The notes beneath the pieces are model-generated. The model ran no database searches, was not told the DNA's origin, and saw only the letters and a list, made by a program, of their open reading frames with translations. The translations under genes and the position numbers were made by a program. From the NCBI RefSeq assembly GCF_008710285.1, contig NZ_VYQF01000001.1, forward strand, positions 1,993,501 through 2,057,500: a stretch of DNA of 64,000 bases, read 5' to 3'. Positions 1-64,000 of this stretch are shown here, in pieces (position 1 is the first letter of the stretch; each line of letters opens with the position of its first letter). Origin of the DNA: Ginsengibacter hankyongi. GTDB lineage: Bacteria > Bacteroidota > Bacteroidia > Chitinophagales > Chitinophagaceae.

Positions 1-461
1 CGGTAAAAAGCTACGGTGGCAAGCCATTAGTGAAAGAAGATGGAACTGCGGTAAATGCAAATGGCGAGATTGAAAAATTATACCAATATGCCGGTTGGAA
101 TCCTTCTACAAAAACTTATGACAAACCAGGCAAGCCTATTGAGTGGGTAAAAATTCATAACCTTCCTGATTTTGTTTATTTCAATCATTCACAACACGTA
201 AAAGTAGGCCGTGTACAATGCCAGACCTGCCATGGCGAAATTCAAAAAATGGATGAAGTAAAACAATTTGCCGACCTCAGCATGGGCTGGTGTGTCAACT
301 GTCACCGCTCTACCAACGTACAGTTTAATGATGCACAGGGGCATGGTAATAAATTTTATAGCATTTACGAAAAATTTCACGAGGATATTAAAAATAATAA
401 ATACGATAGTGTAACGGTTGAAAAGATCGGCGGGACCGAATGTATGAAATGCCACTATTAA
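1..461 (+). CDS. actA: Multihaem cytochrome c subunit ActA of alternative complex III, 3' part only
   Basis: The reading frame is open to the window edge, so only about the last 152 codons are present. The GTG at 30 is internal, not the start. Three CxxCH haem sites are visible (CQTCH nt 219-233, CVNCH 291-305, CMKCH 441-455), and the chain stops just after the last one. This fits the C-terminal part of the pentahaem, cytochrome c7-like subunit ActA of the quinol:cytochrome c oxidoreductase (ACIII), which acts on the periplasmic side. The identity rests on the haem motifs together with five act genes following in canonical order. Confidence 0.85.
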   Translation, partial: VKSYGGKPLVKEDGTAVNANGEIEKLYQYAGWNPSTKTYDKPGKPIEWVKIHNLPDFVYFNHSQHVKVGRVQCQTCHGEIQKMDEVKQFADLSMGWCVNCHRSTNVQFNDAQGHGNKFYSIYEKFHEDIKNNKYDSVTVEKIGGTECMKCHY

Positions 462-544
462 TATAACCGCTGTTAAAAATAGATGCAAAGTGCATAATAA
501 AGCCTTTTAAATTTTTGGATTTTAGAATTTTCAAATAGAAATAA

Positions 545-3500
545 ATGAGTGATAAAAAGTATTGGCAAAATTTTGAGGAGCTTAATCAAAACGAAGCTGA
601 GCAAAAGAAGTTGAAAAAAGAATTTAAAGAAGAGCTTCCTTTTGAAGATTTATCTAACGAGAATATTTTTAATGCCAAAACTCCACGTAGAGATTTTTTG
701 AAATACATGGGGTTTAGCACCGCTGCAGCAGCCCTTGCTGCAAGTTGTGAAATGCCCGTTCGAAAAGTGATTCCTTTTTTGCACAAGCCGGATGATATGA
801 TCCCGGGTATTTCAAATTATTACGCATCAACGTATATAAACGATGGAGATGCTGTTCCGGTTGTGGTTAAACAAAGAGAAGGCAGGCCAATTAAAATAGA
901 AGGAAATGATCTTTCATCACTTACTAATGGCGGAACCTCGGCACAATGCCAATCGTCAGTACTAGATTTATACGACACAACGCGCCTTCGCTATCCGCAG
1001 GCAAATGGGAAAGAAGCTACGTTTGAAGCAATAGATAAAATGTTAGCTGCAGGATTGACGGCTAATGCCGGAAAGCCGGTTGTACTATTAACCTCATCAA
1101 TTACTTCACCCTCCACCAAGCAAATTATTTCAGAATTTCTTGCAAAATATCCAGGGAGTCGCCATGTTCAATACGATGCTGTTTCTTACAGCGGGATGAT
1201 ATTGGCGAACGAGGCATCTTATGGTAAAAAAGCAATTCCTGCTTATCATTTTGAAAATGCAAAAGTAATTGTGAGTCTCGGTGCCGATTTCTTAACGACC
1301 TGGCTAAGTCCGGTAGTTTTTGCAAATCAGTATGCTCAGAATCGCAGAATAGATGAAGAGAAACCTTCGATGAGTAAGCATTTCCAGTTTGAGAGTCATT
1401 ATAGCATTACCGGGGCAAATGCGGATGAGCGCTATTTACATAAGCCATCTGAAACAGGTGCAGTTGCACTCGCGCTTCTAGGTGCACTAGGTGGCGGAAC
1501 TTCTTCTAATATTTCGGGGAAAGTTGCTGAAGGAATTAAAAAGGCTGCGGCGGAACTTTCTGCCAACAAAGGAGCCGCTCTTGTGGTTTGTGGAAGTAAC
1601 GACCCCAATATTCAAATAATTGTAAACGCAATAAATGAAGCCATAGGTGCGGGTGGTAAAACGATTGACTGGAACACCCCCGTTAACTATCGCCAGGGCA
1701 TAGACGCAGATGTGCTTGCACTTACTAACGATCTTAACGCAGGAAATGTAGGTGCGCTTTTAGTTTATGGCGCTAACCCAGCCTATAGCTTTTTTGCGGC
1801 AGATAAATTTATTGCTGGGGTAAAAAAATGCCCATTCACAGTTTCTTACAGCGAAAAAATGGATGAAACAACAGAACTGTGCAAATATATTGTTCCGTCT
1901 CATCACTGGCTGGAATGCTGGGGAGATGCAGAAATGCAAACAGGTTACGTAAGTGTAATTCAACCTATTATTCATCCATTATTTAAGACCCGCCAGTTTG
2001 AAAGCTCTCTTTTGAAACTTACGGGCAATGCAAATGATTACGAAGCTTATTTTAGAAATTATTGGATTACTAAATTAGGTAGCGTTGAGAATTTTGAAAA
2101 GTTTTTACAAGATGGGGTAATTGAAAATTCACAACTTAAAACACAATCAGCCTTCGTTAATGTTTCTGATTTAACTTCAGCAACTGCTGGTGTAACTTCT
2201 GCAGAAGAAGCTGATTCTGCTTCTCAAAAAATAAATCCTGCTGTGCCACTTCCGGTAATGTCAGGAGCCACATTTTCCGGCAACGTGGCCGATGCTGCAT
2301 CGAAAATTAGCAGCATTAAAGGAGGAGAAACTGAAATGGTTTTATATCAAAAGGTATCTATAGGAACAGGCAGCCGTGCAAATAATGCGTGGCTACAGGA
2401 AGTAAGTGACCCTATTTCGAAAGCCACCTGGGATAATTACGCAATGATATCCCCTCAAATGGGAAAGTCTCTGTTTGGTGTAGATATTTTTAACCGGAAT
2501 GATATGGACAAATATGAAGTCCACATTCAAAAGCCCATTATTAAAGTTACAGTTAATGGAAAAACAATAGAAATTCCGATCCTTATAATGCCTGGAATTC
2601 ATCCCAATGTAATTGCAATGGCTGTAGGATACGGAAGACAAAGTATTAATAAAGATAAAACGGCTGAATACATCGGGCCTGCTGCAAATGGTGTAGGAGT
2701 TAATGTATATCCGCTTGCTTATTATAATGGCACAACTGTTATTTATTCAGCCCCGGTGACTATTGAAAACACCGGTGATACTTATCCAATCGCTCAAACC
2801 CAGGTTCACCAAATTACTGAAGGAAGGCCCGTGGTAAGAGAAACAACTCTTGCAAATTTTATTGCAAGGCCCGGCGAAGTGCAGGAAGAAAGGGAAAAGG
2901 AGTTAAAAAAGTTCGGTGAAAGTTTTGAGCGTGATGGCACACTCTATCCTGTAATTGATAAGCCCGGAATTAAATGGGGGATGAGTATTGATCTTAATAC
3001 TTGTATTGGGTGCTCTGCATGTACGGTTGCGTGCGTTGCCGAAAATAATATTTCCACCGTAGGTAAATATGAAGTATCAAGATTTCATGACATGCAGTGG
3101 ATTCGCATTGATAGGTATTTTACAGGGGATCCGCAAAATCCTGACATCGTTTTTCAACCAATGACATGCCAGCAGTGCGACAATGCCCCTTGCGAGAATG
3201 TTTGCCCCGTATCTGCAACTAACCATAGCAGCGAGGGAATTAATCAAATGGTATATAACAGGTGTATTGGAACCAAATATTGCGCAAACAACTGCCCTTA
3301 TAAAGTTCGTCGTTTCAATTGGGCAGATTATAACGGAGCAGATAGTTTCCCTGATAACCAAAGAGGAATTATTTCTGATGCTACAACTGAGCTAAATGCA
3401 GATTTGGAAAGAATGGTACTCAATCCTGATGTAACCGTACGTTCAAGAGGGGTAATGGAAAAATGTAGTTTTTGTGTACAACGCTGCCAGGAAGGCAAAT

Positions 3501-3760
3501 TAAATGCTAAAAAAGAAGACAGGCCACTTAAAGATATGGAAGTTAAAACTGCGTGTATGCAGGCGTGCCCAACACACGCAATTGTGTTTGGAAATGTAAA
3601 TGATAAGGATAGTCAAATTTCGAAATTAAGAGCCAGGGCACAAAATGAAAGAAAATTTTATGTGCTTGAGGAGTTACACACATTACCTAATGTTAACTAC
3701 CTGGAAAAAATTAGAAATACGGATAGAAGAGTTGGGAGTTTTGTTGAAAAAGAAAGCTAA
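545..3760 (+). CDS. actB: ACIII subunit ActB: molybdopterin-oxidoreductase-like domain fused to Fe-S domain
   Basis: A 1071-residue fusion of a molybdopterin-oxidoreductase-like N-terminal part and a ferredoxin-like C-terminal part, as in ACIII of Bacteroidota. A twin-arginine-like segment (RRDFLKYMGFSTAAAALAAS, about residues 49-68) suggests Tat export. From about residue 819 come cysteine groups for four Fe-S clusters: CIGCSACTVAC, CQQCDNAPCENVCP, CIGTKYCANNCP, then CSFCVQRC with CMQACP. In known ACIII the N-terminal domain has lost its molybdenum cofactor, and the clusters carry electrons from quinol towards the c haems of ActA and ActE. It lies 83 nt after actA and 69 nt before actC, so it is probably in one operon. 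Confidence 0.95.
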   Translation: MSDKKYWQNFEELNQNEAEQKKLKKEFKEELPFEDLSNENIFNAKTPRRDFLKYMGFSTAAAALAASCEMPVRKVIPFLHKPDDMIPGISNYYASTYINDGDAVPVVVKQREGRPIKIEGNDLSSLTNGGTSAQCQSSVLDLYDTTRLRYPQANGKEATFEAIDKMLAAGLTANAGKPVVLLTSSITSPSTKQIISEFLAKYPGSRHVQYDAVSYSGMILANEASYGKKAIPAYHFENAKVIVSLGADFLTTWLSPVVFANQYAQNRRIDEEKPSMSKHFQFESHYSITGANADERYLHKPSETGAVALALLGALGGGTSSNISGKVAEGIKKAAAELSANKGAALVVCGSNDPNIQIIVNAINEAIGAGGKTIDWNTPVNYRQGIDADVLALTNDLNAGNVGALLVYGANPAYSFFAADKFIAGVKKCPFTVSYSEKMDETTELCKYIVPSHHWLECWGDAEMQTGYVSVIQPIIHPLFKTRQFESSLLKLTGNANDYEAYFRNYWITKLGSVENFEKFLQDGVIENSQLKTQSAFVNVSDLTSATAGVTSAEEADSASQKINPAVPLPVMSGATFSGNVADAASKISSIKGGETEMVLYQKVSIGTGSRANNAWLQEVSDPISKATWDNYAMISPQMGKSLFGVDIFNRNDMDKYEVHIQKPIIKVTVNGKTIEIPILIMPGIHPNVIAMAVGYGRQSINKDKTAEYIGPAANGVGVNVYPLAYYNGTTVIYSAPVTIENTGDTYPIAQTQVHQITEGRPVVRETTLANFIARPGEVQEEREKELKKFGESFERDGTLYPVIDKPGIKWGMSIDLNTCIGCSACTVACVAENNISTVGKYEVSRFHDMQWIRIDRYFTGDPQNPDIVFQPMTCQQCDNAPCENVCPVSATNHSSEGINQMVYNRCIGTKYCANNCPYKVRRFNWADYNGADSFPDNQRGIISDATTELNADLERMVLNPDVTVRSRGVMEKCSFCVQRCQEGKLNAKKEDRPLKDMEVKTACMQACPTHAIVFGNVNDKDSQISKLRARAQNERKFYVLEELHTLPNVNYLEKIRNTDRRVGSFVEKES

Positions 3761-3829
3761 TTATTATACAACGGATCGATAAATTAATAGAATACAGCAT
3801 TCAAACTGTAGCAAAAGCTAAAATAGAAT

Positions 3830-5281
3830 ATGTCATTATTAAAATACGAATCCCAATTGAGGGAACCTTTGGTAGATGGAGATAAAGATTATCACCAGGT
3901 AACGGAAGATATCATTGGACCAATTGAAGCGAAGCCCGGCCGGCTTTGGTACATTGGGCTTTCTATTGCATTATGTCTTTTGCTTTTTGGGGTCTATTCT
4001 GTTTACCGGGAAGTAGTTTATGGTATTGGCCAATGGAATCTGAATCATACCATAGGATGGGGCTGGGATATCACCAACTTTGTATGGTGGATTGGTATCG
4101 GTCATGCGGGTACTTTAATTTCTGCAATTCTTCTATTGTTCAGGCAAGGTTGGAGAACCGGTGTGAACAGGGCTGCAGAAGCGATGACAATTTTTGCTGT
4201 TATGTGTGCGGGACAATTCCCGATATTTCACATGGGCCGGGTATGGGTTGGCTTTTATGTAATGCCTTATCCCAACAGTCGCGGACCTCTTTGGCCAAAT
4301 TTTAATTCAGCGTTATTGTGGGACGTATTTGCGGTATCCACTTACTTTACCGTTTCATTGTTGTTTTGGTATTCGGGTTTGTTGCCAGATTTAGCGACGG
4401 TGCGTGACAGGGCTAAAACCAAATTTAGAAAAATGTTTTATGGGCTGGCTTCTTTTGGGTGGACTGGAAGTACCAAGCACTGGCAGCGTCATGAAAGTCT
4501 TTCGCTTGTTTTAGCGGGTTTAGCCACACCCCTTGTATTATCAGTACATACGATAGTATCCATGGACTTCGCCACCTCGGTAATTCCTGGCTGGCATACA
4601 ACAATATTTCCTCCTTATTTTGTTGCGGGCGCAATTTTTTCAGGATTTGCAATGGTGCAATCACTATTAATTATTACCCGCAAAGTTTTACACTTGGAAG
4701 ATTATATAACGGTAGGGCATATTGAAGCCATGAATAAAGTAATTGTTCTTACAGGCTCTATTGTTGGTATCGCCTATTTAAGTGAATTGTTTATTGCGTG
4801 GTATAGCCAAAATCCATATGAATGGTGGGCTTTTCGGCAAAACCGGGTAAATATTTTCAGCCCGTATGGCTGGGCATATTATGGAATGATGTTTTGTAAT
4901 GTTGTATCACCTCAATTATTTTGGTCAAGGAAATTACGGAGAAATATAACTTTTACTTTCTTCATGGCGGTATTGGTAAATGTGGGAATGTGGTTTGAAA
5001 GGTTTGTAATTATAGTAACTTCAATTTACAGGGATTTTCTTCCTTCATCATGGAGTACTTATTATAGCCCTAGCATTTGGGAAGTTGGATTTTATCTTGG
5101 TACGTTCGGGCTGTTCTTTACGTGTTATTTTCTTTTTGCTAAATATTTTCCTGTAATTGCCGTTGCGGAAATTAAAGCGATTTTAAAAACCAGTGGAGAA
5201 AATTATAAAGTGAAAATGACACCAACCGAAAAAATGGATGCTGAAAAATTCTATATTGAAGAAGTAGAGCATGCGCATTAA
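3830..5281 (+). CDS. actC: ACIII membrane subunit ActC (NrfD/PsrC family)
   Basis: A 483-residue polytopic membrane protein of the NrfD/polysulfide reductase C family, with roughly ten hydrophobic helices, a charged N-terminus and a cytosolic-looking charged tail. In ACIII, ActC carries the quinol-binding site and contacts the Fe-S domain of ActB. Conserved-looking polar residues sit in helices near WWIGIGHAG and FPIFHMGRVWVG. It follows actB with 69 nt between them and precedes actD by 100 nt. ActF, further down, is a paralogue of this subunit. Confidence 0.93.
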   Translation: MSLLKYESQLREPLVDGDKDYHQVTEDIIGPIEAKPGRLWYIGLSIALCLLLFGVYSVYREVVYGIGQWNLNHTIGWGWDITNFVWWIGIGHAGTLISAILLLFRQGWRTGVNRAAEAMTIFAVMCAGQFPIFHMGRVWVGFYVMPYPNSRGPLWPNFNSALLWDVFAVSTYFTVSLLFWYSGLLPDLATVRDRAKTKFRKMFYGLASFGWTGSTKHWQRHESLSLVLAGLATPLVLSVHTIVSMDFATSVIPGWHTTIFPPYFVAGAIFSGFAMVQSLLIITRKVLHLEDYITVGHIEAMNKVIVLTGSIVGIAYLSELFIAWYSQNPYEWWAFRQNRVNIFSPYGWAYYGMMFCNVVSPQLFWSRKLRRNITFTFFMAVLVNVGMWFERFVIIVTSIYRDFLPSSWSTYYSPSIWEVGFYLGTFGLFFTCYFLFAKYFPVIAVAEIKAILKTSGENYKVKMTPTEKMDAEKFYIEEVEHAH

Positions 5282-5381
5282 TAATACTTTTTTAAACTGA
5301 AGAAAAAATATTTGTGAAAAAGATTCTAATAAATAACACTTTAAATTATCCTTCTAAAGGAGAAATTTGGGAGGCATTAGT

Positions 5382-5966
5382 ATGAGAAAAAAATTTGTAG
5401 TAGGTTGTTTCGATGATGAAAAAGTTCTATTTCCTGCAGTTAAGAATGTACGGAGAGCTGGCTATAAAATACACGACGTTTATACTCCATTTCCTGTTCA
5501 TGGGCTTGATCATGCCATGGGATTGAGAGAAACAAGTTTGCATACTGTAGGTTTCATTTTTGGATTGACCGGAACAAGTATTGCAATTGGAGGAATGGGA
5601 TGGATATTTACTACAGATTGGCCCTTGAATATTGGCGGTAAACCTCATTTTCCATTACCGGCATTCATTCCAATTACCTTTGAACTTACCGTATTACTTT
5701 CTGCAATAAGCATGGTATATACTTTTTGCTGGCTTTGCAAAATGATGCCCGGTGTTAAGAAACATCACTTTCATCCCAGGGCAACTGATGATCTTTTTGT
5801 GATGGTAATTGAATGTACTGCAAAAACGAATGAAACCGAAGTACAAAGTTTTTTGCAAAATAACGGCGCTATTGAAATAAATGTTCAGGAAGCCGAAGAT
5901 GGATGGTGGTTTGGTCGTTATGATAAAGAGCAAAAACTATACAGAACCGAAGAAGTTGGATATTAA
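5382..5966 (+). CDS. actD: ACIII subunit ActD (DUF3341)
   Basis: About 194 residues, DUF3341 family. It begins with a soluble ferredoxin-like fold (VVGCFDDEKVLFPAVKNVR), then two transmembrane helices (around HTVGFIFGLTGTSIAIGGMG and ITFELTVLLSAISMVYTFCW) and ends with a short soluble domain. ActD is a structural membrane subunit of ACIII with no cofactor. I start it at ATG 5382 rather than the in-frame TTG at 5367, because the residues after the ATG match the usual N-terminus and the purine-rich stretch before it suits initiation there. Confidence 0.9.
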   Translation: MRKKFVVGCFDDEKVLFPAVKNVRRAGYKIHDVYTPFPVHGLDHAMGLRETSLHTVGFIFGLTGTSIAIGGMGWIFTTDWPLNIGGKPHFPLPAFIPITFELTVLLSAISMVYTFCWLCKMMPGVKKHHFHPRATDDLFVMVIECTAKTNETEVQSFLQNNGAIEINVQEAEDGWWFGRYDKEQKLYRTEEVGY

Positions 5967-6041
5967 TGGATTTGTAAAAGAATGCAGAGCAGAAGTTTTT
6001 GGAAGTATAAATTAAAATTGATTGGATATTATTTTTGAAGT

Positions 6042-6677
6042 ATGAAAAAAATAAAAATTCTTATTGCTTTTTCTTTGATAGCAACATTAGTAATAATGTT
6101 TGAAAGCTGCGATAGCAAACGCGAACCGGGAAAAATATATATGCCGGATATGACTTACAGCCGAGCCTATGAAGCCTATGCACCTAATAGCCTAAAAGCG
6201 GAGAATATTAATTATATTCCGTATCCTGTTGAAGGTACCATAAGAAGGGGAGATTTATTTCCCTTTACGCTCCCTAAAGACTCGACAGGTTATGCAATGA
6301 GTAAAGATGTTAAAGACCCTCTGCCACCTCTTGATTCCGTACAAATGGGCGAAGCGCAAAGACTATTTAATATTAATTGTGCCATTTGCCATGGTCCTAA
6401 ATTAGATGCGCAAGGTCCGTTGGCTACCGGGGGGAAAGTACCCGCGGTTGCAAATTTAACATTGAAACAATATGTCGACATGCCTGTAGGAACAATGTTT
6501 TACTCGGTAACTTATGGGAAAAATAATATGGGAAGTTATGCCTCTCAATTAACCCGCGAGCAAAGATGGATGGTTATACAATATGTGAAATCACAACAGT
6601 TGAAAGGTAGTGAGTCTACAGATTCAACCAAAACGACAAGTGGAACAGTAAAGGATTCCCTAGCTGTAAAAAAATAA
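6042..6677 (+). CDS. actE: ACIII monohaem cytochrome c subunit ActE, lipoprotein
   Basis: A 211-residue protein with a lipoprotein signal peptide (cleavage expected before Cys in MFESCDS) and a single haem site, CAICH, at about residue 111. A methionine-rich segment after it (MPVGTMFYS, NNMGSYASQL) can supply the distal Met ligand. In ACIII, ActE is the membrane-anchored monohaem cytochrome that takes electrons from ActA and hands them to the terminal oxidase. The Ser/Thr-rich C-terminal tail (last 20 or so residues) looks like a flexible linker. It is 25 nt upstream of actF. Confidence 0.92.
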   Translation: MKKIKILIAFSLIATLVIMFESCDSKREPGKIYMPDMTYSRAYEAYAPNSLKAENINYIPYPVEGTIRRGDLFPFTLPKDSTGYAMSKDVKDPLPPLDSVQMGEAQRLFNINCAICHGPKLDAQGPLATGGKVPAVANLTLKQYVDMPVGTMFYSVTYGKNNMGSYASQLTREQRWMVIQYVKSQQLKGSESTDSTKTTSGTVKDSLAVKK

Positions 6678-6702
6678 GTTTAATTCTAAAAATAATTTTT
6701 TA

Positions 6703-7938
6703 ATGAACAATCAGTATGTAACACCGGCAATATATAAGAAGTTTTCAGTCGGATTTATGATTGCAGGATTGCTTACTTTAATTTTGGGAGTTATCTTTCT
6801 AAATCCCGGCGCCGGTTCAAACGGGGACAATTTAAATAGCACACGATTTTGGGCCGTACTGCTTCAAAACGGCTTGTTTTGGCTATTCCTGGTAAACACA
6901 GCAACCTTTTTTATGGTAATTTGTATACTTGCAATGTCAGGCTGGCAAGTAGCATTTCGGAGGGTAACGGAGGCTATATCTTCAGTAGTACCGCTAATGT
7001 CTATTCTTACATTATTAATTTTGTTTTGTATCGTGTTTGGTCATCGCGGCGATATTTATCCTTGGGTGAATAAAGACCTCGTAAGCCACGACGAAGTAAT
7101 CAAGGGGAAGTCAGGTTTTTTAAATCCTGGATTTTATTCTATCGCATCACTTTTATTTATAGGTATATGGTCATTGATCAGTAAGAAACTAAGAGATTTT
7201 AGCAAAGAAAGTGATAGCATCGGTACCATGGATTATGAAAAAGGTAAAAAATGGGTAAATAGAAATTTCTTTTGGGCAGCCGTTTATATTGTATCCTTTG
7301 GCCTATCGGTTGGTTCTACACTACCATGGCTTTGGATAATGAGTATCGACGCACATTGGTTTAGCACAATGTTTAGCTGGTATACATTTGGAAGTACCTT
7401 TGTTTCCGGCATGGCGCTTATTACAATATTTGTAATTTATTTTAAAAATCAAGGGCAGCTTCAGTTTGTAACTCAGGAACATTTGCAGGATCTCGGTAAA
7501 TATATATTTGCTTTTTCTATTTTATGGACTTACCTCTGGTTCGATCAGTTTATGCTTATCTGGTATGGAAACATACCGGAAGAAACGATCTATTTTAAAT
7601 CCAGGCTGCAGGGAACTTATGAAGGACTTTTTTATTTAAATCTCGTTTTAAACTTTTTATGCCCCTTCCTGATATTTATGAAGAGGGCACCCAAAAGGAA
7701 TTATACTGTTGTCACGTTTATGTGTATACTTATTATTTTTGGGCATTGGATAGATTTTTACCTTATGATTATGCCAGGAACGGTAAAAAATAATCCTCAC
7801 TTAAGCTGGTTTGAGTTTGGAATTCCTTTGGGTTTCATAGGTTTTATTATGTGGGGAGTAAGTCGTTTTGCATCAAAGATGCCAATGACGCCTGTCAATC
7901 ACCCATTTCTTAAAGAAAGTATTGTTCATCATACGTAA
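6703..7938 (+). CDS. actF: ACIII membrane subunit ActF (NrfD-like)
   Basis: A 411-residue polytopic protein, paralogous to ActC, with about ten hydrophobic helices. It is the last act gene and closes the canonical actABCDEF order. In solved ACIII complexes ActF packs against ActC in the membrane and is thought to help build a proton path; that role is family knowledge, not visible here. The charged loop near FSKESDSIGTMDYEKGKK separates the two helical halves. The stop codon is followed by about 140 nt containing the promoter-like site for the oxidase genes. Confidence 0.92.
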   Translation: MNNQYVTPAIYKKFSVGFMIAGLLTLILGVIFLNPGAGSNGDNLNSTRFWAVLLQNGLFWLFLVNTATFFMVICILAMSGWQVAFRRVTEAISSVVPLMSILTLLILFCIVFGHRGDIYPWVNKDLVSHDEVIKGKSGFLNPGFYSIASLLFIGIWSLISKKLRDFSKESDSIGTMDYEKGKKWVNRNFFWAAVYIVSFGLSVGSTLPWLWIMSIDAHWFSTMFSWYTFGSTFVSGMALITIFVIYFKNQGQLQFVTQEHLQDLGKYIFAFSILWTYLWFDQFMLIWYGNIPEETIYFKSRLQGTYEGLFYLNLVLNFLCPFLIFMKRAPKRNYTVVTFMCILIIFGHWIDFYLMIMPGTVKNNPHLSWFEFGIPLGFIGFIMWGVSRFASKMPMTPVNHPFLKESIVHHT

Positions 7939-8026
7939 GAAAAGGAATATTTCAAACGGGGTTTATTTTAAATTAGAACAAAAGACATAAGAATAAATTT
8001 AGGGAAATTATAAAATACATCAAAAG

Positions 8027-8034
8027 TACCTTTG
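8027..8034 (+). promoter_or_regulatory. Bacteroidota -7 promoter element TACCTTTG before coxB
   Basis: The octamer matches the TAnnTTTG consensus of Bacteroidota sigma-A promoters and lies 45 nt before the coxB start. No clear TTTG -33 box is seen. It would let the oxidase genes be transcribed apart from act. Confidence 0.45.
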
Positions 8035-8078
8035 CGCCGTCCTCTATTTAAGGGCAGCATTGGGGAAAATTAAGAAAC

Positions 8079-9131
8079 ATGACTGACTTTTTTTTGATAG
8101 CGATCATTGTGCTGATATTCCTGGTTATTTTCCAGATATCAAAAGCCAGTGAATATGTAAGCATTTTAAAGGGTGAAGAAAAATCCAGGAAGCAGAATAA
8201 TAAAATAAATGGATTTTTTATGATCGCCTTTCTAATTGCAGGTCTTATAGGCGTGTGGTATTGTAATAAGTTGTATTATCCTAAGACTTTATTTACTCAG
8301 GGAGCTGCCTCTGTAGAAGGGAAAAGTATAGATACTATGTTATGGATTACCATTGTGGTAACAGGAACGGTGTTTTTTATAACTCAAATATTATTGTTTT
8401 GGTTTTCTTTTAAATACCAGGAAAGCGACAAAAGAAAACCATTATATTTTACGCACAGTAATAAATTAGAATTAATATGGACGGGAATACCGGCAATAGT
8501 ATTAACAGTGTTAGTTGTCTTTGGGTTGAAGTACTGGTTTAAGTTTACATCCGATGCACCAAAAACGGCGCAGTTAGTTGAAATAACAGGTCATCAGTTT
8601 GGATGGGAAATTCGATACCCTGGAAAGGATGGAGTACTGGGAAGAAAAAATTATAAACTTACAAATCCTGCAAAGGCAAATCCATTAGGCGTTGATTGGT
8701 CCGATGCAGCAAGTCACGATGATATACATGTAGCAACAACTATGCATGTGGTGGTAAATAAACCCGTAAAACTTGTAATAAATTCCCAGGATGTTATTCA
8801 TGATGTTGGGCTTCCCCATTTTCGTATGAAGATGGATGCTGTACCCGGCACTCCCACTACTATGTGGTTTACGCCAATTTATACTACCGCACAAATGAAG
8901 GAAAAAACAGGTAATCCTGATTTTACCTACGAGATAGCTTGTGATCAGTTATGTGGTAGAGGACATTATACAATGCGCGGTGTTATTATTGTTGAAACGC
9001 AACCGGAGTTTGATGCGTATATGGCTTCTCAAAAACCTGAATATTACAAAGCTTTCCCAGACCTGGATCCTGACAAAGTTGCCGTAAATGATTCAACTTC
9101 TAAGAGCGTAGCACAAAATATTAAGAAATAA
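8079..9131 (+). CDS. coxB: Cytochrome c oxidase subunit II (CuA)
   Basis: 350 residues. An extra N-terminal helix is followed by the usual two transmembrane helices and a periplasmic cupredoxin domain. The CuA ligands are visible: a histidine in HDVGLPHFRMKM, then CDQLCGRGHYTM giving the two Cys, His and Met. There is no C-terminal haem-c domain, so it is an aa3-type rather than caa3-type subunit. Its electron donor is probably ActE, since ACIII and aa3 oxidase form a supercomplex in related bacteria. coxA follows 35 nt later. Confidence 0.96.
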   Translation: MTDFFLIAIIVLIFLVIFQISKASEYVSILKGEEKSRKQNNKINGFFMIAFLIAGLIGVWYCNKLYYPKTLFTQGAASVEGKSIDTMLWITIVVTGTVFFITQILLFWFSFKYQESDKRKPLYFTHSNKLELIWTGIPAIVLTVLVVFGLKYWFKFTSDAPKTAQLVEITGHQFGWEIRYPGKDGVLGRKNYKLTNPAKANPLGVDWSDAASHDDIHVATTMHVVVNKPVKLVINSQDVIHDVGLPHFRMKMDAVPGTPTTMWFTPIYTTAQMKEKTGNPDFTYEIACDQLCGRGHYTMRGVIIVETQPEFDAYMASQKPEYYKAFPDLDPDKVAVNDSTSKSVAQNIKK

Positions 9132-9166
9132 AATTTAAGCCCAAAGGCTTTTTAAAATATATCATT

Positions 9167-10975
9167 ATGAACAACGACGAGGTTATACATGAGACACCGC
9201 TGGTAGTGCATGATCTGGGCCATGAGGCGCACACGCACCATCATAAAGAAACTTTTATTACAAAATATGTATTTAGCCAGGATCATAAAATGATCTCAAA
9301 GCAGTTTCTTATTACAGGAATAATCTGGGCTGTTATTGGAGGATTATTTTCTGTAATATTTCGCTTGCAATTGGGATATCCTGATCAAACATTTCCATTT
9401 CTTGAAGATATTTTAGGCCATTGGGGAAAAGGTGGTAAGATTGATCCTGAATTTTATTATGCACTGGTTACCATGCACGGAACCATTCTTGTATTTTTTG
9501 TGCTTACGGCTGGATTGAGTGGAACTTTTTCCAACTTTTTGATACCCTTGCAAGCGGGAGCAAGAGATATGGCTTCTCCTTTTTTGAATATGCTCTCCTA
9601 CTGGTTTTTCTTTTTATCATCTGTTATAATGTTTTCTTCCCTATTTGTTCAAACAGGTCCGGCAAGCGGGGGTTGGACTATATATCCACCTTTAAGTGCT
9701 TTGGGTGAGGCTTCAGATGGCGCGAAAATGGGGATGGATTTATGGCTTGCAAGTATTGCGATGTTTATAATTTCGGTACTCCTTGGTGGATTGAATTACA
9801 TTTCTACCATTTTGAATATGCGGACTAAAGGAATGAGTATGACCAGAATGCCTCTTACCATTTGGGCATTTTTCTTTACTGCTGTATTAGGAGTGTTATC
9901 ATTCCCTGTGTTATTGTCAGCCGTAGTATTATTGTTATTTGACCGTCATCTTGGAACCAGCTTTTACCTTAGCGATATCGTGATCAATGGAAAAATTCTT
10001 CCTAATCAGGGAGGAAGCCCTATTTTATTTCAACATTTATTTTGGTTTTTGGGCCACCCGGAAGTTTATATTATTGCCTTACCGGCTATGGGTATTACGT
10101 CTGAAGTAATATCGGTAAATTCAAGGAAACCAATATTTGGCTATATGGCAATGGTGGGTTCTTTTTTTGCAATTGCAAGCTTATCTTTCATGGTTTGGGC
10201 ACATCATATGTTTGTAACTGGAATGAATCCCTTCCTGGGCTCATTCTTTGTATTGCTTACTTTGCTTATAGCAGTACCTTCAGCCATAAAAGTATTCAAT
10301 TGGCTTACCACGTTGTGGAAAGGCAATATTCGCTTTACACCCGCTATGCTTTTTGCAATCGGTTTTGTGAGTTTATTTATTTCGGGGGGATTAACAGGGA
10401 TATGGCTGGGTAACTCGTCTCTTGATATTCATTTGCACGATACTTATTTTGTAATTGCGCATTTTCACCTTGTTATGGGAGTTGCTTCTATGTTTGGGAT
10501 GTTTGCCGGCATTTATCACTGGTATCCTAAAATGTATGGCAGATATATGAATAATACACTTGCCTACATCCATTTCTGGGTAACGATAGCCGGGGCTTAT
10601 TGTATATTCTGGCCTATGCATTACGAAGGATTAGCGGGTATGCCAAGACGTTATTATGATTTTAGCAACTGGGAATCATTTAAAATGTTTGGGGGGCTCA
10701 ACGAATTTATAAGCGTAGTTGCCATGATAGTTTTTTCCGTTCAGCTATTGTTTATTTTTAATTTCTTCTATTCGATATTTAAAGGCAGAAAAGTTACTAC
10801 CACGAATCCATGGGGCGCTAATACTTTGGAATGGACCACACCTATTAGGCCTGGACATGGAAATTGGCCTGGTGAAATTCCGGAAGTTCATCGCTGGGCT
10901 TATGATTATGGAAAAGATGGAAGAGATTTTATTCCGCAGACAGAACCTGTGGGAGCAGATGAACAGCGACATTAA
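9167..10975 (+). CDS. coxA: Cytochrome c oxidase subunit I
   Basis: 602 residues, about twelve transmembrane helices. The haem-copper core is clear: HPEVY, the His-Tyr cross-link and CuB site; WAHHMFVTGM with two further CuB histidines; and HFHLVMG with the ligands of the high- and low-spin haems. It reduces O2 to water and pumps protons. The His-rich N-terminal tail (HEAHTHHHKE) is common in Bacteroidota homologues. A strong terminator hairpin follows 49 nt after the stop. Confidence 0.97.
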   Translation: MNNDEVIHETPLVVHDLGHEAHTHHHKETFITKYVFSQDHKMISKQFLITGIIWAVIGGLFSVIFRLQLGYPDQTFPFLEDILGHWGKGGKIDPEFYYALVTMHGTILVFFVLTAGLSGTFSNFLIPLQAGARDMASPFLNMLSYWFFFLSSVIMFSSLFVQTGPASGGWTIYPPLSALGEASDGAKMGMDLWLASIAMFIISVLLGGLNYISTILNMRTKGMSMTRMPLTIWAFFFTAVLGVLSFPVLLSAVVLLLFDRHLGTSFYLSDIVINGKILPNQGGSPILFQHLFWFLGHPEVYIIALPAMGITSEVISVNSRKPIFGYMAMVGSFFAIASLSFMVWAHHMFVTGMNPFLGSFFVLLTLLIAVPSAIKVFNWLTTLWKGNIRFTPAMLFAIGFVSLFISGGLTGIWLGNSSLDIHLHDTYFVIAHFHLVMGVASMFGMFAGIYHWYPKMYGRYMNNTLAYIHFWVTIAGAYCIFWPMHYEGLAGMPRRYYDFSNWESFKMFGGLNEFISVVAMIVFSVQLLFIFNFFYSIFKGRKVTTTNPWGANTLEWTTPIRPGHGNWPGEIPEVHRWAYDYGKDGRDFIPQTEPVGADEQRH

Positions 10976-11023
10976 TTTTGCGGCGTTATGGTTAATGTGG
11001 TAATAATTTAAATTTATACTAAT

Positions 11024-11047
11024 GCCCTGAACATTCAGGGCTTTTTT
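11024..11047 (+). terminator. Rho-independent terminator after coxA
   Basis: GCCCTGA (11024-11030), loop ACAT, TCAGGGC (11035-11041), then six T. It ends the coxBA transcript before ctaB, unless read through. Confidence 0.85.
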
Positions 11048-11063
11048 AAAATAGAATTTATAG

Positions 11064-11966
11064 ATGAATAATGTGGCAACAGATTTACCAAATTCATTTT
11101 CGTTTGCACTTGCAAGTAAAGTGAAAGATTACTTTCAGCTGATAAAATTTACATTAAGCTTTACAGTTGTTTTTAGTTGCGTGGTTTGTTATCTGCTGGC
11201 GCCAAATATTCAATTTAATTTTCTATCAGTTCTTTTATTATTTATTGCCGGGATGCTGATAACTGGTTCGGCTAATGCAATTAACCAGATAGTAGAGAAA
11301 GATACGGACGCGCTGATGAAGCGAACAGCGGGCCGGCCTGTAACTGCAGGAAGAATGGGAGTGAATGAAGCATGGATGTTTTCTCTCCTTACGGGACTTG
11401 CCGGGGTTATTTTAATGGGATATTACTTTAACTGGCTGAGTGCGATGCTTGGTTTATTCAGTTTGGTTTTATATGCATTTATCTATACGCCTCTTAAAAA
11501 AATAAATTCAATTTCGGTATTGGTGGGCGCTTTCCCGGGAGCATTACCCTGTTTAATAGGATGGGTGGCCGCCACAGATGGATTTAGTGCAGGAGGATGG
11601 ATATTATTTGGTATACAGTTTTTATGGCAATTTCCACATTTTTGGGCGATAGCTTGGGTCGCTCATAAGGATTACGAAAAAGCGGGATTTAAATTATTAC
11701 CCGGCAGGGAAGGGCCTACTAAATTTACTGCGTTGCAATCAGTTATTTATTCAATGCTCATGATACCTGTAGGAATGTTGCCCTTTTATTTTCATTTAAG
11801 TGGAAATATTTCGTTGTGGATTTTATTGGCCTGTAATCTTACAATGGTATACTTAAGCATAATGCTGTTTATACAAATGAATGTGAAGGCCGCAAGAAAA
11901 GTAATGTTTGGATCTTACTTTTATTTGCTGGTTGTTCTCTTATCATTATTATTTGATAAACTGTAA
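11064..11966 (+). CDS. ctaB: Protoheme IX farnesyltransferase (haem O synthase)
   Basis: 300 residues, UbiA prenyltransferase superfamily with about eight to nine helices. The first Asp-rich motif is present as NQIVEKDTDALMKRT, followed by RPVTAGRM, typical of CtaB/CyoE. It farnesylates haem B to haem O, the first step towards haem A for the aa3 oxidase encoded next to it. The second step enzyme, CtaA, is at 56544-57605. The gene lies only 17 nt beyond the coxA terminator and 53 nt before the first subunit III gene. Confidence 0.95.
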   Translation: MNNVATDLPNSFSFALASKVKDYFQLIKFTLSFTVVFSCVVCYLLAPNIQFNFLSVLLLFIAGMLITGSANAINQIVEKDTDALMKRTAGRPVTAGRMGVNEAWMFSLLTGLAGVILMGYYFNWLSAMLGLFSLVLYAFIYTPLKKINSISVLVGAFPGALPCLIGWVAATDGFSAGGWILFGIQFLWQFPHFWAIAWVAHKDYEKAGFKLLPGREGPTKFTALQSVIYSMLMIPVGMLPFYFHLSGNISLWILLACNLTMVYLSIMLFIQMNVKAARKVMFGSYFYLLVVLLSLLFDKL

Positions 11967-12019
11967 AGTGAGATTGGGAAAAGAATTAAAAACAATTACT
12001 TAGAAAGGACTGATAATTT

Positions 12020-12586
12020 ATGATAGCCGTGATGAAGCAGGAAAATAAAAGAATACATCCACACAAATTTACTTTGTGGATTGCTTTGGCAAGCATCATA
12101 ATGATGTTTACAGGGTTAACCAGTGCCTACATCATAAAGCGCAACCTGGCGAATTGGATCACTTTTGAATTACCACAAATTTTTTGGTATTCTACAGCAG
12201 TAATAATTATAAGCAGCATAACGATAATCATTAGCCGAAATTATTTCAGGCAAAGGCAAATGAAGCAATACAGGCTTTGGCTTGCAATTACTTTGGTATT
12301 GGGAATTGCATTTGTATTGATGCAGTATATAGGATTTACCCAATTATGGCATAGCGGTATTACGCTTACAAAGAATGTATCATTTTCATTTTTATACATA
12401 CTCGTAGGCCTGCATGCATTGCATGTAATAGGAGGTGTAGTAGCTCTTGGAATTGTATTAGTAAAAGCATATAGCCCAAGAGTAAAAACTTATAATATTG
12501 TTCCGGTTGATCTTATTAATACCTATTGGCATTTTGTAGATCTGCTATGGATATACCTGTTAATATTTTTATCAATGATAAGATAA
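12020..12586 (+). CDS. Haem-copper oxidase subunit III family protein (first of two)
   Basis: 188 residues, five predicted transmembrane helices, subunit III family. The C-terminal YWHFVDLLWIYLLIF signature is typical of CoxC/CtaE. It is shorter than its neighbour at 12683, which has the same terminal signature (YWHFVDLVWVFVF). Tandem subunit III genes of different length are often seen in Bacteroidota aa3 clusters. Which copy assembles with CoxA, or whether both do, cannot be read from sequence. The start ATG at 12020 is followed by a second ATG at 12032, also possible. Confidence 0.9.
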   Translation: MIAVMKQENKRIHPHKFTLWIALASIIMMFTGLTSAYIIKRNLANWITFELPQIFWYSTAVIIISSITIIISRNYFRQRQMKQYRLWLAITLVLGIAFVLMQYIGFTQLWHSGITLTKNVSFSFLYILVGLHALHVIGGVVALGIVLVKAYSPRVKTYNIVPVDLINTYWHFVDLLWIYLLIFLSMIR

Positions 12587-12650
12587 TGGAAACGCCACAA
12601 TTGATAGAGGCATTGAAATAATAAACGCTATAATAATTGAACAATTAATT

Positions 12651-12658
12651 TATTTTTG
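12651..12658 (+). promoter_or_regulatory. -7 promoter element TATTTTTG before the second subunit III gene
   Basis: It matches TAnnTTTG and sits 24 nt before the ATG at 12683. The 96-nt gap between the two subunit III genes leaves room for a separate promoter. Confidence 0.45.
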
Positions 12659-12682
12659 TAACAACTTTTTAACGACTAATAA

Positions 12683-13420
12683 ATGGAAACAGCGCTGACA
12701 AGAACAAAATCACAGTTATGGAGCGGCGGCAAAAGCCCCTATAACGTTAGCTACGGGAAATTGATGATGTGGTTTTTTTTAATGAGTGATTCTTTCACCT
12801 TTGGTGCATTTTTAATTTCCTATGGCTCCATACGTTTCAGCCTCAACAACTGGGTTGATCATAATTATGTCTTCAACAAATTTCCATTAACAGGGGAGGC
12901 GAACCTTCCTTTGGCATTTGTAAGTTTAATGACTTTCATTCTTATTTTCAGCTCTGTAACAATGGTATTGGCTGTGCATGAAGGACATAAAATGAATAAA
13001 AAGGGTGTTGAAAAATGGATGATACTTACCATACTCGGTGGGCTGGCATTTTTAACCTGCCAGGCCTGGGAATGGACTCACCTTATCACAAGTCGTCATA
13101 AAGTTTTAGTAGATGGCGTTATACAATATTGGGGAACAACAACAAGCCACAACCCATGGGGGCCACACGTAATGTTTAATGGCGAAATGGTTGCCACACC
13201 TGGCCCTGTTGCATTTGGAGGATATTTCTTTGGTATTACAGGGTTTCATGGCTTTCACGTATTTAGTGGGGTTGTAATAAATTTAGTTATGCTCATTAAA
13301 ACCAAAATAGGCGATTTTCAAAAACGTGGCCATTATGAGATGATTGAAAAAGCCGGGCTATACTGGCACTTCGTGGACCTTGTATGGGTTTTTGTATTCC
13401 TTTGTTTTTATTTAATTTAA
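12683..13420 (+). CDS. Cytochrome c oxidase subunit III (second copy)
   Basis: 245 residues, subunit III family, with about seven helices. Signatures include FHGFHVFSG and the C-terminal YWHFVDLVWVFVF. The insertion around residues 145-165 (HKVLVDGVIQYWG, HNPWGPHVMFNGE) forms a loop absent from the first copy. Subunit III carries no redox centre and stabilises the proton-pumping core. It lies 48 nt before the subunit IV-like gene. Confidence 0.93.
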   Translation: METALTRTKSQLWSGGKSPYNVSYGKLMMWFFLMSDSFTFGAFLISYGSIRFSLNNWVDHNYVFNKFPLTGEANLPLAFVSLMTFILIFSSVTMVLAVHEGHKMNKKGVEKWMILTILGGLAFLTCQAWEWTHLITSRHKVLVDGVIQYWGTTTSHNPWGPHVMFNGEMVATPGPVAFGGYFFGITGFHGFHVFSGVVINLVMLIKTKIGDFQKRGHYEMIEKAGLYWHFVDLVWVFVFLCFYLI

Positions 13421-13468
13421 TTTTTTAAGAGAAAGAAAAATATTTAGTTCAAAGATTAAAGAAATTAT

Positions 13469-13906
13469 ATGTCTGCAGTTACAACAACACATGCAATTGA
13501 TCATAGTCATGGCGAAGCACAGGTTAAGAGAATATGGAAGGCCTTCTGGATATTATTAATACTTACCATTATTGAATTGGGACTCGGGCTATCTATTTAT
13601 TATATAGATTTGGAAGCTAATCCAAGCGAAACACTCATTTTATTTTTAAAAGGTGTTATAACAATTCTTACATTGGCAAAAGCATTTTATATTATATCAA
13701 TTTTTATGCACTTGGGAGATGAGGTAAGAAATCTTATTATGTCTCTTGGAATACCGGCGCTTCTTTTTATTTGGTTTATTTTTACATTCTTATACGAAGG
13801 GAATAGCTATAGAAACCTGCGTAATACCGATGCGGGTAGCCGTCCATACATTGAAAAAGTTCAACATCAACCTGTTCCTGCTATGAAAGAAGGAGAAAAA
13901 AATTGA
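13469..13906 (+). CDS. Cytochrome c oxidase subunit IV family (CyoD/CtaF-like)
   Basis: 145 residues with three hydrophobic helices after a His-containing N-terminus. The third position after two subunit III genes and the IFMHLGDEVRN segment identify it as the prokaryotic subunit IV (COX4_pro) family. It is a small structural subunit of the oxidase. The last 30 residues are polar and probably disordered. A strong terminator follows 31 nt after the stop. Confidence 0.88.
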   Translation: MSAVTTTHAIDHSHGEAQVKRIWKAFWILLILTIIELGLGLSIYYIDLEANPSETLILFLKGVITILTLAKAFYIISIFMHLGDEVRNLIMSLGIPALLFIWFIFTFLYEGNSYRNLRNTDAGSRPYIEKVQHQPVPAMKEGEKN

Positions 13907-13937
13907 TAGGAATTATTATTCAGTTAAAAAAAATATT

Positions 13938-13976
13938 AATTAGCCATCGCCATTGTGTGATGGCTAATTTTGTTTT
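13938..13976 (+). terminator. Rho-independent terminator after the oxidase genes
   Basis: An 11-bp perfect stem (13938-13948 with 13959-13969, core TAGCCATC/GATGGCTA) is followed by a T-rich tract to 13976. It sits only about 15 nt before the sco gene. Confidence 0.85.
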
Positions 13977-13991
13977 AGAAAGATATTACTA

Positions 13992-14705
13992 ATGAGAAAA
14001 AAAGCACTACTGGCTTTAATGATCGCAATATTATTGCCAACAGTCGGCTACCTGTTAACCGATTATTACAGTAAAAGAGATACGCAAATGCCTCCCCGTT
14101 ATTTTTATGATAGCGTAACTGTATCGTATAAAAATGGTAAATCTATTAATGACACCGCTTGGCATCATTTAAGTAATATTGAGCTTACTAACCAGTTTGG
14201 GAAAAAAGTTTCCTTTGCCGATTTGAAAGGGAAAATAATTGTGCTTGATTTCTTTTTCACACGTTGTCCTTCAATTTGTCCAAAGCTTGCTAAAGCGATG
14301 AAAAAGCTCCAGAATTCATTTACTAATAATGATTCAATAGTTCAATTTGTTTCTATCTCTGTAGACCCGGTTCATGATTCAGTTCCTGAGTTAAGAAAAT
14401 GGGCGGAAAAATTTAATGTAGATCCTGATAGCTGGTGGGTGCTTACAGGTAACAGGGACAGTATATATCACTTCGCCATAAATGAAATGAAAGCGGATAT
14501 AGCAGACACAAATGTAGATACAGCCTTTATCCATACAGAGAATTTTTTCCTGATCGATAAAGAAAGAGTTATAAGAGGATGGTACAATGGCTTTGATACA
14601 ACTGCTCAAAAAAAATTAGTAAGAGACATTCCTTTATTGATGCTCGAAAAAGATCAGAAGAAAACTTTCGGACAATTTCTAAAAGGGCTCTTACAAAATA
14701 GTTAG
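13992..14705 (+). CDS. SCO1/SenC copper chaperone
   Basis: 237 residues: an N-terminal membrane anchor (about residues 5-22), then a thioredoxin-like domain. The copper ligands are seen as the CxxxC pair in RCPSICPK and a downstream histidine in FIHTENFFLID. Sco proteins deliver copper to, or reduce, the CuA site of subunit II, which fits the neighbourhood. The short unusual ending (KDQKKTFGQFLKGLLQ) looks amphipathic. It is 27 nt upstream of the DUF420 gene. Confidence 0.93.
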   Translation: MRKKALLALMIAILLPTVGYLLTDYYSKRDTQMPPRYFYDSVTVSYKNGKSINDTAWHHLSNIELTNQFGKKVSFADLKGKIIVLDFFFTRCPSICPKLAKAMKKLQNSFTNNDSIVQFVSISVDPVHDSVPELRKWAEKFNVDPDSWWVLTGNRDSIYHFAINEMKADIADTNVDTAFIHTENFFLIDKERVIRGWYNGFDTTAQKKLVRDIPLLMLEKDQKKTFGQFLKGLLQNS

Positions 14706-14732
14706 GGTAGATTTTTAAATAAGAATTAATTA

Positions 14733-15341
14733 ATGGAAGCAAAAATTAAGGATAAATTACCCAAACCGATTTTACAACGCAATGATAAAAAGGCAAAAAT
14801 ATCTATCTGGACTGTTTCTATAATTGTATTTGCAGCAGTAGCATTTCTATCGGAAGTAAAATTAATTATTCACTTAAGTTTTAACCCACATATTTTTGCC
14901 ACAATAAATGCAATCATCAATTCAATTGTAGCGGTATTATTGGTTGCAGCATTATTTGCAGTAAAATCCAAAAATTTTTATTTGCATAAGAAATTAATGC
15001 TAACGGCAATTATTCTTTCATTGCTTTTTTTAATTTCCTACATCTGTCATCATTTGTTAGCCGGAGATACCAAATACGGGGATCTTAACCATGATGGTAT
15101 TTTGAGCGCTGATGAAAAATCGCTGGCTGGAACTATGCGATATGTTTATTATTTTATCCTTGCAACACATATTCCCCTGGCCGGTATAATTCTTCCTTTT
15201 ATTTTATTTACAGCTTACAGGGCTTTAACTGCAGATTATGGAAGGCACATGAAACTGGCAAGAATAACATGGCCTATTTGGTTTTATGTTGCAATAACAG
15301 GAGTCACTGTTTATTTAATGATAAAGCCTTATTATAATTGA
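14733..15341 (+). CDS. DUF420 membrane protein (CtaM-like) with an EF-hand-like loop
   Basis: 202 residues with five to six helices, DUF420 family. In Bacillota the relative CtaM is needed for maturation of aa3 oxidase, which agrees with its place beside sco. Between helices, about residues 112-126, the loop GDLNHDGILSADEK has the DxNxDGxxxxxE spacing of an EF-hand or dockerin calcium loop. That loop is unexpected for a haem-oxidase assembly factor. Only one such loop is seen, so calcium binding is a guess. The assignment to DUF420 is firm; the exact role is inferred. Confidence 0.85.
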   Translation: MEAKIKDKLPKPILQRNDKKAKISIWTVSIIVFAAVAFLSEVKLIIHLSFNPHIFATINAIINSIVAVLLVAALFAVKSKNFYLHKKLMLTAIILSLLFLISYICHHLLAGDTKYGDLNHDGILSADEKSLAGTMRYVYYFILATHIPLAGIILPFILFTAYRALTADYGRHMKLARITWPIWFYVAITGVTVYLMIKPYYN

Positions 15342-15367
15342 TAAAACTTTTTTTTGTATAATAATTT

Positions 15368-15754
15368 TTATAACCCCAATTCTTTGTAAGGATCCCAAAA
15401 CAATTTTTCAAAATCAACAACCGTATCGTTCTCTACTTTAATTTTTTCTTTCTGTAACAATTCTTCCATCAGTGTTGGCGTACCAAAATGCGCTTTACCA
15501 CTAAGCATCCCATTGCGGTTAACAACACGATGTGCAGGTACTTTTGGAATAACGCTATGTGCGCCATTCATTGCCCAGCCTACCATTCGGGCTGAAAGTT
15601 TAGTGCCCAAATAATTGGCAATAGCACCGAAAGAAGTAACTCTTCCTTTAGGAATTTGCCTTACTACTTCATAGACATCTTGAAAAAAACTATATTGCTT
15701 TGTTGTAGCTCGTGGCGATTCTTTCTTAATATTCTTTCTTATTTTTTTTGACAT
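15368..15754 (-). CDS. Alkyltransferase-like protein (ATL, MGMT family without the acceptor cysteine)
   Basis: 128 residues, O6-methylguanine-DNA methyltransferase fold. The active-site PCHR of true methyltransferases reads PAHR here (VPAHRVVNRNG), so it cannot accept the alkyl group. Proteins of this type (ATL) bind alkylated guanine and flag it for nucleotide excision repair. The helix-turn-helix and arginine-finger region (GRVTSFGAIANYLG, SARMVGWAMNG) are intact. I start at ATG 15754; the TTG at 15769 would add five residues. It overlaps the preceding DUF5522 gene by 29 nt, so the two are translated from one message. Confidence 0.9.
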   Translation of the reverse strand: MSKKIRKNIKKESPRATTKQYSFFQDVYEVVRQIPKGRVTSFGAIANYLGTKLSARMVGWAMNGAHSVIPKVPAHRVVNRNGMLSGKAHFGTPTLMEELLQKEKIKVENDTVVDFEKLFWDPYKELGL

Positions 15755-15944
15755 TTTTTTGTTCTGCAATCAATTTATTTTTTAATGGTTGCGATACGTT
15801 TTCATAATTATATGGACAATGCCTGCATCCGTTACCACAACAATAACCTCTTTGCAAATGATACTTTTCAGTGAATACAAGAAAATTATTTTCATTGTAA
15901 TAAAAATGTATTCCTTCTATAAAATTATCATCACTGCTGGTCAT
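15726..15944 (-). CDS. DUF5522 small cysteine-rich protein
   Basis: 72 residues. The core VFTEKYHLQRGYCCGNGCRH plus CPY contains four cysteines in a CCxxxCxxC arrangement that could bind a metal. This block matches the DUF5522 family of Bacteroidota. Function is unknown. It overlaps trmB at its start by 14 nt and the ATL gene at its end by 29 nt, so the three form one tight minus-strand operon. The lysine-rich tail lies in the overlap with the ATL gene. Confidence 0.85.
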   Translation of the reverse strand: MTSSDDNFIEGIHFYYNENNFLVFTEKYHLQRGYCCGNGCRHCPYNYENVSQPLKNKLIAEQKNVKKNKKEY

Positions 15945-16638
15945 TCGTTGTATTCTTTAAAATTGTATCAAGATCATTGTCTTTATCAATTATTTTTTCC
16001 GGTAAAGAAAAACATAAATAAAAATTTTTTTTGCTTTTCGCAATATCAAGACTTTCGTAATAAGTTTTAATATTTAATTCCGGAGAAACTGGTTCTTGTT
16101 TATATACATCATCAATATCCAAATTTAGAGTAAGGTTATACAATTCAATAACAGTTTTTGTAAAATTATACAAGTCGGGGGAATCTGTTTTCAAATGAAT
16201 TTTACCTCCTGTTTTCAAAATATTTTTATATAGCCTCAGGTATCGTGGATGAGTCAGCCTTCTATTTGCTTTCGATATTCTTAATTGCGGATCGGGAAAC
16301 GTAATCCATATTTCTTCTACTTCATTCTTAGTAAAATAAGTATCTATTTTATGAATTTGTGTACGAAGAAAACCAACATTTTTTAGATTTTTATCCAAAG
16401 CAGATTTAGCGCCCACCCAAATGCGATTTCCCTTTATATCGACCCCAATAAAATTTTTTTGAGGATACAATTGCCCAAGACCAACAGCATATTCACCTTT
16501 GCCACAAGCTAGTTCCAGCGTAACAGGATAATTGTTTTTAAAAAATTCATTCCATTTACCGGCAATGTTTTCAGGATATTCCAGCACATTTGGAAATTCT
16601 TTTATCTCGGCAAATCTTTTTAATTTTTTTTGCGCCAT
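15931..16638 (-). CDS. trmB: tRNA (guanine-N7-)-methyltransferase
   Basis: 235 residues, class I SAM methyltransferase of the TrmB family, forming m7G46 in tRNA variable loops. Motif I is LELACGKGEYAVGL; the family signature ITFPDPQLRISKANRRLTHP is present, close to the usual FPDPWPKKRHxKRRL. I choose ATG 16638 (MAQKKLKRF); the longer TTG start at 16647 would lie inside the promoter element. First gene of the trmB-DUF5522-ATL operon. Confidence 0.95.
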   Translation of the reverse strand: MAQKKLKRFAEIKEFPNVLEYPENIAGKWNEFFKNNYPVTLELACGKGEYAVGLGQLYPQKNFIGVDIKGNRIWVGAKSALDKNLKNVGFLRTQIHKIDTYFTKNEVEEIWITFPDPQLRISKANRRLTHPRYLRLYKNILKTGGKIHLKTDSPDLYNFTKTVIELYNLTLNLDIDDVYKQEPVSPELNIKTYYESLDIAKSKKNFYLCFSLPEKIIDKDNDLDTILKNTTNDQQ

Positions 16639-16644
16639 AGTCGG

Positions 16645-16652
16645 CAAATGTA
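16645..16652 (-). promoter_or_regulatory. -7 promoter element TACATTTG directly before trmB
   Basis: A perfect TAnnTTTG match on the minus strand ending six bases before the trmB ATG. The expected transcription start lies within a few bases of the start codon, so the message would be leaderless or nearly so. This also argues for the shorter TrmB start. Confidence 0.5.
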
Positions 16653-16815
16653 AGCCTTACGTCAGTGTTTAAGAATGTAACGATAATATTAAATGTTGTA
16701 ATTATTTTTTTGCTTTAAAATTTCGGAATAAAATGCTTGCCGATATTATTCCGCAGCTCACCGATCTATTTGCGCTGTGAACCTATCTGGTATTTCAAAG
16801 TATAATTTCTGCTTT

Positions 16816-16823
16816 TAGTTTTG
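16816..16823 (+). promoter_or_regulatory. -7 promoter element TAGTTTTG before the LiaF-like gene
   Basis: A TAnnTTTG match 20 nt before the ATG at 16844, at a spacing usual for Bacteroidota genes. It probably drives the LiaF-like, DUF4288, sensor kinase and regulator genes as one unit. Confidence 0.5.
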
Positions 16824-16843
16824 TGTCTTATTAAATAAATTTT

Positions 16844-17635
16844 ATGGAAAAGAACGAAAATGAGATAAACAAGTTTGGTGGCGAAAGACGGCCAAGGGTG
16901 TGGAGCGGTATTATTTTATTAATAGCAGGATGTTTATTGCTGGCTTATAAAATGGGTGCTCCTGTTCCCGCATGGGTTTTTACCTGGCCGGTATTATTAA
17001 TTGCGTTGGGTTTTTTAACGGGCATTAAAAGCAGGTTTCACAATCCCGGAGCATTTATTATGATTGTAATCGGCGGTATTTTTTTAATTGATCAAACAAG
17101 TCCGGACTTAAAATTCCATGATTATATTCTGCCTGCAATACTTATAGCTGTTGGGATTATATACATCTTCAGACCAAGACATACGTGGGGCGGACGGTAT
17201 GACAGACGATGGCGCAGATCATTTTATGAACCTCCAAACTATACTCCACCGTCAAATTATTCTGAGGCGAAAGCTGATGCAGAGTTTACAGAAGATACTG
17301 CTGAATACGTTGAAATCAATGCTGTATTTGGAAGTGTGAAAAAAATTATTCTATCAAAAAATTTTAAGGGCGGTGAAATAAACTGTTTTATGGGAGGCGC
17401 CGAACTTAATCTTATGAAAGCAGATATGCAGAAACCGATAAATCTTGAGGTTAACAATGTATTTGGCGGAACTAAATTAATTGTGCCCTCCAACTGGGAT
17501 GTAAAAAATGAAGTTACTGCAGTGTTTGGGGGTATTGAAGATAAAAGAAATGTTGCAGGAGTTACTGATCCCGGCAAAGTATTAGTTCTTCATGGCACTT
17601 GTGTTTTTGGAGGTATAGAAATAATTAATTATTAA
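16844..17635 (+). CDS. LiaF-like membrane protein (DUF5668 plus C-terminal beta domain)
   Basis: 263 residues. Four helices in two hairpins (from about residues 20 to 110) form a DUF5668/LiaI-LiaF-type region. A basic stretch (RYDRRWRRSFYEPP) leads to a soluble beta-rich domain with repeating V-F-G-G turns (VFGSVKK, FMGGAELN, VFGGTKL, VFGGIED), as in the YvqF/LiaF C-terminal domain. LiaF proteins restrain a cell-envelope stress two-component system in Bacillota. The sensor kinase and LytTR regulator just downstream make a similar regulatory link likely here, but this is inference. Confidence 0.85.
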   Translation: MEKNENEINKFGGERRPRVWSGIILLIAGCLLLAYKMGAPVPAWVFTWPVLLIALGFLTGIKSRFHNPGAFIMIVIGGIFLIDQTSPDLKFHDYILPAILIAVGIIYIFRPRHTWGGRYDRRWRRSFYEPPNYTPPSNYSEAKADAEFTEDTAEYVEINAVFGSVKKIILSKNFKGGEINCFMGGAELNLMKADMQKPINLEVNNVFGGTKLIVPSNWDVKNEVTAVFGGIEDKRNVAGVTDPGKVLVLHGTCVFGGIEIINY

Positions 17636-17690
17636 CTCTCAATTTTTATTAACTATTACATTAAGTTATTCATCTTATAAAATCAATTAT

Positions 17691-18050
17691 ATGAAATGGT
17701 ATCTTGCAAAACTGGTTTACAGAATTATTTGTGGCGAAGGAATGCACACACCTCAATTCGATGAACAATTGAGGTTGGTATATGCTGAAGATGATTTGCA
17801 TGCTTTTCAGAAAGCACGCACAACGGGTCATCTTGAAGAAGATAATTTCTTAAACAATATTCAAAAGCCTGTCCACTGGAAATTTATTGATGTTTCAGAA
17901 TTACACCCTTTAACCGAACTTATTGATGGTGCAGAATTATATTCACGGATTTGCGAAGAGGAAGAAGCTGAAAGTTATATAAAGACTACCAAGCAAAGAG
18001 CAAATTATATTCTTGAAAACAGTATGCATAAATATATTCCATTAAACTAA
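17691..18050 (+). CDS. DUF4288 domain protein
   Basis: 119 residues, soluble, no signal peptide. The start MKWYLAKLVYRIICG and the EQLRLVYAEDDLHAFQKA segment match the DUF4288 family. Function is unknown. It lies 55 nt after the LiaF-like gene and 6 nt before the TTG start of the histidine kinase, so co-translation with the two-component pair is probable. Confidence 0.8.
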   Translation: MKWYLAKLVYRIICGEGMHTPQFDEQLRLVYAEDDLHAFQKARTTGHLEEDNFLNNIQKPVHWKFIDVSELHPLTELIDGAELYSRICEEEEAESYIKTTKQRANYILENSMHKYIPLN

Positions 18051-18056
18051 TAAAAT

Positions 18057-19109
18057 TTGAATACTCCGTTTACAGCAAGAAAAAATTTAGTAATTGCAGG
18101 TATAGTTTATTGGGCTATAATAAGTATAGTTTACTCGATTATATTAACGGGGACATTAAAAAATTTTAGCTTAACAACTGCCCAGGTTATTATCGACACA
18201 ATTATTAGTAACATATTAGTTACTGCAAGCTGTGTGCTTATTTTAAATAATATGCGATATTATTTACCACGGCAAGAGAAGTATTGGTACGTTTTAACTG
18301 TTAGCCTCGGATTAAGCGGGATTTGTTTCTTAATAGCAAAAGGAGTTTTGTGGATAATATTTAATGATGACCCTCATTATCTTCAGTCGTTTTCACAATC
18401 AACCGGTATACGTTATGGAATTTCTTTTTTATTGATTGGTTGCTTTTCAATGATGAGCCTGCTTTGGTACACGCAGGAAGAACAAAAGACAATGAGTGAA
18501 AGAAAAGCGGATGCAGAGCGTCTTGCAAAGGATGCGGAGTTATTCAAATTAAGGCAACAACTTCAACCCCATTTTTTATTCAACAGTCTAAATTCTATAA
18601 GTGCACTTACCGGAACCCAGCCGGAAAAAGCCAGGCACATGATACAGCAGCTAAGCGATTTTTTACGTGGCACTTTAAAAAAAGATGATCAACAATGGAG
18701 TACGCTCGAAGAAGAAATACAATACCTCAGGCTTTATCTTGATATAGAAAAGGTTCGTTTTGGACATCGCCTGCAAACGGAAATAATTTATACCGATGAG
18801 GTGTTATTATTAAAATTGCCGTCTCTATTGTTGCAACCTGTGGTAGAGAATGCAATTAAATTTGGATTGTATGATACAACCGGGGAAATATTAATAAAGT
18901 TGGAAGCAACAAAAGAAAATAATTATTTGAAAATAATGGTGCAAAATCCATTTGATCCAGAAACATCGCAGCCGCTAAAAGGAACAGGGTTTGGATTATC
19001 TTCTATTCAAAGAAGATTATTTCTTTTGTTCGCAAGACAAGATCTGTTAAAAACCCACAAAAACCAGGCAAATTTTATTACAGTCATACTTATACCGCAA
19101 ATAAAATGA
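18057..19109 (+). CDS. Sensor histidine kinase, LytS/YehU (His_kinase) family
   Basis: 350 residues. Four N-terminal transmembrane helices are followed by a coiled linker and a kinase core. The H-box is LQPHFLFNSLNS, the N-box PVVENAIKFGL, and the G-box GTGFGLSSIQRR, all typical of the LytS-type His_kinase family that pairs with LytTR regulators. The start is a TTG: there is an in-frame stop just upstream, and the next ATG would remove the first helices. The stop overlaps the regulator start by 4 nt (ATGA), so the two are translationally coupled. Confidence 0.93.
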   Translation: MNTPFTARKNLVIAGIVYWAIISIVYSIILTGTLKNFSLTTAQVIIDTIISNILVTASCVLILNNMRYYLPRQEKYWYVLTVSLGLSGICFLIAKGVLWIIFNDDPHYLQSFSQSTGIRYGISFLLIGCFSMMSLLWYTQEEQKTMSERKADAERLAKDAELFKLRQQLQPHFLFNSLNSISALTGTQPEKARHMIQQLSDFLRGTLKKDDQQWSTLEEEIQYLRLYLDIEKVRFGHRLQTEIIYTDEVLLLKLPSLLLQPVVENAIKFGLYDTTGEILIKLEATKENNYLKIMVQNPFDPETSQPLKGTGFGLSSIQRRLFLLFARQDLLKTHKNQANFITVILIPQIK

Positions 19110-19834
19110 AAGTTATAATTATTGACGACGAACCACTGGCTAGAAGTATTGTAAAAGAATATTTACAATTGTATAAGGAAATTGATATAGTTGCTGAATG
19201 TGGAGATGGATTTGAAGGCATGAAGGCAATAGTGCAGCACGAGCCCGCGCTGATTTTTCTTGATGTACAAATGCCTAAAATAAATGGGTTTGAAATGCTC
19301 GAGCTGATTGAAAATCCACCTGCTGTAATTTTTACTACTGCATTTGATGAATTTGCAATAAAAGCATTTGAATTAAATGCGACTGATTATTTATTAAAGC
19401 CATTTAGCAAAGAACGTTTTAATAAGGCTGTTCAAAAATATTTAAACACGTCTTCCATACCAGCATCACAACCGGTAATTGAAACTGCCGCACAATCGCC
19501 GGGGCAGCAAAACCGCATAGTAGTTAAAGATGGAAGTAAGATTAAAATTATACCGGTAAATCAAATTCATTACCTGGAAGCCGCGGATGATTATGTAAAA
19601 ATAGTAACGGCCGAAGGACAATTCTTAAAAAAAAGAACGATGAGTTTTTTTGAACAGTCACTAGGGGTTCATCAATTCGTAAGGATACATCGTTCCTATA
19701 TAGTCAATACGCAGCTTATAACCCGTATTGAAGTGTATGAAAAAGACAGCCACCTGGTTTTACTGAATACTGGAGCCAAATTACAGGTTAGCAAATCGGG
19801 ATATTCGAAGTTGAAGGATATATTGGAGATATAA
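19106..19834 (+). CDS. LytTR-family response regulator
   Basis: 242 residues. An N-terminal receiver domain carries the acidic pair IIDDEP, the phosphoacceptor Asp in FLDVQMPK, and the lysine of LLKPFSKERF. The C-terminal LytTR DNA-binding domain spans about residues 140-240 (KIIPVNQIHYLEAADDYVKI, FVRIHRSYIVN). It is the partner of the upstream kinase. Likely targets are envelope-stress genes, including the LiaF-like gene, but no LytTR half-site was located with confidence. Confidence 0.95.
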   Translation: MKVIIIDDEPLARSIVKEYLQLYKEIDIVAECGDGFEGMKAIVQHEPALIFLDVQMPKINGFEMLELIENPPAVIFTTAFDEFAIKAFELNATDYLLKPFSKERFNKAVQKYLNTSSIPASQPVIETAAQSPGQQNRIVVKDGSKIKIIPVNQIHYLEAADDYVKIVTAEGQFLKKRTMSFFEQSLGVHQFVRIHRSYIVNTQLITRIEVYEKDSHLVLLNTGAKLQVSKSGYSKLKDILEI

Positions 19835-20313
19835 TTTTAAATATTTCCAACCTTAACGCTAAGGAATTTTTTCCATGGTTCCCAGTAATATTCCACCGCT
19901 TTTAGGGGATATCGAATTCAGCGATAGGAACATTTGTATAAGTTTACGAGAATAGAGCATTATTTCCAGTTTGATAATTGTGGTGTGCGGAATATCTTCC
20001 CCCGTCCACAGTGGAAACGTGTGCTGGCGATCTTCCAGCAGAATAATATTTTAAGAACCTAGGGCTAAATTATACAAACTGCTGTTTTCGTGCTTTTTAA
20101 ATCAAATTTTATGGAAAATAGCGTTCAGCATGACAAGATTTTAATAAATCATCTAAAATTGGTTTATACACAACAAGTAAAGTTTCCATTAAATAGACTT
20201 GTCGACAAGAGATTAGAACAGTCGAAACCGCGAACGATATAATTTTTTTCGTGATAAAAGGTGATATTGAGCCAAAATTTATCATTAGCATGATCTGGTT
20301 TAATTATTGTAGG
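19835..20313 (+). other. Intergenic stretch with one doubtful 43-codon ORF
   Basis: About 480 nt with no gene I can support firmly. An ATG at 20111 opens a 43-codon frame to a TAA at 20242 (starts MENSVQHDKILINHLKLVYT), with an A/T-rich leader but no recognised domain. The stretch 19970-20050 is somewhat richer in GC and may be the remains of an older gene. No clear TAnnTTTG element precedes the receiver gene. Confidence 0.35.
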
Positions 20314-20694
20314 ATGGAAAAGCTTATGGATAAGATACTAATTGTGGATGACAATTCGGACATTTTATGGGTTGTTGAAACTGTGCTAAAGAGATATGGT
20401 TTTGAGGTAATGGCCTTGCCAAGAGGCGAAGACGTAATTCCTAAAGCCAAAGTTTTTTGCCCACAGTTGATTTTGCTTGATGTTTTCCTTTCCGGAATTG
20501 ACGGGATAGAAGTATGCAATAAATTAAAGGATAACCCAAAGACCAAAGATATACCCGTAATTATGTTTTCGGCGCACACTAATTTTACGGATATTCAAAA
20601 ATTCTGTAAAGCCGATGATTTTATAGCTAAGCCTTTTGATGTTAATGAGTTGGTAAGCAAAATTCAATTCCAGATAAAGGCAGGGACGGCTTGA
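20314..20694 (+). CDS. Single-domain response regulator (CheY-like receiver)
   Basis: About 126 residues from ATG 20314 (MEKLMDKILIVDDN); an upstream in-frame GTG at 20251 would add an unlikely N-terminus. The receiver has the acidic pocket VDDN, phosphoacceptor Asp in LLLDVFLSG, the Thr/Ser position in VIMFSAH, and the lysine in IAKPFD. No output domain follows, so it acts through a partner that is not next to it. It is the last chromosomal gene before the integrated element. Confidence 0.88.
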   Translation: MEKLMDKILIVDDNSDILWVVETVLKRYGFEVMALPRGEDVIPKAKVFCPQLILLDVFLSGIDGIEVCNKLKDNPKTKDIPVIMFSAHTNFTDIQKFCKADDFIAKPFDVNELVSKIQFQIKAGTA

Positions 20695-20733
20695 AAGATA
20701 AAAATTTTCGCCCCTTTGAAAGTGGTCCTAAAT

Positions 20734-20771
20734 AAAAAGGCCTGTAAAAAAATTTTTTTACAGGCCTTTTT
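20734..20771. terminator. 38-bp palindromic bidirectional terminator (original terminator of the tRNA-like gene)
   Basis: A perfect palindrome with 19-nt arms, core AAAAAGGCCTGT/ACAGGCCTTTTT, A-rich on the left and T-rich on the right, so it can work on both strands. On the plus strand it ends the receiver gene. It directly abuts attL; before the element inserted it would have stood right after the 3' end of the minus-strand RNA gene now at 41951-42124. Confidence 0.8.
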
Positions 20772-20785
20772 AGCTGTAGGGGGAG
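20772..20785 (+). repeat. attL core repeat
   Basis: A 14-bp copy of the repeat also found at 41949-41962. Beyond the identical core, GAACCT recurs at the same offset (20791-20796 and 41968-41973), so the element carries a partial copy of the T-arm next to the crossover region. Confidence 0.85.
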
Positions 20786-20900
20786 TACAGGAACCTACTT
20801 AAATTTACTTTTCTCAACTTAACTTAGTTTATCGCTGTAATTCAATACAGGATTACGTTTGGTGGAAAAATACAAATTGGTAAAAAAGTTAAAATAAGAT

Positions 20901-20924
20901 TTTAGTGAAACCTTTAGTGAAACC
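20901..20924 (+). repeat. Two tandem 12-bp repeats, likely integrase arm-binding site, left end
   Basis: TTTAGTGAAACC occurs twice in tandem. A near-identical pair lies at 41868-41891 near the other end in the same orientation. Such paired short repeats flanking a core site are typical arm-type sites of tyrosine recombinases. Confidence 0.6.
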
Positions 20925-20954
20925 TTTTTTACCTTTACTAAAAGTTCGAATCGT

Positions 20955-22241
20955 ATGCCTCGTCACCCCGAAGTTCATTTCCGATTAAAGGCAAAAAATA
21001 AAAAGGGAGATTGCGCTATATACCTTCAATTCATATATAACCGTAATCGTTTATTTTTTTCTTTTGGGCAAAGTGTAAATTTTGATGATTGGAATTTCAA
21101 TAAGGAAAGAATAAAGAAAAAGGATAAGACAACATTAGAGGGTAAATTTTTTTTAAATGATCTTTTAGAACGATTACAAAATTTATGTCTTACCTCTTAC
21201 CATGAATCTATGAAAGATGGGATACCAAATCCGGCTTATATAAAAACAAGGCTAAAAAATTTAATTAATCAAAATAGGACTGAAGCTGATCCTGAAAAAT
21301 CAGACTTTTTTTTGCTGGCTGATAGATTTATTAGAGGTGAAATCAAAAATCGCGGGAAAGATAAAAGCATATCAAGTCTGCAGAACTATCACGCTGTAAC
21401 AAAGCATTTAAAGAATTTTCAAAAAGCGACAAAATATTCAATAACTTTTGAAAACATCAATCTTGATTTTTTTTACAAGTACACCACTTATCTAAAGGAT
21501 ACTCTCGGCTTATCGCCTAACACAATAGCAAAAGATATTTCTATTATTAAGGTTTTTATGGGAGAGGCTGTTGATTTGCGATATACGACGAATAATGAGT
21601 TCAGGCATAAAAAATTTTCATATAGCGAAATAGAGACGGATGCTGTCTATGTAACCGAAAAAGAGTTGGAAATACTTTACAAGTTTGATTTTTCAAAAAC
21701 CAAAAGGCTGGAAAATGTAAGGGATTTGTTCGTTTTTGGTGCGTGGGTAGGACTTAGATTTTCTGATTTTTCGAACATAATGCCGGAAAATATTATTGAA
21801 ATTGATAGTGAATATTTCATCAAAATTGTTACTCAAAAGACAAAAGAGCTTGTTATCATTCCTTGTCACCCTATTGTCCTGGACATTTTTGAAAAATATA
21901 AGCATAATCCCAATAAACTTCCGAACACAATAAGTAATCAGAAATTTAATGATTACATAAAAGACGTTTTCAAAGCTGCAGGATTTAATGAAAAAGGACG
22001 CCTGGCAAATGACATCAATTTAGAGCTATGGCAGTGTGTTAGCAGCCATACAGCAAGAAGATCCTTTGCAACAAATTACTATCTGCAAGGTTTCCCGGTA
22101 ATTGATTTAATGAAAATTACTGGCCATAAGACTGAGAAGGCTTTTATGAAATATATCCGCATTTCCAAACTCGATGCTGCGAAAAGATTAAGCTCTCACA
22201 TGAAAAAAATGTGGAGTGAAAAAATGCTGAGAGTAGCTTAG
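20955..22241 (+). CDS. Tyrosine-type site-specific recombinase (integrase)
   Basis: 428 residues: N-terminal arm-binding domain (to about 90), SAM-like core-binding domain (about 105-215), and catalytic domain. Catalytic residues are visible: the first Arg in WVGLRFSDFS, HTARRSF giving His and the second Arg, TGHKTEKAF with the third His position, and the nucleophile Tyr in FMKYI. It belongs to the family common in Bacteroidota conjugative and mobilizable elements. It lies 170 nt inside attL and reads inward. The paired 12-bp repeats stand between it and the core site. Confidence 0.95.
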   Translation: MPRHPEVHFRLKAKNKKGDCAIYLQFIYNRNRLFFSFGQSVNFDDWNFNKERIKKKDKTTLEGKFFLNDLLERLQNLCLTSYHESMKDGIPNPAYIKTRLKNLINQNRTEADPEKSDFFLLADRFIRGEIKNRGKDKSISSLQNYHAVTKHLKNFQKATKYSITFENINLDFFYKYTTYLKDTLGLSPNTIAKDISIIKVFMGEAVDLRYTTNNEFRHKKFSYSEIETDAVYVTEKELEILYKFDFSKTKRLENVRDLFVFGAWVGLRFSDFSNIMPENIIEIDSEYFIKIVTQKTKELVIIPCHPIVLDIFEKYKHNPNKLPNTISNQKFNDYIKDVFKAAGFNEKGRLANDINLELWQCVSSHTARRSFATNYYLQGFPVIDLMKITGHKTEKAFMKYIRISKLDAAKRLSSHMKKMWSEKMLRVA

Positions 22242-22563
22242 TAAGCCTGCCTTTCTATGGTTAATAAAACCCTATAACCATCCTTGATACTTTTAATTGA
22301 GCAGGCGTTTTAAAAAAATTGGCTTTCAAATCAGAAGAGCTTTTCTTAAAGATTTATATTCTTCAAGATATTAGCCAGGTAACTTGTGCTACGCCCACCG
22401 GCTTGGCCGGCCGGAATAAAAGCGCCTATTTCTCGACTCAAATAAAAGAATAAAATGAGCCGAATAAGCTAAATAATCGGCTCATAAAAAAAAATAAAAA
22501 TAGATAAGACATTTCTATAAGATTATGTCACTTGAAAATATTCAGGCAGGGATACAGCTTCAT
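22242..22563. other. Gap between integrase and mobilization operon
   Basis: No gene seen. It holds the minus-strand terminator at 22446-22485, a wide GCCTGC/GCAGGC inverted repeat after the integrase stop (about 22247-22310) with an inner ATGGTTA/TAACCAT-type pairing, and a short GC-rich CCGGC-containing stretch near 22400-22415. Confidence 0.5.
22446..22485 (-). terminator. Terminator of the minus-strand mobilization operon
   Basis: A 9-bp perfect stem ATGAGCCGA/TCGGCTCAT (22455-22463 with 22477-22485). Read on the minus strand it is followed by a T-rich tract. It lies downstream of the last gene of the mobilization operon. Confidence 0.75.
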
Positions 22564-23109
22564 TTATCTTATTTCTTTTTCTTTTTCACCTGCAAGCCGA
22601 TGCATTTTCTCCTGCTTAGCAATATTGCGTTCAGACCGGACAACCTGTTGTATAAAATTGTTCTTATCCAGGTTATATAAACTATCGGTATAGTAAACGA
22701 TTTTTAATAAGTGACTGTTTCCATTAGCCTTCCAAAATCTATACTTTATATCATTTGCTTCAAAAGATTTCTTTTCATTGCTGCAATTAATCCATCCATA
22801 TGCAAGCAATAAAGAAATTATAAACAAACTAACGGAGAGCCATACCTGTTTATGGAAATGATGTATGTGCTTAACTTGATTTTGTGTAGAATTACCTGAA
22901 TTAACTTTTAATGCATGTATCTCTTCAGATAATTTATTCATCTTTTCAATGTTTACATTACAGGTGACACTGAACTTTATAAATTCAGATTGAAATGATT
23001 TAACTGCTGTTTTTAATTCTTCATCTTTACCTGCATTACCTTGTTTTAATAAAGCGATTTCCAGAGCTTCCAGTTTTTCTACAATCGCTTGTAATAATAT
23101 TTCACTCAT
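22564..23109 (-). CDS. Small membrane protein of the mobilization operon
   Basis: 181 residues. The first about 85 residues are predicted helical or coiled-coil, then a His-rich turn (KHIHHFHKQ), one transmembrane helix (VWLSVSLFIISLLLAYGWI) and a charged C-terminal helical part. Proteins of this design commonly follow the relaxase gene in Bacteroidota mobilizable elements; I do not know a proven function. It starts 12 nt after the relaxase gene ends. A role in bringing the relaxosome to the membrane is possible but only a guess. Confidence 0.7.
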   Translation of the reverse strand: MSEILLQAIVEKLEALEIALLKQGNAGKDEELKTAVKSFQSEFIKFSVTCNVNIEKMNKLSEEIHALKVNSGNSTQNQVKHIHHFHKQVWLSVSLFIISLLLAYGWINCSNEKKSFEANDIKYRFWKANGNSHLLKIVYYTDSLYNLDKNNFIQQVVRSERNIAKQEKMHRLAGEKEKEIR

Positions 23110-23121
23110 CAGTATTCATTT

Positions 23122-24057
23122 TTAGAGATGTATTCGTTTTGATTTTTTCTTTCTCTTTTGTTGTAACCTCCATTCAGCTGCTAACGATTGATCTTGTTGT
23201 TCCGGCTTTATTAATTCATTAAGGATATTCAGATCCTTGTTCAACCGCTTGTCTATTTCCAAGTCTTTGTTTTGAGAAATGCTTTTTGAATACAATGAAT
23301 CTGCCGGTAATTTTATTAATCTCTCCGCTTGCTGCTGCTGTAATATTTTCTGAAGATTATTTATGGAAAACTTTCTATCTACCTCACTGCCCTTATATTT
23401 ATACTCTCCCAACTTAAAATTGATACCCTGTAGCTCGTTTGTTTGCCCTTTGTATTTGTATAATGTTTCAATCTTTTTTTTCACCAGCTTTTCCGTTAAA
23501 TCATTTAAGGTTCTGCATTGTGGGAGACTTTCCAAAATAGCCTGGTAAATGATATAACGGTTCGCTTCCTTTTCATTTAATGCGTTCAGATTTACAAGTG
23601 ATAAATCTTTTGAGATCGCTTCTTTTAATCCATATTTTTTTGTGAGTTTCTGCGCAACCTTTTTTCCTTTTAACCCGATCCAGTTATCCTTGATCGTTTC
23701 TCCATTATTGTTCACAAGATTGGCAAGAATGTGCAGGTGAGAATGATTTTTATCAATGTGCTTTACAATCGCAAATTGCGTGTCTGTAATCTTGATTTCA
23801 GCCAGGTATTCTCGGGCGATTTTAGCCATCATTTTATCTTCAATTCTTTCTCCGGGATAAAAGCTGATGATGCCATGAAAGACTGCCTTTGTAAGAGATG
23901 GTCTCATCGACTGCTGCAATTCAAAATCTTTAGCCATGAGTTTATAATCATAATCCCTTACACCATCTGCTTCCAAAACCACCGCTCTTCTTTTATCCAT
24001 GCATATATACCTGCATGCTCCGTAAAATGTTTTTCCTATGACCACTTTACTAATCAT
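23122..24057 (-). CDS. Relaxase/mobilization nuclease (MOBP type)
   Basis: 311 residues, relaxase family PF03432. The metal-binding motif HIDKNHSHLHILANLV fits the HxDxxxxHxHxxxN pattern; the N-terminal tyrosine in TFYGACRYICMD is the likely strand-transfer residue. It would nick the element at oriT and lead the strand into a recipient with help from a foreign conjugation system. It overlaps the MobC-like gene by 8 nt, showing translational coupling. The C-terminal about 100 residues are charged and variable. Confidence 0.92.
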   Translation of the reverse strand: MISKVVIGKTFYGACRYICMDKRRAVVLEADGVRDYDYKLMAKDFELQQSMRPSLTKAVFHGIISFYPGERIEDKMMAKIAREYLAEIKITDTQFAIVKHIDKNHSHLHILANLVNNNGETIKDNWIGLKGKKVAQKLTKKYGLKEAISKDLSLVNLNALNEKEANRYIIYQAILESLPQCRTLNDLTEKLVKKKIETLYKYKGQTNELQGINFKLGEYKYKGSEVDRKFSINNLQKILQQQQAERLIKLPADSLYSKSISQNKDLEIDKRLNKDLNILNELIKPEQQDQSLAAEWRLQQKRKKKSKRIHL

Positions 24058-24412
24058 TTCTTTTTAGTTTTTCCAACAGTTCACCCACTAAATTTTTATA
24101 TTTTTCAAACATCAATGATGCGGTAATAAACCCTTCCTGGTGTCCCTTCTTTGTGAGCTGATTTAGGTTATTTGCCATCCCGATTAATTGCCTGACAAAT
24201 TGCCTTTCTTCTTCAGATAATCTTGAAATTATTTTTCCTTGCATTGCCATCTGCCGGATATAGACGGTGATTTTTAATCCCGACCTGGAGGCCTGTTGTT
24301 TAACAATAAAATATTCTGTTTTTGAAAACCGGATGCTTCTTATAATTTCCTTCCTGACAGCCTTTTTAGGCCTTCCATTTTTGTGCTGTATTTTGAATGC
24401 TTCACTTATCAT
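24050..24412 (-). CDS. MobC-like relaxosome protein
   Basis: About 120 residues from ATG 24412 (MISEAFKIQ). An upstream start at 24481 would add 23 residues, but those bases form the hairpin at 24451-24489, so the shorter start is preferred. RSIRFSKTEYFIVKQQASRS begins a ribbon-helix-helix-like fold, then IRQMAMQGK and LIGMANNLNQLTKKGHQ match the MobC/BmgB-like family. It is thought to bind oriT and help the relaxase. It overlaps the relaxase gene by 8 nt. Confidence 0.85.
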   Translation of the reverse strand: MISEAFKIQHKNGRPKKAVRKEIIRSIRFSKTEYFIVKQQASRSGLKITVYIRQMAMQGKIISRLSEEERQFVRQLIGMANNLNQLTKKGHQEGFITASLMFEKYKNLVGELLEKLKRND

Positions 24413-24450
24413 ATCCTCTGTAATATTCTTTTGCGACCGACGGGAGAAAA

Positions 24451-24489
24451 AGCAAGCTGGGTTTTTGTAACACAAAAACACCGCTTGCT
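24451..24489. promoter_or_regulatory. Large inverted repeat, candidate oriT
   Basis: AGCAAGC (24451-24457) pairs with GCTTGCT (24483-24489), and inside it GTTTTTGT (24461-24468) pairs with ACAAAAAC (24472-24479); two mismatches separate them. It stands between the primase-like and MobC-like genes, where mobilizable elements often keep oriT. It might instead be a terminator or a translational control hairpin. The nick site cannot be placed. Confidence 0.45.
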
Positions 24490-24500
24490 AAGAAAAATGT

Positions 24501-25460
24501 TTAAAGGTGTCTCCCCCTTTTTTGTCCTACATATATTTTCTGCTCTAATTTTCCGAAATTCATTATCCAGTCATTGAGGTCTTTATATCCTTTGTATAAT
24601 TTGCTTTCATCTTTAAAATTTAAGGACCTTTTCAAAGCGAGGCTGGTGCATTTTCTTCCGGCATTATCATGATCTAAAAAGAGGTGAATATTTTCATGCT
24701 TTTCCATTAAAAGAAGGCTTCTTTCAAAGAACGAAAGGGAGTTCAGGATTAAAAAATTCATGTGTCGATTAGGCAGACCTGTTAGATCCTCCCGCTGATT
24801 TTTATTCATAGATTCATAGCTTATGAAATCAAAAAAGCCCTCAAATACCGAGATATTTTTTGCGCCATTATCGAAGTAAGAAACATACTTGGGAGAACTG
24901 CTTCCTTTAAAATATTCATTGCGTAATTCGTATCCTCCCGCATTATTTTTAAAGCCTATGGCTTTATATATTTTATCGGTATCTCCATTGGTAAAATGAA
25001 CTTCATGACAGTAACTATCAGCAATACTTTTGTTGATCCTTCTTTGAAATAAATAGCGGCAAAGCATCAGGTCCTGGATGGGCTGCTTTGCGGCTATTAT
25101 TTTGATAGCAGTTTCTCTTGCATCCTTACTATCCACTAAAGAGTTTTCATGCAAGTGAAACTGCGGTCTGACAATAGTATTTTGAAAATTATTATGCGGG
25201 TGAAAAGAAGAAATTTTTTGTAAAGCTTCACTAACATCACAGCGATAAAATTCCATAACAAAATCAACCAACTTCCCACCTTTGCCAGGGCCATGATCGT
25301 ACCATACATTTTTATTTCTGCTGATCTTAAATGAAGGTTCTTTTTCATCTCTGAATGGAGATAAATACCAGTAATCTGATCCGGTTATTTTTTGCGGCTG
25401 ATACCCTAAAGAATTAAGGTAATCCACCAGGTCCACACGGTTGGCTTGTTCACAGTTCAT
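24501..25460 (-). CDS. Primase-like protein with degenerate CHC2 and a Toprim domain
   Basis: 319 residues. The N-terminal part (DYWYLSPFRDEKEPSFKIS, WYDHGPGKGGKLVDFV) resembles the CHC2 primase zinc-binding region but without its zinc cysteines. The C-terminal Toprim fold is visible as the acidic residue in VFEGFFDFIS and the pair in HLFLDHDNAG. Such proteins are usual in Bacteroidota mobilizable elements and may prime second-strand synthesis after transfer. The start is ATG 25460, with GTG 25463 just before it. Confidence 0.88.
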   Translation of the reverse strand: MNCEQANRVDLVDYLNSLGYQPQKITGSDYWYLSPFRDEKEPSFKISRNKNVWYDHGPGKGGKLVDFVMEFYRCDVSEALQKISSFHPHNNFQNTIVRPQFHLHENSLVDSKDARETAIKIIAAKQPIQDLMLCRYLFQRRINKSIADSYCHEVHFTNGDTDKIYKAIGFKNNAGGYELRNEYFKGSSSPKYVSYFDNGAKNISVFEGFFDFISYESMNKNQREDLTGLPNRHMNFLILNSLSFFERSLLLMEKHENIHLFLDHDNAGRKCTSLALKRSLNFKDESKLYKGYKDLNDWIMNFGKLEQKIYVGQKRGRHL

Positions 25461-25497
25461 CACACACTTTTTTGAATGATTAAGCTTGATATAGTAG

Positions 25498-25794
25498 CTA
25501 AAGGCTGCTGTTAATTAATGCATCTATGTCTGCACGATTAAAATACCTACGTGATTTAATCTTAAAACTTTTCAGTTTCTTTTGTTTCAACCATTCATAA
25601 AGCGTTGGCTTGGAGACCTGGAAAATTTCACAAACATCTGCTGCTTTCAGTAAAGCTTTCTCAGGCAGATGAGAATTTGTTGGAGAGATTTTTTGCTGGT
25701 TTAATTTTTCAGCAATTACATCTTCGATGATAATTTTGATTTGTTTCCAATACTCAGACGGAGCTATTGGAAACAGCATGGGCGTTTCATTCAT
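25498..25794 (-). CDS. Excisionase-like helix-turn-helix protein
   Basis: 98 residues. The C-terminal half (KAADVCEIFQVSKPTLYEWL, RRYFNRADIDALI) is a MerR/excisionase-type HTH (HTH_17). It is the first gene of the minus-strand mobilization operon. Its likely job is directing excision or regulating the operon, as in related elements. The N-terminal half is helical and of unknown function. Confidence 0.88.
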   Translation of the reverse strand: MNETPMLFPIAPSEYWKQIKIIIEDVIAEKLNQQKISPTNSHLPEKALLKAADVCEIFQVSKPTLYEWLKQKKLKSFKIKSRRYFNRADIDALINSSL

Positions 25795-26801
25795 ACTTCT
25801 ACATTTTCTTGTTCACAATTGAAATTCCAATAACAAAATTAATAAGGTTGAATATTAAAAACAATACATGGCTAAATTTTGAAGGGGTGTTGGTAAGGTC
25901 TTATTAACAAATGAGATTATTCACTTATAACGGCTAATAGTAGACGAAGTAAAATGAAATTAAGATGAGTAAATTTCTGGTAAATTGTATTCGAGTAAGC
26001 GAGAAAAATATTTTATATTTTTAACAATACAATTTATAGAATTAAAGCAAAAATTCTCTGTTGGCTCTGTCATTTCAATAGTAACAAATGATACGGTTAT
26101 TTCATGAGTGATGGAATAGAAGTAAATGGCAAATTTATTTTTCTCCTATATAATAAAAGATAGTGATGGTGTTAAGTACGGCTCTGGGCGCTTTGCTGGC
26201 CGACAATTTATTAGGTGGAAGTTTTTCGTTAAACTTTTTTGGGATAATTGTTATTTGCGTGAAATCAAGATGGTATTGGCAAAGTTAAAAACGTGATTCA
26301 GATGGGACTTGTATTCCATTGGGAAATGCGATTAAGAATAAATTAATTAAGGCATGATTTTAATGAGTATTAGCTACGGTCTTAAACTTTTTAAATTGAA
26401 AGATGAAACCGGAACTAAATACGAACAATGCGTTGTTAGCAACATTGTCGGACCGCAATAAGCCTGACAAATTTCCATAGTAAATATACTGTCCATTGTC
26501 TTTCTTTGGTAAAATATAGGACACCATTCATATCTTTTGTTGTTGATTTCCAATAACGGTTACAATGTTTATCCGTTAACGTTTTCTTGCATGGATGCTT
26601 GGCAAAGAGAATCCGGAAAATTTCACCAGTCTTGTGTTTCCCTATTTCTTGAATGATTTTTTATAATGAGATCACAGGTAAATTAAATGCTTAAAAATTA
26701 ACTTTCCATCGTCTCAATCAGAATGATGCCTGCGTAAAGACGCAGTTGCTCTTTCGAAAAATATTTTGGCATATTGTTCCCGAATTACTAAAACGACGCT
26801 A
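25795..26801. other. 1-kb region without supported genes
   Basis: It divides the mobilization operon from the cargo operon and must hold both promoters. On the minus strand about 26660-26440 shows a run of some 75 sense codons without a proper start, which may be a decayed gene. I recognise no domain and no tandem or inverted repeat here. Confidence 0.5.
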
Positions 26802-28229
26802 ATGGGTTTTCAAAGGGCCTATATACTTATTTTGCTGATTGCAATAAACCTTTCTTCTTTCGCCCAGGATCGGGATTCAGCTTTACAGAACGCTTCTCAA
26901 ATTCCCGCTAAATATTATTCAACGGTTAACAAAAAGATCAGCGGAATTAATGAGCAACTTACAAAGAAGGCACTTAAATATCTTGCAAAATTTCAACGGC
27001 AGGAACAAAAGCTTCAGCAAAGATTACAAAAACTACACCCTGAATTAGCACTTAACAATGCGGCCGATAAGTATAATGAGTTTTCACAAAAAATAAAAAA
27101 CAAAACATCGGGAATAGCAAAAGTTGTAGGTGGTGAATACAGTCCTTACATGGATAGCCTGGGAACCTCCCTGTCTTTTTTAAAACAGTTTAATGGTGTT
27201 AGTGATAAAGTAAAGAATCCTCTTGAGAATTTCGACCTGCTGCAGGGCAATTTCCAGGAATCTGAAAAGATAAAAGCGTTTATTGCCCAACGTAAAAACG
27301 AGCTAAAAGATATTTTATCAAAATATACACATCTGCCTCCGGGGCTAAAAAAGGAATATGATCAATTAAGTAAGACCGCATATTATTATTCGGCCCAGGT
27401 GCAGGAGTATAAGGACATGATGAAAGATCCTAAGAAAATAGAACAGAAAGCGTTGGTCATTTTAAACAAGCTCCCCGCATTTCAGAAGTTCATGAAGGAA
27501 AACAGCCAGGTTGCGTCGCTATTCAGGATCCCTTCCAATTATGGAACCACACAAAACCTAACGGGCTTGCAAACACGCAGTTCCGTACAGGCATTGATAC
27601 AGCAAAGAATCGCGGCAGGAGGACCTAATGCGCAATCACAGATTCAACAAAATCTTGCCCAGGCGCAAGCGGAATTAAATGAAGTAAAAGATAAGTTCAG
27701 TCAACTAATGGGGCAGGGAGGCGCTGACCCTGAAATGCCCAACTTTAAACCAAATTCACAAAAGACCAAAACGTTGCTTAGAAGGTTAGAATATGGATTC
27801 AATGTTCAGTTTGCAAAAAGCAGCTCCCTTTTGCCAAGTACCGCGAATTTAGCCCTCACTGTGGGTTACAAACTGAACGATAAAAGCAGCCTTGGTGTAG
27901 GCGCAAGTTATAACATTGGAATGGGAACCATCAGGCACATATCAATTTCCAGCCAGGGACTGGGGCTGCGAAGTTACCTGGATTGGAAAATAAAAAAGCA
28001 ATTCTATGCCAGTGGTGGTTATGAGCTGAATTACAATTCAGCTTTTAACAATATTGAACAGTTAAAAAATTATGCTGCCTGGCAACGAAGCGGGTTAATA
28101 GGCATCAGTAAAAAGTACCCAATAACTAAAAAAACAAAAGGCGAAATGAAACTGCTATATGATTTCTTAGCTGCGAAACATATACCCGTTACATCACCCA
28201 TATTATTCAGAATAGGATATAGTTTTTAA
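26802..28229 (+). CDS. Outer-membrane protein with coiled-coil N-terminal region, YD/RHS operon
   Basis: 475 residues from ATG 26802; the upstream ATG at 26766 would put 12 residues before the signal peptide (MGFQRAYILILLIAINLSSF, cut after AQ). Residues about 25-320 are helical and charged, with coiled-coil-like stretches (KALKYLAKFQRQEQKLQQRL; NLAQAQAELNEVKDKF). The last about 140 residues alternate as beta strands (LALTVGYKLNDKSSLGVGAS, YASGGYELNYN) and end ILFRIGYSF, the terminal aromatic pattern of outer-membrane barrels. I do not recognise a named family. It is 13 nt before the YD-repeat gene, so a role in exporting or anchoring the YD/RHS proteins is likely but unproven. Confidence 0.7.
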   Translation: MGFQRAYILILLIAINLSSFAQDRDSALQNASQIPAKYYSTVNKKISGINEQLTKKALKYLAKFQRQEQKLQQRLQKLHPELALNNAADKYNEFSQKIKNKTSGIAKVVGGEYSPYMDSLGTSLSFLKQFNGVSDKVKNPLENFDLLQGNFQESEKIKAFIAQRKNELKDILSKYTHLPPGLKKEYDQLSKTAYYYSAQVQEYKDMMKDPKKIEQKALVILNKLPAFQKFMKENSQVASLFRIPSNYGTTQNLTGLQTRSSVQALIQQRIAAGGPNAQSQIQQNLAQAQAELNEVKDKFSQLMGQGGADPEMPNFKPNSQKTKTLLRRLEYGFNVQFAKSSSLLPSTANLALTVGYKLNDKSSLGVGASYNIGMGTIRHISISSQGLGLRSYLDWKIKKQFYASGGYELNYNSAFNNIEQLKNYAAWQRSGLIGISKKYPITKKTKGEMKLLYDFLAAKHIPVTSPILFRIGYSF

Positions 28230-28242
28230 AACTAACACAAGT

Positions 28243-31200
28243 ATGAGAAAATTTCTAAGTATCATTTTGATAAGCAGTATTTGTTGTTCCATAAGCTATG
28301 GTCAAAATGTACCTAATCTTGCGAATGAATCTGTTTTGTCCTCTAATTCAGGGATGAGCAGCGAACTGAGTTCTGTACCCGTAAATATTTTTACCGGTGT
28401 ACCGCAAATCGGCGTTCCCATTTATTCCTATTCAAGTCCCAGGAATGGCTTGTCCCTGAACATTTCTCTTGACTATTACGCCGGGGGTGTGCAGGTAGCT
28501 CAATCTGCCGGAACCGTAGGCGTGGGATGGTATCTTAATGCCGGAGGCAGTATAGTCCGCACGGTGAGAGGCGCTCCTGATGATATGCCTACCAGTGGTT
28601 ACTTGTATGCCGCTGCCATTCCGACTGACTACAGGAGTAACGGTGATAAATATTTCTTTGATTCACTAGATGCACAACAAGACATCTTCCAATTCAATTT
28701 TAACGGACGCTCCGGTAAATTCTTTATGGGGAAAAACGGGCAGATTGTCGTTGTTCCCAATAGTAAACTGAAGGTCATTCCGACATTTGGGGCCGGCGGG
28801 CTGGCACAAAGGATTGTAGCTTTTAGAATAATAACTGAAGATGGAACCAAATACGATTTTAATAATGCTGAGTCCGCTACCATTACTACCCAGGCAGCCG
28901 ATAGTACTTTATTTCGTTCGGCATATTCGGGTAAGGCTTATTTTTCCTCATGGTACCTGGGCCAAATTATAGCTCCTTTTAATACTGATACAATTAAAAT
29001 TAATTATACTACACAAGCCAATAACTACAGCTTTGCGTATCCTGAAATGACATTTGTTAAAAACCCAGACACGACCCGTATTAAGACCATCATGCCGGCG
29101 GGTTTAAATTCTTCCACGGACCTGCGCATCAGTTCTGTAATATTTCCAGAAAAAACGAGCATTAGTTTTACTTATAATCTAAGTAATCTCGTTACCAAGA
29201 TTAAAATAAGTGATTCTATCTTCCGGTCGGGATTTTTATTAAATTATCTTACCAATTATTATGACCCATACTCCCATTCCAATATTGCAATACGGCCTCA
29301 GCTGACATCGGTCGTTCCGTATACCGCCACCCGAAGAAATTTTGGATACTCTTTTTCCTACTACGGCTTTCTCGGTTCCAGCATTGTTAACGGTTTGATT
29401 GAAAAATCTTCTGATTACTGGGGGTTTTTCAATGATGCAAGTGAAATCCCGAGAAGTAATAATTTCCCGTCAGTAAACGGCTATCCATGGTCCAGTGATC
29501 GTAATCCTGATTCAGCTTCGGCAATAAATAGTTCCTTACAAAGTGTTACTCTTCCAACCGGGGGCACTATCACTTATGATTATGAATTAAACGACCATTA
29601 TCCTTATATAAAAACACCGTATAATGTATCCATCTCTCCCACCACTGCTTATTCCGGTACTATTTCACTAAACCAGGTCTTTAACACAAAGCAGCAGTTA
29701 ACATTTATATTGGATAGTACCGTATCAAGAACGGGGAGTATACCTGTTTCAGGAACAGGAAATCTGATTGTTTACATAAAAAATACAGCAGGCACCCTCA
29801 CATACGCAACCGACACGATTTCGCTTTATAATCTTTTTTATGAAGGCATTGCCACGTTTTCTTTCAATGTTCCCAATGGTAGTTATCAATTGAACATTCC
29901 TGCGGTCACCGGCACGACAATTACCGGTAGCTTTCCTGTCAATATCAAGTGGGAGAATAAAACATATGACAATACCCATATATCCAACTTTGCAGGTGGA
30001 ATCAGGGTAAAAAAGATCACCAAGAGAGATGGGCCTATAGACCCCAATCCTGTAATTGAGCAATACAAATACATCAATACAGATGGCACAAGTTCCGGTT
30101 TCCTTGGAGATCTTCCAAGCTATTTCTATTACTATCTTGAATCGGTAAATTTTGGCGGCTTAACCACAACCAGCTATACAGTAGTAAGCGGTGAACCTGT
30201 CAATACTATGGACTATGCGCAGGGAAGCCCTGTAGGTTATAGCCGCGTGGAAGTATACAAAGGAACAACAACCCATAACCTCGGCAAAACGGTTTATGAA
30301 TTCACAAACCTGCAGGATGTAAATTCAGGGGTATTCACAGAAGCGTTTCCTTATGTTCCGCAGGACTTAAGAGATTATGGCATCGGGCTTCCCAAAAAAG
30401 TTTCTGTTTATGACAGCACAGGAAGTTTAATAAAAAGGACCGTAAATAATTATGTGTTTGATTCTTCATTTTATAGAAACAGCAATTTCAAATCATTAAA
30501 GCTGGGTAATACCTACACCTATGTAAATGGTGACCCAAATAATACCGCGACACCCAGAACAAGGACATATATAGGCCAGGAATACTATCCTGTAACCGGG
30601 CATGCTTATCTCGCCAGTTCTTACGATACTTTATTTCAACCCAATGGCTCACAAAATACTTCCTACGTCAACTATTATTATGATACTAATTATAATGTAA
30701 TAAAATCGGTGCGTAGCTATGACCGGACCCGGGGTCTGCAATTGGAAAACAGGTTATATTACCCCTATAACTATACCATCAGCGGGCCCATAAAAACTTT
30801 CAGGGACAGCAGCATCATAACTCCTGTAATTTCAAGCGAAAGCTGGATAACCGGGGATGCAAATCCAAGGATAATTGCAGGAAGTATCACCGATTACCAG
30901 TCAACCGCCGGTTACCTGAAACCCCTTGCCACTTATGCGTTGCAGTCTAACGCGCCGGTATCCCAAAGTACTATTGGCACTTTCAATCCTGCAGTACTCA
31001 ACAGGAATACGACGTATTTTGTAAAGCAAGCCAATTTTGTGAGCTATGATAATAAAGGAAATCTGCAACAAGCTCAAAATGCACTTTCAGGGATTAATAA
31101 CTCTGTGATCATGGATTATAACAAACAATTTCCGGTAGCTAAGGTAAGTAATGCTGCTTATAACGATATAGCCTACACGAGTTTTGAATCGGATGGGACG

Positions 31201-32061
31201 GGGAACTGGACAATTACCGGAACTGCAAGAGACTCCTTAAATGCGATGACCGGCAAAAAGAGCTATAACCTCAGCAGCGGAAATATTACAAAATCAGGGC
31301 TTACATCAACAACATATTATCTCCTTACAGTATGGGCAAAAAGCGGCACTACGGTAAACGTGAATAGCAGCCCCTTGTCAACTGTAATAGCTTCGCAGCA
31401 AGGATGGAATTTTTATTCCACCACCCTATCCGGAATAACATCTGTAACCGTGAGTGGAAGTGGCTCCATAGACGAGTTGCGCCTGCATCCGAAAGATGCC
31501 AATATGGTTACTACCACCTATGAGCCAATGGTGGGTGTTACGAGCACTACAGATGCCAATAATACTATTACGTATAATGAATACGATAACCTGAACCGGA
31601 TAAAATTAGTAAGGGATAAGGATAAAAACATACTCAAAAAATATGATTATTCTGATTCTAATATGGTTATTAGTCAGGGACCTATATGGACTTTAGTAAA
31701 CTATCAGTGTGACGGTCTGGTTGACGGCTTAGTTGATTCAACTTTTCAGGATACTAATATCTACAGCGATACCTATAACAGTTCATTTACAAATCATGGT
31801 ACAGACTATTGCCGATGCTATGTTCCGGTTGCACATCCGGACTATCAGTTAATAAGCTCCATATGTACCGTTGCAGACCAAATATGCTATACCTATTCCG
31901 CGTATATTAAAATTATTAATCCCGATAATACTTATTACTGGACATGGAAATCCGTTTACCATTATCATTGGATTGCCAATAACAGTAACAGTGCAGATTT
32001 TACTGAATATAATCCCTCACATGGACATTCTTTGGGCTGCTCAACTTATATACCCTTCTAA
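28243..32061 (+). CDS. Large secreted YD/RHS-type protein with cysteine-containing tail
   Basis: 1272 residues with a signal peptide (MRKFLSIILISSICCSISYG). The N-terminal region (VPVNIFTGVPQIGVPIYSY, YYAGGVQVAQSAGTVGVGW) is the usual start of long YD-repeat proteins in Bacteroidota. YD-like strands continue through the body (YDNKGNLQQAQN, TYNEYDNLNRIKLVRDKDKN). There is no RHS-core PFGxxxxG sequence. Instead it ends with about 120 unique residues holding six cysteines (YCRCYV, ICTVADQICY, GCSTY) and a His/Trp-rich stretch. That tail may be a variable effector or adhesin tip. Ten nt separate it from the GPx-like gene. Confidence 0.8.
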   Translation: MRKFLSIILISSICCSISYGQNVPNLANESVLSSNSGMSSELSSVPVNIFTGVPQIGVPIYSYSSPRNGLSLNISLDYYAGGVQVAQSAGTVGVGWYLNAGGSIVRTVRGAPDDMPTSGYLYAAAIPTDYRSNGDKYFFDSLDAQQDIFQFNFNGRSGKFFMGKNGQIVVVPNSKLKVIPTFGAGGLAQRIVAFRIITEDGTKYDFNNAESATITTQAADSTLFRSAYSGKAYFSSWYLGQIIAPFNTDTIKINYTTQANNYSFAYPEMTFVKNPDTTRIKTIMPAGLNSSTDLRISSVIFPEKTSISFTYNLSNLVTKIKISDSIFRSGFLLNYLTNYYDPYSHSNIAIRPQLTSVVPYTATRRNFGYSFSYYGFLGSSIVNGLIEKSSDYWGFFNDASEIPRSNNFPSVNGYPWSSDRNPDSASAINSSLQSVTLPTGGTITYDYELNDHYPYIKTPYNVSISPTTAYSGTISLNQVFNTKQQLTFILDSTVSRTGSIPVSGTGNLIVYIKNTAGTLTYATDTISLYNLFYEGIATFSFNVPNGSYQLNIPAVTGTTITGSFPVNIKWENKTYDNTHISNFAGGIRVKKITKRDGPIDPNPVIEQYKYINTDGTSSGFLGDLPSYFYYYLESVNFGGLTTTSYTVVSGEPVNTMDYAQGSPVGYSRVEVYKGTTTHNLGKTVYEFTNLQDVNSGVFTEAFPYVPQDLRDYGIGLPKKVSVYDSTGSLIKRTVNNYVFDSSFYRNSNFKSLKLGNTYTYVNGDPNNTATPRTRTYIGQEYYPVTGHAYLASSYDTLFQPNGSQNTSYVNYYYDTNYNVIKSVRSYDRTRGLQLENRLYYPYNYTISGPIKTFRDSSIITPVISSESWITGDANPRIIAGSITDYQSTAGYLKPLATYALQSNAPVSQSTIGTFNPAVLNRNTTYFVKQANFVSYDNKGNLQQAQNALSGINNSVIMDYNKQFPVAKVSNAAYNDIAYTSFESDGTGNWTITGTARDSLNAMTGKKSYNLSSGNITKSGLTSTTYYLLTVWAKSGTTVNVNSSPLSTVIASQQGWNFYSTTLSGITSVTVSGSGSIDELRLHPKDANMVTTTYEPMVGVTSTTDANNTITYNEYDNLNRIKLVRDKDKNILKKYDYSDSNMVISQGPIWTLVNYQCDGLVDGLVDSTFQDTNIYSDTYNSSFTNHGTDYCRCYVPVAHPDYQLISSICTVADQICYTYSAYIKIINPDNTYYWTWKSVYHYHWIANNSNSADFTEYNPSHGHSLGCSTYIPF

Positions 32062-32071
32062 AACTTACTAT

Positions 32072-32719
32072 ATGAACACAAAAATGACAAACTTGTTAAT
32101 ACTCTTTATTTTCTTCTGTGATATTACTTATTGTATTCCGAAAAAACTTTTGGACAAGAGTTCCAATCCGGCGTTTACTCCTTCAAAGGTGAAAACATTA
32201 AGCAATTACAATCGAACTTTTCGCATATCTGCTAATGAGATGGATACCTCTGTTATTTACAACCTTCCCTTAAATGACATTGATGGCAATGCTATAAACC
32301 TGGACCAATTCCAGGGGAAGAAAATATTAATAATAAACACTGCTACTAACAGCAGCTATGTAAGCCAGTATGATAGCCTGGAGCAATTGTACCAGAAATA
32401 TAAAGACAGTCTCGTCATCATTGCTATACCGTCTAACTCATTTGGGAATGAAAGTAGTGATGATGCAACAATAAAAGAGTTTGTAATGAGTAACTATCAC
32501 ATTCATTACATACTGGCGCAGAAGATGAACGTAATGGGAGATGCCCAGTCTGTATTGTATTCGTGGCTTACACACATTGAACAAAACAATATGATGAGTA
32601 ACGGTGTGCAAGGCGACTTCTTTAAATTCCTGGTAGACGGATCGGGCAAACTGGTAGGTGCATTTATGCCGTCAGTTGAACCGATGAGCCAGGATATGCA
32701 GGGTGTAATAACAAATTAA
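32072..32719 (+). CDS. Glutathione-peroxidase-like protein lacking catalytic residues, probably exported
   Basis: 215 residues from ATG 32072 (MNTKMTNLLILFIFFCDITY), a signal-like start; a longer frame upstream lies inside the previous gene. The fold is that of glutathione peroxidases: LNDIDGNAINLDQFQGKKIL, then NTATNSSYVSQYDSLEQLY, IAIPSNSFGNE, and FKFLVDGSGKLVGAFMPS. In active enzymes the second motif reads NTAS-x-C-G; here the catalytic Cys is Ser. The Gln of FPxNQFGxQ and the Trp of WNF are also replaced (Asn, Phe). It should be catalytically dead as a peroxidase and may be a binding or chaperone partner of the RHS proteins. Confidence 0.8.
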   Translation: MNTKMTNLLILFIFFCDITYCIPKKLLDKSSNPAFTPSKVKTLSNYNRTFRISANEMDTSVIYNLPLNDIDGNAINLDQFQGKKILIINTATNSSYVSQYDSLEQLYQKYKDSLVIIAIPSNSFGNESSDDATIKEFVMSNYHIHYILAQKMNVMGDAQSVLYSWLTHIEQNNMMSNGVQGDFFKFLVDGSGKLVGAFMPSVEPMSQDMQGVITN

Positions 32720-32754
32720 AATAAAGGACAATTTTATTTACCAATCTAAAGCTC

Positions 32755-35700
32755 ATGAGAAAGCAAATACTGTTTTTGATCTTTTTTCAGGCAATTGCTG
32801 GTTATTTAACAGCGCAAAGTAATATACCTACTACGACTACCGGTCCGGCATCTGCCACTCCAAATGCATTACCTTCTTATAATCCTGCCCCATCTGCCTC
32901 ATATTTGCGAACACTCGTGCCCGTTATGCCTACAACCGATTCGGCAAGGGTAACTATAAATGCATGGGCAGACACGGTAAATATTACAACACAATATTTC
33001 GACTCTTTAAGCAGACCATTGCAAACGGTTATTAAACAAGCCTCACCCGCAAAAAATGATTATGTTTCCCCGAATACTTATGACGAATTTGGAAGGGTAG
33101 TTAATAGCTATTTACCTTACGTGCAAACAATAGGAAATAATAACAACGGGCAGTTTAAATCCACCCAATTTGTTTATGATTCTACTTTTTATAAAACGAA
33201 TTTCCCTTCAGAGCAGATCAATTACAGCCAGGCAACATATGATGCAACTCCATTACAAAGAGCGCTAAAAACAACCGCGCCAGGCAATAGCTGGACGGGA
33301 GCCAACGTTGGCATTAGCAATACCTGGAGAGCCAATGTGACGTCGGACAGCGTAAGGCTTTGGACGATTGCCATCAGCAATGAAGATGATGTTCCCGCAA
33401 CTGCAATAGCTTATTCAGCCGGAAGCTTATCTGTAACTGAGACGACCGATGAAAGGGGTGTAAAAACGGTAACCTATAGAGATGAAATGGGTAGAACAAT
33501 TCTTACCAAACAACAAGCGAGCGCCTCTCCAACGACCGGGCATTACGGTTGGTTGTGTACTTATTATGTTTATGATGAAATGAACCACTTGCGGGTGGTA
33601 ATTCCTCCAAAAGCAGTGGATGCATTAAATACCTCCACCGTTAACTGGAATCTGTCAGGTGTTCCTACCATAAAAACAGGGTTGTGCTTTTCTTATTTCT
33701 ACGATGCAAGAGGAAGAGTTATCATGAAATATATCCCCGGTAAAGGGAAAAATTATATTGCCTATGATTTGTTTGATAGGGTAGTAATGACACAGGATCC
33801 AAACCTGCGGCAAACTAACCAATGGGCTTTTGTAAAATACGATGGACAAAGCAGGCCTTTCAGATCGGGCGTTATTACCAGTGCGCTGACTAAAGACAGT
33901 ATTATTGCGCAGGCTGCAAGAGCTAACGATTATCCCACACTCACCGGAACCTACACTATAACATCCGAAACCTATTTTGATGACTATAGCTGGATAACAG
34001 GCGGAGCACCCAATAGCAGTTTGGTGTCAACTTATATAAATAGCACCAATTTTAATACTAGCTATAATACTTACCCTGATTATGCGCAACCGATAACCGT
34101 TAGTAGCCGGATAAGGGGTGCCGTAACGGGCAGTAAAAGAATAATCCTTAATACCTCAACGTATTTATATACTGTACCGTTGTATGATGATCATGGAAGA
34201 GTAATTCAAATGAAAGAAACCAACTATACCGGCGGCACTGATGTACTTACCAAACAATACCGCTTTAACGGAGCCGTATTACGGACCCACCTTTACCAGC
34301 AGAAATCGGGTACTAACGCTCAAACACATACGCTGTTAACCAAATACACCTTTGACCACGTTGGCAGAATAAAAACCATTGTTAAAAATATTGATGGCTT
34401 AGGAGATAAAACCATTGCCACCAACACATACAATGAACTTGGCCAGTTGAAATCAAAAGTGCTGGGAAGCGGTATTGATTCGTTGGCTTACGCTTACAAT
34501 ATAAGAGGCTGGCTCACCGGTATCAATAAGGGCTTTGTAGATACTTTTAATAGTGCGACGAATTATTTTGGGGAAGATCTTTTTTACGATTTTGGATTTA
34601 CCAATAGCCAGCTTAATGGCGCCATTGCCGGAGTAAAATGGAAAGCTGGCGGCGATACCATAGCACGGGCTTACGGCTTTAGTTATGATAATGCCAACCG
34701 GCTTACCAAGGCAGATTTTAGCCAGAATATTAGAAATACAACCACCTGGACAAATTCGAGTGTAGACTATACCGTTAGTAATCTTACTTACGATGGTGGG
34801 GGCAATATCCTCACTATGAGACAAAGAGGGTTATTGATAGGAAGTTCCACAACAATTGATTCACTTGCCTATACTTATACTGCCAACAGTAACCAGTTGC
34901 AGAAAGTGGGTGATGGGATAGCAGATGCAAGCCCGATGGGAGATTTTAAAGACTCTTCGCTTACAACCGATTATACTTATGATGTTAATGGCAACATTAC
35001 TAAGGACTATAACCGCCACATGCATACTACAGCCAATGGCAATGGCGATGTGTATAATTTATTAGACAAGCCTGATTCCATGGTTATTGCAAACAAAGCA
35101 ACATTATATTATTATTACGATGCAGCGGGAACAAAATTACGTAAGCAGGTAAATGATTATACTACCGGCAAAACACTTAACTATCTTTACCTCGATGGTT
35201 TTGTTTATTTGAACGATACCCTGCAATATGTAAACACAGAAGAAGGAAGAATACGATGGGCTAAGAAAAGAAATAATACAAATGGCACTATTTATTATGC
35301 TTTTGAATATGATTATTATTTAAGAGACCATTTGGGTAATGTGCGAACGGTTCTTACTGAAGGAAAAGATACGGCAACGTATGCAGCTACCATGGAAACT
35401 GCGGATAGCGCTACAGTTGAAGCGTTGTTTAGCAATGTTTATGACCCCGTAAGGACGGTATCACCAAAACCCTCAGCATTCGATAGCGATCCTAACAATC
35501 ATTATGTAAGCAAGCTTACAGGCACGACAGGGGGGCGAATCGGGCCTTCCATTATTTTAAAAGTGATGGCGGGTGATAAAGTGCAGATTAGTACTTACGC
35601 GTATTATACAGGGGCAACACAATCACCTGTAACAGATAATACTTTAGTCACGGATCTGCTTTCCACATTAGTAAGCGGGATTACCAATCAAAGTGGAGGT

Positions 35701-36894
35701 AAAATAGGAAGTGGAAATTCCACGGCATTAAGTAATACGGTTAGCCCAAATGTATTATCGTTTTTAGGGACCCGCTCTTATAATTCATCATTACCAAAAG
35801 CTTATCTTAACTGGGTTTTATTAGATGATCAGTTTAGATATGTAGCCGGCAGCATGGGAGCTTTACAGGTTCAGGCGGGCAGTGCTAAACAGGCGTTGGC
35901 ACCATCTTTACAAACTATGGCAAAGAATGGATACCTCTATGTGTACGTAAGTAACCAAAGCCCGCAGGATGTATATTTTGATGATCTTATTGTAACACAT
36001 ACAACTGGCCCATTGTTGCAAGAACAAAGTTATTATCCTTTTGGATTGCAAATGGCAGGTATAAGTGATAAAGCCTTAAATAAATTGGATAGTAAAAATA
36101 AATTTAATGGAGGAGTGGAATTGGAAGAAGACTATGGAGTAAATTTGTATGCGACTTTTTACAGAGAGTATGATCCGCAGATTGGGCGGTTTACAGGAAT
36201 AGATGCATTATCTGAGATGTCTTCTAATGTTACATCTTATCAATATGCAAATAATGATCCTATAAGGTTTAATGACCCAAGTGGATTGCTTTCAACTCAA
36301 GACAATCCGGAAACATTAGAAGCAGTGATTATAGCAATGCCTTCTACAGCATCGGCTGGAATTAGCTTTGCTGTTTGGGATGCTTTGATGTCGCAATTTG
36401 GAGACGGTAGTTTCTATGCTGGATTTGGAGGAGGTGGAGGAGGAGGTGGAGGAGGAGGTGGTGGTGGTGGATGGAGAAATAGGGTAGCAAAGAAACTTGC
36501 AAACACGTATAAACAAAATGAGCGACGTATAATGGCTTATTCCTTAACGATGGAAGCTTTAGCTGAGGTGACAAGTGCCGGCGAACTTCTCACAAAAACA
36601 AGGGACGCATTGGTTGAAACGTATGGAGATGATGATTCCAAAGAGGCAAGTGAAGTATATAGCCAAGTTATTGACTTAGTAAGAGGGATAAAGGAAGACG
36701 TAGCAGGTGGCGAATTGACTGATAGCTATATCGCAATTGCATCGGCCGCTTTTGGTGCCAAGGCAATTACGTTGGGAGCTGAGGACGCTGCATTGATGGA
36801 AACCATAAAAATGTTAGATGGAGATGTTTATCACAGTTTAAATCCGGACACGGATTATCGCGGTGGTGGGGGCGGGGCGGACTCTTCATATTAA
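32755..36894 (+). CDS. RHS repeat protein with polyglycine hinge and unique C-terminal tip
   Basis: 1379 residues with a signal peptide (MRKQILFLIFFQAIAGYLTA). The start after it resembles DUF6443 (AWADTVNITTQYFDSLSRPL). Many YD repeats follow (YDEFGRVV, YDARGRVIMKY, YDVNGNITKDY). The RHS-associated core lies around residues 1094-1180 (YYPFGLQMAG, FYREYDPQIGRFTGID, YQYANNDPIRFNDPSGL). After the core, 15 consecutive Gly (nt 36427-36471) lead to about 140 helical residues without known similarity. In polymorphic toxins the part after the core is the toxic tip; here no nuclease or other catalytic motif is seen, so a toxin role is open. The next gene is LemA-like, not a typical immunity gene. Confidence 0.88.
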   Translation: MRKQILFLIFFQAIAGYLTAQSNIPTTTTGPASATPNALPSYNPAPSASYLRTLVPVMPTTDSARVTINAWADTVNITTQYFDSLSRPLQTVIKQASPAKNDYVSPNTYDEFGRVVNSYLPYVQTIGNNNNGQFKSTQFVYDSTFYKTNFPSEQINYSQATYDATPLQRALKTTAPGNSWTGANVGISNTWRANVTSDSVRLWTIAISNEDDVPATAIAYSAGSLSVTETTDERGVKTVTYRDEMGRTILTKQQASASPTTGHYGWLCTYYVYDEMNHLRVVIPPKAVDALNTSTVNWNLSGVPTIKTGLCFSYFYDARGRVIMKYIPGKGKNYIAYDLFDRVVMTQDPNLRQTNQWAFVKYDGQSRPFRSGVITSALTKDSIIAQAARANDYPTLTGTYTITSETYFDDYSWITGGAPNSSLVSTYINSTNFNTSYNTYPDYAQPITVSSRIRGAVTGSKRIILNTSTYLYTVPLYDDHGRVIQMKETNYTGGTDVLTKQYRFNGAVLRTHLYQQKSGTNAQTHTLLTKYTFDHVGRIKTIVKNIDGLGDKTIATNTYNELGQLKSKVLGSGIDSLAYAYNIRGWLTGINKGFVDTFNSATNYFGEDLFYDFGFTNSQLNGAIAGVKWKAGGDTIARAYGFSYDNANRLTKADFSQNIRNTTTWTNSSVDYTVSNLTYDGGGNILTMRQRGLLIGSSTTIDSLAYTYTANSNQLQKVGDGIADASPMGDFKDSSLTTDYTYDVNGNITKDYNRHMHTTANGNGDVYNLLDKPDSMVIANKATLYYYYDAAGTKLRKQVNDYTTGKTLNYLYLDGFVYLNDTLQYVNTEEGRIRWAKKRNNTNGTIYYAFEYDYYLRDHLGNVRTVLTEGKDTATYAATMETADSATVEALFSNVYDPVRTVSPKPSAFDSDPNNHYVSKLTGTTGGRIGPSIILKVMAGDKVQISTYAYYTGATQSPVTDNTLVTDLLSTLVSGITNQSGGKIGSGNSTALSNTVSPNVLSFLGTRSYNSSLPKAYLNWVLLDDQFRYVAGSMGALQVQAGSAKQALAPSLQTMAKNGYLYVYVSNQSPQDVYFDDLIVTHTTGPLLQEQSYYPFGLQMAGISDKALNKLDSKNKFNGGVELEEDYGVNLYATFYREYDPQIGRFTGIDALSEMSSNVTSYQYANNDPIRFNDPSGLLSTQDNPETLEAVIIAMPSTASAGISFAVWDALMSQFGDGSFYAGFGGGGGGGGGGGGGGGWRNRVAKKLANTYKQNERRIMAYSLTMEALAEVTSAGELLTKTRDALVETYGDDDSKEASEVYSQVIDLVRGIKEDVAGGELTDSYIAIASAAFGAKAITLGAEDAALMETIKMLDGDVYHSLNPDTDYRGGGGGADSSY

Positions 36895-36932
36895 TATAAA
36901 TTAAAGTCTTAATTTTAAATTTTCTAAAAAAT

Positions 36933-37556
36933 ATGAAAGGTAAAAGCAGAAGCTGTTTTATAACACTAATCGTAATTTTTTTAATTGTAACAGTGCTAAC
37001 TTTCTTACTAAGATTAAATACTCTGAATAATTTCGAAATTAATCAAAAAATTGTTGATTCAGAGTGGGCAAAATTATATAAGGGCGTGAACGAGCGTAAT
37101 GATTTATTTAAAAAAATTATTGCACAAAAAAACAAAGAGAACGAAATTTTTGATAGCTTAAGAGTCGTTTTAGAAAAGGTTTATAAAAATTATGCTCTGT
37201 ATAAAAAGGGCTGCACATTGGATTTTGTAGAAGGTGAGCATATCTTAAACAACGAGTATTTGAAATCTCTAAAAGCATTTTCCCTTGATTCTTCGTTATT
37301 AAATAAAGAGGGATGGGGTACTTTAAAAGAGTTGAAAGTAAGTGACAATGAGATGAACAACGTTATTGCGGATTACAATAATTCAGTTTTAGAGAACAAT
37401 AAATATATATCAACTTTCCCCAATTTTATTCTTGCAAAAAGAAATGGTTTTTCTAAAAAGAAATTTTTTACGATAAAATATGGTATTAAAAATGAAGATC
37501 CTATTGAAAAAAGTAAAAAATTACCAGAATGGGCAAAAAACAAGGATACGCTTTAA
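36933..37556 (+). CDS. LemA-family-like membrane protein
   Basis: 207 residues. One N-terminal transmembrane helix (FITLIVIFLIVTVLTFLL) is followed by a long helical domain. IVDSEWAKLYKGVNERNDLF and the later YNNSVLENNKYISTFPNFIL with NGFSKKKFF follow the order of LemA proteins (W..V....RR.DLIPN; YN..V..YN....FP...IA...GF). LemA function is poorly known. The pairing with an RHS gene suggests immunity or surface assembly, but the match is to LemA rather than to an immunity family. A clear terminator closes the operon 92 nt later. Confidence 0.65.
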   Translation: MKGKSRSCFITLIVIFLIVTVLTFLLRLNTLNNFEINQKIVDSEWAKLYKGVNERNDLFKKIIAQKNKENEIFDSLRVVLEKVYKNYALYKKGCTLDFVEGEHILNNEYLKSLKAFSLDSSLLNKEGWGTLKELKVSDNEMNNVIADYNNSVLENNKYISTFPNFILAKRNGFSKKKFFTIKYGIKNEDPIEKSKKLPEWAKNKDTL

Positions 37557-37647
37557 TTGGTAATGTATCAGAAATGTTGTTTTGCAAAATTTTACTTTCA
37601 AAAGAATATAAATACGGGATTTCAAAAGAATAAAAACAATTATTTTG

Positions 37648-37671
37648 GGCAGCTTAACGGCTGCCTTTTTT
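37648..37671 (+). terminator. Terminator of the YD/RHS operon
   Basis: GGCAGC (37648-37653), loop TTAACG, GCTGCC (37660-37665), then six T and a further T-rich stretch. Confidence 0.85.
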
Positions 37672-38636
37672 CTTTTTACCTTAAAACTTACTCTAATGCT
37701 AGTAAATATTATTGCGTGTTACGTAATATGTTGGTTATAAAAATTTATGAAAAAAATTTTAATGAAGTACTAAAATAGATTTCCCTTAATGAGTAAATAA
37801 TAAAAAGGTAAATAGGTCTATCGCCGGCTTTGTCAGCAAATAGATGCGCCAAACCATTACAACAAACAAAGTACTGTCTATGTCCTTTCATGGGTTGCTT
37901 CTACTTTTATTGCCACTAGGATTAAACTTCGCAAGTATCTGTAAAGGAGAAAGTTTACAGGGAGATTGAAATTGACTTGAATCTTTTACCAGCAATAGAT
38001 CACCTATAATTTTTGCCGGTTATGTTGGTTTCAGATAGGGTTTGTATCCCGGTAAAAGACTTTTTATAGGCTGCTAAAACAACTTGCGATTCACCAACTT
38101 GATCAGCAACTGTCTTGATAAAAGCTTCCGGGCATGCTCGTTTAGTGGGAGGAACTTTTACACAGGATTAAAAATTCCTCATGCGCACGTTAGTTTTAAC
38201 GGTTAGAAAATCCTCCCCAATAATCCTCCGTCATTCTTCCCAGCATCTTTTGGACCTCATAAAAGTATTAGATAGCTAAATATGGGAATTTCTTCGAATC
38301 TCGAACGATTTTAATTGCTCCCCTTAACCAGAAGTCCAAAAATTTACTAGGGGATAAGCCAGCTTATCTGGATAAGATTTTACTTTGTAACGTGCAGTTT
38401 AAGTACTCTCACCAAATTGAAAACTCACGTTCTGATCCGGGATATAAGCCGAGAAAAAGGTGAACTACTCAATGTACCAATTACCAATTTGGAGATCTCT
38501 TTGCCGCCTTTTCTTGGATAGACGAGGTAACTAATCCAAATGAACGCATAATCGAATAGCCTGTGATGATTATCAAGTAAGGTTCTGTGAGGACGTGAGG
38601 TGAAATCCCTCTTGTTTATGCGATCGACTGAAGCCT
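37672..38636. other. Gene-poor region, probably decayed sequence
   Basis: About 950 nt between the RHS operon terminator and the DUF3644 gene. All six frames are broken often. Some plus-strand pieces between 37960 and 38300 read as short sense runs interrupted by stops, which would fit an old, decayed gene. No repeat, RNA fold or recognisable domain was found. Confidence 0.45.
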
Positions 38637-39728
38637 TTATTCTGTTTCAAAAAAAGAAATATCAATTTTGTCTTTGCGTTCAAAATATTTACGCCAGTTG
38701 TTTCGTACTAACTTCCCATTCAATATATTTTTTATTAAAAACTCTACCCATTTTTCTTGATATAAGTAATCGCCATGTGCTTCATCATAGTTGCAGTATT
38801 TTGGATTTGTTTCGAAAGGATCATGGTTCTTCTCAAACCCATTGTAAGGTCTGACACCTAAAATAGCAAGAATACATTTATGATCGGCGTGATTTAATTT
38901 AATACTTATTTTTTTATTTACTTCTTGAATTACTTTACCTGGTTTTAGTTTTCCTGGATTTATTACTTCTGCTTTTATTACTTTGTCCTTAACCAGTGCA
39001 GTAACTTTTTCATAATTCTTTTTGTCATTTTCAGAAAGTGAATTCCAGTTTACAAATTCAACAGCGATATCATTTCGATTAGTGTTGGAGATCTTTGGAA
39101 TTTGAATAAGCTTAATACTATATTCTTGTGAATTGAATATGTTATCTGAGAGAGATGTTCTGTATCGGTCTATGAATTCCTTTAACTCCTGAATTTCTGT
39201 TGAGAGAATTTCTTTGTTTGCTTGCACTTGTTTGGAAGTTCTTACTCTTGAAAACTGAAGAGAATAGGCTAAATTTTCATTTAAGGCGTACTCAATTCCA
39301 AATAGCTTTATTAACTCATTTTCATAATTATAAAGAAGTGATTGGCATTCGCCAAAAATCATTATCCCAATTTCATCTTTATCTATACTTCGATGTTCGA
39401 TTTTGTTTCTGAGCCGTATAAAAAAATCAAGATTGGATTTTACAGCGTCTTGTAATTGCCCGTATTTTAAAATACATGTTTTAAGTTCCCAAGCTTTCTT
39501 TTCTCCATCAACTATTTTATACTGCCCCTTTTCCTTATAATAAAATTTATCACCATTTTTATGGTTAAAATGTGAATGAAAAAGACGTGTCCAGGCCATA
39601 ATCATATGTGTAATGAACTCTTCAACACGAAATGGGGTCCTTGGCTTATTGTATATTTCAACAGCAAGAAGAGCGCAATTAATTGAGCTGTCAAGAAGAG
39701 TTTTGCTTTTCCCTTTTCTAAGAAGCAT
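38637..39728 (-). CDS. DUF3644 protein with HEPN-type RNase motif
   Basis: 363 residues, soluble. The N-terminal half (SSINCALLAVEIYNKPRTPF, EEFITHMIMAWTRLFHSHF) is the DUF3644 family. RLRNKIEHRS holds an R-x4-H motif, the catalytic signature of HEPN ribonucleases. DUF3644 proteins occur in mobile and defence-rich regions. The C-terminal part has a helix-turn-helix-like segment (IQEVNKKISIKLNHADHKCI). It is a single gene reading leftwards, with no partner toxin or antitoxin recognised, and lies 42 nt from the IS end. Anti-phage activity is a guess. Confidence 0.75.
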   Translation of the reverse strand: MLLRKGKSKTLLDSSINCALLAVEIYNKPRTPFRVEEFITHMIMAWTRLFHSHFNHKNGDKFYYKEKGQYKIVDGEKKAWELKTCILKYGQLQDAVKSNLDFFIRLRNKIEHRSIDKDEIGIMIFGECQSLLYNYENELIKLFGIEYALNENLAYSLQFSRVRTSKQVQANKEILSTEIQELKEFIDRYRTSLSDNIFNSQEYSIKLIQIPKISNTNRNDIAVEFVNWNSLSENDKKNYEKVTALVKDKVIKAEVINPGKLKPGKVIQEVNKKISIKLNHADHKCILAILGVRPYNGFEKNHDPFETNPKYCNYDEAHGDYLYQEKWVEFLIKNILNGKLVRNNWRKYFERKDKIDISFFETE

Positions 39729-39770
39729 TTATAAAGTATTAAGCACTCATTAAGGTTTCAGCCAACGAGA

Positions 39771-41517
39771 GTTTGTGAAAAAACTATCATTGCTTATCAA
39801 ATATACACACTATGTTAATTACTCAAAAGCTGTATAATATTTGAAGAAATAAAGTATGCAATACATACAAGGCAATAGCCGTCATCAGACTTATTTCAGT
39901 ACACTCGAAAACCAGGTAAGCGCTGATAATCCGGTAAGGCTTATTGATGGTTTTGTTGACAAACTTCATTTACAAAAATTGGGCTTTACCAAAACTGTTC
40001 ACAACAGCGAAGGGCGCCCTCCTTATGCACCTGCTGTACTTTTAAAACTGTATTTGTATGGCTATCTTAATAAGATCCGCAGCAGCCGCAAATTAGAAAA
40101 AGAATGTAGCCGTAACATAGAACTGCAATGGCTGGTTCAAAATCTTCAGCCGAACTATCATACCATTGCCGACTTTCGCAAAGTACATGCAGCTCCCTTG
40201 CAATCCATGTTCCGGCTGTATGTTCAGTTTCTTGGAGATGCAGGCCTGCTGGGTAAAAGCACTGTTGGTATAGATGGCAGCAAGTTTAAAGCCGTTAACA
40301 GCAAAAAAAATAATTACAATCAAAAGAAGATAGATAAGCACCGGCAGTTTATTGAAGATAAGACTGCCAGGTATCTGCAGGAACTCGATGAACTCGATAA
40401 AGAAGAAAACACTAACGGTACCGGTGAGTTGTTGATAAAAAAAGAAAAGATAGCCCAGGGCCTTGCCAAACTGAAAGAACGTACTATAAAATACGATACA
40501 CTACAACAGCAATTAAATGATACCGCCGACAAACAGATCAGTACAACGGATACCGATAGCCGAAGTATCCTCATTGTAAAAAGCATTGTGGAAGTAGCTT
40601 ACAATACGCAGAATGCAGTAGATGATAAACACAACCTGGTTGTACATACCCAGGCTACCAACACCAATGATGGTAAGGCATTGTACAAAGCCGCTACACA
40701 AGCCAAAGCTAATTTGCAATTACAAAAAGAAGATACACTGATGGTATTGGCCGATAAAGGCTATCACACTGGTGCCGAACTGCAGCAGTGCCACCTGGAT
40801 AATATGATAACCCATGTGGCTTATAAAGAGCAACCCCCGGTAAAACATATTGCCAACGAGTTTTTAGCAGAAAGTTTTGAGTATGATAAAGCAACAGACA
40901 GTTATACCTGTCCTGCAGGAGCGGTACTAACGTCGTTGGGTACATGGCATAATAAAAAAGGAGAAGCCGGTGAAACCAGCTTCCGTTTCAAAACCTACCG
41001 TACTGATGCCTGCAAAACGTGCAACTTAAAAAATCAATGCACCAAACTTCCCAAACGCATCATCCAGCGAAGTGAATACCAGGATGCCGTAGACGTATAT
41101 GATAACAACATTAAACGAAATCCTGAGTATTATAAACGACGGCAAGCCATCTGCGAACATCCATTCGGAAGCATCAAGCGACACTGGGGTTATACACACA
41201 CTTTATTAAAAGGGTTGCAAAAAGTAAATGGAGAAATGAACCTCATCATGTTTTGTTACAACTTTATGCGAACCAAAAATATCCTGGGCATAGAAAACAT
41301 GCTAAAGGCCATTGAAAAGTGGACACCGGATTACGATAAAGTAATCTGTGCCATTAAAAAAGCTCTTATCAAGGCCGATTACAACCAAAATGTGCCCTCC
41401 GTTTTTTTGAAGATAATCCGATGCAAATTTTTTGCGGCAAGCCTAAATGAGTAACTATAAGGCCTACACGAAAAAATTTAAGCCCGTAATTTAAAAGTAG
41501 ATAGTTTTTTCACAGTC
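39771..41517 (+). mobile_element. IS1182-family insertion sequence
   Basis: A 1.75-kb element with one transposase gene. Imperfect terminal inverted repeats are GTTTGTGAAAAAACTATC (39771-39788) and, inverted, GACTGTGAAAAAACTATC (41500-41517), with 16 of 18 identical. The exact outer ends may be a few bases further out. I could not find a convincing target duplication. It sits between the DUF3644 gene and the right end of the larger element. Confidence 0.75.
39856..41454 (+). CDS. IS1182-family transposase
   Basis: 532 residues, full length. The N-terminal domain (MQYIQGNSRHQTYFSTLENQ, PPYAPAVLLKLYLYGYLNKI) and the DDE core typical of IS1182/IS1380-like transposases are seen: TVGIDGSKFKAVNSKK for the first Asp, LADKGYHTGAEL for the second, and CEHPFGSIKRHWGYTH for the Glu region. 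A cysteine cluster (CKTCNLKNQC) lies between the last two. No frameshift is visible, so it may be active. Confidence 0.93.
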   Translation: MQYIQGNSRHQTYFSTLENQVSADNPVRLIDGFVDKLHLQKLGFTKTVHNSEGRPPYAPAVLLKLYLYGYLNKIRSSRKLEKECSRNIELQWLVQNLQPNYHTIADFRKVHAAPLQSMFRLYVQFLGDAGLLGKSTVGIDGSKFKAVNSKKNNYNQKKIDKHRQFIEDKTARYLQELDELDKEENTNGTGELLIKKEKIAQGLAKLKERTIKYDTLQQQLNDTADKQISTTDTDSRSILIVKSIVEVAYNTQNAVDDKHNLVVHTQATNTNDGKALYKAATQAKANLQLQKEDTLMVLADKGYHTGAELQQCHLDNMITHVAYKEQPPVKHIANEFLAESFEYDKATDSYTCPAGAVLTSLGTWHNKKGEAGETSFRFKTYRTDACKTCNLKNQCTKLPKRIIQRSEYQDAVDVYDNNIKRNPEYYKRRQAICEHPFGSIKRHWGYTHTLLKGLQKVNGEMNLIMFCYNFMRTKNILGIENMLKAIEKWTPDYDKVICAIKKALIKADYNQNVPSVFLKIIRCKFFAASLNE

Positions 41518-41522
41518 TGACG

Positions 41523-41867
41523 ATAGGGGCTGCTTGCGACGTTAGCCTAGTCTTGGTGCAAGCATATAAGAACGCTGCCTGGCTAAAGGTGTAGGGCGGC
41601 TGTGGGTGAGTTAGCAATCCTTGTGCCCGCATAAACCAAAGTATTATTTGTGTTATAAGTCCATTTATTTTACAAAGCAATTTGTGCAATAAGTCAAAAG
41701 ATTTTATTATGCAGAAGTTGGTGTTCCCAAAACAATACCCTGCATCTGTGCAGCCACACATCGACGTTGTTGTGGTGTTCGTGCTGCTGGCCTGTTGCAT
41801 AGCAATCACCAACAACTCTTGGAGAGTTATGAACTAAACGAACCTGATGATATTAAAAACGAGAGTT
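41523..41867. other. GC-richer non-coding stretch between the IS and the right end
   Basis: It is clearly richer in GC than its surroundings in 41523-41640 and 41705-41800. It holds a GCTTGC/GCAAGC hairpin (about 41531-41562), a 15-bp direct repeat with two mismatches (TTTGTGTTATAAGTC at 41647, TTTGTGCAATAAGTC at 41681), and an AACAACTCT/AGAGTTGTT inverted repeat (41811-41819, 41862-41870). A minus-strand 101-codon frame crosses it but runs into the IS end and looks accidental. Confidence 0.45.
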
Positions 41868-41891
41868 GTTAGTGAAACTTTTAGTGAAACT
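41868..41891 (+). repeat. Two tandem 12-bp repeats, likely integrase arm-binding site, right end
   Basis: GTTAGTGAAACT followed by TTTAGTGAAACT, nearly the same as the pair at 20901-20924 and in the same orientation. It lies 57 bp from the right core repeat. Confidence 0.6.
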
Positions 41892-41900
41892 CCTAAAAAC

Positions 41901-41942
41901 AAAAAAGCCGTTAAAATATTGATTTATAATATGTTAACGGCT
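41901..41942 (-). terminator. Element-borne replacement terminator for the tRNA-like gene
   Basis: Read on the minus strand, AGCCGTTAA (41942-41934) pairs with TTAACGGCT (41914-41906), with further inner A/T pairing, and is followed by six T (41906-41901) and then GTTTTT. It stands just after the 3' end of the RNA gene at 41951-42124, but inside the integrated element. Confidence 0.8.
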
Positions 41943-41948
41943 AAATAG

Positions 41949-41962
41949 AGCTGTAGGGGGAG
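41949..41962 (+). repeat. attR core repeat
   Basis: A 14-bp copy identical to 20772-20785. It covers the discriminator base, the 3' acceptor strand and four bases of the T-stem of the minus-strand RNA gene, a usual place for tyrosine-recombinase crossover. Confidence 0.85.
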
Positions 41963-42124
41963 GGATCGAACCTCCACGAGGCAGTTAGCTATAGCACAAA
42001 GTTCAGTGGTCGACCCTGGTCGCATTCCAATTTGCATTGGAACACGGCTCTATGCTACGTTTATCCTGTTATCCTCACCCCCGAGACAAGAGGGCATGTC
42101 TGCCAAAAATTTCATCACCCCACA
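41951..42124 (-). tRNA. Class II tRNA-like RNA with a giant (~100 nt) structured variable arm
   Basis: Read on the minus strand: acceptor TGTGGGG (42124-42118) pairs with CCCTACA (41958-41952), one G-T pair, discriminator G (41951). T8 follows, then a D-arm with stem ATG/CAT and loop containing TTGGCAGA, as in tRNA-Leu types. The anticodon arm is CCCTC, loop TTGTCTC, GGGGG, with T33 present and GTC at the anticodon place, but T instead of a purine at position 37. The T-arm is GGAGG, TTCGATC, CCTCC, perfect. Between them the variable arm closes with GAGG/CCTC, then CAG/CTG, TAGC-ATAG/CTAT-A-GCTA, and inner hairpins TTCCAAT-GCAA-ATTGGAA and CGAC-CAGG-GTCG. CCA is not encoded. I recognise no known tRNA isotype. 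It may be a specialised tRNA, a tRNA-like regulatory RNA, or a tRNA gene with an insertion. Confidence 0.6.
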
Positions 42125-42145
42125 ATTTTTAAGAACTTTATAATG

Positions 42146-42153
42146 CAAATCTA
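42146..42153 (-). promoter_or_regulatory. -7 promoter element TAGATTTG for the tRNA-like gene
   Basis: A perfect TAnnTTTG match on the minus strand, 21 nt before the 5' acceptor strand, giving a short leader of about 15-18 nt as usual for tRNA genes. It supports real transcription of this RNA. Confidence 0.55.
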
Positions 42154-42261
42154 ATATAGTGAGCTTATTTAAAAAAATATTTTAAATAAAATCTAATAAA
42201 TATAGAAATAATTCAATAAAATGTTTATTTTTATAAAATATTTTTAAAATAAAAAACCAAT

Positions 42262-42738
42262 ATGGCCACAAAGTTAAATCTTGATAAACTCGATCTGCAA
42301 ATTATACAGGAAATGTTGCAGAATGCTGATACGCCCTATGCAGAACTTGGCAAAAAGCTCTTTGTTAGCGGAGGTACAATACATGTTCGCATAAAAAAAC
42401 TGGAGGAGTTTGGCATCGTTAAAGGTAAAAAACTAAATGTGAATTTAAAACAATTGGGGTACGATATTACCGCGTTTGTCGGAATCTTCCTGGAAAAAAG
42501 TTCCCTTTACGATTCTGTTGCCAAAGAGCTGGAAAAGATTCCGGAAATTGTAAGGCTTAACTACACAACAGGCAACTATAGTATGTACATAGAAATTGTT
42601 TGTAAAGACATTAACCAGCTTCGATATGTTTTGCACGACGAACTTCAAAAAATTAAAGGTATAGAACGTACCGAAACACTTATTTCCCTTGAGGAAAGTT
42701 TTAATCGTAGTGTTTTGGTAGCCAAAGATGTCAGTTAA
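42262..42738 (+). CDS. Lrp/AsnC-family transcriptional regulator
   Basis: 158 residues: N-terminal winged helix-turn-helix (LDLQIIQEMLQNADTPYAEL, GGTIHVRIKKLEEFGIV) and a C-terminal RAM/AsnC effector domain (about 70-150). It responds to small ligands, often amino acids. The 5' region is very A/T-rich and shared with the tRNA-like gene, which points the other way. Its stop lies one base before the stop of the convergent permease gene. Target genes are not evident. Confidence 0.93.
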   Translation: MATKLNLDKLDLQIIQEMLQNADTPYAELGKKLFVSGGTIHVRIKKLEEFGIVKGKKLNVNLKQLGYDITAFVGIFLEKSSLYDSVAKELEKIPEIVRLNYTTGNYSMYIEIVCKDINQLRYVLHDELQKIKGIERTETLISLEESFNRSVLVAKDVS

Positions 42739-42739
42739 C

Positions 42740-43822
42740 TTATCCTCTCACATCAAGCGCATCTCTTAACCCGTTGCCTAAAAGATTAAAGGCAAGTACC
42801 AATATCATAATGGCCACACCGGGAGCCAGCGCCAGTGCGGGATTATGTGTTATTATAAAATTGTAATTTTCTTTTATCATCAATCCCCAGCTTGGAGTGG
42901 GCGGTTGTACCCCTACACCGAGGAAACTAAGTCCTGCTTCAATTATAATAGCACTCGCAAAATTAGAGGCGGCAATGACAATTACCGGCCCCAAAACGTT
43001 TGGTAAAATATGCCGCATAATAATCCTCGTGTTTTTAAGCCCGAGGGCTTTTGCAGCTTGTATGTATTCCATTTCACGCAACGATAATACCTGTCCTCTA
43101 ATCGTTCTGGCAACATTTACCCACATCGTTAACCCAACAGCAATAAATATTTGCCAAAAGCCTTTGCCCAGGGAAAGTGTAATTCCGAAAACTAATAACA
43201 AAGTGGGCATACTCCATATTACATTAATAAGCCACATGATGATATTATCTGTTCTTCCTCCAAAATAACCGGCAACAGCTCCTAAAATAATGCCGATGCT
43301 TAATGAAATTAAAACTGTTATAAGACCAACGGCAAGGCTTACACGAACTCCTACAATGAGCCGGCTTAAAATATCGCGGCCAAATTTATCAGTGCCTAAC
43401 CAGAATGTTTTTGAAACGATATAATTTTTTTCAGCCAAAATGCTTTTTGGGTAGGCTTCCTTTTCCTGAACGCCTTCATCAATATATTTTTCTATTATGA
43501 TTGAATCAGGTGCTTCTTTATAATTATTTATTGGAATAAAAATCGATTTATCTTCCTTGCCGAAAAGTAACTGTTTAAATAAGCCGGTTGATGAAATTTT
43601 CTTTTCTTTTTTAATCTTTAAAAATAGCTGTTTAAAACCAGGCTTACGTGCCTGTATTTCTACAATTTGCCTGTCGGCGTTTGGAGTTGAATCTGTTGAG
43701 ATGAAATAGGCAAAAATTCCAATTAATACTGAAAGGCAAATAATCGAAAGTCCGATCATTGCGCCTTTATTTTTTTTTAACCGCTTCCATGCATTTTGCG
43801 AAAAAGAAAAAGATTCAGCCAT
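42740..43822 (-). CDS. Peptide/nickel-type ABC transporter permease (DppC/OppC family)
   Basis: 360 residues. The N-terminal helix (MIGLSIICLSVLIGIFAYFI) is followed by a long periplasmic insertion (about residues 45-140) and then the five-helix permease core. The EAA motif is near EYIQAAKALGLKNTRIIMRH. The family imports oligopeptides or related substrates together with a DppB-type permease, two ATPases and a binding protein, none of which is adjacent. The ending ALDVRG is typical. Confidence 0.92.
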   Translation of the reverse strand: MAESFSFSQNAWKRLKKNKGAMIGLSIICLSVLIGIFAYFISTDSTPNADRQIVEIQARKPGFKQLFLKIKKEKKISSTGLFKQLLFGKEDKSIFIPINNYKEAPDSIIIEKYIDEGVQEKEAYPKSILAEKNYIVSKTFWLGTDKFGRDILSRLIVGVRVSLAVGLITVLISLSIGIILGAVAGYFGGRTDNIIMWLINVIWSMPTLLLVFGITLSLGKGFWQIFIAVGLTMWVNVARTIRGQVLSLREMEYIQAAKALGLKNTRIIMRHILPNVLGPVIVIAASNFASAIIIEAGLSFLGVGVQPPTPSWGLMIKENYNFIITHNPALALAPGVAIMILVLAFNLLGNGLRDALDVRG

Positions 43823-43845
43823 TATTAATTTATTTCAATCGATAC

Positions 43846-45009
43846 TTATTTTACTTTTCTTTCCTTCCAGGTATAAGATCCAAATTTACCCAACCATCCT
43901 GCAATTAAAGTATAAATAATATGGAAAGGTTGTGAAGGTATGAACCACCACAATAATTTTTGCTTATCAAAAAATTTCGTTACAGGGAAAAGAAAGAAAA
44001 CTTCTACCGCAGTTTTTACTGTAACTAATAGCAGTAATAAATAATAATCTTCAGCACAAAAAATAGAATAAACCGCAATAAAACAAATCCATGCATTTAA
44101 AAAATATACTAAAAAAAGCACAGCAGTAATTTTAATATCGGGATACCTGTCAGCCTTACTTGCCCATCGGATTCTTTGGTTAATAAAATCTTTTACAGTT
44201 TCTGATTGCTGCGTTTGCACTATTACGTTAGCTGACTTTAAATACCGTATTTTACCAGGATATATTTTTTGAATTTTATGCATCAATAACATATCATCGC
44301 CGCTGGCAATATTATCAATTCCTTCAAAGCCATTTACTTCATAAAAAACTTTTTTCTCATAAGCAAGGTTGGCGCCATTACACATGTTGTGAATTCTTTT
44401 ATAAACGGAAGCCCCGGTAATTCCCTGCAACGCCATAAAATCGAGTGACTGAAATATTTTAAAAAACTTTTTTGATATTGATTCGGTAGCTGATACATTA
44501 GCATAAACAACAGGAGCCGCAATAAAAACTGCTCCGCTTTCTTCATAATAAGACGCAATCGTTTTGAGCCATTCAGGCTTTACAATACAATCGGCATCGG
44601 TAGTTACTATCAAATTTCCTTTGGCTAAATCAATGGCTGTTTCAATAGCTTTCTTTTTATACGAATTCAGGTTTACATTGGCTGTAAAATCGCTGAGTTT
44701 TATTAACCTGATATTTTTTTGATTAAATGAATTGGCAATAGCGGCAGTTGAATCAACTGAATAATCATCTACTATAAGTACTTCAAATAAATTGGCAGGA
44801 TAAGTTTGTTTTATGATTGATGCAATACAAGAACCAATATTTTTTTCTTCATTCCTCGCAGAGATAATCACCGAGATTAACGTAGCGTTTTTCCGTATTT
44901 GGTCTTCCGGAACATTATATTCCTTTAGCTCTAACCAGCTTTGCCGGTAATAAATGATCAGCATAACATAGGGAAGTAATAGCAATAGAGATATCAGCAA
45001 TAAGATCAT
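43846..45009 (-). CDS. Family 2 glycosyltransferase, membrane-bound
   Basis: 387 residues. One N-terminal helix, then a GT-A domain: SVIISARNEEKNIGS, IVDDYSVDST, the DxD-type TTDADCIVKPEW, and the QxxRW-type QRIRWASKADRYP. Several helices end the protein. It resembles processive or lipid-linked GT2 enzymes; the substrate is unknown. It is 23 nt upstream of the permease gene in the same direction, though a functional link is doubtful. Confidence 0.9.
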   Translation of the reverse strand: MILLLISLLLLLPYVMLIIYYRQSWLELKEYNVPEDQIRKNATLISVIISARNEEKNIGSCIASIIKQTYPANLFEVLIVDDYSVDSTAAIANSFNQKNIRLIKLSDFTANVNLNSYKKKAIETAIDLAKGNLIVTTDADCIVKPEWLKTIASYYEESGAVFIAAPVVYANVSATESISKKFFKIFQSLDFMALQGITGASVYKRIHNMCNGANLAYEKKVFYEVNGFEGIDNIASGDDMLLMHKIQKIYPGKIRYLKSANVIVQTQQSETVKDFINQRIRWASKADRYPDIKITAVLFLVYFLNAWICFIAVYSIFCAEDYYLLLLLVTVKTAVEVFFLFPVTKFFDKQKLLWWFIPSQPFHIIYTLIAGWLGKFGSYTWKERKVK

Positions 45010-45088
45010 GAAATAATTTAGTGCGGCATTTTACAATTATTTAATGCAGCGTTGGCAAAAATAATTTTTTTGGAACCAAATGAATAAG

Positions 45089-45116
45089 TAGATTTGTGTA
45101 GTTGCATAAACAACTA
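45089..45116 (+). promoter_or_regulatory. Promoter and MarR-type operator
   Basis: A TAGATTTG -7 element (45089-45096) is followed at once by a perfect inverted repeat, TAGTTG-N6-CAACTA (45099-45116), which ends one base before the MarR ATG. A TTTG that could serve as -33 box is at 45069-45072, with shorter than usual spacing. The position suggests autorepression. Confidence 0.6.
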
Positions 45117-45117
45117 T

Positions 45118-45579
45118 ATGCCAAACAACCAATTTAAGAAAGGGGAATTATACAGCTTTATTACCGGGAAAGCTTCCACTGCTATCGCAAGAAGATTACA
45201 GAAAAACTTTAAACAGTCTGGTATTGAAGTAACAATTGAACAATGGAGTGTGCTGTATCATTTGTGGAAGCAGGAAGGCCAAAGCCAGCAGCAATTGTGT
45301 GATGCCACCTTTCGTGATAAACCCAGCATAACCAGGTTGGTGGATAACCTTGAAAAACAAAAGCTGGTTAAAAGAGTGCCTTCAAAAGAAGATAGAAGAA
45401 TTAACCTGATCTATTTAACCAAAGAAGCTTTGAGCCTGCAGGAAAAAACGATGGCGTTAGCAAATAAAACGTTGAACGAAGCGTTGGAGGGTGTAACAAA
45501 CGGGCAAATAGAAATAGCTAAGGAGGTTTTACAGAAAGTATACGATAACCTCTCAAATCTTCCTTTAACAGATTTATAA
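45118..45579 (+). CDS. MarR-family transcriptional regulator
   Basis: 153 residues from ATG 45118 (MPNNQFKKGELYSF); a TTG at 45094 lies inside the promoter and is not used. The winged HTH is clear (QSQQQLCDATFRDKPSITRL, with the wing at KRVPSKEDRRINLIYL). The dimer helices are at both ends. A near-perfect palindrome covers the likely transcription start, so it probably represses itself and the acyl-CoA dehydrogenase gene 40 nt downstream, perhaps sensing an acyl-CoA or aromatic compound. Confidence 0.93.
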   Translation: MPNNQFKKGELYSFITGKASTAIARRLQKNFKQSGIEVTIEQWSVLYHLWKQEGQSQQQLCDATFRDKPSITRLVDNLEKQKLVKRVPSKEDRRINLIYLTKEALSLQEKTMALANKTLNEALEGVTNGQIEIAKEVLQKVYDNLSNLPLTDL

Positions 45580-45619
45580 AAAGATTGAAAAAAATACCTA
45601 ACTAATAAAATTAAAAATC

Positions 45620-47410
45620 ATGAGTACTACAACAACCGGTTCACTTTTAAAAGGTGGCGAATGGCTGATAAAACAAAGCAATGCGTTTGAAACATTTACT
45701 CCTGAAGATTTTACCGAGGAACAACTAATGGTCCGTGATATGTGTAACCAGTTTTTGCGGGCAGAAGTTTTACCTGTTATTGAACGAATTGATAAAATGG
45801 AGCCGGGTCTGATGCCATCACTTATGGATAAAGCGGGCTCGCAGGGATTATTGGGCGCATCAGTGCCGGAAGAATTAAATGGCCTTGGAAAGGATTTTGT
45901 GACTTCCACGTTGGTAAGCGAAGGGCTTGGTGGTGGTTATTCATTCAGTGTTGCAATGAGTGCGCATGCAGGTATTGGCACTTTGCCCATTTTATATTTT
46001 GGAACCGAAGAGCAAAAAAAGAAGTATGTATCAAAATTAGCTACCGGTGCATGGAAAGGTTCTTACGGACTAACGGAACCGGGTAGTGGCAGTGATGCCT
46101 TGGGCGCTAAAACAACAGCAACACTTTCTGCCGACGGGAAATTTTATTTGCTTAACGGTCAGAAATGCTGGATTACCAACGGAGGTTTTGCAGACGTGTA
46201 CACGGTGTTTGCGAAAATCGACGGAGACAAATTCACTGCGTTTATTGTTGAGCGTGGATTTGAAGGATTTACACAAGGGCCTGAGGAACATAAAATGGGC
46301 ATCAAAGGTTCTTCAACGGTACAATTATATTTCCAGGATTGCAAAGTGCCCGTAGAAAACGTATTAGGCGAAGTTGGGAAAGGACACATCATTGCTTTTA
46401 ATATATTAAATATCGGGCGATTAAAATTAGCTGCTGCTGCCATTGGCGGTGCAAAGCTCGCTTTAACTGAAACAATACAATACGCAAAAACAAGGGAACA
46501 ATTTAAAACACCCATTGCAAATTTTGGAGCTATTAAACACAAGCTTGCTGAAATGGCTATCAAAATTTACGCAGATGAAAGTGCATTATACAGAACCGCA
46601 AAATGGATTGATGAAAAAGAAGCTGAATTGCTGGCATCGGGTAAACCATTCAACGAAGCATTACTAGGCGCAGCTGAAGAGTATGCAATTGAATGTGCCA
46701 TCCTTAAAGTTCATGGAAGTGAAGCATTGGATTTTGTTGTTGATGAAGGGGTACAGGTTCATGGCGGTAATGGTTACAGTGATGAGTATAACATCAGCAG
46801 GGCGTATCGTGATAGCCGTATCAACCGTATTTATGAAGGGACCAACGAAATTAACAGGTTGCTTACAGTTGACATGATGCTGAAAAGGGCAATGAAAGGA
46901 AAGCTTGACCTGATGGGCCCTGCGATGAGTGTTCAAAAGGAATTAATGAGCATTCCCGAATTTGGTGATGGCGAAGAAGGTTCTTTTTCGAAAGAACAAA
47001 AAATAATCGTCAATATGAAGAAATGCATATTGATGGTCGCTGGTGCAGCGGTCCAAAAACTAATGAACAATCTTACTAATGAACAGGAAATTATTATGAA
47101 TATTGCTGATATGGCTATAGAAACTTTTGTTGCAGAAAGCTTCCTGCTTCGTGTAATGAAAGCAGCAGATAAAAATGGCGAAGAAAGTAATAAAGTACAG
47201 GTAGCAATGATGCAATGTTATCTTAATGATGCAGTTGATACAATTGCCAAATGTGGCAAGGAAGCAATCAATGCTTTTGCAGAAGGTGATGAACCAAAAA
47301 TGATGTTGCTTGGTTTAAAACGGTTTACTAAAACAGAACCTTTTAATAGTAAAGATGCGAGGAGGTTAATTGCGGATAAATTAATTGAAGAAAATATTTA
47401 TAGGCTTTAA
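45620..47410 (+). CDS. Acyl-CoA dehydrogenase
   Basis: 596 residues, acyl-CoA dehydrogenase with a C-terminal extension of about 170 residues, a form common in Bacteroidota. YGLTEPGSGSD and CWITNGGFAD are the two family FAD/substrate signatures. VHGGNGYSDEYNISRAYRD and IYEGTNEI mark the C-terminal catalytic region. It performs the first, FAD-dependent step of fatty-acid beta-oxidation. It follows marR and ends at a strong terminator. Confidence 0.95.
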   Translation: MSTTTTGSLLKGGEWLIKQSNAFETFTPEDFTEEQLMVRDMCNQFLRAEVLPVIERIDKMEPGLMPSLMDKAGSQGLLGASVPEELNGLGKDFVTSTLVSEGLGGGYSFSVAMSAHAGIGTLPILYFGTEEQKKKYVSKLATGAWKGSYGLTEPGSGSDALGAKTTATLSADGKFYLLNGQKCWITNGGFADVYTVFAKIDGDKFTAFIVERGFEGFTQGPEEHKMGIKGSSTVQLYFQDCKVPVENVLGEVGKGHIIAFNILNIGRLKLAAAAIGGAKLALTETIQYAKTREQFKTPIANFGAIKHKLAEMAIKIYADESALYRTAKWIDEKEAELLASGKPFNEALLGAAEEYAIECAILKVHGSEALDFVVDEGVQVHGGNGYSDEYNISRAYRDSRINRIYEGTNEINRLLTVDMMLKRAMKGKLDLMGPAMSVQKELMSIPEFGDGEEGSFSKEQKIIVNMKKCILMVAGAAVQKLMNNLTNEQEIIMNIADMAIETFVAESFLLRVMKAADKNGEESNKVQVAMMQCYLNDAVDTIAKCGKEAINAFAEGDEPKMMLLGLKRFTKTEPFNSKDARRLIADKLIEENIYRL

Positions 47411-47440
47411 GCCATTTAATTTTATTAGTCGGGTATGGAG

Positions 47441-47468
47441 AGCTTTGGTTTTTTAGCCAAAGCTTTTT
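47441..47468 (+). terminator. Terminator after the acyl-CoA dehydrogenase gene
   Basis: AGCTTTGG (47441-47448) pairs with CCAAAGCT (47457-47464), followed by a T run. Confidence 0.85.
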
Positions 47469-47491
47469 GATTTTTGTTCTAACTTTATTGC

Positions 47492-48658
47492 ATGAAATTT
47501 ATCTTTTCTGTACTCTTCACTTCTTCTATCTTTTTGTCTTTTTCTCAAATTAAATCGCCTGATTTTTTTTATGTAAAAACAACTGATTCATTGCCATTTT
47601 TAAAATATGGTATAGGCGAAGACCGGCTCGGAGGAGCTAAAATGACATTTCTTGACAGCAATATTATTTTAAAAGTTGTAGATAGTTTTCATACGGATTA
47701 TAAAGTACAACTTTCAAAATTACATTCCGCTTATATAAGTAAAAGCAAGGTTATTGAAACGATAGGCGTTAACACCCTGGAGCATTTAACGGATAGCTGG
47801 AAAGTATGGGGTGATTCTTTATTCGATTTCGTAACTGTAAAACTGGATGAAAAACTTCCTTACAGTAGTGTTATGGAAATTCATCCGTCAAGGATTGTAG
47901 TTGATATTTTTGGCGTAACGAGTAATACGAATTGGATTACTCAATTATCTACTGCAAAAGAAATTAAGAATGCCTGGTATGAGCAGCCGGAAGATGATGT
48001 AATGCGGGTTTTTATTGAATTAAAACATCCGCAGTTTTGGGGCTATACAATTTATTATGATTCTTTAAATAAACTAACGATAAGGGTTAAACGACAACCA
48101 AAAGTATTGGCTTTAAAAAATCTTAAAATAGCAATTGATGCCGGCCATGGCGGTGATAATGTAGGCGCTAGCGGTGTTGCAACTAATATCAAAGAAAAAG
48201 ACTATACTTTGCTGATTGCAAAGCAACTTGAAACAGCCTTAAAACTAAGGAAGGCAAAAGTTGTGATGACACGGAACAAAGACACAACTCTTAGCATGCC
48301 TGAAAGAATCAATTTTTTAAAGCAGCAAAATCCTGATCTGTTAATAAGTGTTCATTTAAATTCCGCAGATATGGATACTGTACGTGGAGTAAGCACTTAT
48401 TACCGGTATATTGGATTCAGGCCATTGAGCCAGGCTATTTTAAAAAGTATGTTGCAGGCAACTGGCCTCAAAGAGTATGGTAATGTAGGAAGTTTTAATT
48501 TTTCGTTAAGCGGTCCAACGGATTATCCAAATTGCCTGGTGGAGGTTGCTTTCCTCAGTAATAAAAGCGATGAGAAAAAGATTCTCAATCCTAAATTTCG
48601 CAATTTGGTTGCACAAAGGATTATTGCAGGAATTGAGGAATTTTTAAAAAACTTATAA
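47492..48658 (+). CDS. N-acetylmuramoyl-L-alanine amidase (Amidase_3)
   Basis: 388 residues with a signal peptide (MKFIFSVLFTSSIFLSFSQ). The first about 200 residues are a beta-rich region of unclear role; the zinc amidase follows: IAIDAGHGGDNVGASG (first His), KEKDYTLLIAKQL (Glu), SVHLNSAD (second His), and VEVAFLSNKSDE (catalytic Glu). It cleaves the bond between MurNAc and the peptide stem in peptidoglycan during division or turnover. It ends 20 nt before the aminotransferase gene. Confidence 0.95.
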   Translation: MKFIFSVLFTSSIFLSFSQIKSPDFFYVKTTDSLPFLKYGIGEDRLGGAKMTFLDSNIILKVVDSFHTDYKVQLSKLHSAYISKSKVIETIGVNTLEHLTDSWKVWGDSLFDFVTVKLDEKLPYSSVMEIHPSRIVVDIFGVTSNTNWITQLSTAKEIKNAWYEQPEDDVMRVFIELKHPQFWGYTIYYDSLNKLTIRVKRQPKVLALKNLKIAIDAGHGGDNVGASGVATNIKEKDYTLLIAKQLETALKLRKAKVVMTRNKDTTLSMPERINFLKQQNPDLLISVHLNSADMDTVRGVSTYYRYIGFRPLSQAILKSMLQATGLKEYGNVGSFNFSLSGPTDYPNCLVEVAFLSNKSDEKKILNPKFRNLVAQRIIAGIEEFLKNL

Positions 48659-48678
48659 GTATATTTATTTAAAACGAT

Positions 48679-49980
48679 ATGAAGGTGAACGAGAAATTAA
48701 ACACAGCGGAAAAAAGAACTTTAGGAAAATTAAGTAATCTTTCAGAAACGCTCATTGGTTCTGAAATTGTAAAGCTTGGAGCTGATATAAAAGAAAAAAT
48801 TACGGGAGGAGAAACGATTTATAATTTTACTATTGGTGATTTTGATTCTTCTATTTTTCCAATTCCAAAAAAGCTAGAAGAAGAAATAGTGAATGCATAT
48901 CATCATGGGTTCACGACCTACCCTCCTGCGGATGGGATTCTTTCTTTGCGAGAATCTGTTTCCTCATTTATAAAAGAAAGAGAAGGCCTCGATTATAATT
49001 CAAAAGAAATACTCATTGCCGCAGGTGGCCGCCCGCTTATATATGCATTATACCGTGCTGTGGTCGACAGAGATGATAAAGTTATTTATGCTGTTCCCAG
49101 TTGGAACAATAATCACTATGTACATTTTGTTGAAGGGCAACATGAGGTAATAGAAACTACTGCCGAAAATAACTTTATGCCAACGGCAGAAGATATTCAG
49201 CCACATATTGAAGATGCTGTTCTTATCGCATTATGCTCTCCTCTAAACCCAACGGGTACTGTGTTTAAAAAGGAAGAGCTGGAGAAAATTTGTGATATGG
49301 TACTTGAAGAAAATATGCGGCGTGGAGATGATGAAAAAAAATTATATTTTATGTACGACCAGATGTATTGGACACTTACGTTTGGCGATACCAAACATTA
49401 TAATCCAGTTAGCTTACGGCCGGAAATGAAACAGTACACCATTTTTATTGATGGTATCAGTAAAGCTTTTGCTGCTACGGGTGTTCGTGTAGGCTGGGCG
49501 TTAGGTCCAGAAAATGTACTGGCAAAAATGAAAGCTATTAACAGCCATATAGGTGCGTGGAGCCCAATGGCTGAACAACATGCTACCGCGAAATTTCTTT
49601 TACAAAAAGATGTAATAGATAAGTACCTGTCACATTTTAAAAAAGAACTGGAAGAAAGATTACAACTTATTTATAAAGGGTTTCAAAAATTAAAAGCTGA
49701 AGGTTTTACTGTGGATGCATGCGCACCTCAGGCCGCTATTTATCTTACCATACAGATAAGCCTTGCTGGTAAAAAAACAAATGATGGGAAAATGCTTTCA
49801 AACCAGGCTGATGTTACTTCTTATGTCTTGAATGAGGCTAAATTAGCCGTGGTTCCTTTTTATGCCTTTGGAGCTCCAAAAACTTCCGATTGGTATCGCC
49901 TTAGTGTAGGCACTTGTAAAAAAGAAGAAATCCCTGCAATGCTGGAGCAGTTAAACGGAGCATTAAGCAAACTCTCTTAG
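48679..49980 (+). CDS. Class I/II PLP-dependent aminotransferase
   Basis: 433 residues, fold type I aminotransferase. SPLNPTGTVF holds the PLP-contacting Asn, YFMYDQMYW the Asp and Tyr, and IDGISKAFAATGVRVGW the Schiff-base lysine; the final Arg is in YRLSVGTC. It resembles aspartate or aromatic amino-acid aminotransferases; the exact substrate cannot be given. The aspartate-semialdehyde dehydrogenase gene lies next to it in convergent orientation. Confidence 0.9.
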   Translation: MKVNEKLNTAEKRTLGKLSNLSETLIGSEIVKLGADIKEKITGGETIYNFTIGDFDSSIFPIPKKLEEEIVNAYHHGFTTYPPADGILSLRESVSSFIKEREGLDYNSKEILIAAGGRPLIYALYRAVVDRDDKVIYAVPSWNNNHYVHFVEGQHEVIETTAENNFMPTAEDIQPHIEDAVLIALCSPLNPTGTVFKKEELEKICDMVLEENMRRGDDEKKLYFMYDQMYWTLTFGDTKHYNPVSLRPEMKQYTIFIDGISKAFAATGVRVGWALGPENVLAKMKAINSHIGAWSPMAEQHATAKFLLQKDVIDKYLSHFKKELEERLQLIYKGFQKLKAEGFTVDACAPQAAIYLTIQISLAGKKTNDGKMLSNQADVTSYVLNEAKLAVVPFYAFGAPKTSDWYRLSVGTCKKEEIPAMLEQLNGALSKLS

Positions 49981-50015
49981 ATAAATCTGCTTAATGCTTT
50001 AATTAGTTTTATTTC

Positions 50016-51008
50016 TTAACTGATTATTCCTTTTTCCAGTAAATATTCTGCTATCTGAACCGCATTGGTAGCAGCGCCTTTACGAAGGTTATCACTTACA
50101 ATCCAGCAGTTCAAAGTATTCGGCTGAGATTCATCCCTCCTTATTCTGCCTACAAAAGTTTCATCTTTTTCATGAGCGGTTAACGGCATAGGATAAACGA
50201 AATTTTCGATATCATCCTGGATTACTACACCCGGAGAAGCAGATAAAATTTTCTTTACTTCATCAATGTCAAAATCATTTTCAAATTCAATATTTACACT
50301 TTCGCTGTGGCCGCCAATAACAGGAATGCGTACACAGGTTGCCGTTAGTTGAATAGAATTATCGCCAATGATCTTCCTGGTCTCATTCACCATTTTCATT
50401 TCTTCTTTGGTATAACCATTTTCAAGAAACACATCTATTTGCGGAATAGCATTTTTATCAATCGGATATTTGTATGCCATTTCTCCCTGGACATTCTTTC
50501 TTTCATTTTCCATTTGTTGCACAGCTTTAACCCCCGTACCCGTTACACTTTGATAAGTGGAAACCACTACCCTTTTTATTTTGTATTTCTGATGAAGCGG
50601 GTTTAATACCAGCACCATCTGTATGGTAGAGCAATTGGGATTAGCAATTATTTTATCTTCCTTAGTTAAAACATTTGCATTCACTTCGGGTACAACTAAT
50701 TTTTTTGAAGGATCCATGCGCCATGCAGAAGAATTATCAATTACAGTAATTCCGGCTTCGGCAAATTTTGGAGCCAAAGCGAGCGATGTTCCTCCTCCTG
50801 CTGAAAATATTGCCACAGCAGGTTTTGCAGCAATAGCATCATCAGCAGATACGACTTTGTATTTTTTATTCTTAAATGTAATTTCTTTCCCTATTGATTT
50901 TTCAGAAGCTACAGGTATAATTTCTGAAACGGGGAAATTTCTTTCCTCCAGCACTTGTAACATTTTGCTTCCCACCAAACCGGTGGCACCCACAACGGCA
51001 ATTTTCAT
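50016..51008 (-). CDS. asd: Aspartate-semialdehyde dehydrogenase
   Basis: 330 residues. The NADP-binding start is VGATGLVGSKMLQVL; the catalytic cysteine is in IANPNCSTIQM; the catalytic His is in RIPVIGGHSESVN. It makes aspartate semialdehyde for the lysine, diaminopimelate, threonine and methionine pathways. It has its own promoter element at 51056-51063 and runs convergent with the aminotransferase gene, with 35 nt between stops. Confidence 0.97.
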   Translation of the reverse strand: MKIAVVGATGLVGSKMLQVLEERNFPVSEIIPVASEKSIGKEITFKNKKYKVVSADDAIAAKPAVAIFSAGGGTSLALAPKFAEAGITVIDNSSAWRMDPSKKLVVPEVNANVLTKEDKIIANPNCSTIQMVLVLNPLHQKYKIKRVVVSTYQSVTGTGVKAVQQMENERKNVQGEMAYKYPIDKNAIPQIDVFLENGYTKEEMKMVNETRKIIGDNSIQLTATCVRIPVIGGHSESVNIEFENDFDIDEVKKILSASPGVVIQDDIENFVYPMPLTAHEKDETFVGRIRRDESQPNTLNCWIVSDNLRKGAATNAVQIAEYLLEKGIIS

Positions 51009-51055
51009 TTTTCTGTTTTTTATATTTGATTTAATTAATAATTTCTAAATAAATG

Positions 51056-51063
51056 CAAATCTA
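51056..51063 (-). promoter_or_regulatory. -7 promoter element TAGATTTG before asd
   Basis: A perfect TAnnTTTG match on the minus strand, 47 nt before the asd start. The divergent lamin-tail gene starts only 87 nt from asd, so its promoter must overlap this region. Confidence 0.5.
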
Positions 51064-51095
51064 TAAAGTGGTTATCTTTAAATAAAGCTGCACTA

Positions 51096-53708
51096 ATGAT
51101 AAAAAAATATTTTGCATTTTTTTATATGATGTTATTCATGAGCTTTTTTACCCATGCTCAGCTTTCAGAAAACTTTAATGACGGGGATTTTACTGCTAAT
51201 CCGGCCTGGTCAGGCGGTACTTCTGATTTTGTTGTGAATTCATCATTACAACTGCAAAGTAACAACACAGTTGCAAATAGCAATTATTTTCTCAGTGCAC
51301 CAAATTCTCTTGCTACATCCGCTCAGTGGGATATGTACATTCAGCTTGCTTTTAATCCCTCTTCCGCTAATTATGTTGATGTTTATTTAACGGCGTCTGA
51401 CGATGATCTTGCACTAAATACAACTACCGGATATTTTGTTCGCATAGGTGATACCAACGATGAGATATGTCTGTACCGGAAAGATAATGATGGCATTACA
51501 ACTAAGATAATTGATGGAACTGGTGGCATTTTGAATAAGAGTAATAACTTGATGAAAATAAAAGTTATAAGGGATGCATCCAATCAATGGATTCTTTCTA
51601 GAGATTTAACCGGTACGGGAAACAGTTATACAACCGAAGGCGCTGCTACAGACGCAACTTATACTTCGTCAGCATTCTTTGGTTTTTATATAAAACAAAG
51701 TACAGCGTCATTTTTTCAAAAGCACTTTTTTGATGATATCGAAATTAAAAACTACGAACCCGATGTTACGCCGCCTGCGCTGCAATCCGCAACGGCCATA
51801 TCTGCTAATGTAGTTGATGTATTGTTTAATGAAGCTGTCGAAATAAACAGCAGCCAGTTGGTAACAAATTATTTCGCTAATAATAGCTTAGGGGGCCCAT
51901 CAACGGCAGCGCTTGACGGTGTAAATCCCAGCCTGGTGCATCTTACGTTTGCGAATTCATTTACTAATGCCGTTACGTACACGCTTTCTGTAAATGGAGT
52001 TACAGACCTTTCTGGAAATGCAATAAATAATGGCACAGCAAATTTCAGTTTTTACACACCGCAACAATATGATGTAGTAATTGATGAAATAATGGCTGAT
52101 CCAACACCGCAGACAGGATTGCCGAATAGCGAATGGGTTGAGTTAAGAAACACATCTGACTTTGCAATTAATTTGCGTGGATGGAAATTTGCTGATGCAA
52201 CAAGGCAAAGCGGAATAATGCCTGATTTTGTTTTGCAACCCGATAGTTTTGTAATTGTTTGTACCGGTTCTGCCGTTGGCGGCCTTGCACCATTTGGAAC
52301 TACATTCGGAGTTGCCAGTTTCCCTTCTCTTGATAATGACGGCGATATGATATCATTATATGCGAGGGATGGAAAAACTATTCACGCGGTTCAATACACA
52401 TCAGCATGGTATCAAGACGAACTTAAAAAAGATGGGGGATGGACGTTGGAAATGATAGACACAAAAAATCCATGCAGTGGCATCAGTAACTGGAAGGCCA
52501 GCATGAATGCAACAGGCGGCACTCCAAGCAGTAAAAATTCAGTAGACGGTGTAAATATTGATGAAACAGGCCCAAAACTTTTGCGGGCTTTCGCAGTAAA
52601 TAACACAACCATTACCCTCGTTTATGATGAACCGTTAGATAGTTTGAAAGCATCTATAGTTGCTAATTATACAATCGATGATGGGATTACTGCTATAAGT
52701 GCGACAGGCATTCCCCCTGTTTTTGACAAGGTAAGCGTAGCTTTAAATGTTCCAATTGTTCCTAATACTATTTATACAATTGCAGCAGCAAATATTGCGG
52801 ATTGCAAAGGGAATGTTATTGGTTCAAAAAACAGTGCCCGGTTTGGAATTGCACAAGAGACAGATAGTTTAGATATCGTTATTAATGAAATACTATACAA
52901 TCCAAAACCTGATGGAGTTGATTACGTGGAATTGTATAACCGTTCTCAAAAAATAATTGATCTAAGCCACCTATATATCGCCAACCGCAATGGCAGCAAT
53001 ATTATAAGCAGTATTCAACGAGTGGCTAAAGAAGGCAATTTATTATTTCCCAAGGATTTTATAGTTCTTACTTCGGATGCCTTTTCGGTAAAAAATCAAT
53101 ACATAACAACTAATCCTGATGCCTTTATGCCGGTAAGCAGTATGCCGCCCTTTCCAGATGACGCGGGGCATGTAGTTATTTTAAACAACCGGGGTAATAT
53201 AATTGATGAAGTTGATTATTCTGATAAATGGCAGTTCCCTCTTATTGCAAATACGGAAGGTGTTTCCCTGGAACGGATAAATTATGATGGACCATCTGTT
53301 CAAAGTAATTTTCATTCAGCAGCAACTTCTTTTGGCTACGGAACACCGGGATATAAAAACTCACAATATAGCCTAAACGAAGGTGCGCCTGGTACAATTA
53401 CCGTCACGCCAGATGTATTCTCTCCTGATAATGATGGTACAGATGATTTTGCAACTATAAATTATAGTTTTCCGTCTCCGGGTTATGTTGCAAATATTAC
53501 CATATTTGACGCTAAAGGCCGGGAAGTGCGTTATCTCCAAAAAAATTCCTTAAGTGGTATAACAGGTTATTTCCGTTGGGACGGATTGGATGATAAGAAC
53601 AGAAAATTGTCAGAGGGCATTTATATTATTTACACAGAGATTTTTAATGCGGGGGGAAAGAAAAAGCAATTTAAAAATACGATTGTGCTGGCACGAAAAT
53701 ATCAATAA
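51096..53708 (+). CDS. Secreted lamin-tail-domain protein with FlgD-like C-terminus
   Basis: 870 residues with a signal peptide (MIKKYFAFFYMMLFMSFF, cut after HAQ). A laminin-G-like N-terminal domain (about 25-205) is followed by Ig-like repeats with the P-P-x-L start (VTPPALQSATAISANVVDVL), and two lamin-tail domains (VVIDEIMADPTPQTG; IVINEILYNPKPDGVDYVEL). The end (FSPDNDGTDDFATINYSF, then GYFRWDGLDDKNRKLSEG) is a FlgD-like or gliding-motility C-terminal domain. It is probably exposed on the cell surface. Function is not known; adhesion or DNA/polysaccharide binding is possible. Confidence 0.88.
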   Translation: MIKKYFAFFYMMLFMSFFTHAQLSENFNDGDFTANPAWSGGTSDFVVNSSLQLQSNNTVANSNYFLSAPNSLATSAQWDMYIQLAFNPSSANYVDVYLTASDDDLALNTTTGYFVRIGDTNDEICLYRKDNDGITTKIIDGTGGILNKSNNLMKIKVIRDASNQWILSRDLTGTGNSYTTEGAATDATYTSSAFFGFYIKQSTASFFQKHFFDDIEIKNYEPDVTPPALQSATAISANVVDVLFNEAVEINSSQLVTNYFANNSLGGPSTAALDGVNPSLVHLTFANSFTNAVTYTLSVNGVTDLSGNAINNGTANFSFYTPQQYDVVIDEIMADPTPQTGLPNSEWVELRNTSDFAINLRGWKFADATRQSGIMPDFVLQPDSFVIVCTGSAVGGLAPFGTTFGVASFPSLDNDGDMISLYARDGKTIHAVQYTSAWYQDELKKDGGWTLEMIDTKNPCSGISNWKASMNATGGTPSSKNSVDGVNIDETGPKLLRAFAVNNTTITLVYDEPLDSLKASIVANYTIDDGITAISATGIPPVFDKVSVALNVPIVPNTIYTIAAANIADCKGNVIGSKNSARFGIAQETDSLDIVINEILYNPKPDGVDYVELYNRSQKIIDLSHLYIANRNGSNIISSIQRVAKEGNLLFPKDFIVLTSDAFSVKNQYITTNPDAFMPVSSMPPFPDDAGHVVILNNRGNIIDEVDYSDKWQFPLIANTEGVSLERINYDGPSVQSNFHSAATSFGYGTPGYKNSQYSLNEGAPGTITVTPDVFSPDNDGTDDFATINYSFPSPGYVANITIFDAKGREVRYLQKNSLSGITGYFRWDGLDDKNRKLSEGIYIIYTEIFNAGGKKKQFKNTIVLARKYQ

Positions 53709-53729
53709 CCGAAACTTATTTTAAAATGG

Positions 53730-54017
53730 TTAATTGTTCCCGATGTTATCGATATCATCATCAAAATAATCGGGAAGTTTATTGAGTTGCGCTTTAATTA
53801 TAAAATAACTGGTGATGCCGAAAGCAAGGCCTAACATTCCTATGGAAAAAAGATTGTCCTTCCCAAAAATTATAACGCCTGCGATGACACCAATGACTTC
53901 TAAAGTAATCCAGCCAACTACTGTGTAAATTTTCCAGGTGCCTGGCTTAAGACCTTTGCTATGCGCAAGTCTTCCAATTTCCCTGGTTAGAAAAATAAGT
54001 ATAATTATTTCCAGCAT
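53730..54017 (-). CDS. Small membrane protein, unknown function
   Basis: 95 residues with three hydrophobic helices and a strongly acidic C-terminus (PDYFDDDIDNIGNN). The N-terminus (LEIIILIFLTREIGRLAHSK) recurs in small Bacteroidota membrane proteins, but I cannot name a family. It lies 62 nt downstream of the PfkB kinase gene in the same direction. Confidence 0.7.
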   Translation of the reverse strand: MLEIIILIFLTREIGRLAHSKGLKPGTWKIYTVVGWITLEVIGVIAGVIIFGKDNLFSIGMLGLAFGITSYFIIKAQLNKLPDYFDDDIDNIGNN

Positions 54018-54079
54018 AAATACAGTTTAAAAAATGGTAGGGTTAGCGTCGCACATCACACTTTATCTATCGCACATTA

Positions 54080-55003
54080 TTATACCAAATCAATATCAAA
54101 ATTTACCAGTTGTACAAACTCTTTCAAGCGAATGTCAATATCTTTCTTAGTAATTTCCTTTAGTCTTTGCGGGCCAAATTTTTCAACGCAGAAGCTCGCC
54201 ATTGCAGAACCTACGATAATAGCAGTTTTCATATTTTCAAAACTAATATCTTTTGAACGTGCAAGATGCCCAATGAAGCCGCCTGCGAAAGTATCTCCGG
54301 CACCTGTTGGATCAAAAACATCTTCTAACGGCAACGCAGGGGCGAAAAAAACATGATCATCATGAAACAATAAAGCGCCATGTTCGCCCTTTTTAATAAT
54401 AAGAAATTTTGGCCCCATTCCCATTACCTTCCTGGCTGCCTTTACCAATGAAAATTCACCGCTTAATTGTCTTGCCTCACTATCATTTATCATCAGCACA
54501 TCAACCATTTGCAAAACTTTTTTCAGGTCGTCAATTGCGCTTTCTATCCAAAAATTCATCGTATCCAGTACAATTAATTTTGGCCTGTTTCTTAGTTGAT
54601 TTATTACATTTATTTGTAGCGAAGGCATTAAATTCCCCAGCATTAGAAAATCAGCTCCCTGGTATTCTTCAGGAACTATAGGATTAAAATCTGCCAATAC
54701 ATTAAGGTCGGTTATTAAAGTATCACGGGTGTTCATATCAAGGTGGTATTTTCCGCTCCAGAAGAAAGATTTTTTATCTTTTACAATTTCCACCCCGGTT
54801 AATTCTACACCTCTTCTTTTAAGTTCACTCATTTCGTCTTCAGGGAAATCGTTGCCGACAATGGAAATTTGTTGAATAGGCTGCGATAAATGGCTGGCCG
54901 CGTAAGCTACATAAGTTGCAGAGCCACCAATAATTTTATCGATTTTTCCAAAAGGGGTTTCGATCGCGTCAAATGCCATTGTTCCGAGTGTAATTATTGC
55001 CAT
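54080..55003 (-). CDS. PfkB/ribokinase-family sugar kinase
   Basis: 307 residues from ATG 55003 (MAIITLGTMAFDAIETPFGK). A longer frame to 55222 would overlap the divergent Sua5-type gene and lacks a sensible N-terminus. Family signatures are IIGGSATYVAYAASHL near the start and FDPTGAGDTFAGGFIGHLA with the catalytic Asp. Substrate could be ribose, adenosine or another sugar; it cannot be told from sequence. A promoter element lies 34 nt before the start. Confidence 0.92.
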   Translation of the reverse strand: MAIITLGTMAFDAIETPFGKIDKIIGGSATYVAYAASHLSQPIQQISIVGNDFPEDEMSELKRRGVELTGVEIVKDKKSFFWSGKYHLDMNTRDTLITDLNVLADFNPIVPEEYQGADFLMLGNLMPSLQINVINQLRNRPKLIVLDTMNFWIESAIDDLKKVLQMVDVLMINDSEARQLSGEFSLVKAARKVMGMGPKFLIIKKGEHGALLFHDDHVFFAPALPLEDVFDPTGAGDTFAGGFIGHLARSKDISFENMKTAIIVGSAMASFCVEKFGPQRLKEITKKDIDIRLKEFVQLVNFDIDLV

Positions 55004-55036
55004 AGAAAGTTCCTGATTTATTTGTGTTTTGCGGTG

Positions 55037-55044
55037 CAAATGTA
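55037..55044 (-). promoter_or_regulatory. -7 promoter element TACATTTG before the PfkB kinase
   Basis: TAnnTTTG on the minus strand, 33 nt from the kinase start; it supports the shorter start at 55003. Confidence 0.5.
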
Positions 55045-55136
55045 AAAGATTAATGTTGGAAGTTATACAGTAATTGACTGCACATAATTTAACTATTAAA
55101 AAGATCTTAATTATTAACTTTACAGTAAAGTAATAT

Positions 55137-55745
55137 ATGTTATTACACATCCACCCCCAAAACCCGCAACCTCGTCTGTTGACCCAGGTTGCTGAATGCC
55201 TTAAAAGTGGCGGCATCATCATTTATCCGACAGATACAATTTATGGACTTGGTTGCGATATCTATCAGCCGAAAGCAATTGAGCGTATTTGTAAAATAAA
55301 AAATATAGATCCTCAAAAAGCGCAACTTTCTTTTATTTGCCGGGACCTGAGCCATCTGAGTGATTATACCAAAAGTATTGATACGCCTTTATACCGCGTT
55401 CTTAAAAATTATTTGCCGGGACCTTACACTTTTATTTTGCCGGCGAGTAAGCTGGTACCTAAAATTTTAAAAAGCAAAAAAGATACCGTAGGAATTCGTG
55501 TACCCGATAACGTTATATGTCGTTCAATCCTGGAAACATTGGGTAATCCTATTTTAAGTGCATCACTGCCAGGAGAAATGGTAGAAGAATACACAGATCC
55601 GGACATCATTTATGAAAAATTCGGAAACCAGGTAGATTATGTTATTGACGGAGGTACAGGAGGTATCGTGCCGTCGACAGTTATAGACTGCACTACCGAT
55701 GAATGGATTGTAACGCGTCAGGGATTAGGCGAATGGCGGGCATAA
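55137..55745 (+). CDS. Sua5/YciO/YrdC-family L-threonylcarbamoyladenylate synthase
   Basis: 202 residues. SGGIIIYPTDTIYGLGCDIY and the basic KAIERICKIK are family signatures; LPGPYTFILPAS and VGIRVPDN follow. The single-domain YrdC/YciO form makes threonylcarbamoyl-AMP for t6A37 of tRNAs. It is of YciO size rather than Sua5 size, so the enzymatic role is probable but not certain. A GC-rich hairpin overlaps its stop codon. Confidence 0.9.
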   Translation: MLLHIHPQNPQPRLLTQVAECLKSGGIIIYPTDTIYGLGCDIYQPKAIERICKIKNIDPQKAQLSFICRDLSHLSDYTKSIDTPLYRVLKNYLPGPYTFILPASKLVPKILKSKKDTVGIRVPDNVICRSILETLGNPILSASLPGEMVEEYTDPDIIYEKFGNQVDYVIDGGTGGIVPSTVIDCTTDEWIVTRQGLGEWRA

Positions 55746-55756
55746 AAAAAGCCCGC
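55736..55756. terminator. Hairpin at the end of the Sua5-type gene
   Basis: GCGGGC (55736-55741) pairs with GCCCGC (55751-55756) across an A-rich loop. No T-run follows on the plus strand, so it is a weak terminator or an mRNA end-stabilising hairpin, lying between two convergent genes. Confidence 0.4.
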
Positions 55757-55775
55757 AGATTACGTGAAACGGTGA

Positions 55776-56411
55776 CTATGAAATATCTGAAGTATATATT
55801 TCACCATCAATTATAAGATCATGGGTTATTTCTGCAGCGTAAATATTAAAACTTTTGCGATGGTAGCGGCACAATCCATATTCCTTAATTGCATTGCGAT
55901 GCTCAACGGTTCCATATCCTTTGTTGTTGTGCCAGCTATATACTTGATATTTTTTGTGTAAGTTGATCATATACTCGTCCCGGTATGTTTTTGCAAGTAT
56001 GCTCGCCGCTGCAATAGACGCATAAATACCATCTCCTTTTATAATACAGTAATGTGGTACCTTTTTGTATCGTTTAAAACGGTTCCCATCAACTAATAAA
56101 ATATCAGGATTGCTTTTTAGTTTTTTTAATGCAAGATGCATAGCCTTGAAAGATGCCTGTAAAATATTGATGCGGTCAATTTCATCATTATCTACACTGG
56201 CAACTGAAAATGCAATGCTTTCTTTTTCTATTATTGGCCTTAGTTGTTCTCTTTCTTCCTTAGTTAATTGCTTTGAATCATTTAGCAAAGGATGATAAAA
56301 ATCTTTCGGCAATATAACAGCAGCGGCATATACAGGGCCCGCAAAACAACCTCGCCCGGCCTCATCGAGACCGGCCTCGCAAAACTTATTATGATAAAAA
56401 GGTAGCAGCAA
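55776..56411 (-). CDS. rnhB: Ribonuclease HII
   Basis: 211 residues. The catalytic acidic residues are seen in AGLDEAGRGCFAGP (Asp-Glu), LLVDGNRF (Asp) and AKTYRDEY (Asp), in the usual order. It cuts RNA in RNA:DNA hybrids and removes ribonucleotides from DNA. It is convergent with the Sua5-type gene. Confidence 0.97.
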   Translation of the reverse strand: MLLPFYHNKFCEAGLDEAGRGCFAGPVYAAAVILPKDFYHPLLNDSKQLTKEEREQLRPIIEKESIAFSVASVDNDEIDRINILQASFKAMHLALKKLKSNPDILLVDGNRFKRYKKVPHYCIIKGDGIYASIAAASILAKTYRDEYMINLHKKYQVYSWHNNKGYGTVEHRNAIKEYGLCRYHRKSFNIYAAEITHDLIIDGEIYTSDIS

Positions 56412-56515
56412 AATATTTTGTCAAAAGTAAAAGAGGTTTGTCAAAATACGTTATTTGATTTTTCAACATTCACGTTTCAATAATTATTGTTTTAATATCT
56501 ATCCCTTCACAGGGT

Positions 56516-56523
56516 TAACTTTG
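56516..56523 (+). promoter_or_regulatory. -7 promoter element TAACTTTG before ctaA
   Basis: A TAnnTTTG match 20 nt before the ctaA ATG. Confidence 0.5.
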
Positions 56524-56543
56524 CGACGAAATAATAAAAAAAT

Positions 56544-57605
56544 ATGCAGGCTGAATTAAAAAAGAATACTTCTAATAATGTGGCAAAATGGCTCTTCGCT
56601 GGAGTGATAATGTTGATAGTTCAAATTTTATTAGGAGGCATAACACGTTTAACCGAATCGGGATTGAGTATTACAGAATGGAAGCCAATTACGGGAGTAT
56701 TGCCGCCACTCAATACAGCACAATGGATGGATGAATTTAACAGGTATAAACATACCGATCAGTTTCGTTATATGAACAGTAATTTTTCTTTGCATGATTT
56801 TAAATTTATTTTTTTCTGGGAATGGTTTCATCGCACATGGGCAAGATTGATGGGCCTCGTGTTTTTATTTGGGTTTTTTTATTTTCTTATAAAAAAACAA
56901 TTCAGGCAAGAGATGATAGGCCCTTTTATTATTTTATTTCTTTTAGGAATTATGCAGGGAATCATCGGCTGGATAATGGTAAAAAGCGGGCTGGTGCCTG
57001 AAAGAATGTTTGTGGGCCATATGGAGCTGGCAACCCATTTTATGGCAGCGCTGCTATTGCTTTGTTACACTTTATGGTTTGCACTTAGCTTATCGGTTAA
57101 GCCCAATCAAATAACTATAAATAAAGGATTAAGAAAGACCACACTTATTATATTTTTTATTCTTTTTGTTCAGTTAATTTATGGAGCTTTTATGGCCGGC
57201 TTGCATGCGGCAACGGCTGCACCTACATGGCCACAGATAAATGGTCAGTGGATTCCCGATTCTATGAATAATTTATCGCCAGGGTGGAAAAATTTTATCG
57301 ATAACAAAATTACCATCCAGTTTATTCACAGGGGGATTGCGTATATTATTTTAATAAGTGTATTGATATGGTTTTTTAAAGCGATAAAAATTAAGGGAAC
57401 TTTATTATTTAGTAAAACAAGGCTTATTCCTTTAGTTTTTATTATTGTGCAGGTTTTGCTCGGTATAACTACCGTAGTAACATCGCCGTATGGCAATAAC
57501 CTGGTATGGTTTGGCGTTGCCCATCAGTTAGTAGCTATCTTATTTTTAATGTCTATGATTTTTATGTTATATATTATAAAATCGTTACCGGTTAATAATA
57601 GTTAA
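56544..57605 (+). CDS. ctaA: Haem A synthase (CtaA/COX15 family)
   Basis: 353 residues, eight helices. Haem-ligand histidines are seen in FHRTWARLMG, FVGHMELATHF, FIHRGIAYI and GVAHQLVAIL, in the paired arrangement of the two four-helix halves. ITRLTESGLSITEWKPI is the family signature. It oxidises haem O to haem A for the aa3 oxidase at 8-14 kb; CtaB for the preceding step is in that cluster. The gene has its own promoter element. Confidence 0.95.
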   Translation: MQAELKKNTSNNVAKWLFAGVIMLIVQILLGGITRLTESGLSITEWKPITGVLPPLNTAQWMDEFNRYKHTDQFRYMNSNFSLHDFKFIFFWEWFHRTWARLMGLVFLFGFFYFLIKKQFRQEMIGPFIILFLLGIMQGIIGWIMVKSGLVPERMFVGHMELATHFMAALLLLCYTLWFALSLSVKPNQITINKGLRKTTLIIFFILFVQLIYGAFMAGLHAATAAPTWPQINGQWIPDSMNNLSPGWKNFIDNKITIQFIHRGIAYIILISVLIWFFKAIKIKGTLLFSKTRLIPLVFIIVQVLLGITTVVTSPYGNNLVWFGVAHQLVAILFLMSMIFMLYIIKSLPVNNS

Positions 57606-57629
57606 ATTGAAAGGATTAATATAGTTTCT

Positions 57630-59849
57630 ATGAAGGGATTTATAAAAATTTTTTATTATTCATTTCCTATCCAGCTATTACTTCTTCATTTCAGGAAATC
57701 CCAGGTACTTCTTATTTTCTGGCTTATTCTCTTTTTAACTATCACAGGTAATTTTATGAAATTATTTGGAGCAAATGCCTTATTTCTTGCTCCGGAGTAT
57801 TTAGGTAATGTGAATGCCGCAGGGGCAGCTATTACAGGAATAGCGACGGGTATATTTATAATGAGCTGGAATATTACCACTTTCATTTTGCACAGCCAGC
57901 GCTTCCGATTTCTCGCTACAAATTCCAAACCCTTTTTAAAATATTGCGTCAATAATTCCATCATTCCAATCTGCTTCCTGGTACTTTATTTTTTTGAGGC
58001 AATTTCATTTGACCGTTACATGGAGTTAATTCCTCTTGTGGAATTTATTGCGATTGCGGCAGGGTTTACCGGTGGATTTTTGTTAGTGTTGATAGTCTCT
58101 TTCGCTTACTTCTTTACTGCGGACAGAAGAATTGTAAGAACCTTTAAGCCCGGGTTTATCGACTTTGATGAAAATAAAAAGTTTGAAAAACATGAAGACG
58201 CTATATTTGAAAACAATTTTGGTTTACCGGTAGGCCATTATTTAACTACGCGGTTCAGGTTTAGGAAAGCAAGGAAAGTAGGCCATTACAGCCAGGAGTT
58301 TTTGGATACTATATTTAAAAGACATCATTTTTCTGCGATAATAACTATAATGCTGGCTTTTATTTTTATGATGCTTATCGGTTTCTTTCTTGATCATAAA
58401 ATTTTCCAGGTACCGGCAGCGGCAAGTATTCTCATATTGTTTGCTTTGTTGATTGCAGTTATTGGCGCACTTTCATATTTCATGAGAAGTTGGAGTATTT
58501 TGTTTGTCATCTTTCTTTTTATAGTCCTTAATACACTTTATGAATATGATATAATTGATCCGCGCAATAAAGCTTTCGGTCTCGATTATACGCATACTGT
58601 GAGACCGGATTATTCACTGAAGTCGCTAGAAGCTTTAAATACTCCGGAAAAAATTGAGGCCGATAAAAATAATATGATTGGCATTCTTAACCGCTGGAAA
58701 GCGAAGCAGGAAGAAAAAAAGCCGTTAATGATTGTATTTAATTTCAGTGGCGGTGGCGTAAGAAGCGCCACTTTTGCTATGAATATTTTACAACAACTTG
58801 ATAGTATAAGCCAGGGAACTATTATGAAAAAAACAGTTCTCATTAGCGGTGCCTCAGGTGGCATGCTGGCTGCTGCTTACTTTAGGGAATTAGCAAGGCA
58901 AAAGGCTATTGGAAAAAATATTGATATACAAAATGGAAAGTATGTAAATAATATTTCGAAAGATTTATTGAACCCGGTTTTTTCCTCGATGATAGCAAGG
59001 GATCTTCTTTCACCTGCACAAAAATTTTCGGTTGGGCCTTACCGTTATGTTAAAGACAGGGGTTATGCGTTTGAACAAAAATTAAATTACAACACACATG
59101 GTGTTCTTGATAAAAATATTGGCTTTTACCAGGAAGATGAGAAGGACGCTAATATCCCGCTCATGATTTTAAATTCGGTTATAACAAGAGATCTTAAGAA
59201 GATGATGGTTTCAACACAGCCAATAAGTTTTATGATGCAGCCAACATTTGTTGACAGCTCAACAGCAATGAGTGGCCCGGATGCAGTGGACTTTTCAGCT
59301 ATGTTCAAAAATGAGAATCCGATGAATCTTCGTTTGCTAACGGCCCTTAGAATGAACGCAAGTTATCCCTATATTTTACCAAGCGTATGGCTCCCCTCAA
59401 GGCCCGTAATAGATGTGATGGATGCGGGACTTCGTGATAATTACGGCCAGGAAACGTCCTTACGTTTTTTGCATGTTTTTAAAGATTGGATAGCCGCTAA
59501 CACGCGTGGAGTATTAATTATCCAGGTTCGGGCTATGCAAAAAGGAAGTTGGGCAACACCTTATGAGAATGGAGGTATACTTAGTATTCTTACAAAACCT
59601 TTTTCCATGTTGCAGGTTAACTGGTTCAGGTTGCAGGACTACTTCCAGGATGATGAAATTACCTACACGGAAAGTCTCGATAGTAATCTTCACCGGGTTA
59701 CTTTTATGTATATTCCTGAAAAAGAAGAAAAGGGCGCAACGCTTAATTTTCATTTAACTGCAAGGGAAAAAAAAGAAGTAATTGCTTCATCAGGAAGAAA
59801 AAATAATGTAGAAGCTTTTGAAGAAGTAAAAAAATTCTTACAACATTAA
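57630..59849 (+). CDS. Membrane-anchored patatin-like phospholipase
   Basis: 739 residues. The first about 310 residues contain six to seven helices; a patatin domain follows: NFSGGGVRSATFAMNIL (oxyanion hole), SGASGGMLAAAY (GxSxG nucleophile Ser), and DAGLRDNYGQE (catalytic Asp). The enzyme should hydrolyse lipids at the inner membrane. Fusion of a membrane half with patatin is a known but uncommon layout. It begins 24 nt after ctaA. Its stop codon overlaps that of the convergent lipid kinase gene. Confidence 0.9.
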   Translation: MKGFIKIFYYSFPIQLLLLHFRKSQVLLIFWLILFLTITGNFMKLFGANALFLAPEYLGNVNAAGAAITGIATGIFIMSWNITTFILHSQRFRFLATNSKPFLKYCVNNSIIPICFLVLYFFEAISFDRYMELIPLVEFIAIAAGFTGGFLLVLIVSFAYFFTADRRIVRTFKPGFIDFDENKKFEKHEDAIFENNFGLPVGHYLTTRFRFRKARKVGHYSQEFLDTIFKRHHFSAIITIMLAFIFMMLIGFFLDHKIFQVPAAASILILFALLIAVIGALSYFMRSWSILFVIFLFIVLNTLYEYDIIDPRNKAFGLDYTHTVRPDYSLKSLEALNTPEKIEADKNNMIGILNRWKAKQEEKKPLMIVFNFSGGGVRSATFAMNILQQLDSISQGTIMKKTVLISGASGGMLAAAYFRELARQKAIGKNIDIQNGKYVNNISKDLLNPVFSSMIARDLLSPAQKFSVGPYRYVKDRGYAFEQKLNYNTHGVLDKNIGFYQEDEKDANIPLMILNSVITRDLKKMMVSTQPISFMMQPTFVDSSTAMSGPDAVDFSAMFKNENPMNLRLLTALRMNASYPYILPSVWLPSRPVIDVMDAGLRDNYGQETSLRFLHVFKDWIAANTRGVLIIQVRAMQKGSWATPYENGGILSILTKPFSMLQVNWFRLQDYFQDDEITYTESLDSNLHRVTFMYIPEKEEKGATLNFHLTAREKKEVIASSGRKNNVEAFEEVKKFLQH

Positions 59850-60742
59850 GGCCTTATTAGAGTAAAAGCTGAGGGCAAAATTTCGATATCAAATTTTTTA
59901 GCGGTAGGTGCATGGTCGCCATCAATATGCAAAGGAGCCATTTCGGGATTTATGATTTGAAGTGATCCGGTTTGAAAATAAAGTATGTTTTTCTTATGAA
60001 AATTTTTTTCTTCAAAAGTGATTATTTTTCCTGTTTTCATTTGTTTGAAAACCGACCATATAATTCGAAGTTTACTCATTTTTTTAACCACAATTATATC
60101 AAGCAAACCATCATTTAAACTTGCCTCGGGTGCGATAGTAAAATTATTGCCAAACTGGTTGCTGTTTGCAATGCAAATGAAAAAAGCATCTACTTTAAAC
60201 GTCGTGTCGCGAACCTTCAATTCAAAATGATATGGGGTAGCAGCTAAGAAATTTTTAAAAGTTTGTTTTATATAAGTTGACAAACCCCTTTTTTTTTGTA
60301 ACGAAAAATCATAGGCAACTTGTGCATCAAGGCCAATGCCACACAGCATACAACTTAATTTTCCATTAATTAAAAAAGAATCAACACAACTGGTTTTGCC
60401 CTTGAATATTATTTCAAGTGCTTTATCAACTGAGCGTGGAATTTTAGCAGTAAAAGCAAGCCCGTTGCCGGAACCTGTTGGGATAATACCAATATTAACT
60501 TTGACGTTTAACAAGGAAGATATAACAGGGCTAAGTGTTCCATCGCCACCGCAAATAACAACATCAGTAACTTTATCCTGCTTTATTTGTTCCCTCAAGA
60601 ACGAATAATTCCCATCTGCTGCGGTAAATAATATTTTAAAGCCAATATTATGCTCCTCGCATTTTTGCACAATTTTCTTTTCTAACTGCAACTTGTTGCG
60701 TGTACCCGAAATTGGATTTATGAAAAATAAAATGTTACGCAT
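59846..60742 (-). CDS. Diacylglycerol/lipid kinase family protein (YegS/LCB5)
   Basis: 298 residues. The start FFINPISGTRNKL, the nucleotide loop CGGDGTLSPVISSL and IPTGSGNGLAFTAKIP are signatures of the DAGK catalytic family. It phosphorylates a lipid such as diacylglycerol or a sphingoid base; Bacteroidota make sphingolipids, so either is possible. It shares four bases with the end of the patatin gene. Confidence 0.92.
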   Translation of the reverse strand: MRNILFFINPISGTRNKLQLEKKIVQKCEEHNIGFKILFTAADGNYSFLREQIKQDKVTDVVICGGDGTLSPVISSLLNVKVNIGIIPTGSGNGLAFTAKIPRSVDKALEIIFKGKTSCVDSFLINGKLSCMLCGIGLDAQVAYDFSLQKKRGLSTYIKQTFKNFLAATPYHFELKVRDTTFKVDAFFICIANSNQFGNNFTIAPEASLNDGLLDIIVVKKMSKLRIIWSVFKQMKTGKIITFEEKNFHKKNILYFQTGSLQIINPEMAPLHIDGDHAPTAKKFDIEILPSAFTLIRP

Positions 60743-60776
60743 ATTGTTTTAAGGAGAAATTCGGAAGAAACACATC

Positions 60777-61787
60777 TTATTCATGAATAATTTCATTTTC
60801 ATTTAAGGCAGCCCATAACAGATCCTTAAGTTTTACAAGCCCCTGGTTAGCTAATGATGAAATGAAAATATGGGGAACATCTTCTGGTAATTCCTTTGCA
60901 ATAGCCTCTTTTAATTCATCATCGAGCATATCACTTTTGCTTATGGCGATTATAAATTTTTTATCAAGCAATTCAGGATTGTATTCCCTGAGTTCGTTTT
61001 TTAATATTTCAAATTCTTCACGATGACCGTTACTATCTGCAGGGATTACAAAAAGTAAAACGGGATTACGTTCTATGTGTCGTAAGAATCTAAAGCCGAG
61101 GCCTTTGCCTTCTGCAGCGCCTTCAATAATTCCCGGCAGATCGGCAACGCAAAAGCTTTTACCATCGCGGTAATCAACCATTCCAAGTTGTGGAGTTAAA
61201 GTGGTAAATGCATAGTTTGCAATCTTTGGTTTTGCTGCCGTTATAACCGATAATAAAGTTGATTTTCCTGCGTTAGGAAAACCTACTAATCCTACATCAG
61301 CCAATACTTTTAATTCTAAAATTTTCCATCCTTCCTCGCCTTCTTCTCCGGGTTGCGAATGTTGCGGTGCCTGGTTGGTTGGCGTTGCAAAATGAGAATT
61401 ACCCTGGCCTCCCCGACCGCCTTTCATTAAAATTATTTCTTGTCCGTCTTCTAAAATTTCCGCTTCGACTTTACCGGTTTCCTCATCTTTTGCAATAGTT
61501 CCTAACGGAACCTCAATAATAACATCTTTACCATCACGCCCGGTGCAATTATTTTTACTTCCGTTTTCCCCATTGTCAGCTAATACATTTTTAAAATAAC
61601 GAAGATGTAACAGCGTCCATAAATCTTTGCTTCCACGAAGTATAATATGCGCACCTCTTCCACCATCCCCTCCATCAGGGCCTCCAAAAGCGGTGAGTTT
61701 ATTGCGCATGAAATGTGTGCTCCCGGCACCTCCATGACCGCTTTTGCAAAATATTCTTATATAATCAATAAAATTTGTCTTTTCCAT
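60777..61787 (-). CDS. obgE: GTPase Obg/CgtA
   Basis: 336 residues. The glycine-rich Obg domain ([30 protein letters not shown]) is followed by a GTPase: [12 protein letters not shown] (P-loop), [16 protein letters not shown] (switch II), and ISKSD in place of NKxD. It lacks the variable OCT extension. It acts in large ribosomal subunit maturation and stress control. Confidence 0.97.
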
Positions 61788-61928
61788 TCCGGTAAAGGTC
61801 GCAAAGTTTTTTTAGTAATAATTTTTAAGAAGTGCATTCAAATAGTTAACCAAATTTTTCATTTTTAAATGCAACGTAGCTTATTCTTTCATTGTCAGTA
61901 ATAAAAGTATTAATAAATTAATTTTTGA

Positions 61929-62267
61929 ATGATGAGATATAGCTTATTGATTTTATGTGTGTGTATGTTTTCATGCACAAAAAATATTTTACAAACGTCG
62001 CCTTCATGCATACAGCAAAAGGTGAACACATTTAAAAGCGAACCAAAGGGAAACCCGCCCCAATCTATAATACAATATACTTATCACAAGAAAAAAGTAT
62101 TTTATATTCCACCACAGTGTTGCGATCAATATAGTGACGTTTACGATGATAATTGTAATTTAATAGGACACCCCGATGGAGGTTTTACTGGAAAGGGTGA
62201 TGGAACGCCGGTAAATTTTTTTGAAGATGCAAAATATGCAAAAGTTATTTGGAAAGACGACCCGTAA
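61929..62267 (+). CDS. Small lipoprotein, DUF6970-like
   Basis: 112 residues. A lipoprotein signal peptide ends at the Cys of MFSCTK. The mature part has CCDQYSDVYDDNCN and the Gly-rich HPDGGFTGKGDGTP, with KVFYIPPQ before it. This set resembles the DUF6970 family, but I hold that loosely. The four or five cysteines could form disulfides. No partner gene is evident. Confidence 0.65.
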   Translation: MMRYSLLILCVCMFSCTKNILQTSPSCIQQKVNTFKSEPKGNPPQSIIQYTYHKKKVFYIPPQCCDQYSDVYDDNCNLIGHPDGGFTGKGDGTPVNFFEDAKYAKVIWKDDP

Positions 62268-62325
62268 TAATTGCAGAATTTATTGCTAAAATCATTTAGA
62301 AGATCTTTAATGATAATTCTAATCG

Positions 62326-62748
62326 TCAAACAAGATTTTTATTAGTTCTAGAACATGTTCCCTTAAATAAGGCAACGATATGGTTGCGCTGATTGGTAAT
62401 TGTAACCTGGTAAAGCCCGGTTGACTTTCCATTATGTATTTCCTTTGTTTCTGCAATAAGCTTATCACCCACATGCACGGGTTTTAAAAAATTGATTGAT
62501 GTGTCTAAAGCAACCGATAAATTATTCCGGTTATTGCAAGCAAAAGCGAACGAACTATCCGCCAGTGAAAATGTAATTCCGCCATGCACAATTCCAAGAC
62601 CATTTATCATTTCGCTTCGTACTGTCATTTTTATTTTACTATATCCTTCTTTAATTTCTATTATGCTAATACCAAGCCACTGGCTGAAAAGATCATCTTT
62701 CATCATTTGATTTACGACTTCGTTGGCTAATTCATCCTTTGGTATCAT
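62326..62748 (-). CDS. paaI: PaaI-type hydroxyphenylacetyl-CoA thioesterase
   Basis: 140 residues, hotdog fold. GLGIVHGGITFSLADSSFAFA holds the HGG and Asp of the PaaI catalytic region. In the phenylacetate pathway it relieves dead-end CoA thioesters. It follows paaG by 48 nt in the same direction. Confidence 0.93.
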   Translation of the reverse strand: MIPKDELANEVVNQMMKDDLFSQWLGISIIEIKEGYSKIKMTVRSEMINGLGIVHGGITFSLADSSFAFACNNRNNLSVALDTSINFLKPVHVGDKLIAETKEIHNGKSTGLYQVTITNQRNHIVALFKGTCSRTNKNLV

Positions 62749-62796
62749 TTGAATTCTTTTATTCCCATTAATCTGGCAGTCCCTTAAATTTTCCTG

Positions 62797-63573
62797 CTAC
62801 TCCCCTGTAAAATTAGCTTTTCGCTTTTCAAAAAAAGCGGCAACACCTTCTTTGAAATCTTTTGTAAGCGCAGCCATTTGCTGCAGTTCATCTTCCACAC
62901 TTAACTGTTGCATTAAGTTATTTTCCATTGATTTATTAAGTGCTCGTTTCGTGTAGGCGAGACCTTTAGTAGGGAGGTCAGCAAGCGTAAAAGCAATTTT
63001 TTCAGCTTCTTTGGTAAATACTTTATCTGCAAAAAATTTATAGATCATACCAGTTCTTTCAGCTTCCTGTGCCGAAATTTTATCTCCAAGCATCATGAAG
63101 GCGCTTGCTCTTTGCACACCTATCAACCTGGGTAAAAAAAAAGTTCCGGCGTTATCTGGTATCAATCCAATTTTACTAAAAGCCTGTATGAAGAAAGCCG
63201 ATTGAGTGGCTACTACTACATCACAACATAAAGCAATATTGGCGCCTGCACCAGCGGCTACACCATTTACAGCCGCTAGTATGGGCTTATTTAAATTTCT
63301 TATTTTAGTAACGATGGGGTTATAATGTTCCTTTAAAATTCTTTCCATTCCCGGCCCATCCGGATCCGTTATTTCTGCAAGATCCTGACCGGCACAAAAG
63401 GCCTTACCAGAACCAGTGAGATAAACACATCTTACATTGTTGTTGCATTCACATTCATCTAAAGTCTTTTGAAAAGACAGAGCCATTTCCCTGTTGAATG
63501 CATTATATTTTTCGGGACGGTTAAGGGTGATAACTGCAATGTTGCTTTTTATTTCTGAAATAATTAAAGACAT
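62797..63573 (-). CDS. paaG: Enoyl-CoA hydratase/isomerase, probably PaaG
   Basis: 258 residues, crotonase fold. The oxyanion-hole residues are in GSGKAFCAGQDLAEI and VNGVAAGAGANIALCC, and DNAGTFFLPRLIG is typical of PaaG-like isomerases. Between paaD and paaI it is best called the 1,2-epoxyphenylacetyl-CoA isomerase of phenylacetate breakdown. The paralogue PaaF is the alternative. Confidence 0.85.
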   Translation of the reverse strand: MSLIISEIKSNIAVITLNRPEKYNAFNREMALSFQKTLDECECNNNVRCVYLTGSGKAFCAGQDLAEITDPDGPGMERILKEHYNPIVTKIRNLNKPILAAVNGVAAGAGANIALCCDVVVATQSAFFIQAFSKIGLIPDNAGTFFLPRLIGVQRASAFMMLGDKISAQEAERTGMIYKFFADKVFTKEAEKIAFTLADLPTKGLAYTKRALNKSMENNLMQQLSVEDELQQMAALTKDFKEGVAAFFEKRKANFTGE

Positions 63574-63621
63574 AATAGAGTAAAGTAAACTAAATTTTAT
63601 CTCTTTAAAGATACATTGGAT

Positions 63622-64000
63622 TTAATGACATTTAAAATAATCAAAAGGCTCTAAACAATCATTGCATTGGTACAAAGCTTTGCATGCAGTAGAACCAAAC
63701 TGGCTTATCAATTTTGTATTTAAAGAATGGCAATGCGGGCACTCTACTTTTAATTCTTCTAAATATTTTTTATCAAAACTTTTACCGATAGGTGGTGTAA
63801 TTCCATAAGCCTTTAATTTTTCTTTTCCATTTTCGATCATCCAATCTGTTGTCCAGGCAGGAGAAAGTTGCTGGGTAATTTTTATTTTTTTGAATCCATT
63901 TTCTGTAAGAGCTATTCTTATATTCATTGAAATTACATCCATTACAGGGCAGCCGCTGTATGTTGGAGTAATGAAAATTTCAATTGCATCATTGCTCAAT
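63622..64000 (-). CDS. paaD: Phenylacetyl-CoA epoxidase subunit PaaD, 5' end missing
   Basis: The frame runs off the right edge, so the N-terminus (perhaps 40 residues) is missing. The visible 126 residues hold VTPTYSGCPVMD-like sequence (ITPTYSGCPVMDVISMNI) of the MIP18/PaaD domain and a C-terminal cysteine set (CPHCHS, TACKALYQCNDC, YFKCH) as in PaaD. PaaD helps insert the metal or Fe-S cofactor of the PaaABC epoxidase, which should lie beyond the edge. Confidence 0.92.
   Translation of the reverse strand, partial: LSNDAIEIFITPTYSGCPVMDVISMNIRIALTENGFKKIKITQQLSPAWTTDWMIENGKEKLKAYGITPPIGKSFDKKYLEELKVECPHCHSLNTKLISQFGSTACKALYQCNDCLEPFDYFKCH

Follow-up and report, generated by a model that had tools for sequence, protein, structure and literature searches.

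Asparagine synthesis on tRNA has so far been described on the same tRNA(Asn) that then decodes, with a non-discriminating AspRS and GatCAB, in Bdellovibrio, Deinococcus and Thermus. It is the U1-A72 pair that makes Asp-tRNA(Asn) a substrate for amidation by GatCAB, and tRNA(Asp) is excluded by G1-C72 together with U20a (PMC9976931; PMC4206432); G1-C72 has been called strictly conserved in bacterial tRNA(Asp), and the bacterial Asp identity set comprises G73, G10, G34, U35, C36 and C38 (PMC9976931). GatCAB is kept in organisms with both AsnRS and GlnRS in 68 of 547 genera surveyed (PMC4206432). In E. coli, AsnC is an activator of asnA that asparagine blocks; asnA and asnC were thought to be its only targets (PMC4482635). 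An amino acid is converted on an RNA in tRNA-Sec (Ser to Sec), and YrlA and the bacterial Y RNAs with a tRNA-like module are tRNA-mimicking noncoding RNAs.

The 64-kb stretch of Chitinophagaceae DNA analysed here (the window) encodes a tRNA-like RNA that resembles each of these systems in part (Table 1). It shares U1-A72 and G73 with the Bdellovibrio, Deinococcus and Thermus route, as well as a GatCAB kept despite AsnRS and GlnRS, but differs from that route in that it is distinct from tRNA(Asn), apparently does not decode, bears an aspartate triplet, contains a long arm domain and has an AsnC-type regulator encoded divergently beside it. Because the proposed substrate has an aspartate triplet, an ordinary discriminating AspRS might suffice. 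As with E. coli AsnC and asnA, an AsnC-type regulator of apparently gene-specific action is paired with an asparagine-supply gene (here only proposed to be one), but the neighbour is an RNA and not asparagine synthetase A. The long variable arm is shared with tRNA-Sec and other class II tRNAs, and the conversion of Ser to Sec is like the role proposed below; in contrast to tRNA-Sec, the arm is several times longer and contains a three-way junction, there is no UCA triplet, and there is apparently no codon use. The RNA shares tRNA-like ends and a large insert with tmRNA but has an anticodon-type arm and no Rfam tmRNA match, and it mimics a tRNA as YrlA and the Y RNAs do but lacks an Rfam match at gathering score.

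Table 1. Features of the tRNA-like RNA locus and of the inserted element, in window coordinates.
Feature	Position	Strand	Support
tRNA-like RNA, nucleotides 1-73, 174 nt	41951-42124	-	homologues in 134/195 Chitinophagaceae genomes
Acceptor 5' strand UGUGGGG, U1 pairing with A72	42118-42124	-	U1-A72 in every copy compared
D arm AUG/CAU, expanded Leu-type loop with GG	42096-42115	-	
Anticodon-type stem-loop CCCUC-UUGUCUC-GGGGG	42078-42094 (loop 42083-42089)	-	counts over 146 bacterial copies
Variable arm, 99 nt	41978-42076	-	helices 4-9: 16/26 pairs changed on both sides
T arm GGAGG-UUCGAUC-CCUCC	41959-41975	-	sequence and alignment of homologues
Acceptor 3' strand CCCUACA and discriminator G73	41951-41958	-	alignments of homologues
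Putative -7-type promoter element TAGATTTG	42146-42153	-	TAnn[AT]TTG in 77/101 upstream regions
boxA-like GTTCTT in leader	42131-42136	-	upstream-region count
Operator-like 50-bp element, two TTGAA half-sites 31 bp apart	42171-42220		motif over 79 regions
Divergent AsnC-type regulator, 158 aa	42262-42738	+	NCBIfam AsnC, PDB 2cg4
Attachment repeat CTCCCCCTACAGCT, 14 nt, at RNA 3' end	41949-41962	-	
Terminator-like hairpin CCGTTAA/TTAACGG and T run, inside inserted element	41901-41940	-	
Second copy of CTCCCCCTACAGCT, preceded by a degenerate T arm	20772-20785	-	
Likely native terminator of the RNA gene, strong hairpin, now 21.2 kb away	20733-20771	-	
Tyrosine integrase of inserted element	20955-22241	+	PF00589, PF13102, PF17293
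MobA-type relaxase of inserted element	23122-24057	-	PF03432

The initial annotation had recognised the parts of a class II tRNA on the minus strand (acceptor, T8, Leu-type D-loop with GG, 5-bp anticodon stem and T-arm) around a self-folding variable arm of about 100 nt, and had called this a gene and not a chance fold. All of these parts are present, U8 included, and the arm helices are supported by covariation. The nearest tRNA in the same genome, by a simple two-half score, is tRNA-Leu. From its base, the arm runs through a stem of 4 bp, another of 3 bp, an internal loop that is conserved (GAUAAAC/GCUAAC) and a stem of 10 bp to a three-way junction; of the two hairpins there, one is variable and the other has a U[UC]GA loop. 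Invariant internal-loop bases are present in this domain.

The minimum-energy fold of the window RNA (-61.9 kcal/mol, z -2.2) was equalled by 8 of 200 shuffles; it returns the acceptor, T arm and variable-arm helices and misses the D arm and the canonical anticodon stem-loop. Folding by itself is weak evidence, and comparison across homologues decides. When the proposed structure, which was written by hand from the window copy and is therefore biased towards it, was laid on 41 homologues, 97.1% of cells were paired, versus 43.3-54.2% with the 3' partners slid by 1-3 columns. Changes on both sides occurred in 18 of 47 pairs (13.9 in shuffles), 16 of them in variable-arm helices, and the covariation score was 0.283 versus 0.132. 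The D stem is invariant across 101 Chitinophagaceae copies; in 45 copies from other families it reads GUG/CAC (14), ACG/CGU (11), UUG/CAA (11), AUG/CAU (7) or UCG/CGU with one mismatch (the remaining 2), pairing being kept in 43 of the 45. The large covarying domain and its homologues establish a real, conserved tRNA-like RNA, and the call of a gene held on three grounds: homologues, covariation and the promoter-like element TAGATTTG.

No known RNA family accounts for it. Rfam gave no match in the region at gathering score and only four, chance-level, at a relaxed threshold; tmRNA is rejected since RF00023 does not match at the RNA and the tmRNA of the same genome sits elsewhere. ARAGORN called no tRNA anywhere in the window, and across about 220 fetched loci it left the long family members uncalled, reporting one tRNA-Met and a 78-nt relative in locus L141 (called tRNA-Asp), the sole family member called. 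Such an RNA was not described in the open-licence literature searched (titles, abstract starts and top results, with most subscription papers outside the search), so the initial statement that no such family was known held in Rfam and in that literature. Two outcomes had been named as refuting the initial reading, an absence of homologues with compensatory changes and a match to a known family such as tmRNA; both were tested and neither occurred.

A DNA similarity search matched 136 of 195 Chitinophagaceae genomes. A covariance model (R1) built from 41 diverse copies (alignment A1) found the RNA, at E <= 1e-14, in 134 of the 195, in 116 of the 167 good genomes and in 72 of 101 genera sampled. 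Across the phylum Bacteroidota, sampled with 395 genomes, R1 also gave weak matches to genes that look like ordinary tRNA-Leu. We therefore set a threshold of about 79 bits for membership and discounted weaker matches (about 50 bits, 85 nt), whose length and score point to ordinary tRNA-Leu; the raw tally of 240/395 includes them and was not used as a carrier count. Members fall in seven family labels: f1, which is Chitinophagaceae as judged from named loci, and the six other families f2, f3, f8, f9, f10 and f48. The bacterial copies compared range from 110 to 201 nt, with length differences mostly in the variable arm. Some families often have tandem copies, with as many as three at L128 and at L129, and short paralogues of 119-134 nt without the junction domain occur in Chitinophagaceae.

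Transcription signals surround the gene. The motif TAnn[AT]TTG lies upstream of 77 of 101 copies versus a mean of 10.7 in single-base shuffles, and we take its window instance to be a -7-type promoter element, a consensus known from general work. GTTCTT, which we take to be boxA-like on the same general basis, lies within 50 nt upstream in 58 of 101 regions versus a mean of 1.9 in single-base shuffles. By eye, a hairpin and T run follow many RNA copies. The gene ends G73-C74, with C74 encoded at 41950 on the minus strand; likewise, 37 of the 40 distinct tRNA genes found in its genome encode a terminal C without a full CCA, and the other 3 encode CCA.

The window copy also appears to have served as an integration site. 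The initial annotation had proposed that an integrase treats its 3' end as that of a tRNA and that the original terminator survives; both points held, on the evidence of the CTCCCCCTACAGCT repeat, the integrase and the hairpin beside the distant repeat copy. A DnaG-like primase also lies near that copy, with the integrase and relaxase. The 21.2 kb between the repeats is probably an integrative, mobilisable element, the mobilisable part being only probable within that inference, and it appears to have used the RNA gene as others use tRNA genes, leaving the gene with a restored 3' end. On this view the genes that follow the RNA downstream, namely Rhs-like (by eye), DUF3644 and transposase genes, would be part of the inserted element.

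The anticodon-type loop largely keeps the aspartate identity positions and does not keep the bases usual for decoding. We compared 146 bacterial copies (101 distinct from Chitinophagaceae and 45 others, 43 of them distinct). U35, C36 and C38 are present in all 146. G34 is present in 143, giving an aspartate-type triplet; the other three (L126, L127 and L133) have glutamate-type triplets, two with C34 and one with U34, although their loci have the same divergent AsnC. Position 33 varies (96 copies with U, 40 with C, 7 with A and 3 with G), and at position 37 there are 135 copies with U, 7 with C, 4 with G and none with A; a purine at 37 is usual in decoding tRNAs. The family has a cloverleaf with conserved D/T elbow nucleotides, as in elongator tRNAs. 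The initial annotation had noted T33 and had judged a GTC triplet with a pyrimidine at 37 odd for decoding. The latter held (37 is a pyrimidine in 142 of 146), and the former held for the window copy and is refined by the finding that U33 is not conserved family-wide. Because the window copy has U33, the non-decoding case for it rests on U37, the arm and the family. With U33 unkept across the family and 37 nearly always a pyrimidine, the RNA is probably non-decoding, an inference from sequence alone.

The acceptor end is invariant: U1, A72, G73 and C74 are found in 101/101 Chitinophagaceae, 45/45 other bacterial and 68/68 distinct viral copies. Chitinophagaceae copies meet the Asp identity set except for G10, with G34 subject to the counts above; A10 replaces G10 in 101/101 of them, the window copy included, and G10 is found in 14 of 45 copies from other families. 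Since the genome's own tRNA-Asp has G1-C72 and its tRNA-Asn has U1-A72, the RNA combines an Asp loop with an acceptor end of the Asn type. Other identities were considered and rejected. Leu and Tyr are unmet, G73 being an antideterminant for LeuRS and TyrRS in E. coli. For Ser (class II), the window copy meets G73, G2-C71, R4-Y69 and the large variable region and lacks C72, C11-G24 and G30-C40.

The first association of the RNA is with a regulator gene. The best NCBIfam family of the divergent protein is AsnC (165.6 bits, below the cut-off of 227; next family 66.1), and in the PDB it best matches E. coli AsnC. In 83 of the 87 Chitinophagaceae loci an AsnC-type gene lies divergent to the RNA, at a typical distance of about 150 bp, and the four exceptions are short stretches at contig ends (L010, L011 and L016) and one locus with AsnC on another contig (L078). 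In other families AsnC lies beside the RNA in 19 of 29 genomes with a fetched locus; the 10 without an adjacent AsnC include all five of f2 and the weak relative L141. Across the 195 genomes, 131 have both RNA and AsnC, 3 the RNA only, 7 AsnC only and 54 neither. A scan anchored on the protein took the best 80 of 585 AsnC loci, with Chitinophagaceae titles or broader or other labels (Bacteroidetes, Sphingobacteriales, one Flavobacterium MAG and one 'uncultured bacterium'). R1 matched in 69 (two truncated) and one more has an RNA start at a contig end, three are cut before the RNA site, and seven have no RNA there, giving the RNA at 70 of 77 testable loci; Niastella soli, Paraflavitalea pollutisoli and Segetibacter koreensis are among the cultured carriers. 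The five genomes with AsnC and no RNA trace (G028, G030, G123, G124 and G189) all lack gatB.

Between the two genes lies the operator-like element, which scored 35.9 bits versus 6.7-7.9 in five shuffled sets (79 regions, best site each, same seed); its second TTGAA half-site is degenerate in the window. A looser pattern with 3 mismatches matched 6 of 10 genomes, each time solely at the RNA-AsnC locus, and found no match in the other 4, the window's own included, where the copy is too degenerate; sensitivity is thus limited. AsnC is by far the commonest recurrent neighbour of the RNA (107 loci); others include a permease (31) and TrmB (22). The pairing and the element are established; control of the RNA by AsnC is inferred.

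The third association is with gatB, the sole GatCAB subunit searched, which was matched in 135 of the 195 Chitinophagaceae genomes (132 over cut-off) and is a full GatB in the window genome. RNA and gatB are both present in 130 genomes and both absent from 56, with the RNA only in 4 (G078, G112, G120 and G183, the last three 63-78% complete) and gatB only in 5 (G037, G054, G076, G126 and G128, with RNA pieces in G037 and G126 by DNA similarity search). In the 167 good genomes the counts are 115 both, 1 RNA only, 3 gatB only and 48 neither; Fisher p is 7e-38 for the 195 and 5e-37 for the 167, relatedness ignored. Splits occur within genera: in g11, G010 has RNA, AsnC and gatB, and G110 and G181 have none of the three; in g23, G022 and G119 have all three, and G189 keeps AsnC without RNA or gatB. 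gatB thus tracks the RNA across Chitinophagaceae, a result shown by counts that are uncorrected for phylogeny and cover gatB only.

The asparagine and glutamine enzymes give no obvious reason for the retention of gatB. Of the 195 genomes, 180 have asnS over cut-off (9 of the other 15 are RNA carriers) and 181 have glnS; because both are near-universal, gatB has no obvious tRNA that needs it in most genomes, where the charging of tRNA-Asn or tRNA-Gln does not as such depend on GatCAB. Any-match tallies (asnS 195, glnS 191 and asnB 195 of 195) include cross-matches to related enzymes and were replaced by over-cut-off counts. A link between the RNA and asnB, which is over cut-off in 165 of 195 genomes, was sought and rejected: the RNA is present in 21 of the 30 genomes with asnB below cut-off, about the base rate of 134/195.

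The RNA is also carried by viruses. Two exact patterns matched 37 and 72 IMG/VR contigs, 99 altogether; the first fixes the loop and not the acceptor, and the second fixes the 3' acceptor strand and neither U1 nor the loop. R1 found 89 untruncated copies of >= 69 bits on 89 viral contigs, 68 of them distinct; the rest of its 136 viral matches, one truncated (L285) and the others below 69 bits, several of them ordinary phage tRNAs, were left out. A GTC[TC]C loop is present in 68/68 distinct viral copies, by selection for the first-pattern set. Of the 37 first-pattern contigs, 14 also have tRNA genes and 8 tmRNA, and among the few contigs checked for virus genes L270 has portal and terminase and L278 has DNA polymerase and helicases. 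In the 636-kb phage record LR756504.1 the copy sits within a tRNA cluster. With the window's own RNA as query, a DNA similarity search of phage records returned nothing relevant; of the viral copies used as queries, two matched one 636-kb phage record and two others matched none. A search for gatB in phage records gave 14 records, none named as a Bacteroidota phage.

The initial annotation offered no function; the asparagine role proposed here comes from the present analysis. The RNA would be transcribed from its own promoter under the divergent AsnC-type regulator and trimmed like a tRNA. AspRS would recognise the G34-U35-C36-C38 loop and G73 and load aspartate, and GatCAB would recognise the U1-A72 end and amidate the RNA-bound aspartate to asparagine. 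The RNA would be kept off the ribosome by its large arm, the pyrimidine at 37 and the lack of a conserved U33; were it to decode, its aspartate anticodon would lead to asparagine at aspartate codons. The asparagine would then be released, most likely by hydrolysis, feeding AsnRS, or be passed to another acceptor, and AsnC would turn the RNA on at low asparagine, mirroring its action on asparagine synthetase A in E. coli. The RNA family, its structure, its identity nucleotides and its associations with AsnC, the operator-like element and gatB are established; transcription, AsnC control, charging, amidation, exclusion from the ribosome and the fate of the asparagine are inferred from sequence alone. 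That the RNA works with AspRS and GatCAB, as substrate or as scaffold, is likely. The reading we favour, as somewhat more likely than not, goes further: the RNA serves as a dedicated, non-decoding carrier on which aspartate is turned into asparagine, with AsnC in control.

Several observations count against the asparagine-carrier reading. A10 replaces G10, and U1-A72 stands where tRNA(Asp) has G1-C72. Three copies have C34 or U34, no link to asnB was found, and some families lack an adjacent AsnC. The AsnC match is under the NCBIfam cut-off, and the operator pattern went unmatched in 4 of 10 genomes. The reading leaves the role of the variable-arm domain unexplained and does not predict carriage by phages, and the co-occurrence counts are uncorrected for relatedness. 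To our knowledge, no use of RNA-bound asparagine has been described. A non-discriminating AspRS acting on ordinary tRNA(Asn) remains a possible alternative reason for the retention of gatB.

Of the rival explanations, the one that survives best, though we consider it unlikely, has asparagine made on ordinary tRNA(Asn) by an AspRS-GatCAB complex in which the RNA is a scaffold or cofactor, its Asp loop docking AspRS and its U1-A72 end docking GatCAB. The identity nucleotides and the gatB co-occurrence fit it too, the genome's own tRNA-Asn has U1-A72, and transamidosomes that unite AspRS, tRNA and amidotransferase for asparagine synthesis are known (PMC9976931; PMC7373986). Against it, an invariant discriminator and a tRNA-type 3' end are not obviously needed in a scaffold, and AsnRS is over cut-off in most genomes (180/195).

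Also unlikely is an uncharged regulatory RNA or protein decoy under AsnC control, tRNA-shaped for processing and stability, whose GUCUC loop or arm binds a target. The big conserved domain with invariant internal-loop bases and the lack of a conserved U33 speak for it, and presence on many viral contigs suits a host-takeover RNA; but it leaves unexplained why gatB is retained almost exactly with the RNA, and why U1-A72 and G73 do not vary and the triplets are only Asp or Glu.

We hold it very unlikely that charged Asn-RNA (or Asp-RNA) is a donor for non-ribosomal transfer to peptide, wall or lipid and not a source of free asparagine. The charging logic would be the same as for the asparagine carrier, and non-decoding aminoacyl-tRNA donors exist in other systems, but no transferase was recognised among the recurrent neighbours, most of which are unannotated. 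An unusual but decoding Asp-type tRNA with an oversized variable arm has even less support: the cloverleaf is complete and C74 is encoded as in most tRNA genes of the genome, but a normal tRNA-Asp is present, U33 is missing in 50 of 146 copies and 37 is never A. A chance fold, pseudogene or intron-interrupted tRNA, for which the only modest advantage of the single-sequence fold over shuffles might be cited, is all but excluded by compensatory changes, promoter-like elements and upkeep in 72 of 101 genera sampled, covariation contradicting that reading.

Returning to the asparagine-carrier reading, if it is true, an RNA with an Asp loop and an Asn end would be a metabolic RNA cofactor uncoupled from the code. 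A bolder version, for which we see no better than balanced evidence, is that the family consists of non-decoding tRNAs for amino-acid biosynthesis: an RNA cofactor on which AspRS and GatCAB make asparagine, also borne by phages, with GluRS and GatCAB making glutamine on the rare C34 and U34 variants. Its asparagine-sensing regulator would stand where AsnC of E. coli governs a protein enzyme for asparagine synthesis. The family raises the question why phages carry it, and if the bolder version is true, phages would gain from control over the host asparagine supply. The asparagine-carrier reading, if true, would also answer, for one bacterial group, the puzzle of why GatCAB is kept beside AsnRS and GlnRS.

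The apparent 21.2-kb integrative element sited at the 3' end of the tRNA-like RNA gene carries an integrase, a MobA relaxase, a DnaG-like primase and a DDE transposase, as well as a protein with a DUF3644 domain. A fetched locus, L108, holds two partial tandem copies of the RNA that retain the variable arm and T arm and lack the 5' half, with the break in the T loop after GGTTCGA; judged from sequence alone, these have the appearance of scars left by integration events. A downstream stretch close to TTTTTCTCATGTGATTG recurs directly 3' of the RNA, ahead of the terminator, across different genera, and on phage contigs the RNA is adjoined by a tmRNA gene, with unusual tag peptides, and by tRNA arrays.

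Features and loci (L-numbers, fetched loci)
Feature	Locus	Position	Remark
Integrative element	window	20772-41949	14-bp repeats at ends
Its large protein	window	32755-36894	Rhs/YD-looking, by eye
Partial RNA copies	L108	976-1043, 1294-1361
SEQ5-like stretch	L012, L013, L021, L022, L040, L042, L043, L064, others
tmRNA gene and tRNA arrays	L272, L276, L280, L283, L291, L293, L295, L297
Compact relative	L141	3001-3078	78 nt
Second tRNA-Asp(gtc) call	L253	G000:C1:1504241-1504314	window's genome
Oversized tRNA-like RNAs	L273	4342-4505, 4587-4707, 9979-10113
Oversized tRNA-like RNA	L298	3169-3299
Oversized tRNA-like RNA	L300	5950-6100
Second kind	L278	7213-7351
Second kind	L351	4516-4661

Besides the long variable arm, the D loop is enlarged in some copies (L053, and viral loci that include L283, L305 and L330), and the additional sequence, by inference, probably forms hairpins. 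The compact relative, without the long arm, has the loop CUAUCUC and is called tRNA-Asp(atc) by ARAGORN; no AsnC-type regulator gene was found within 3 kb of it. ARAGORN also calls the second tRNA-Asp(gtc) gene, which has the odd loop CUGUCUAA and whose true identity is not established.

Three phage contigs hold further tRNA-like RNAs of excessive size, 121 to 164 nt long and with ends UAGUCAGG/CCUGACUA-C, which are excluded from the RNA family by their loop. A second kind of tRNA-like RNA (139 to 146 nt), likewise from phages, starts with about CAAGGAG and ends in CUCCUUGA-C or CUCUUUGA-C.

Viral tRNAs at L354, L329, L358 (77 nt), L350 and L316 have the acceptor UGUAGGG/CCCUACA-G, as in the RNA family, and GUU (Asn) loops; the 77-nt members have a pyrimidine or G at 37, plus C38. 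From sequence alone, these 77-nt tRNAs may represent a short, Asn-type branch.
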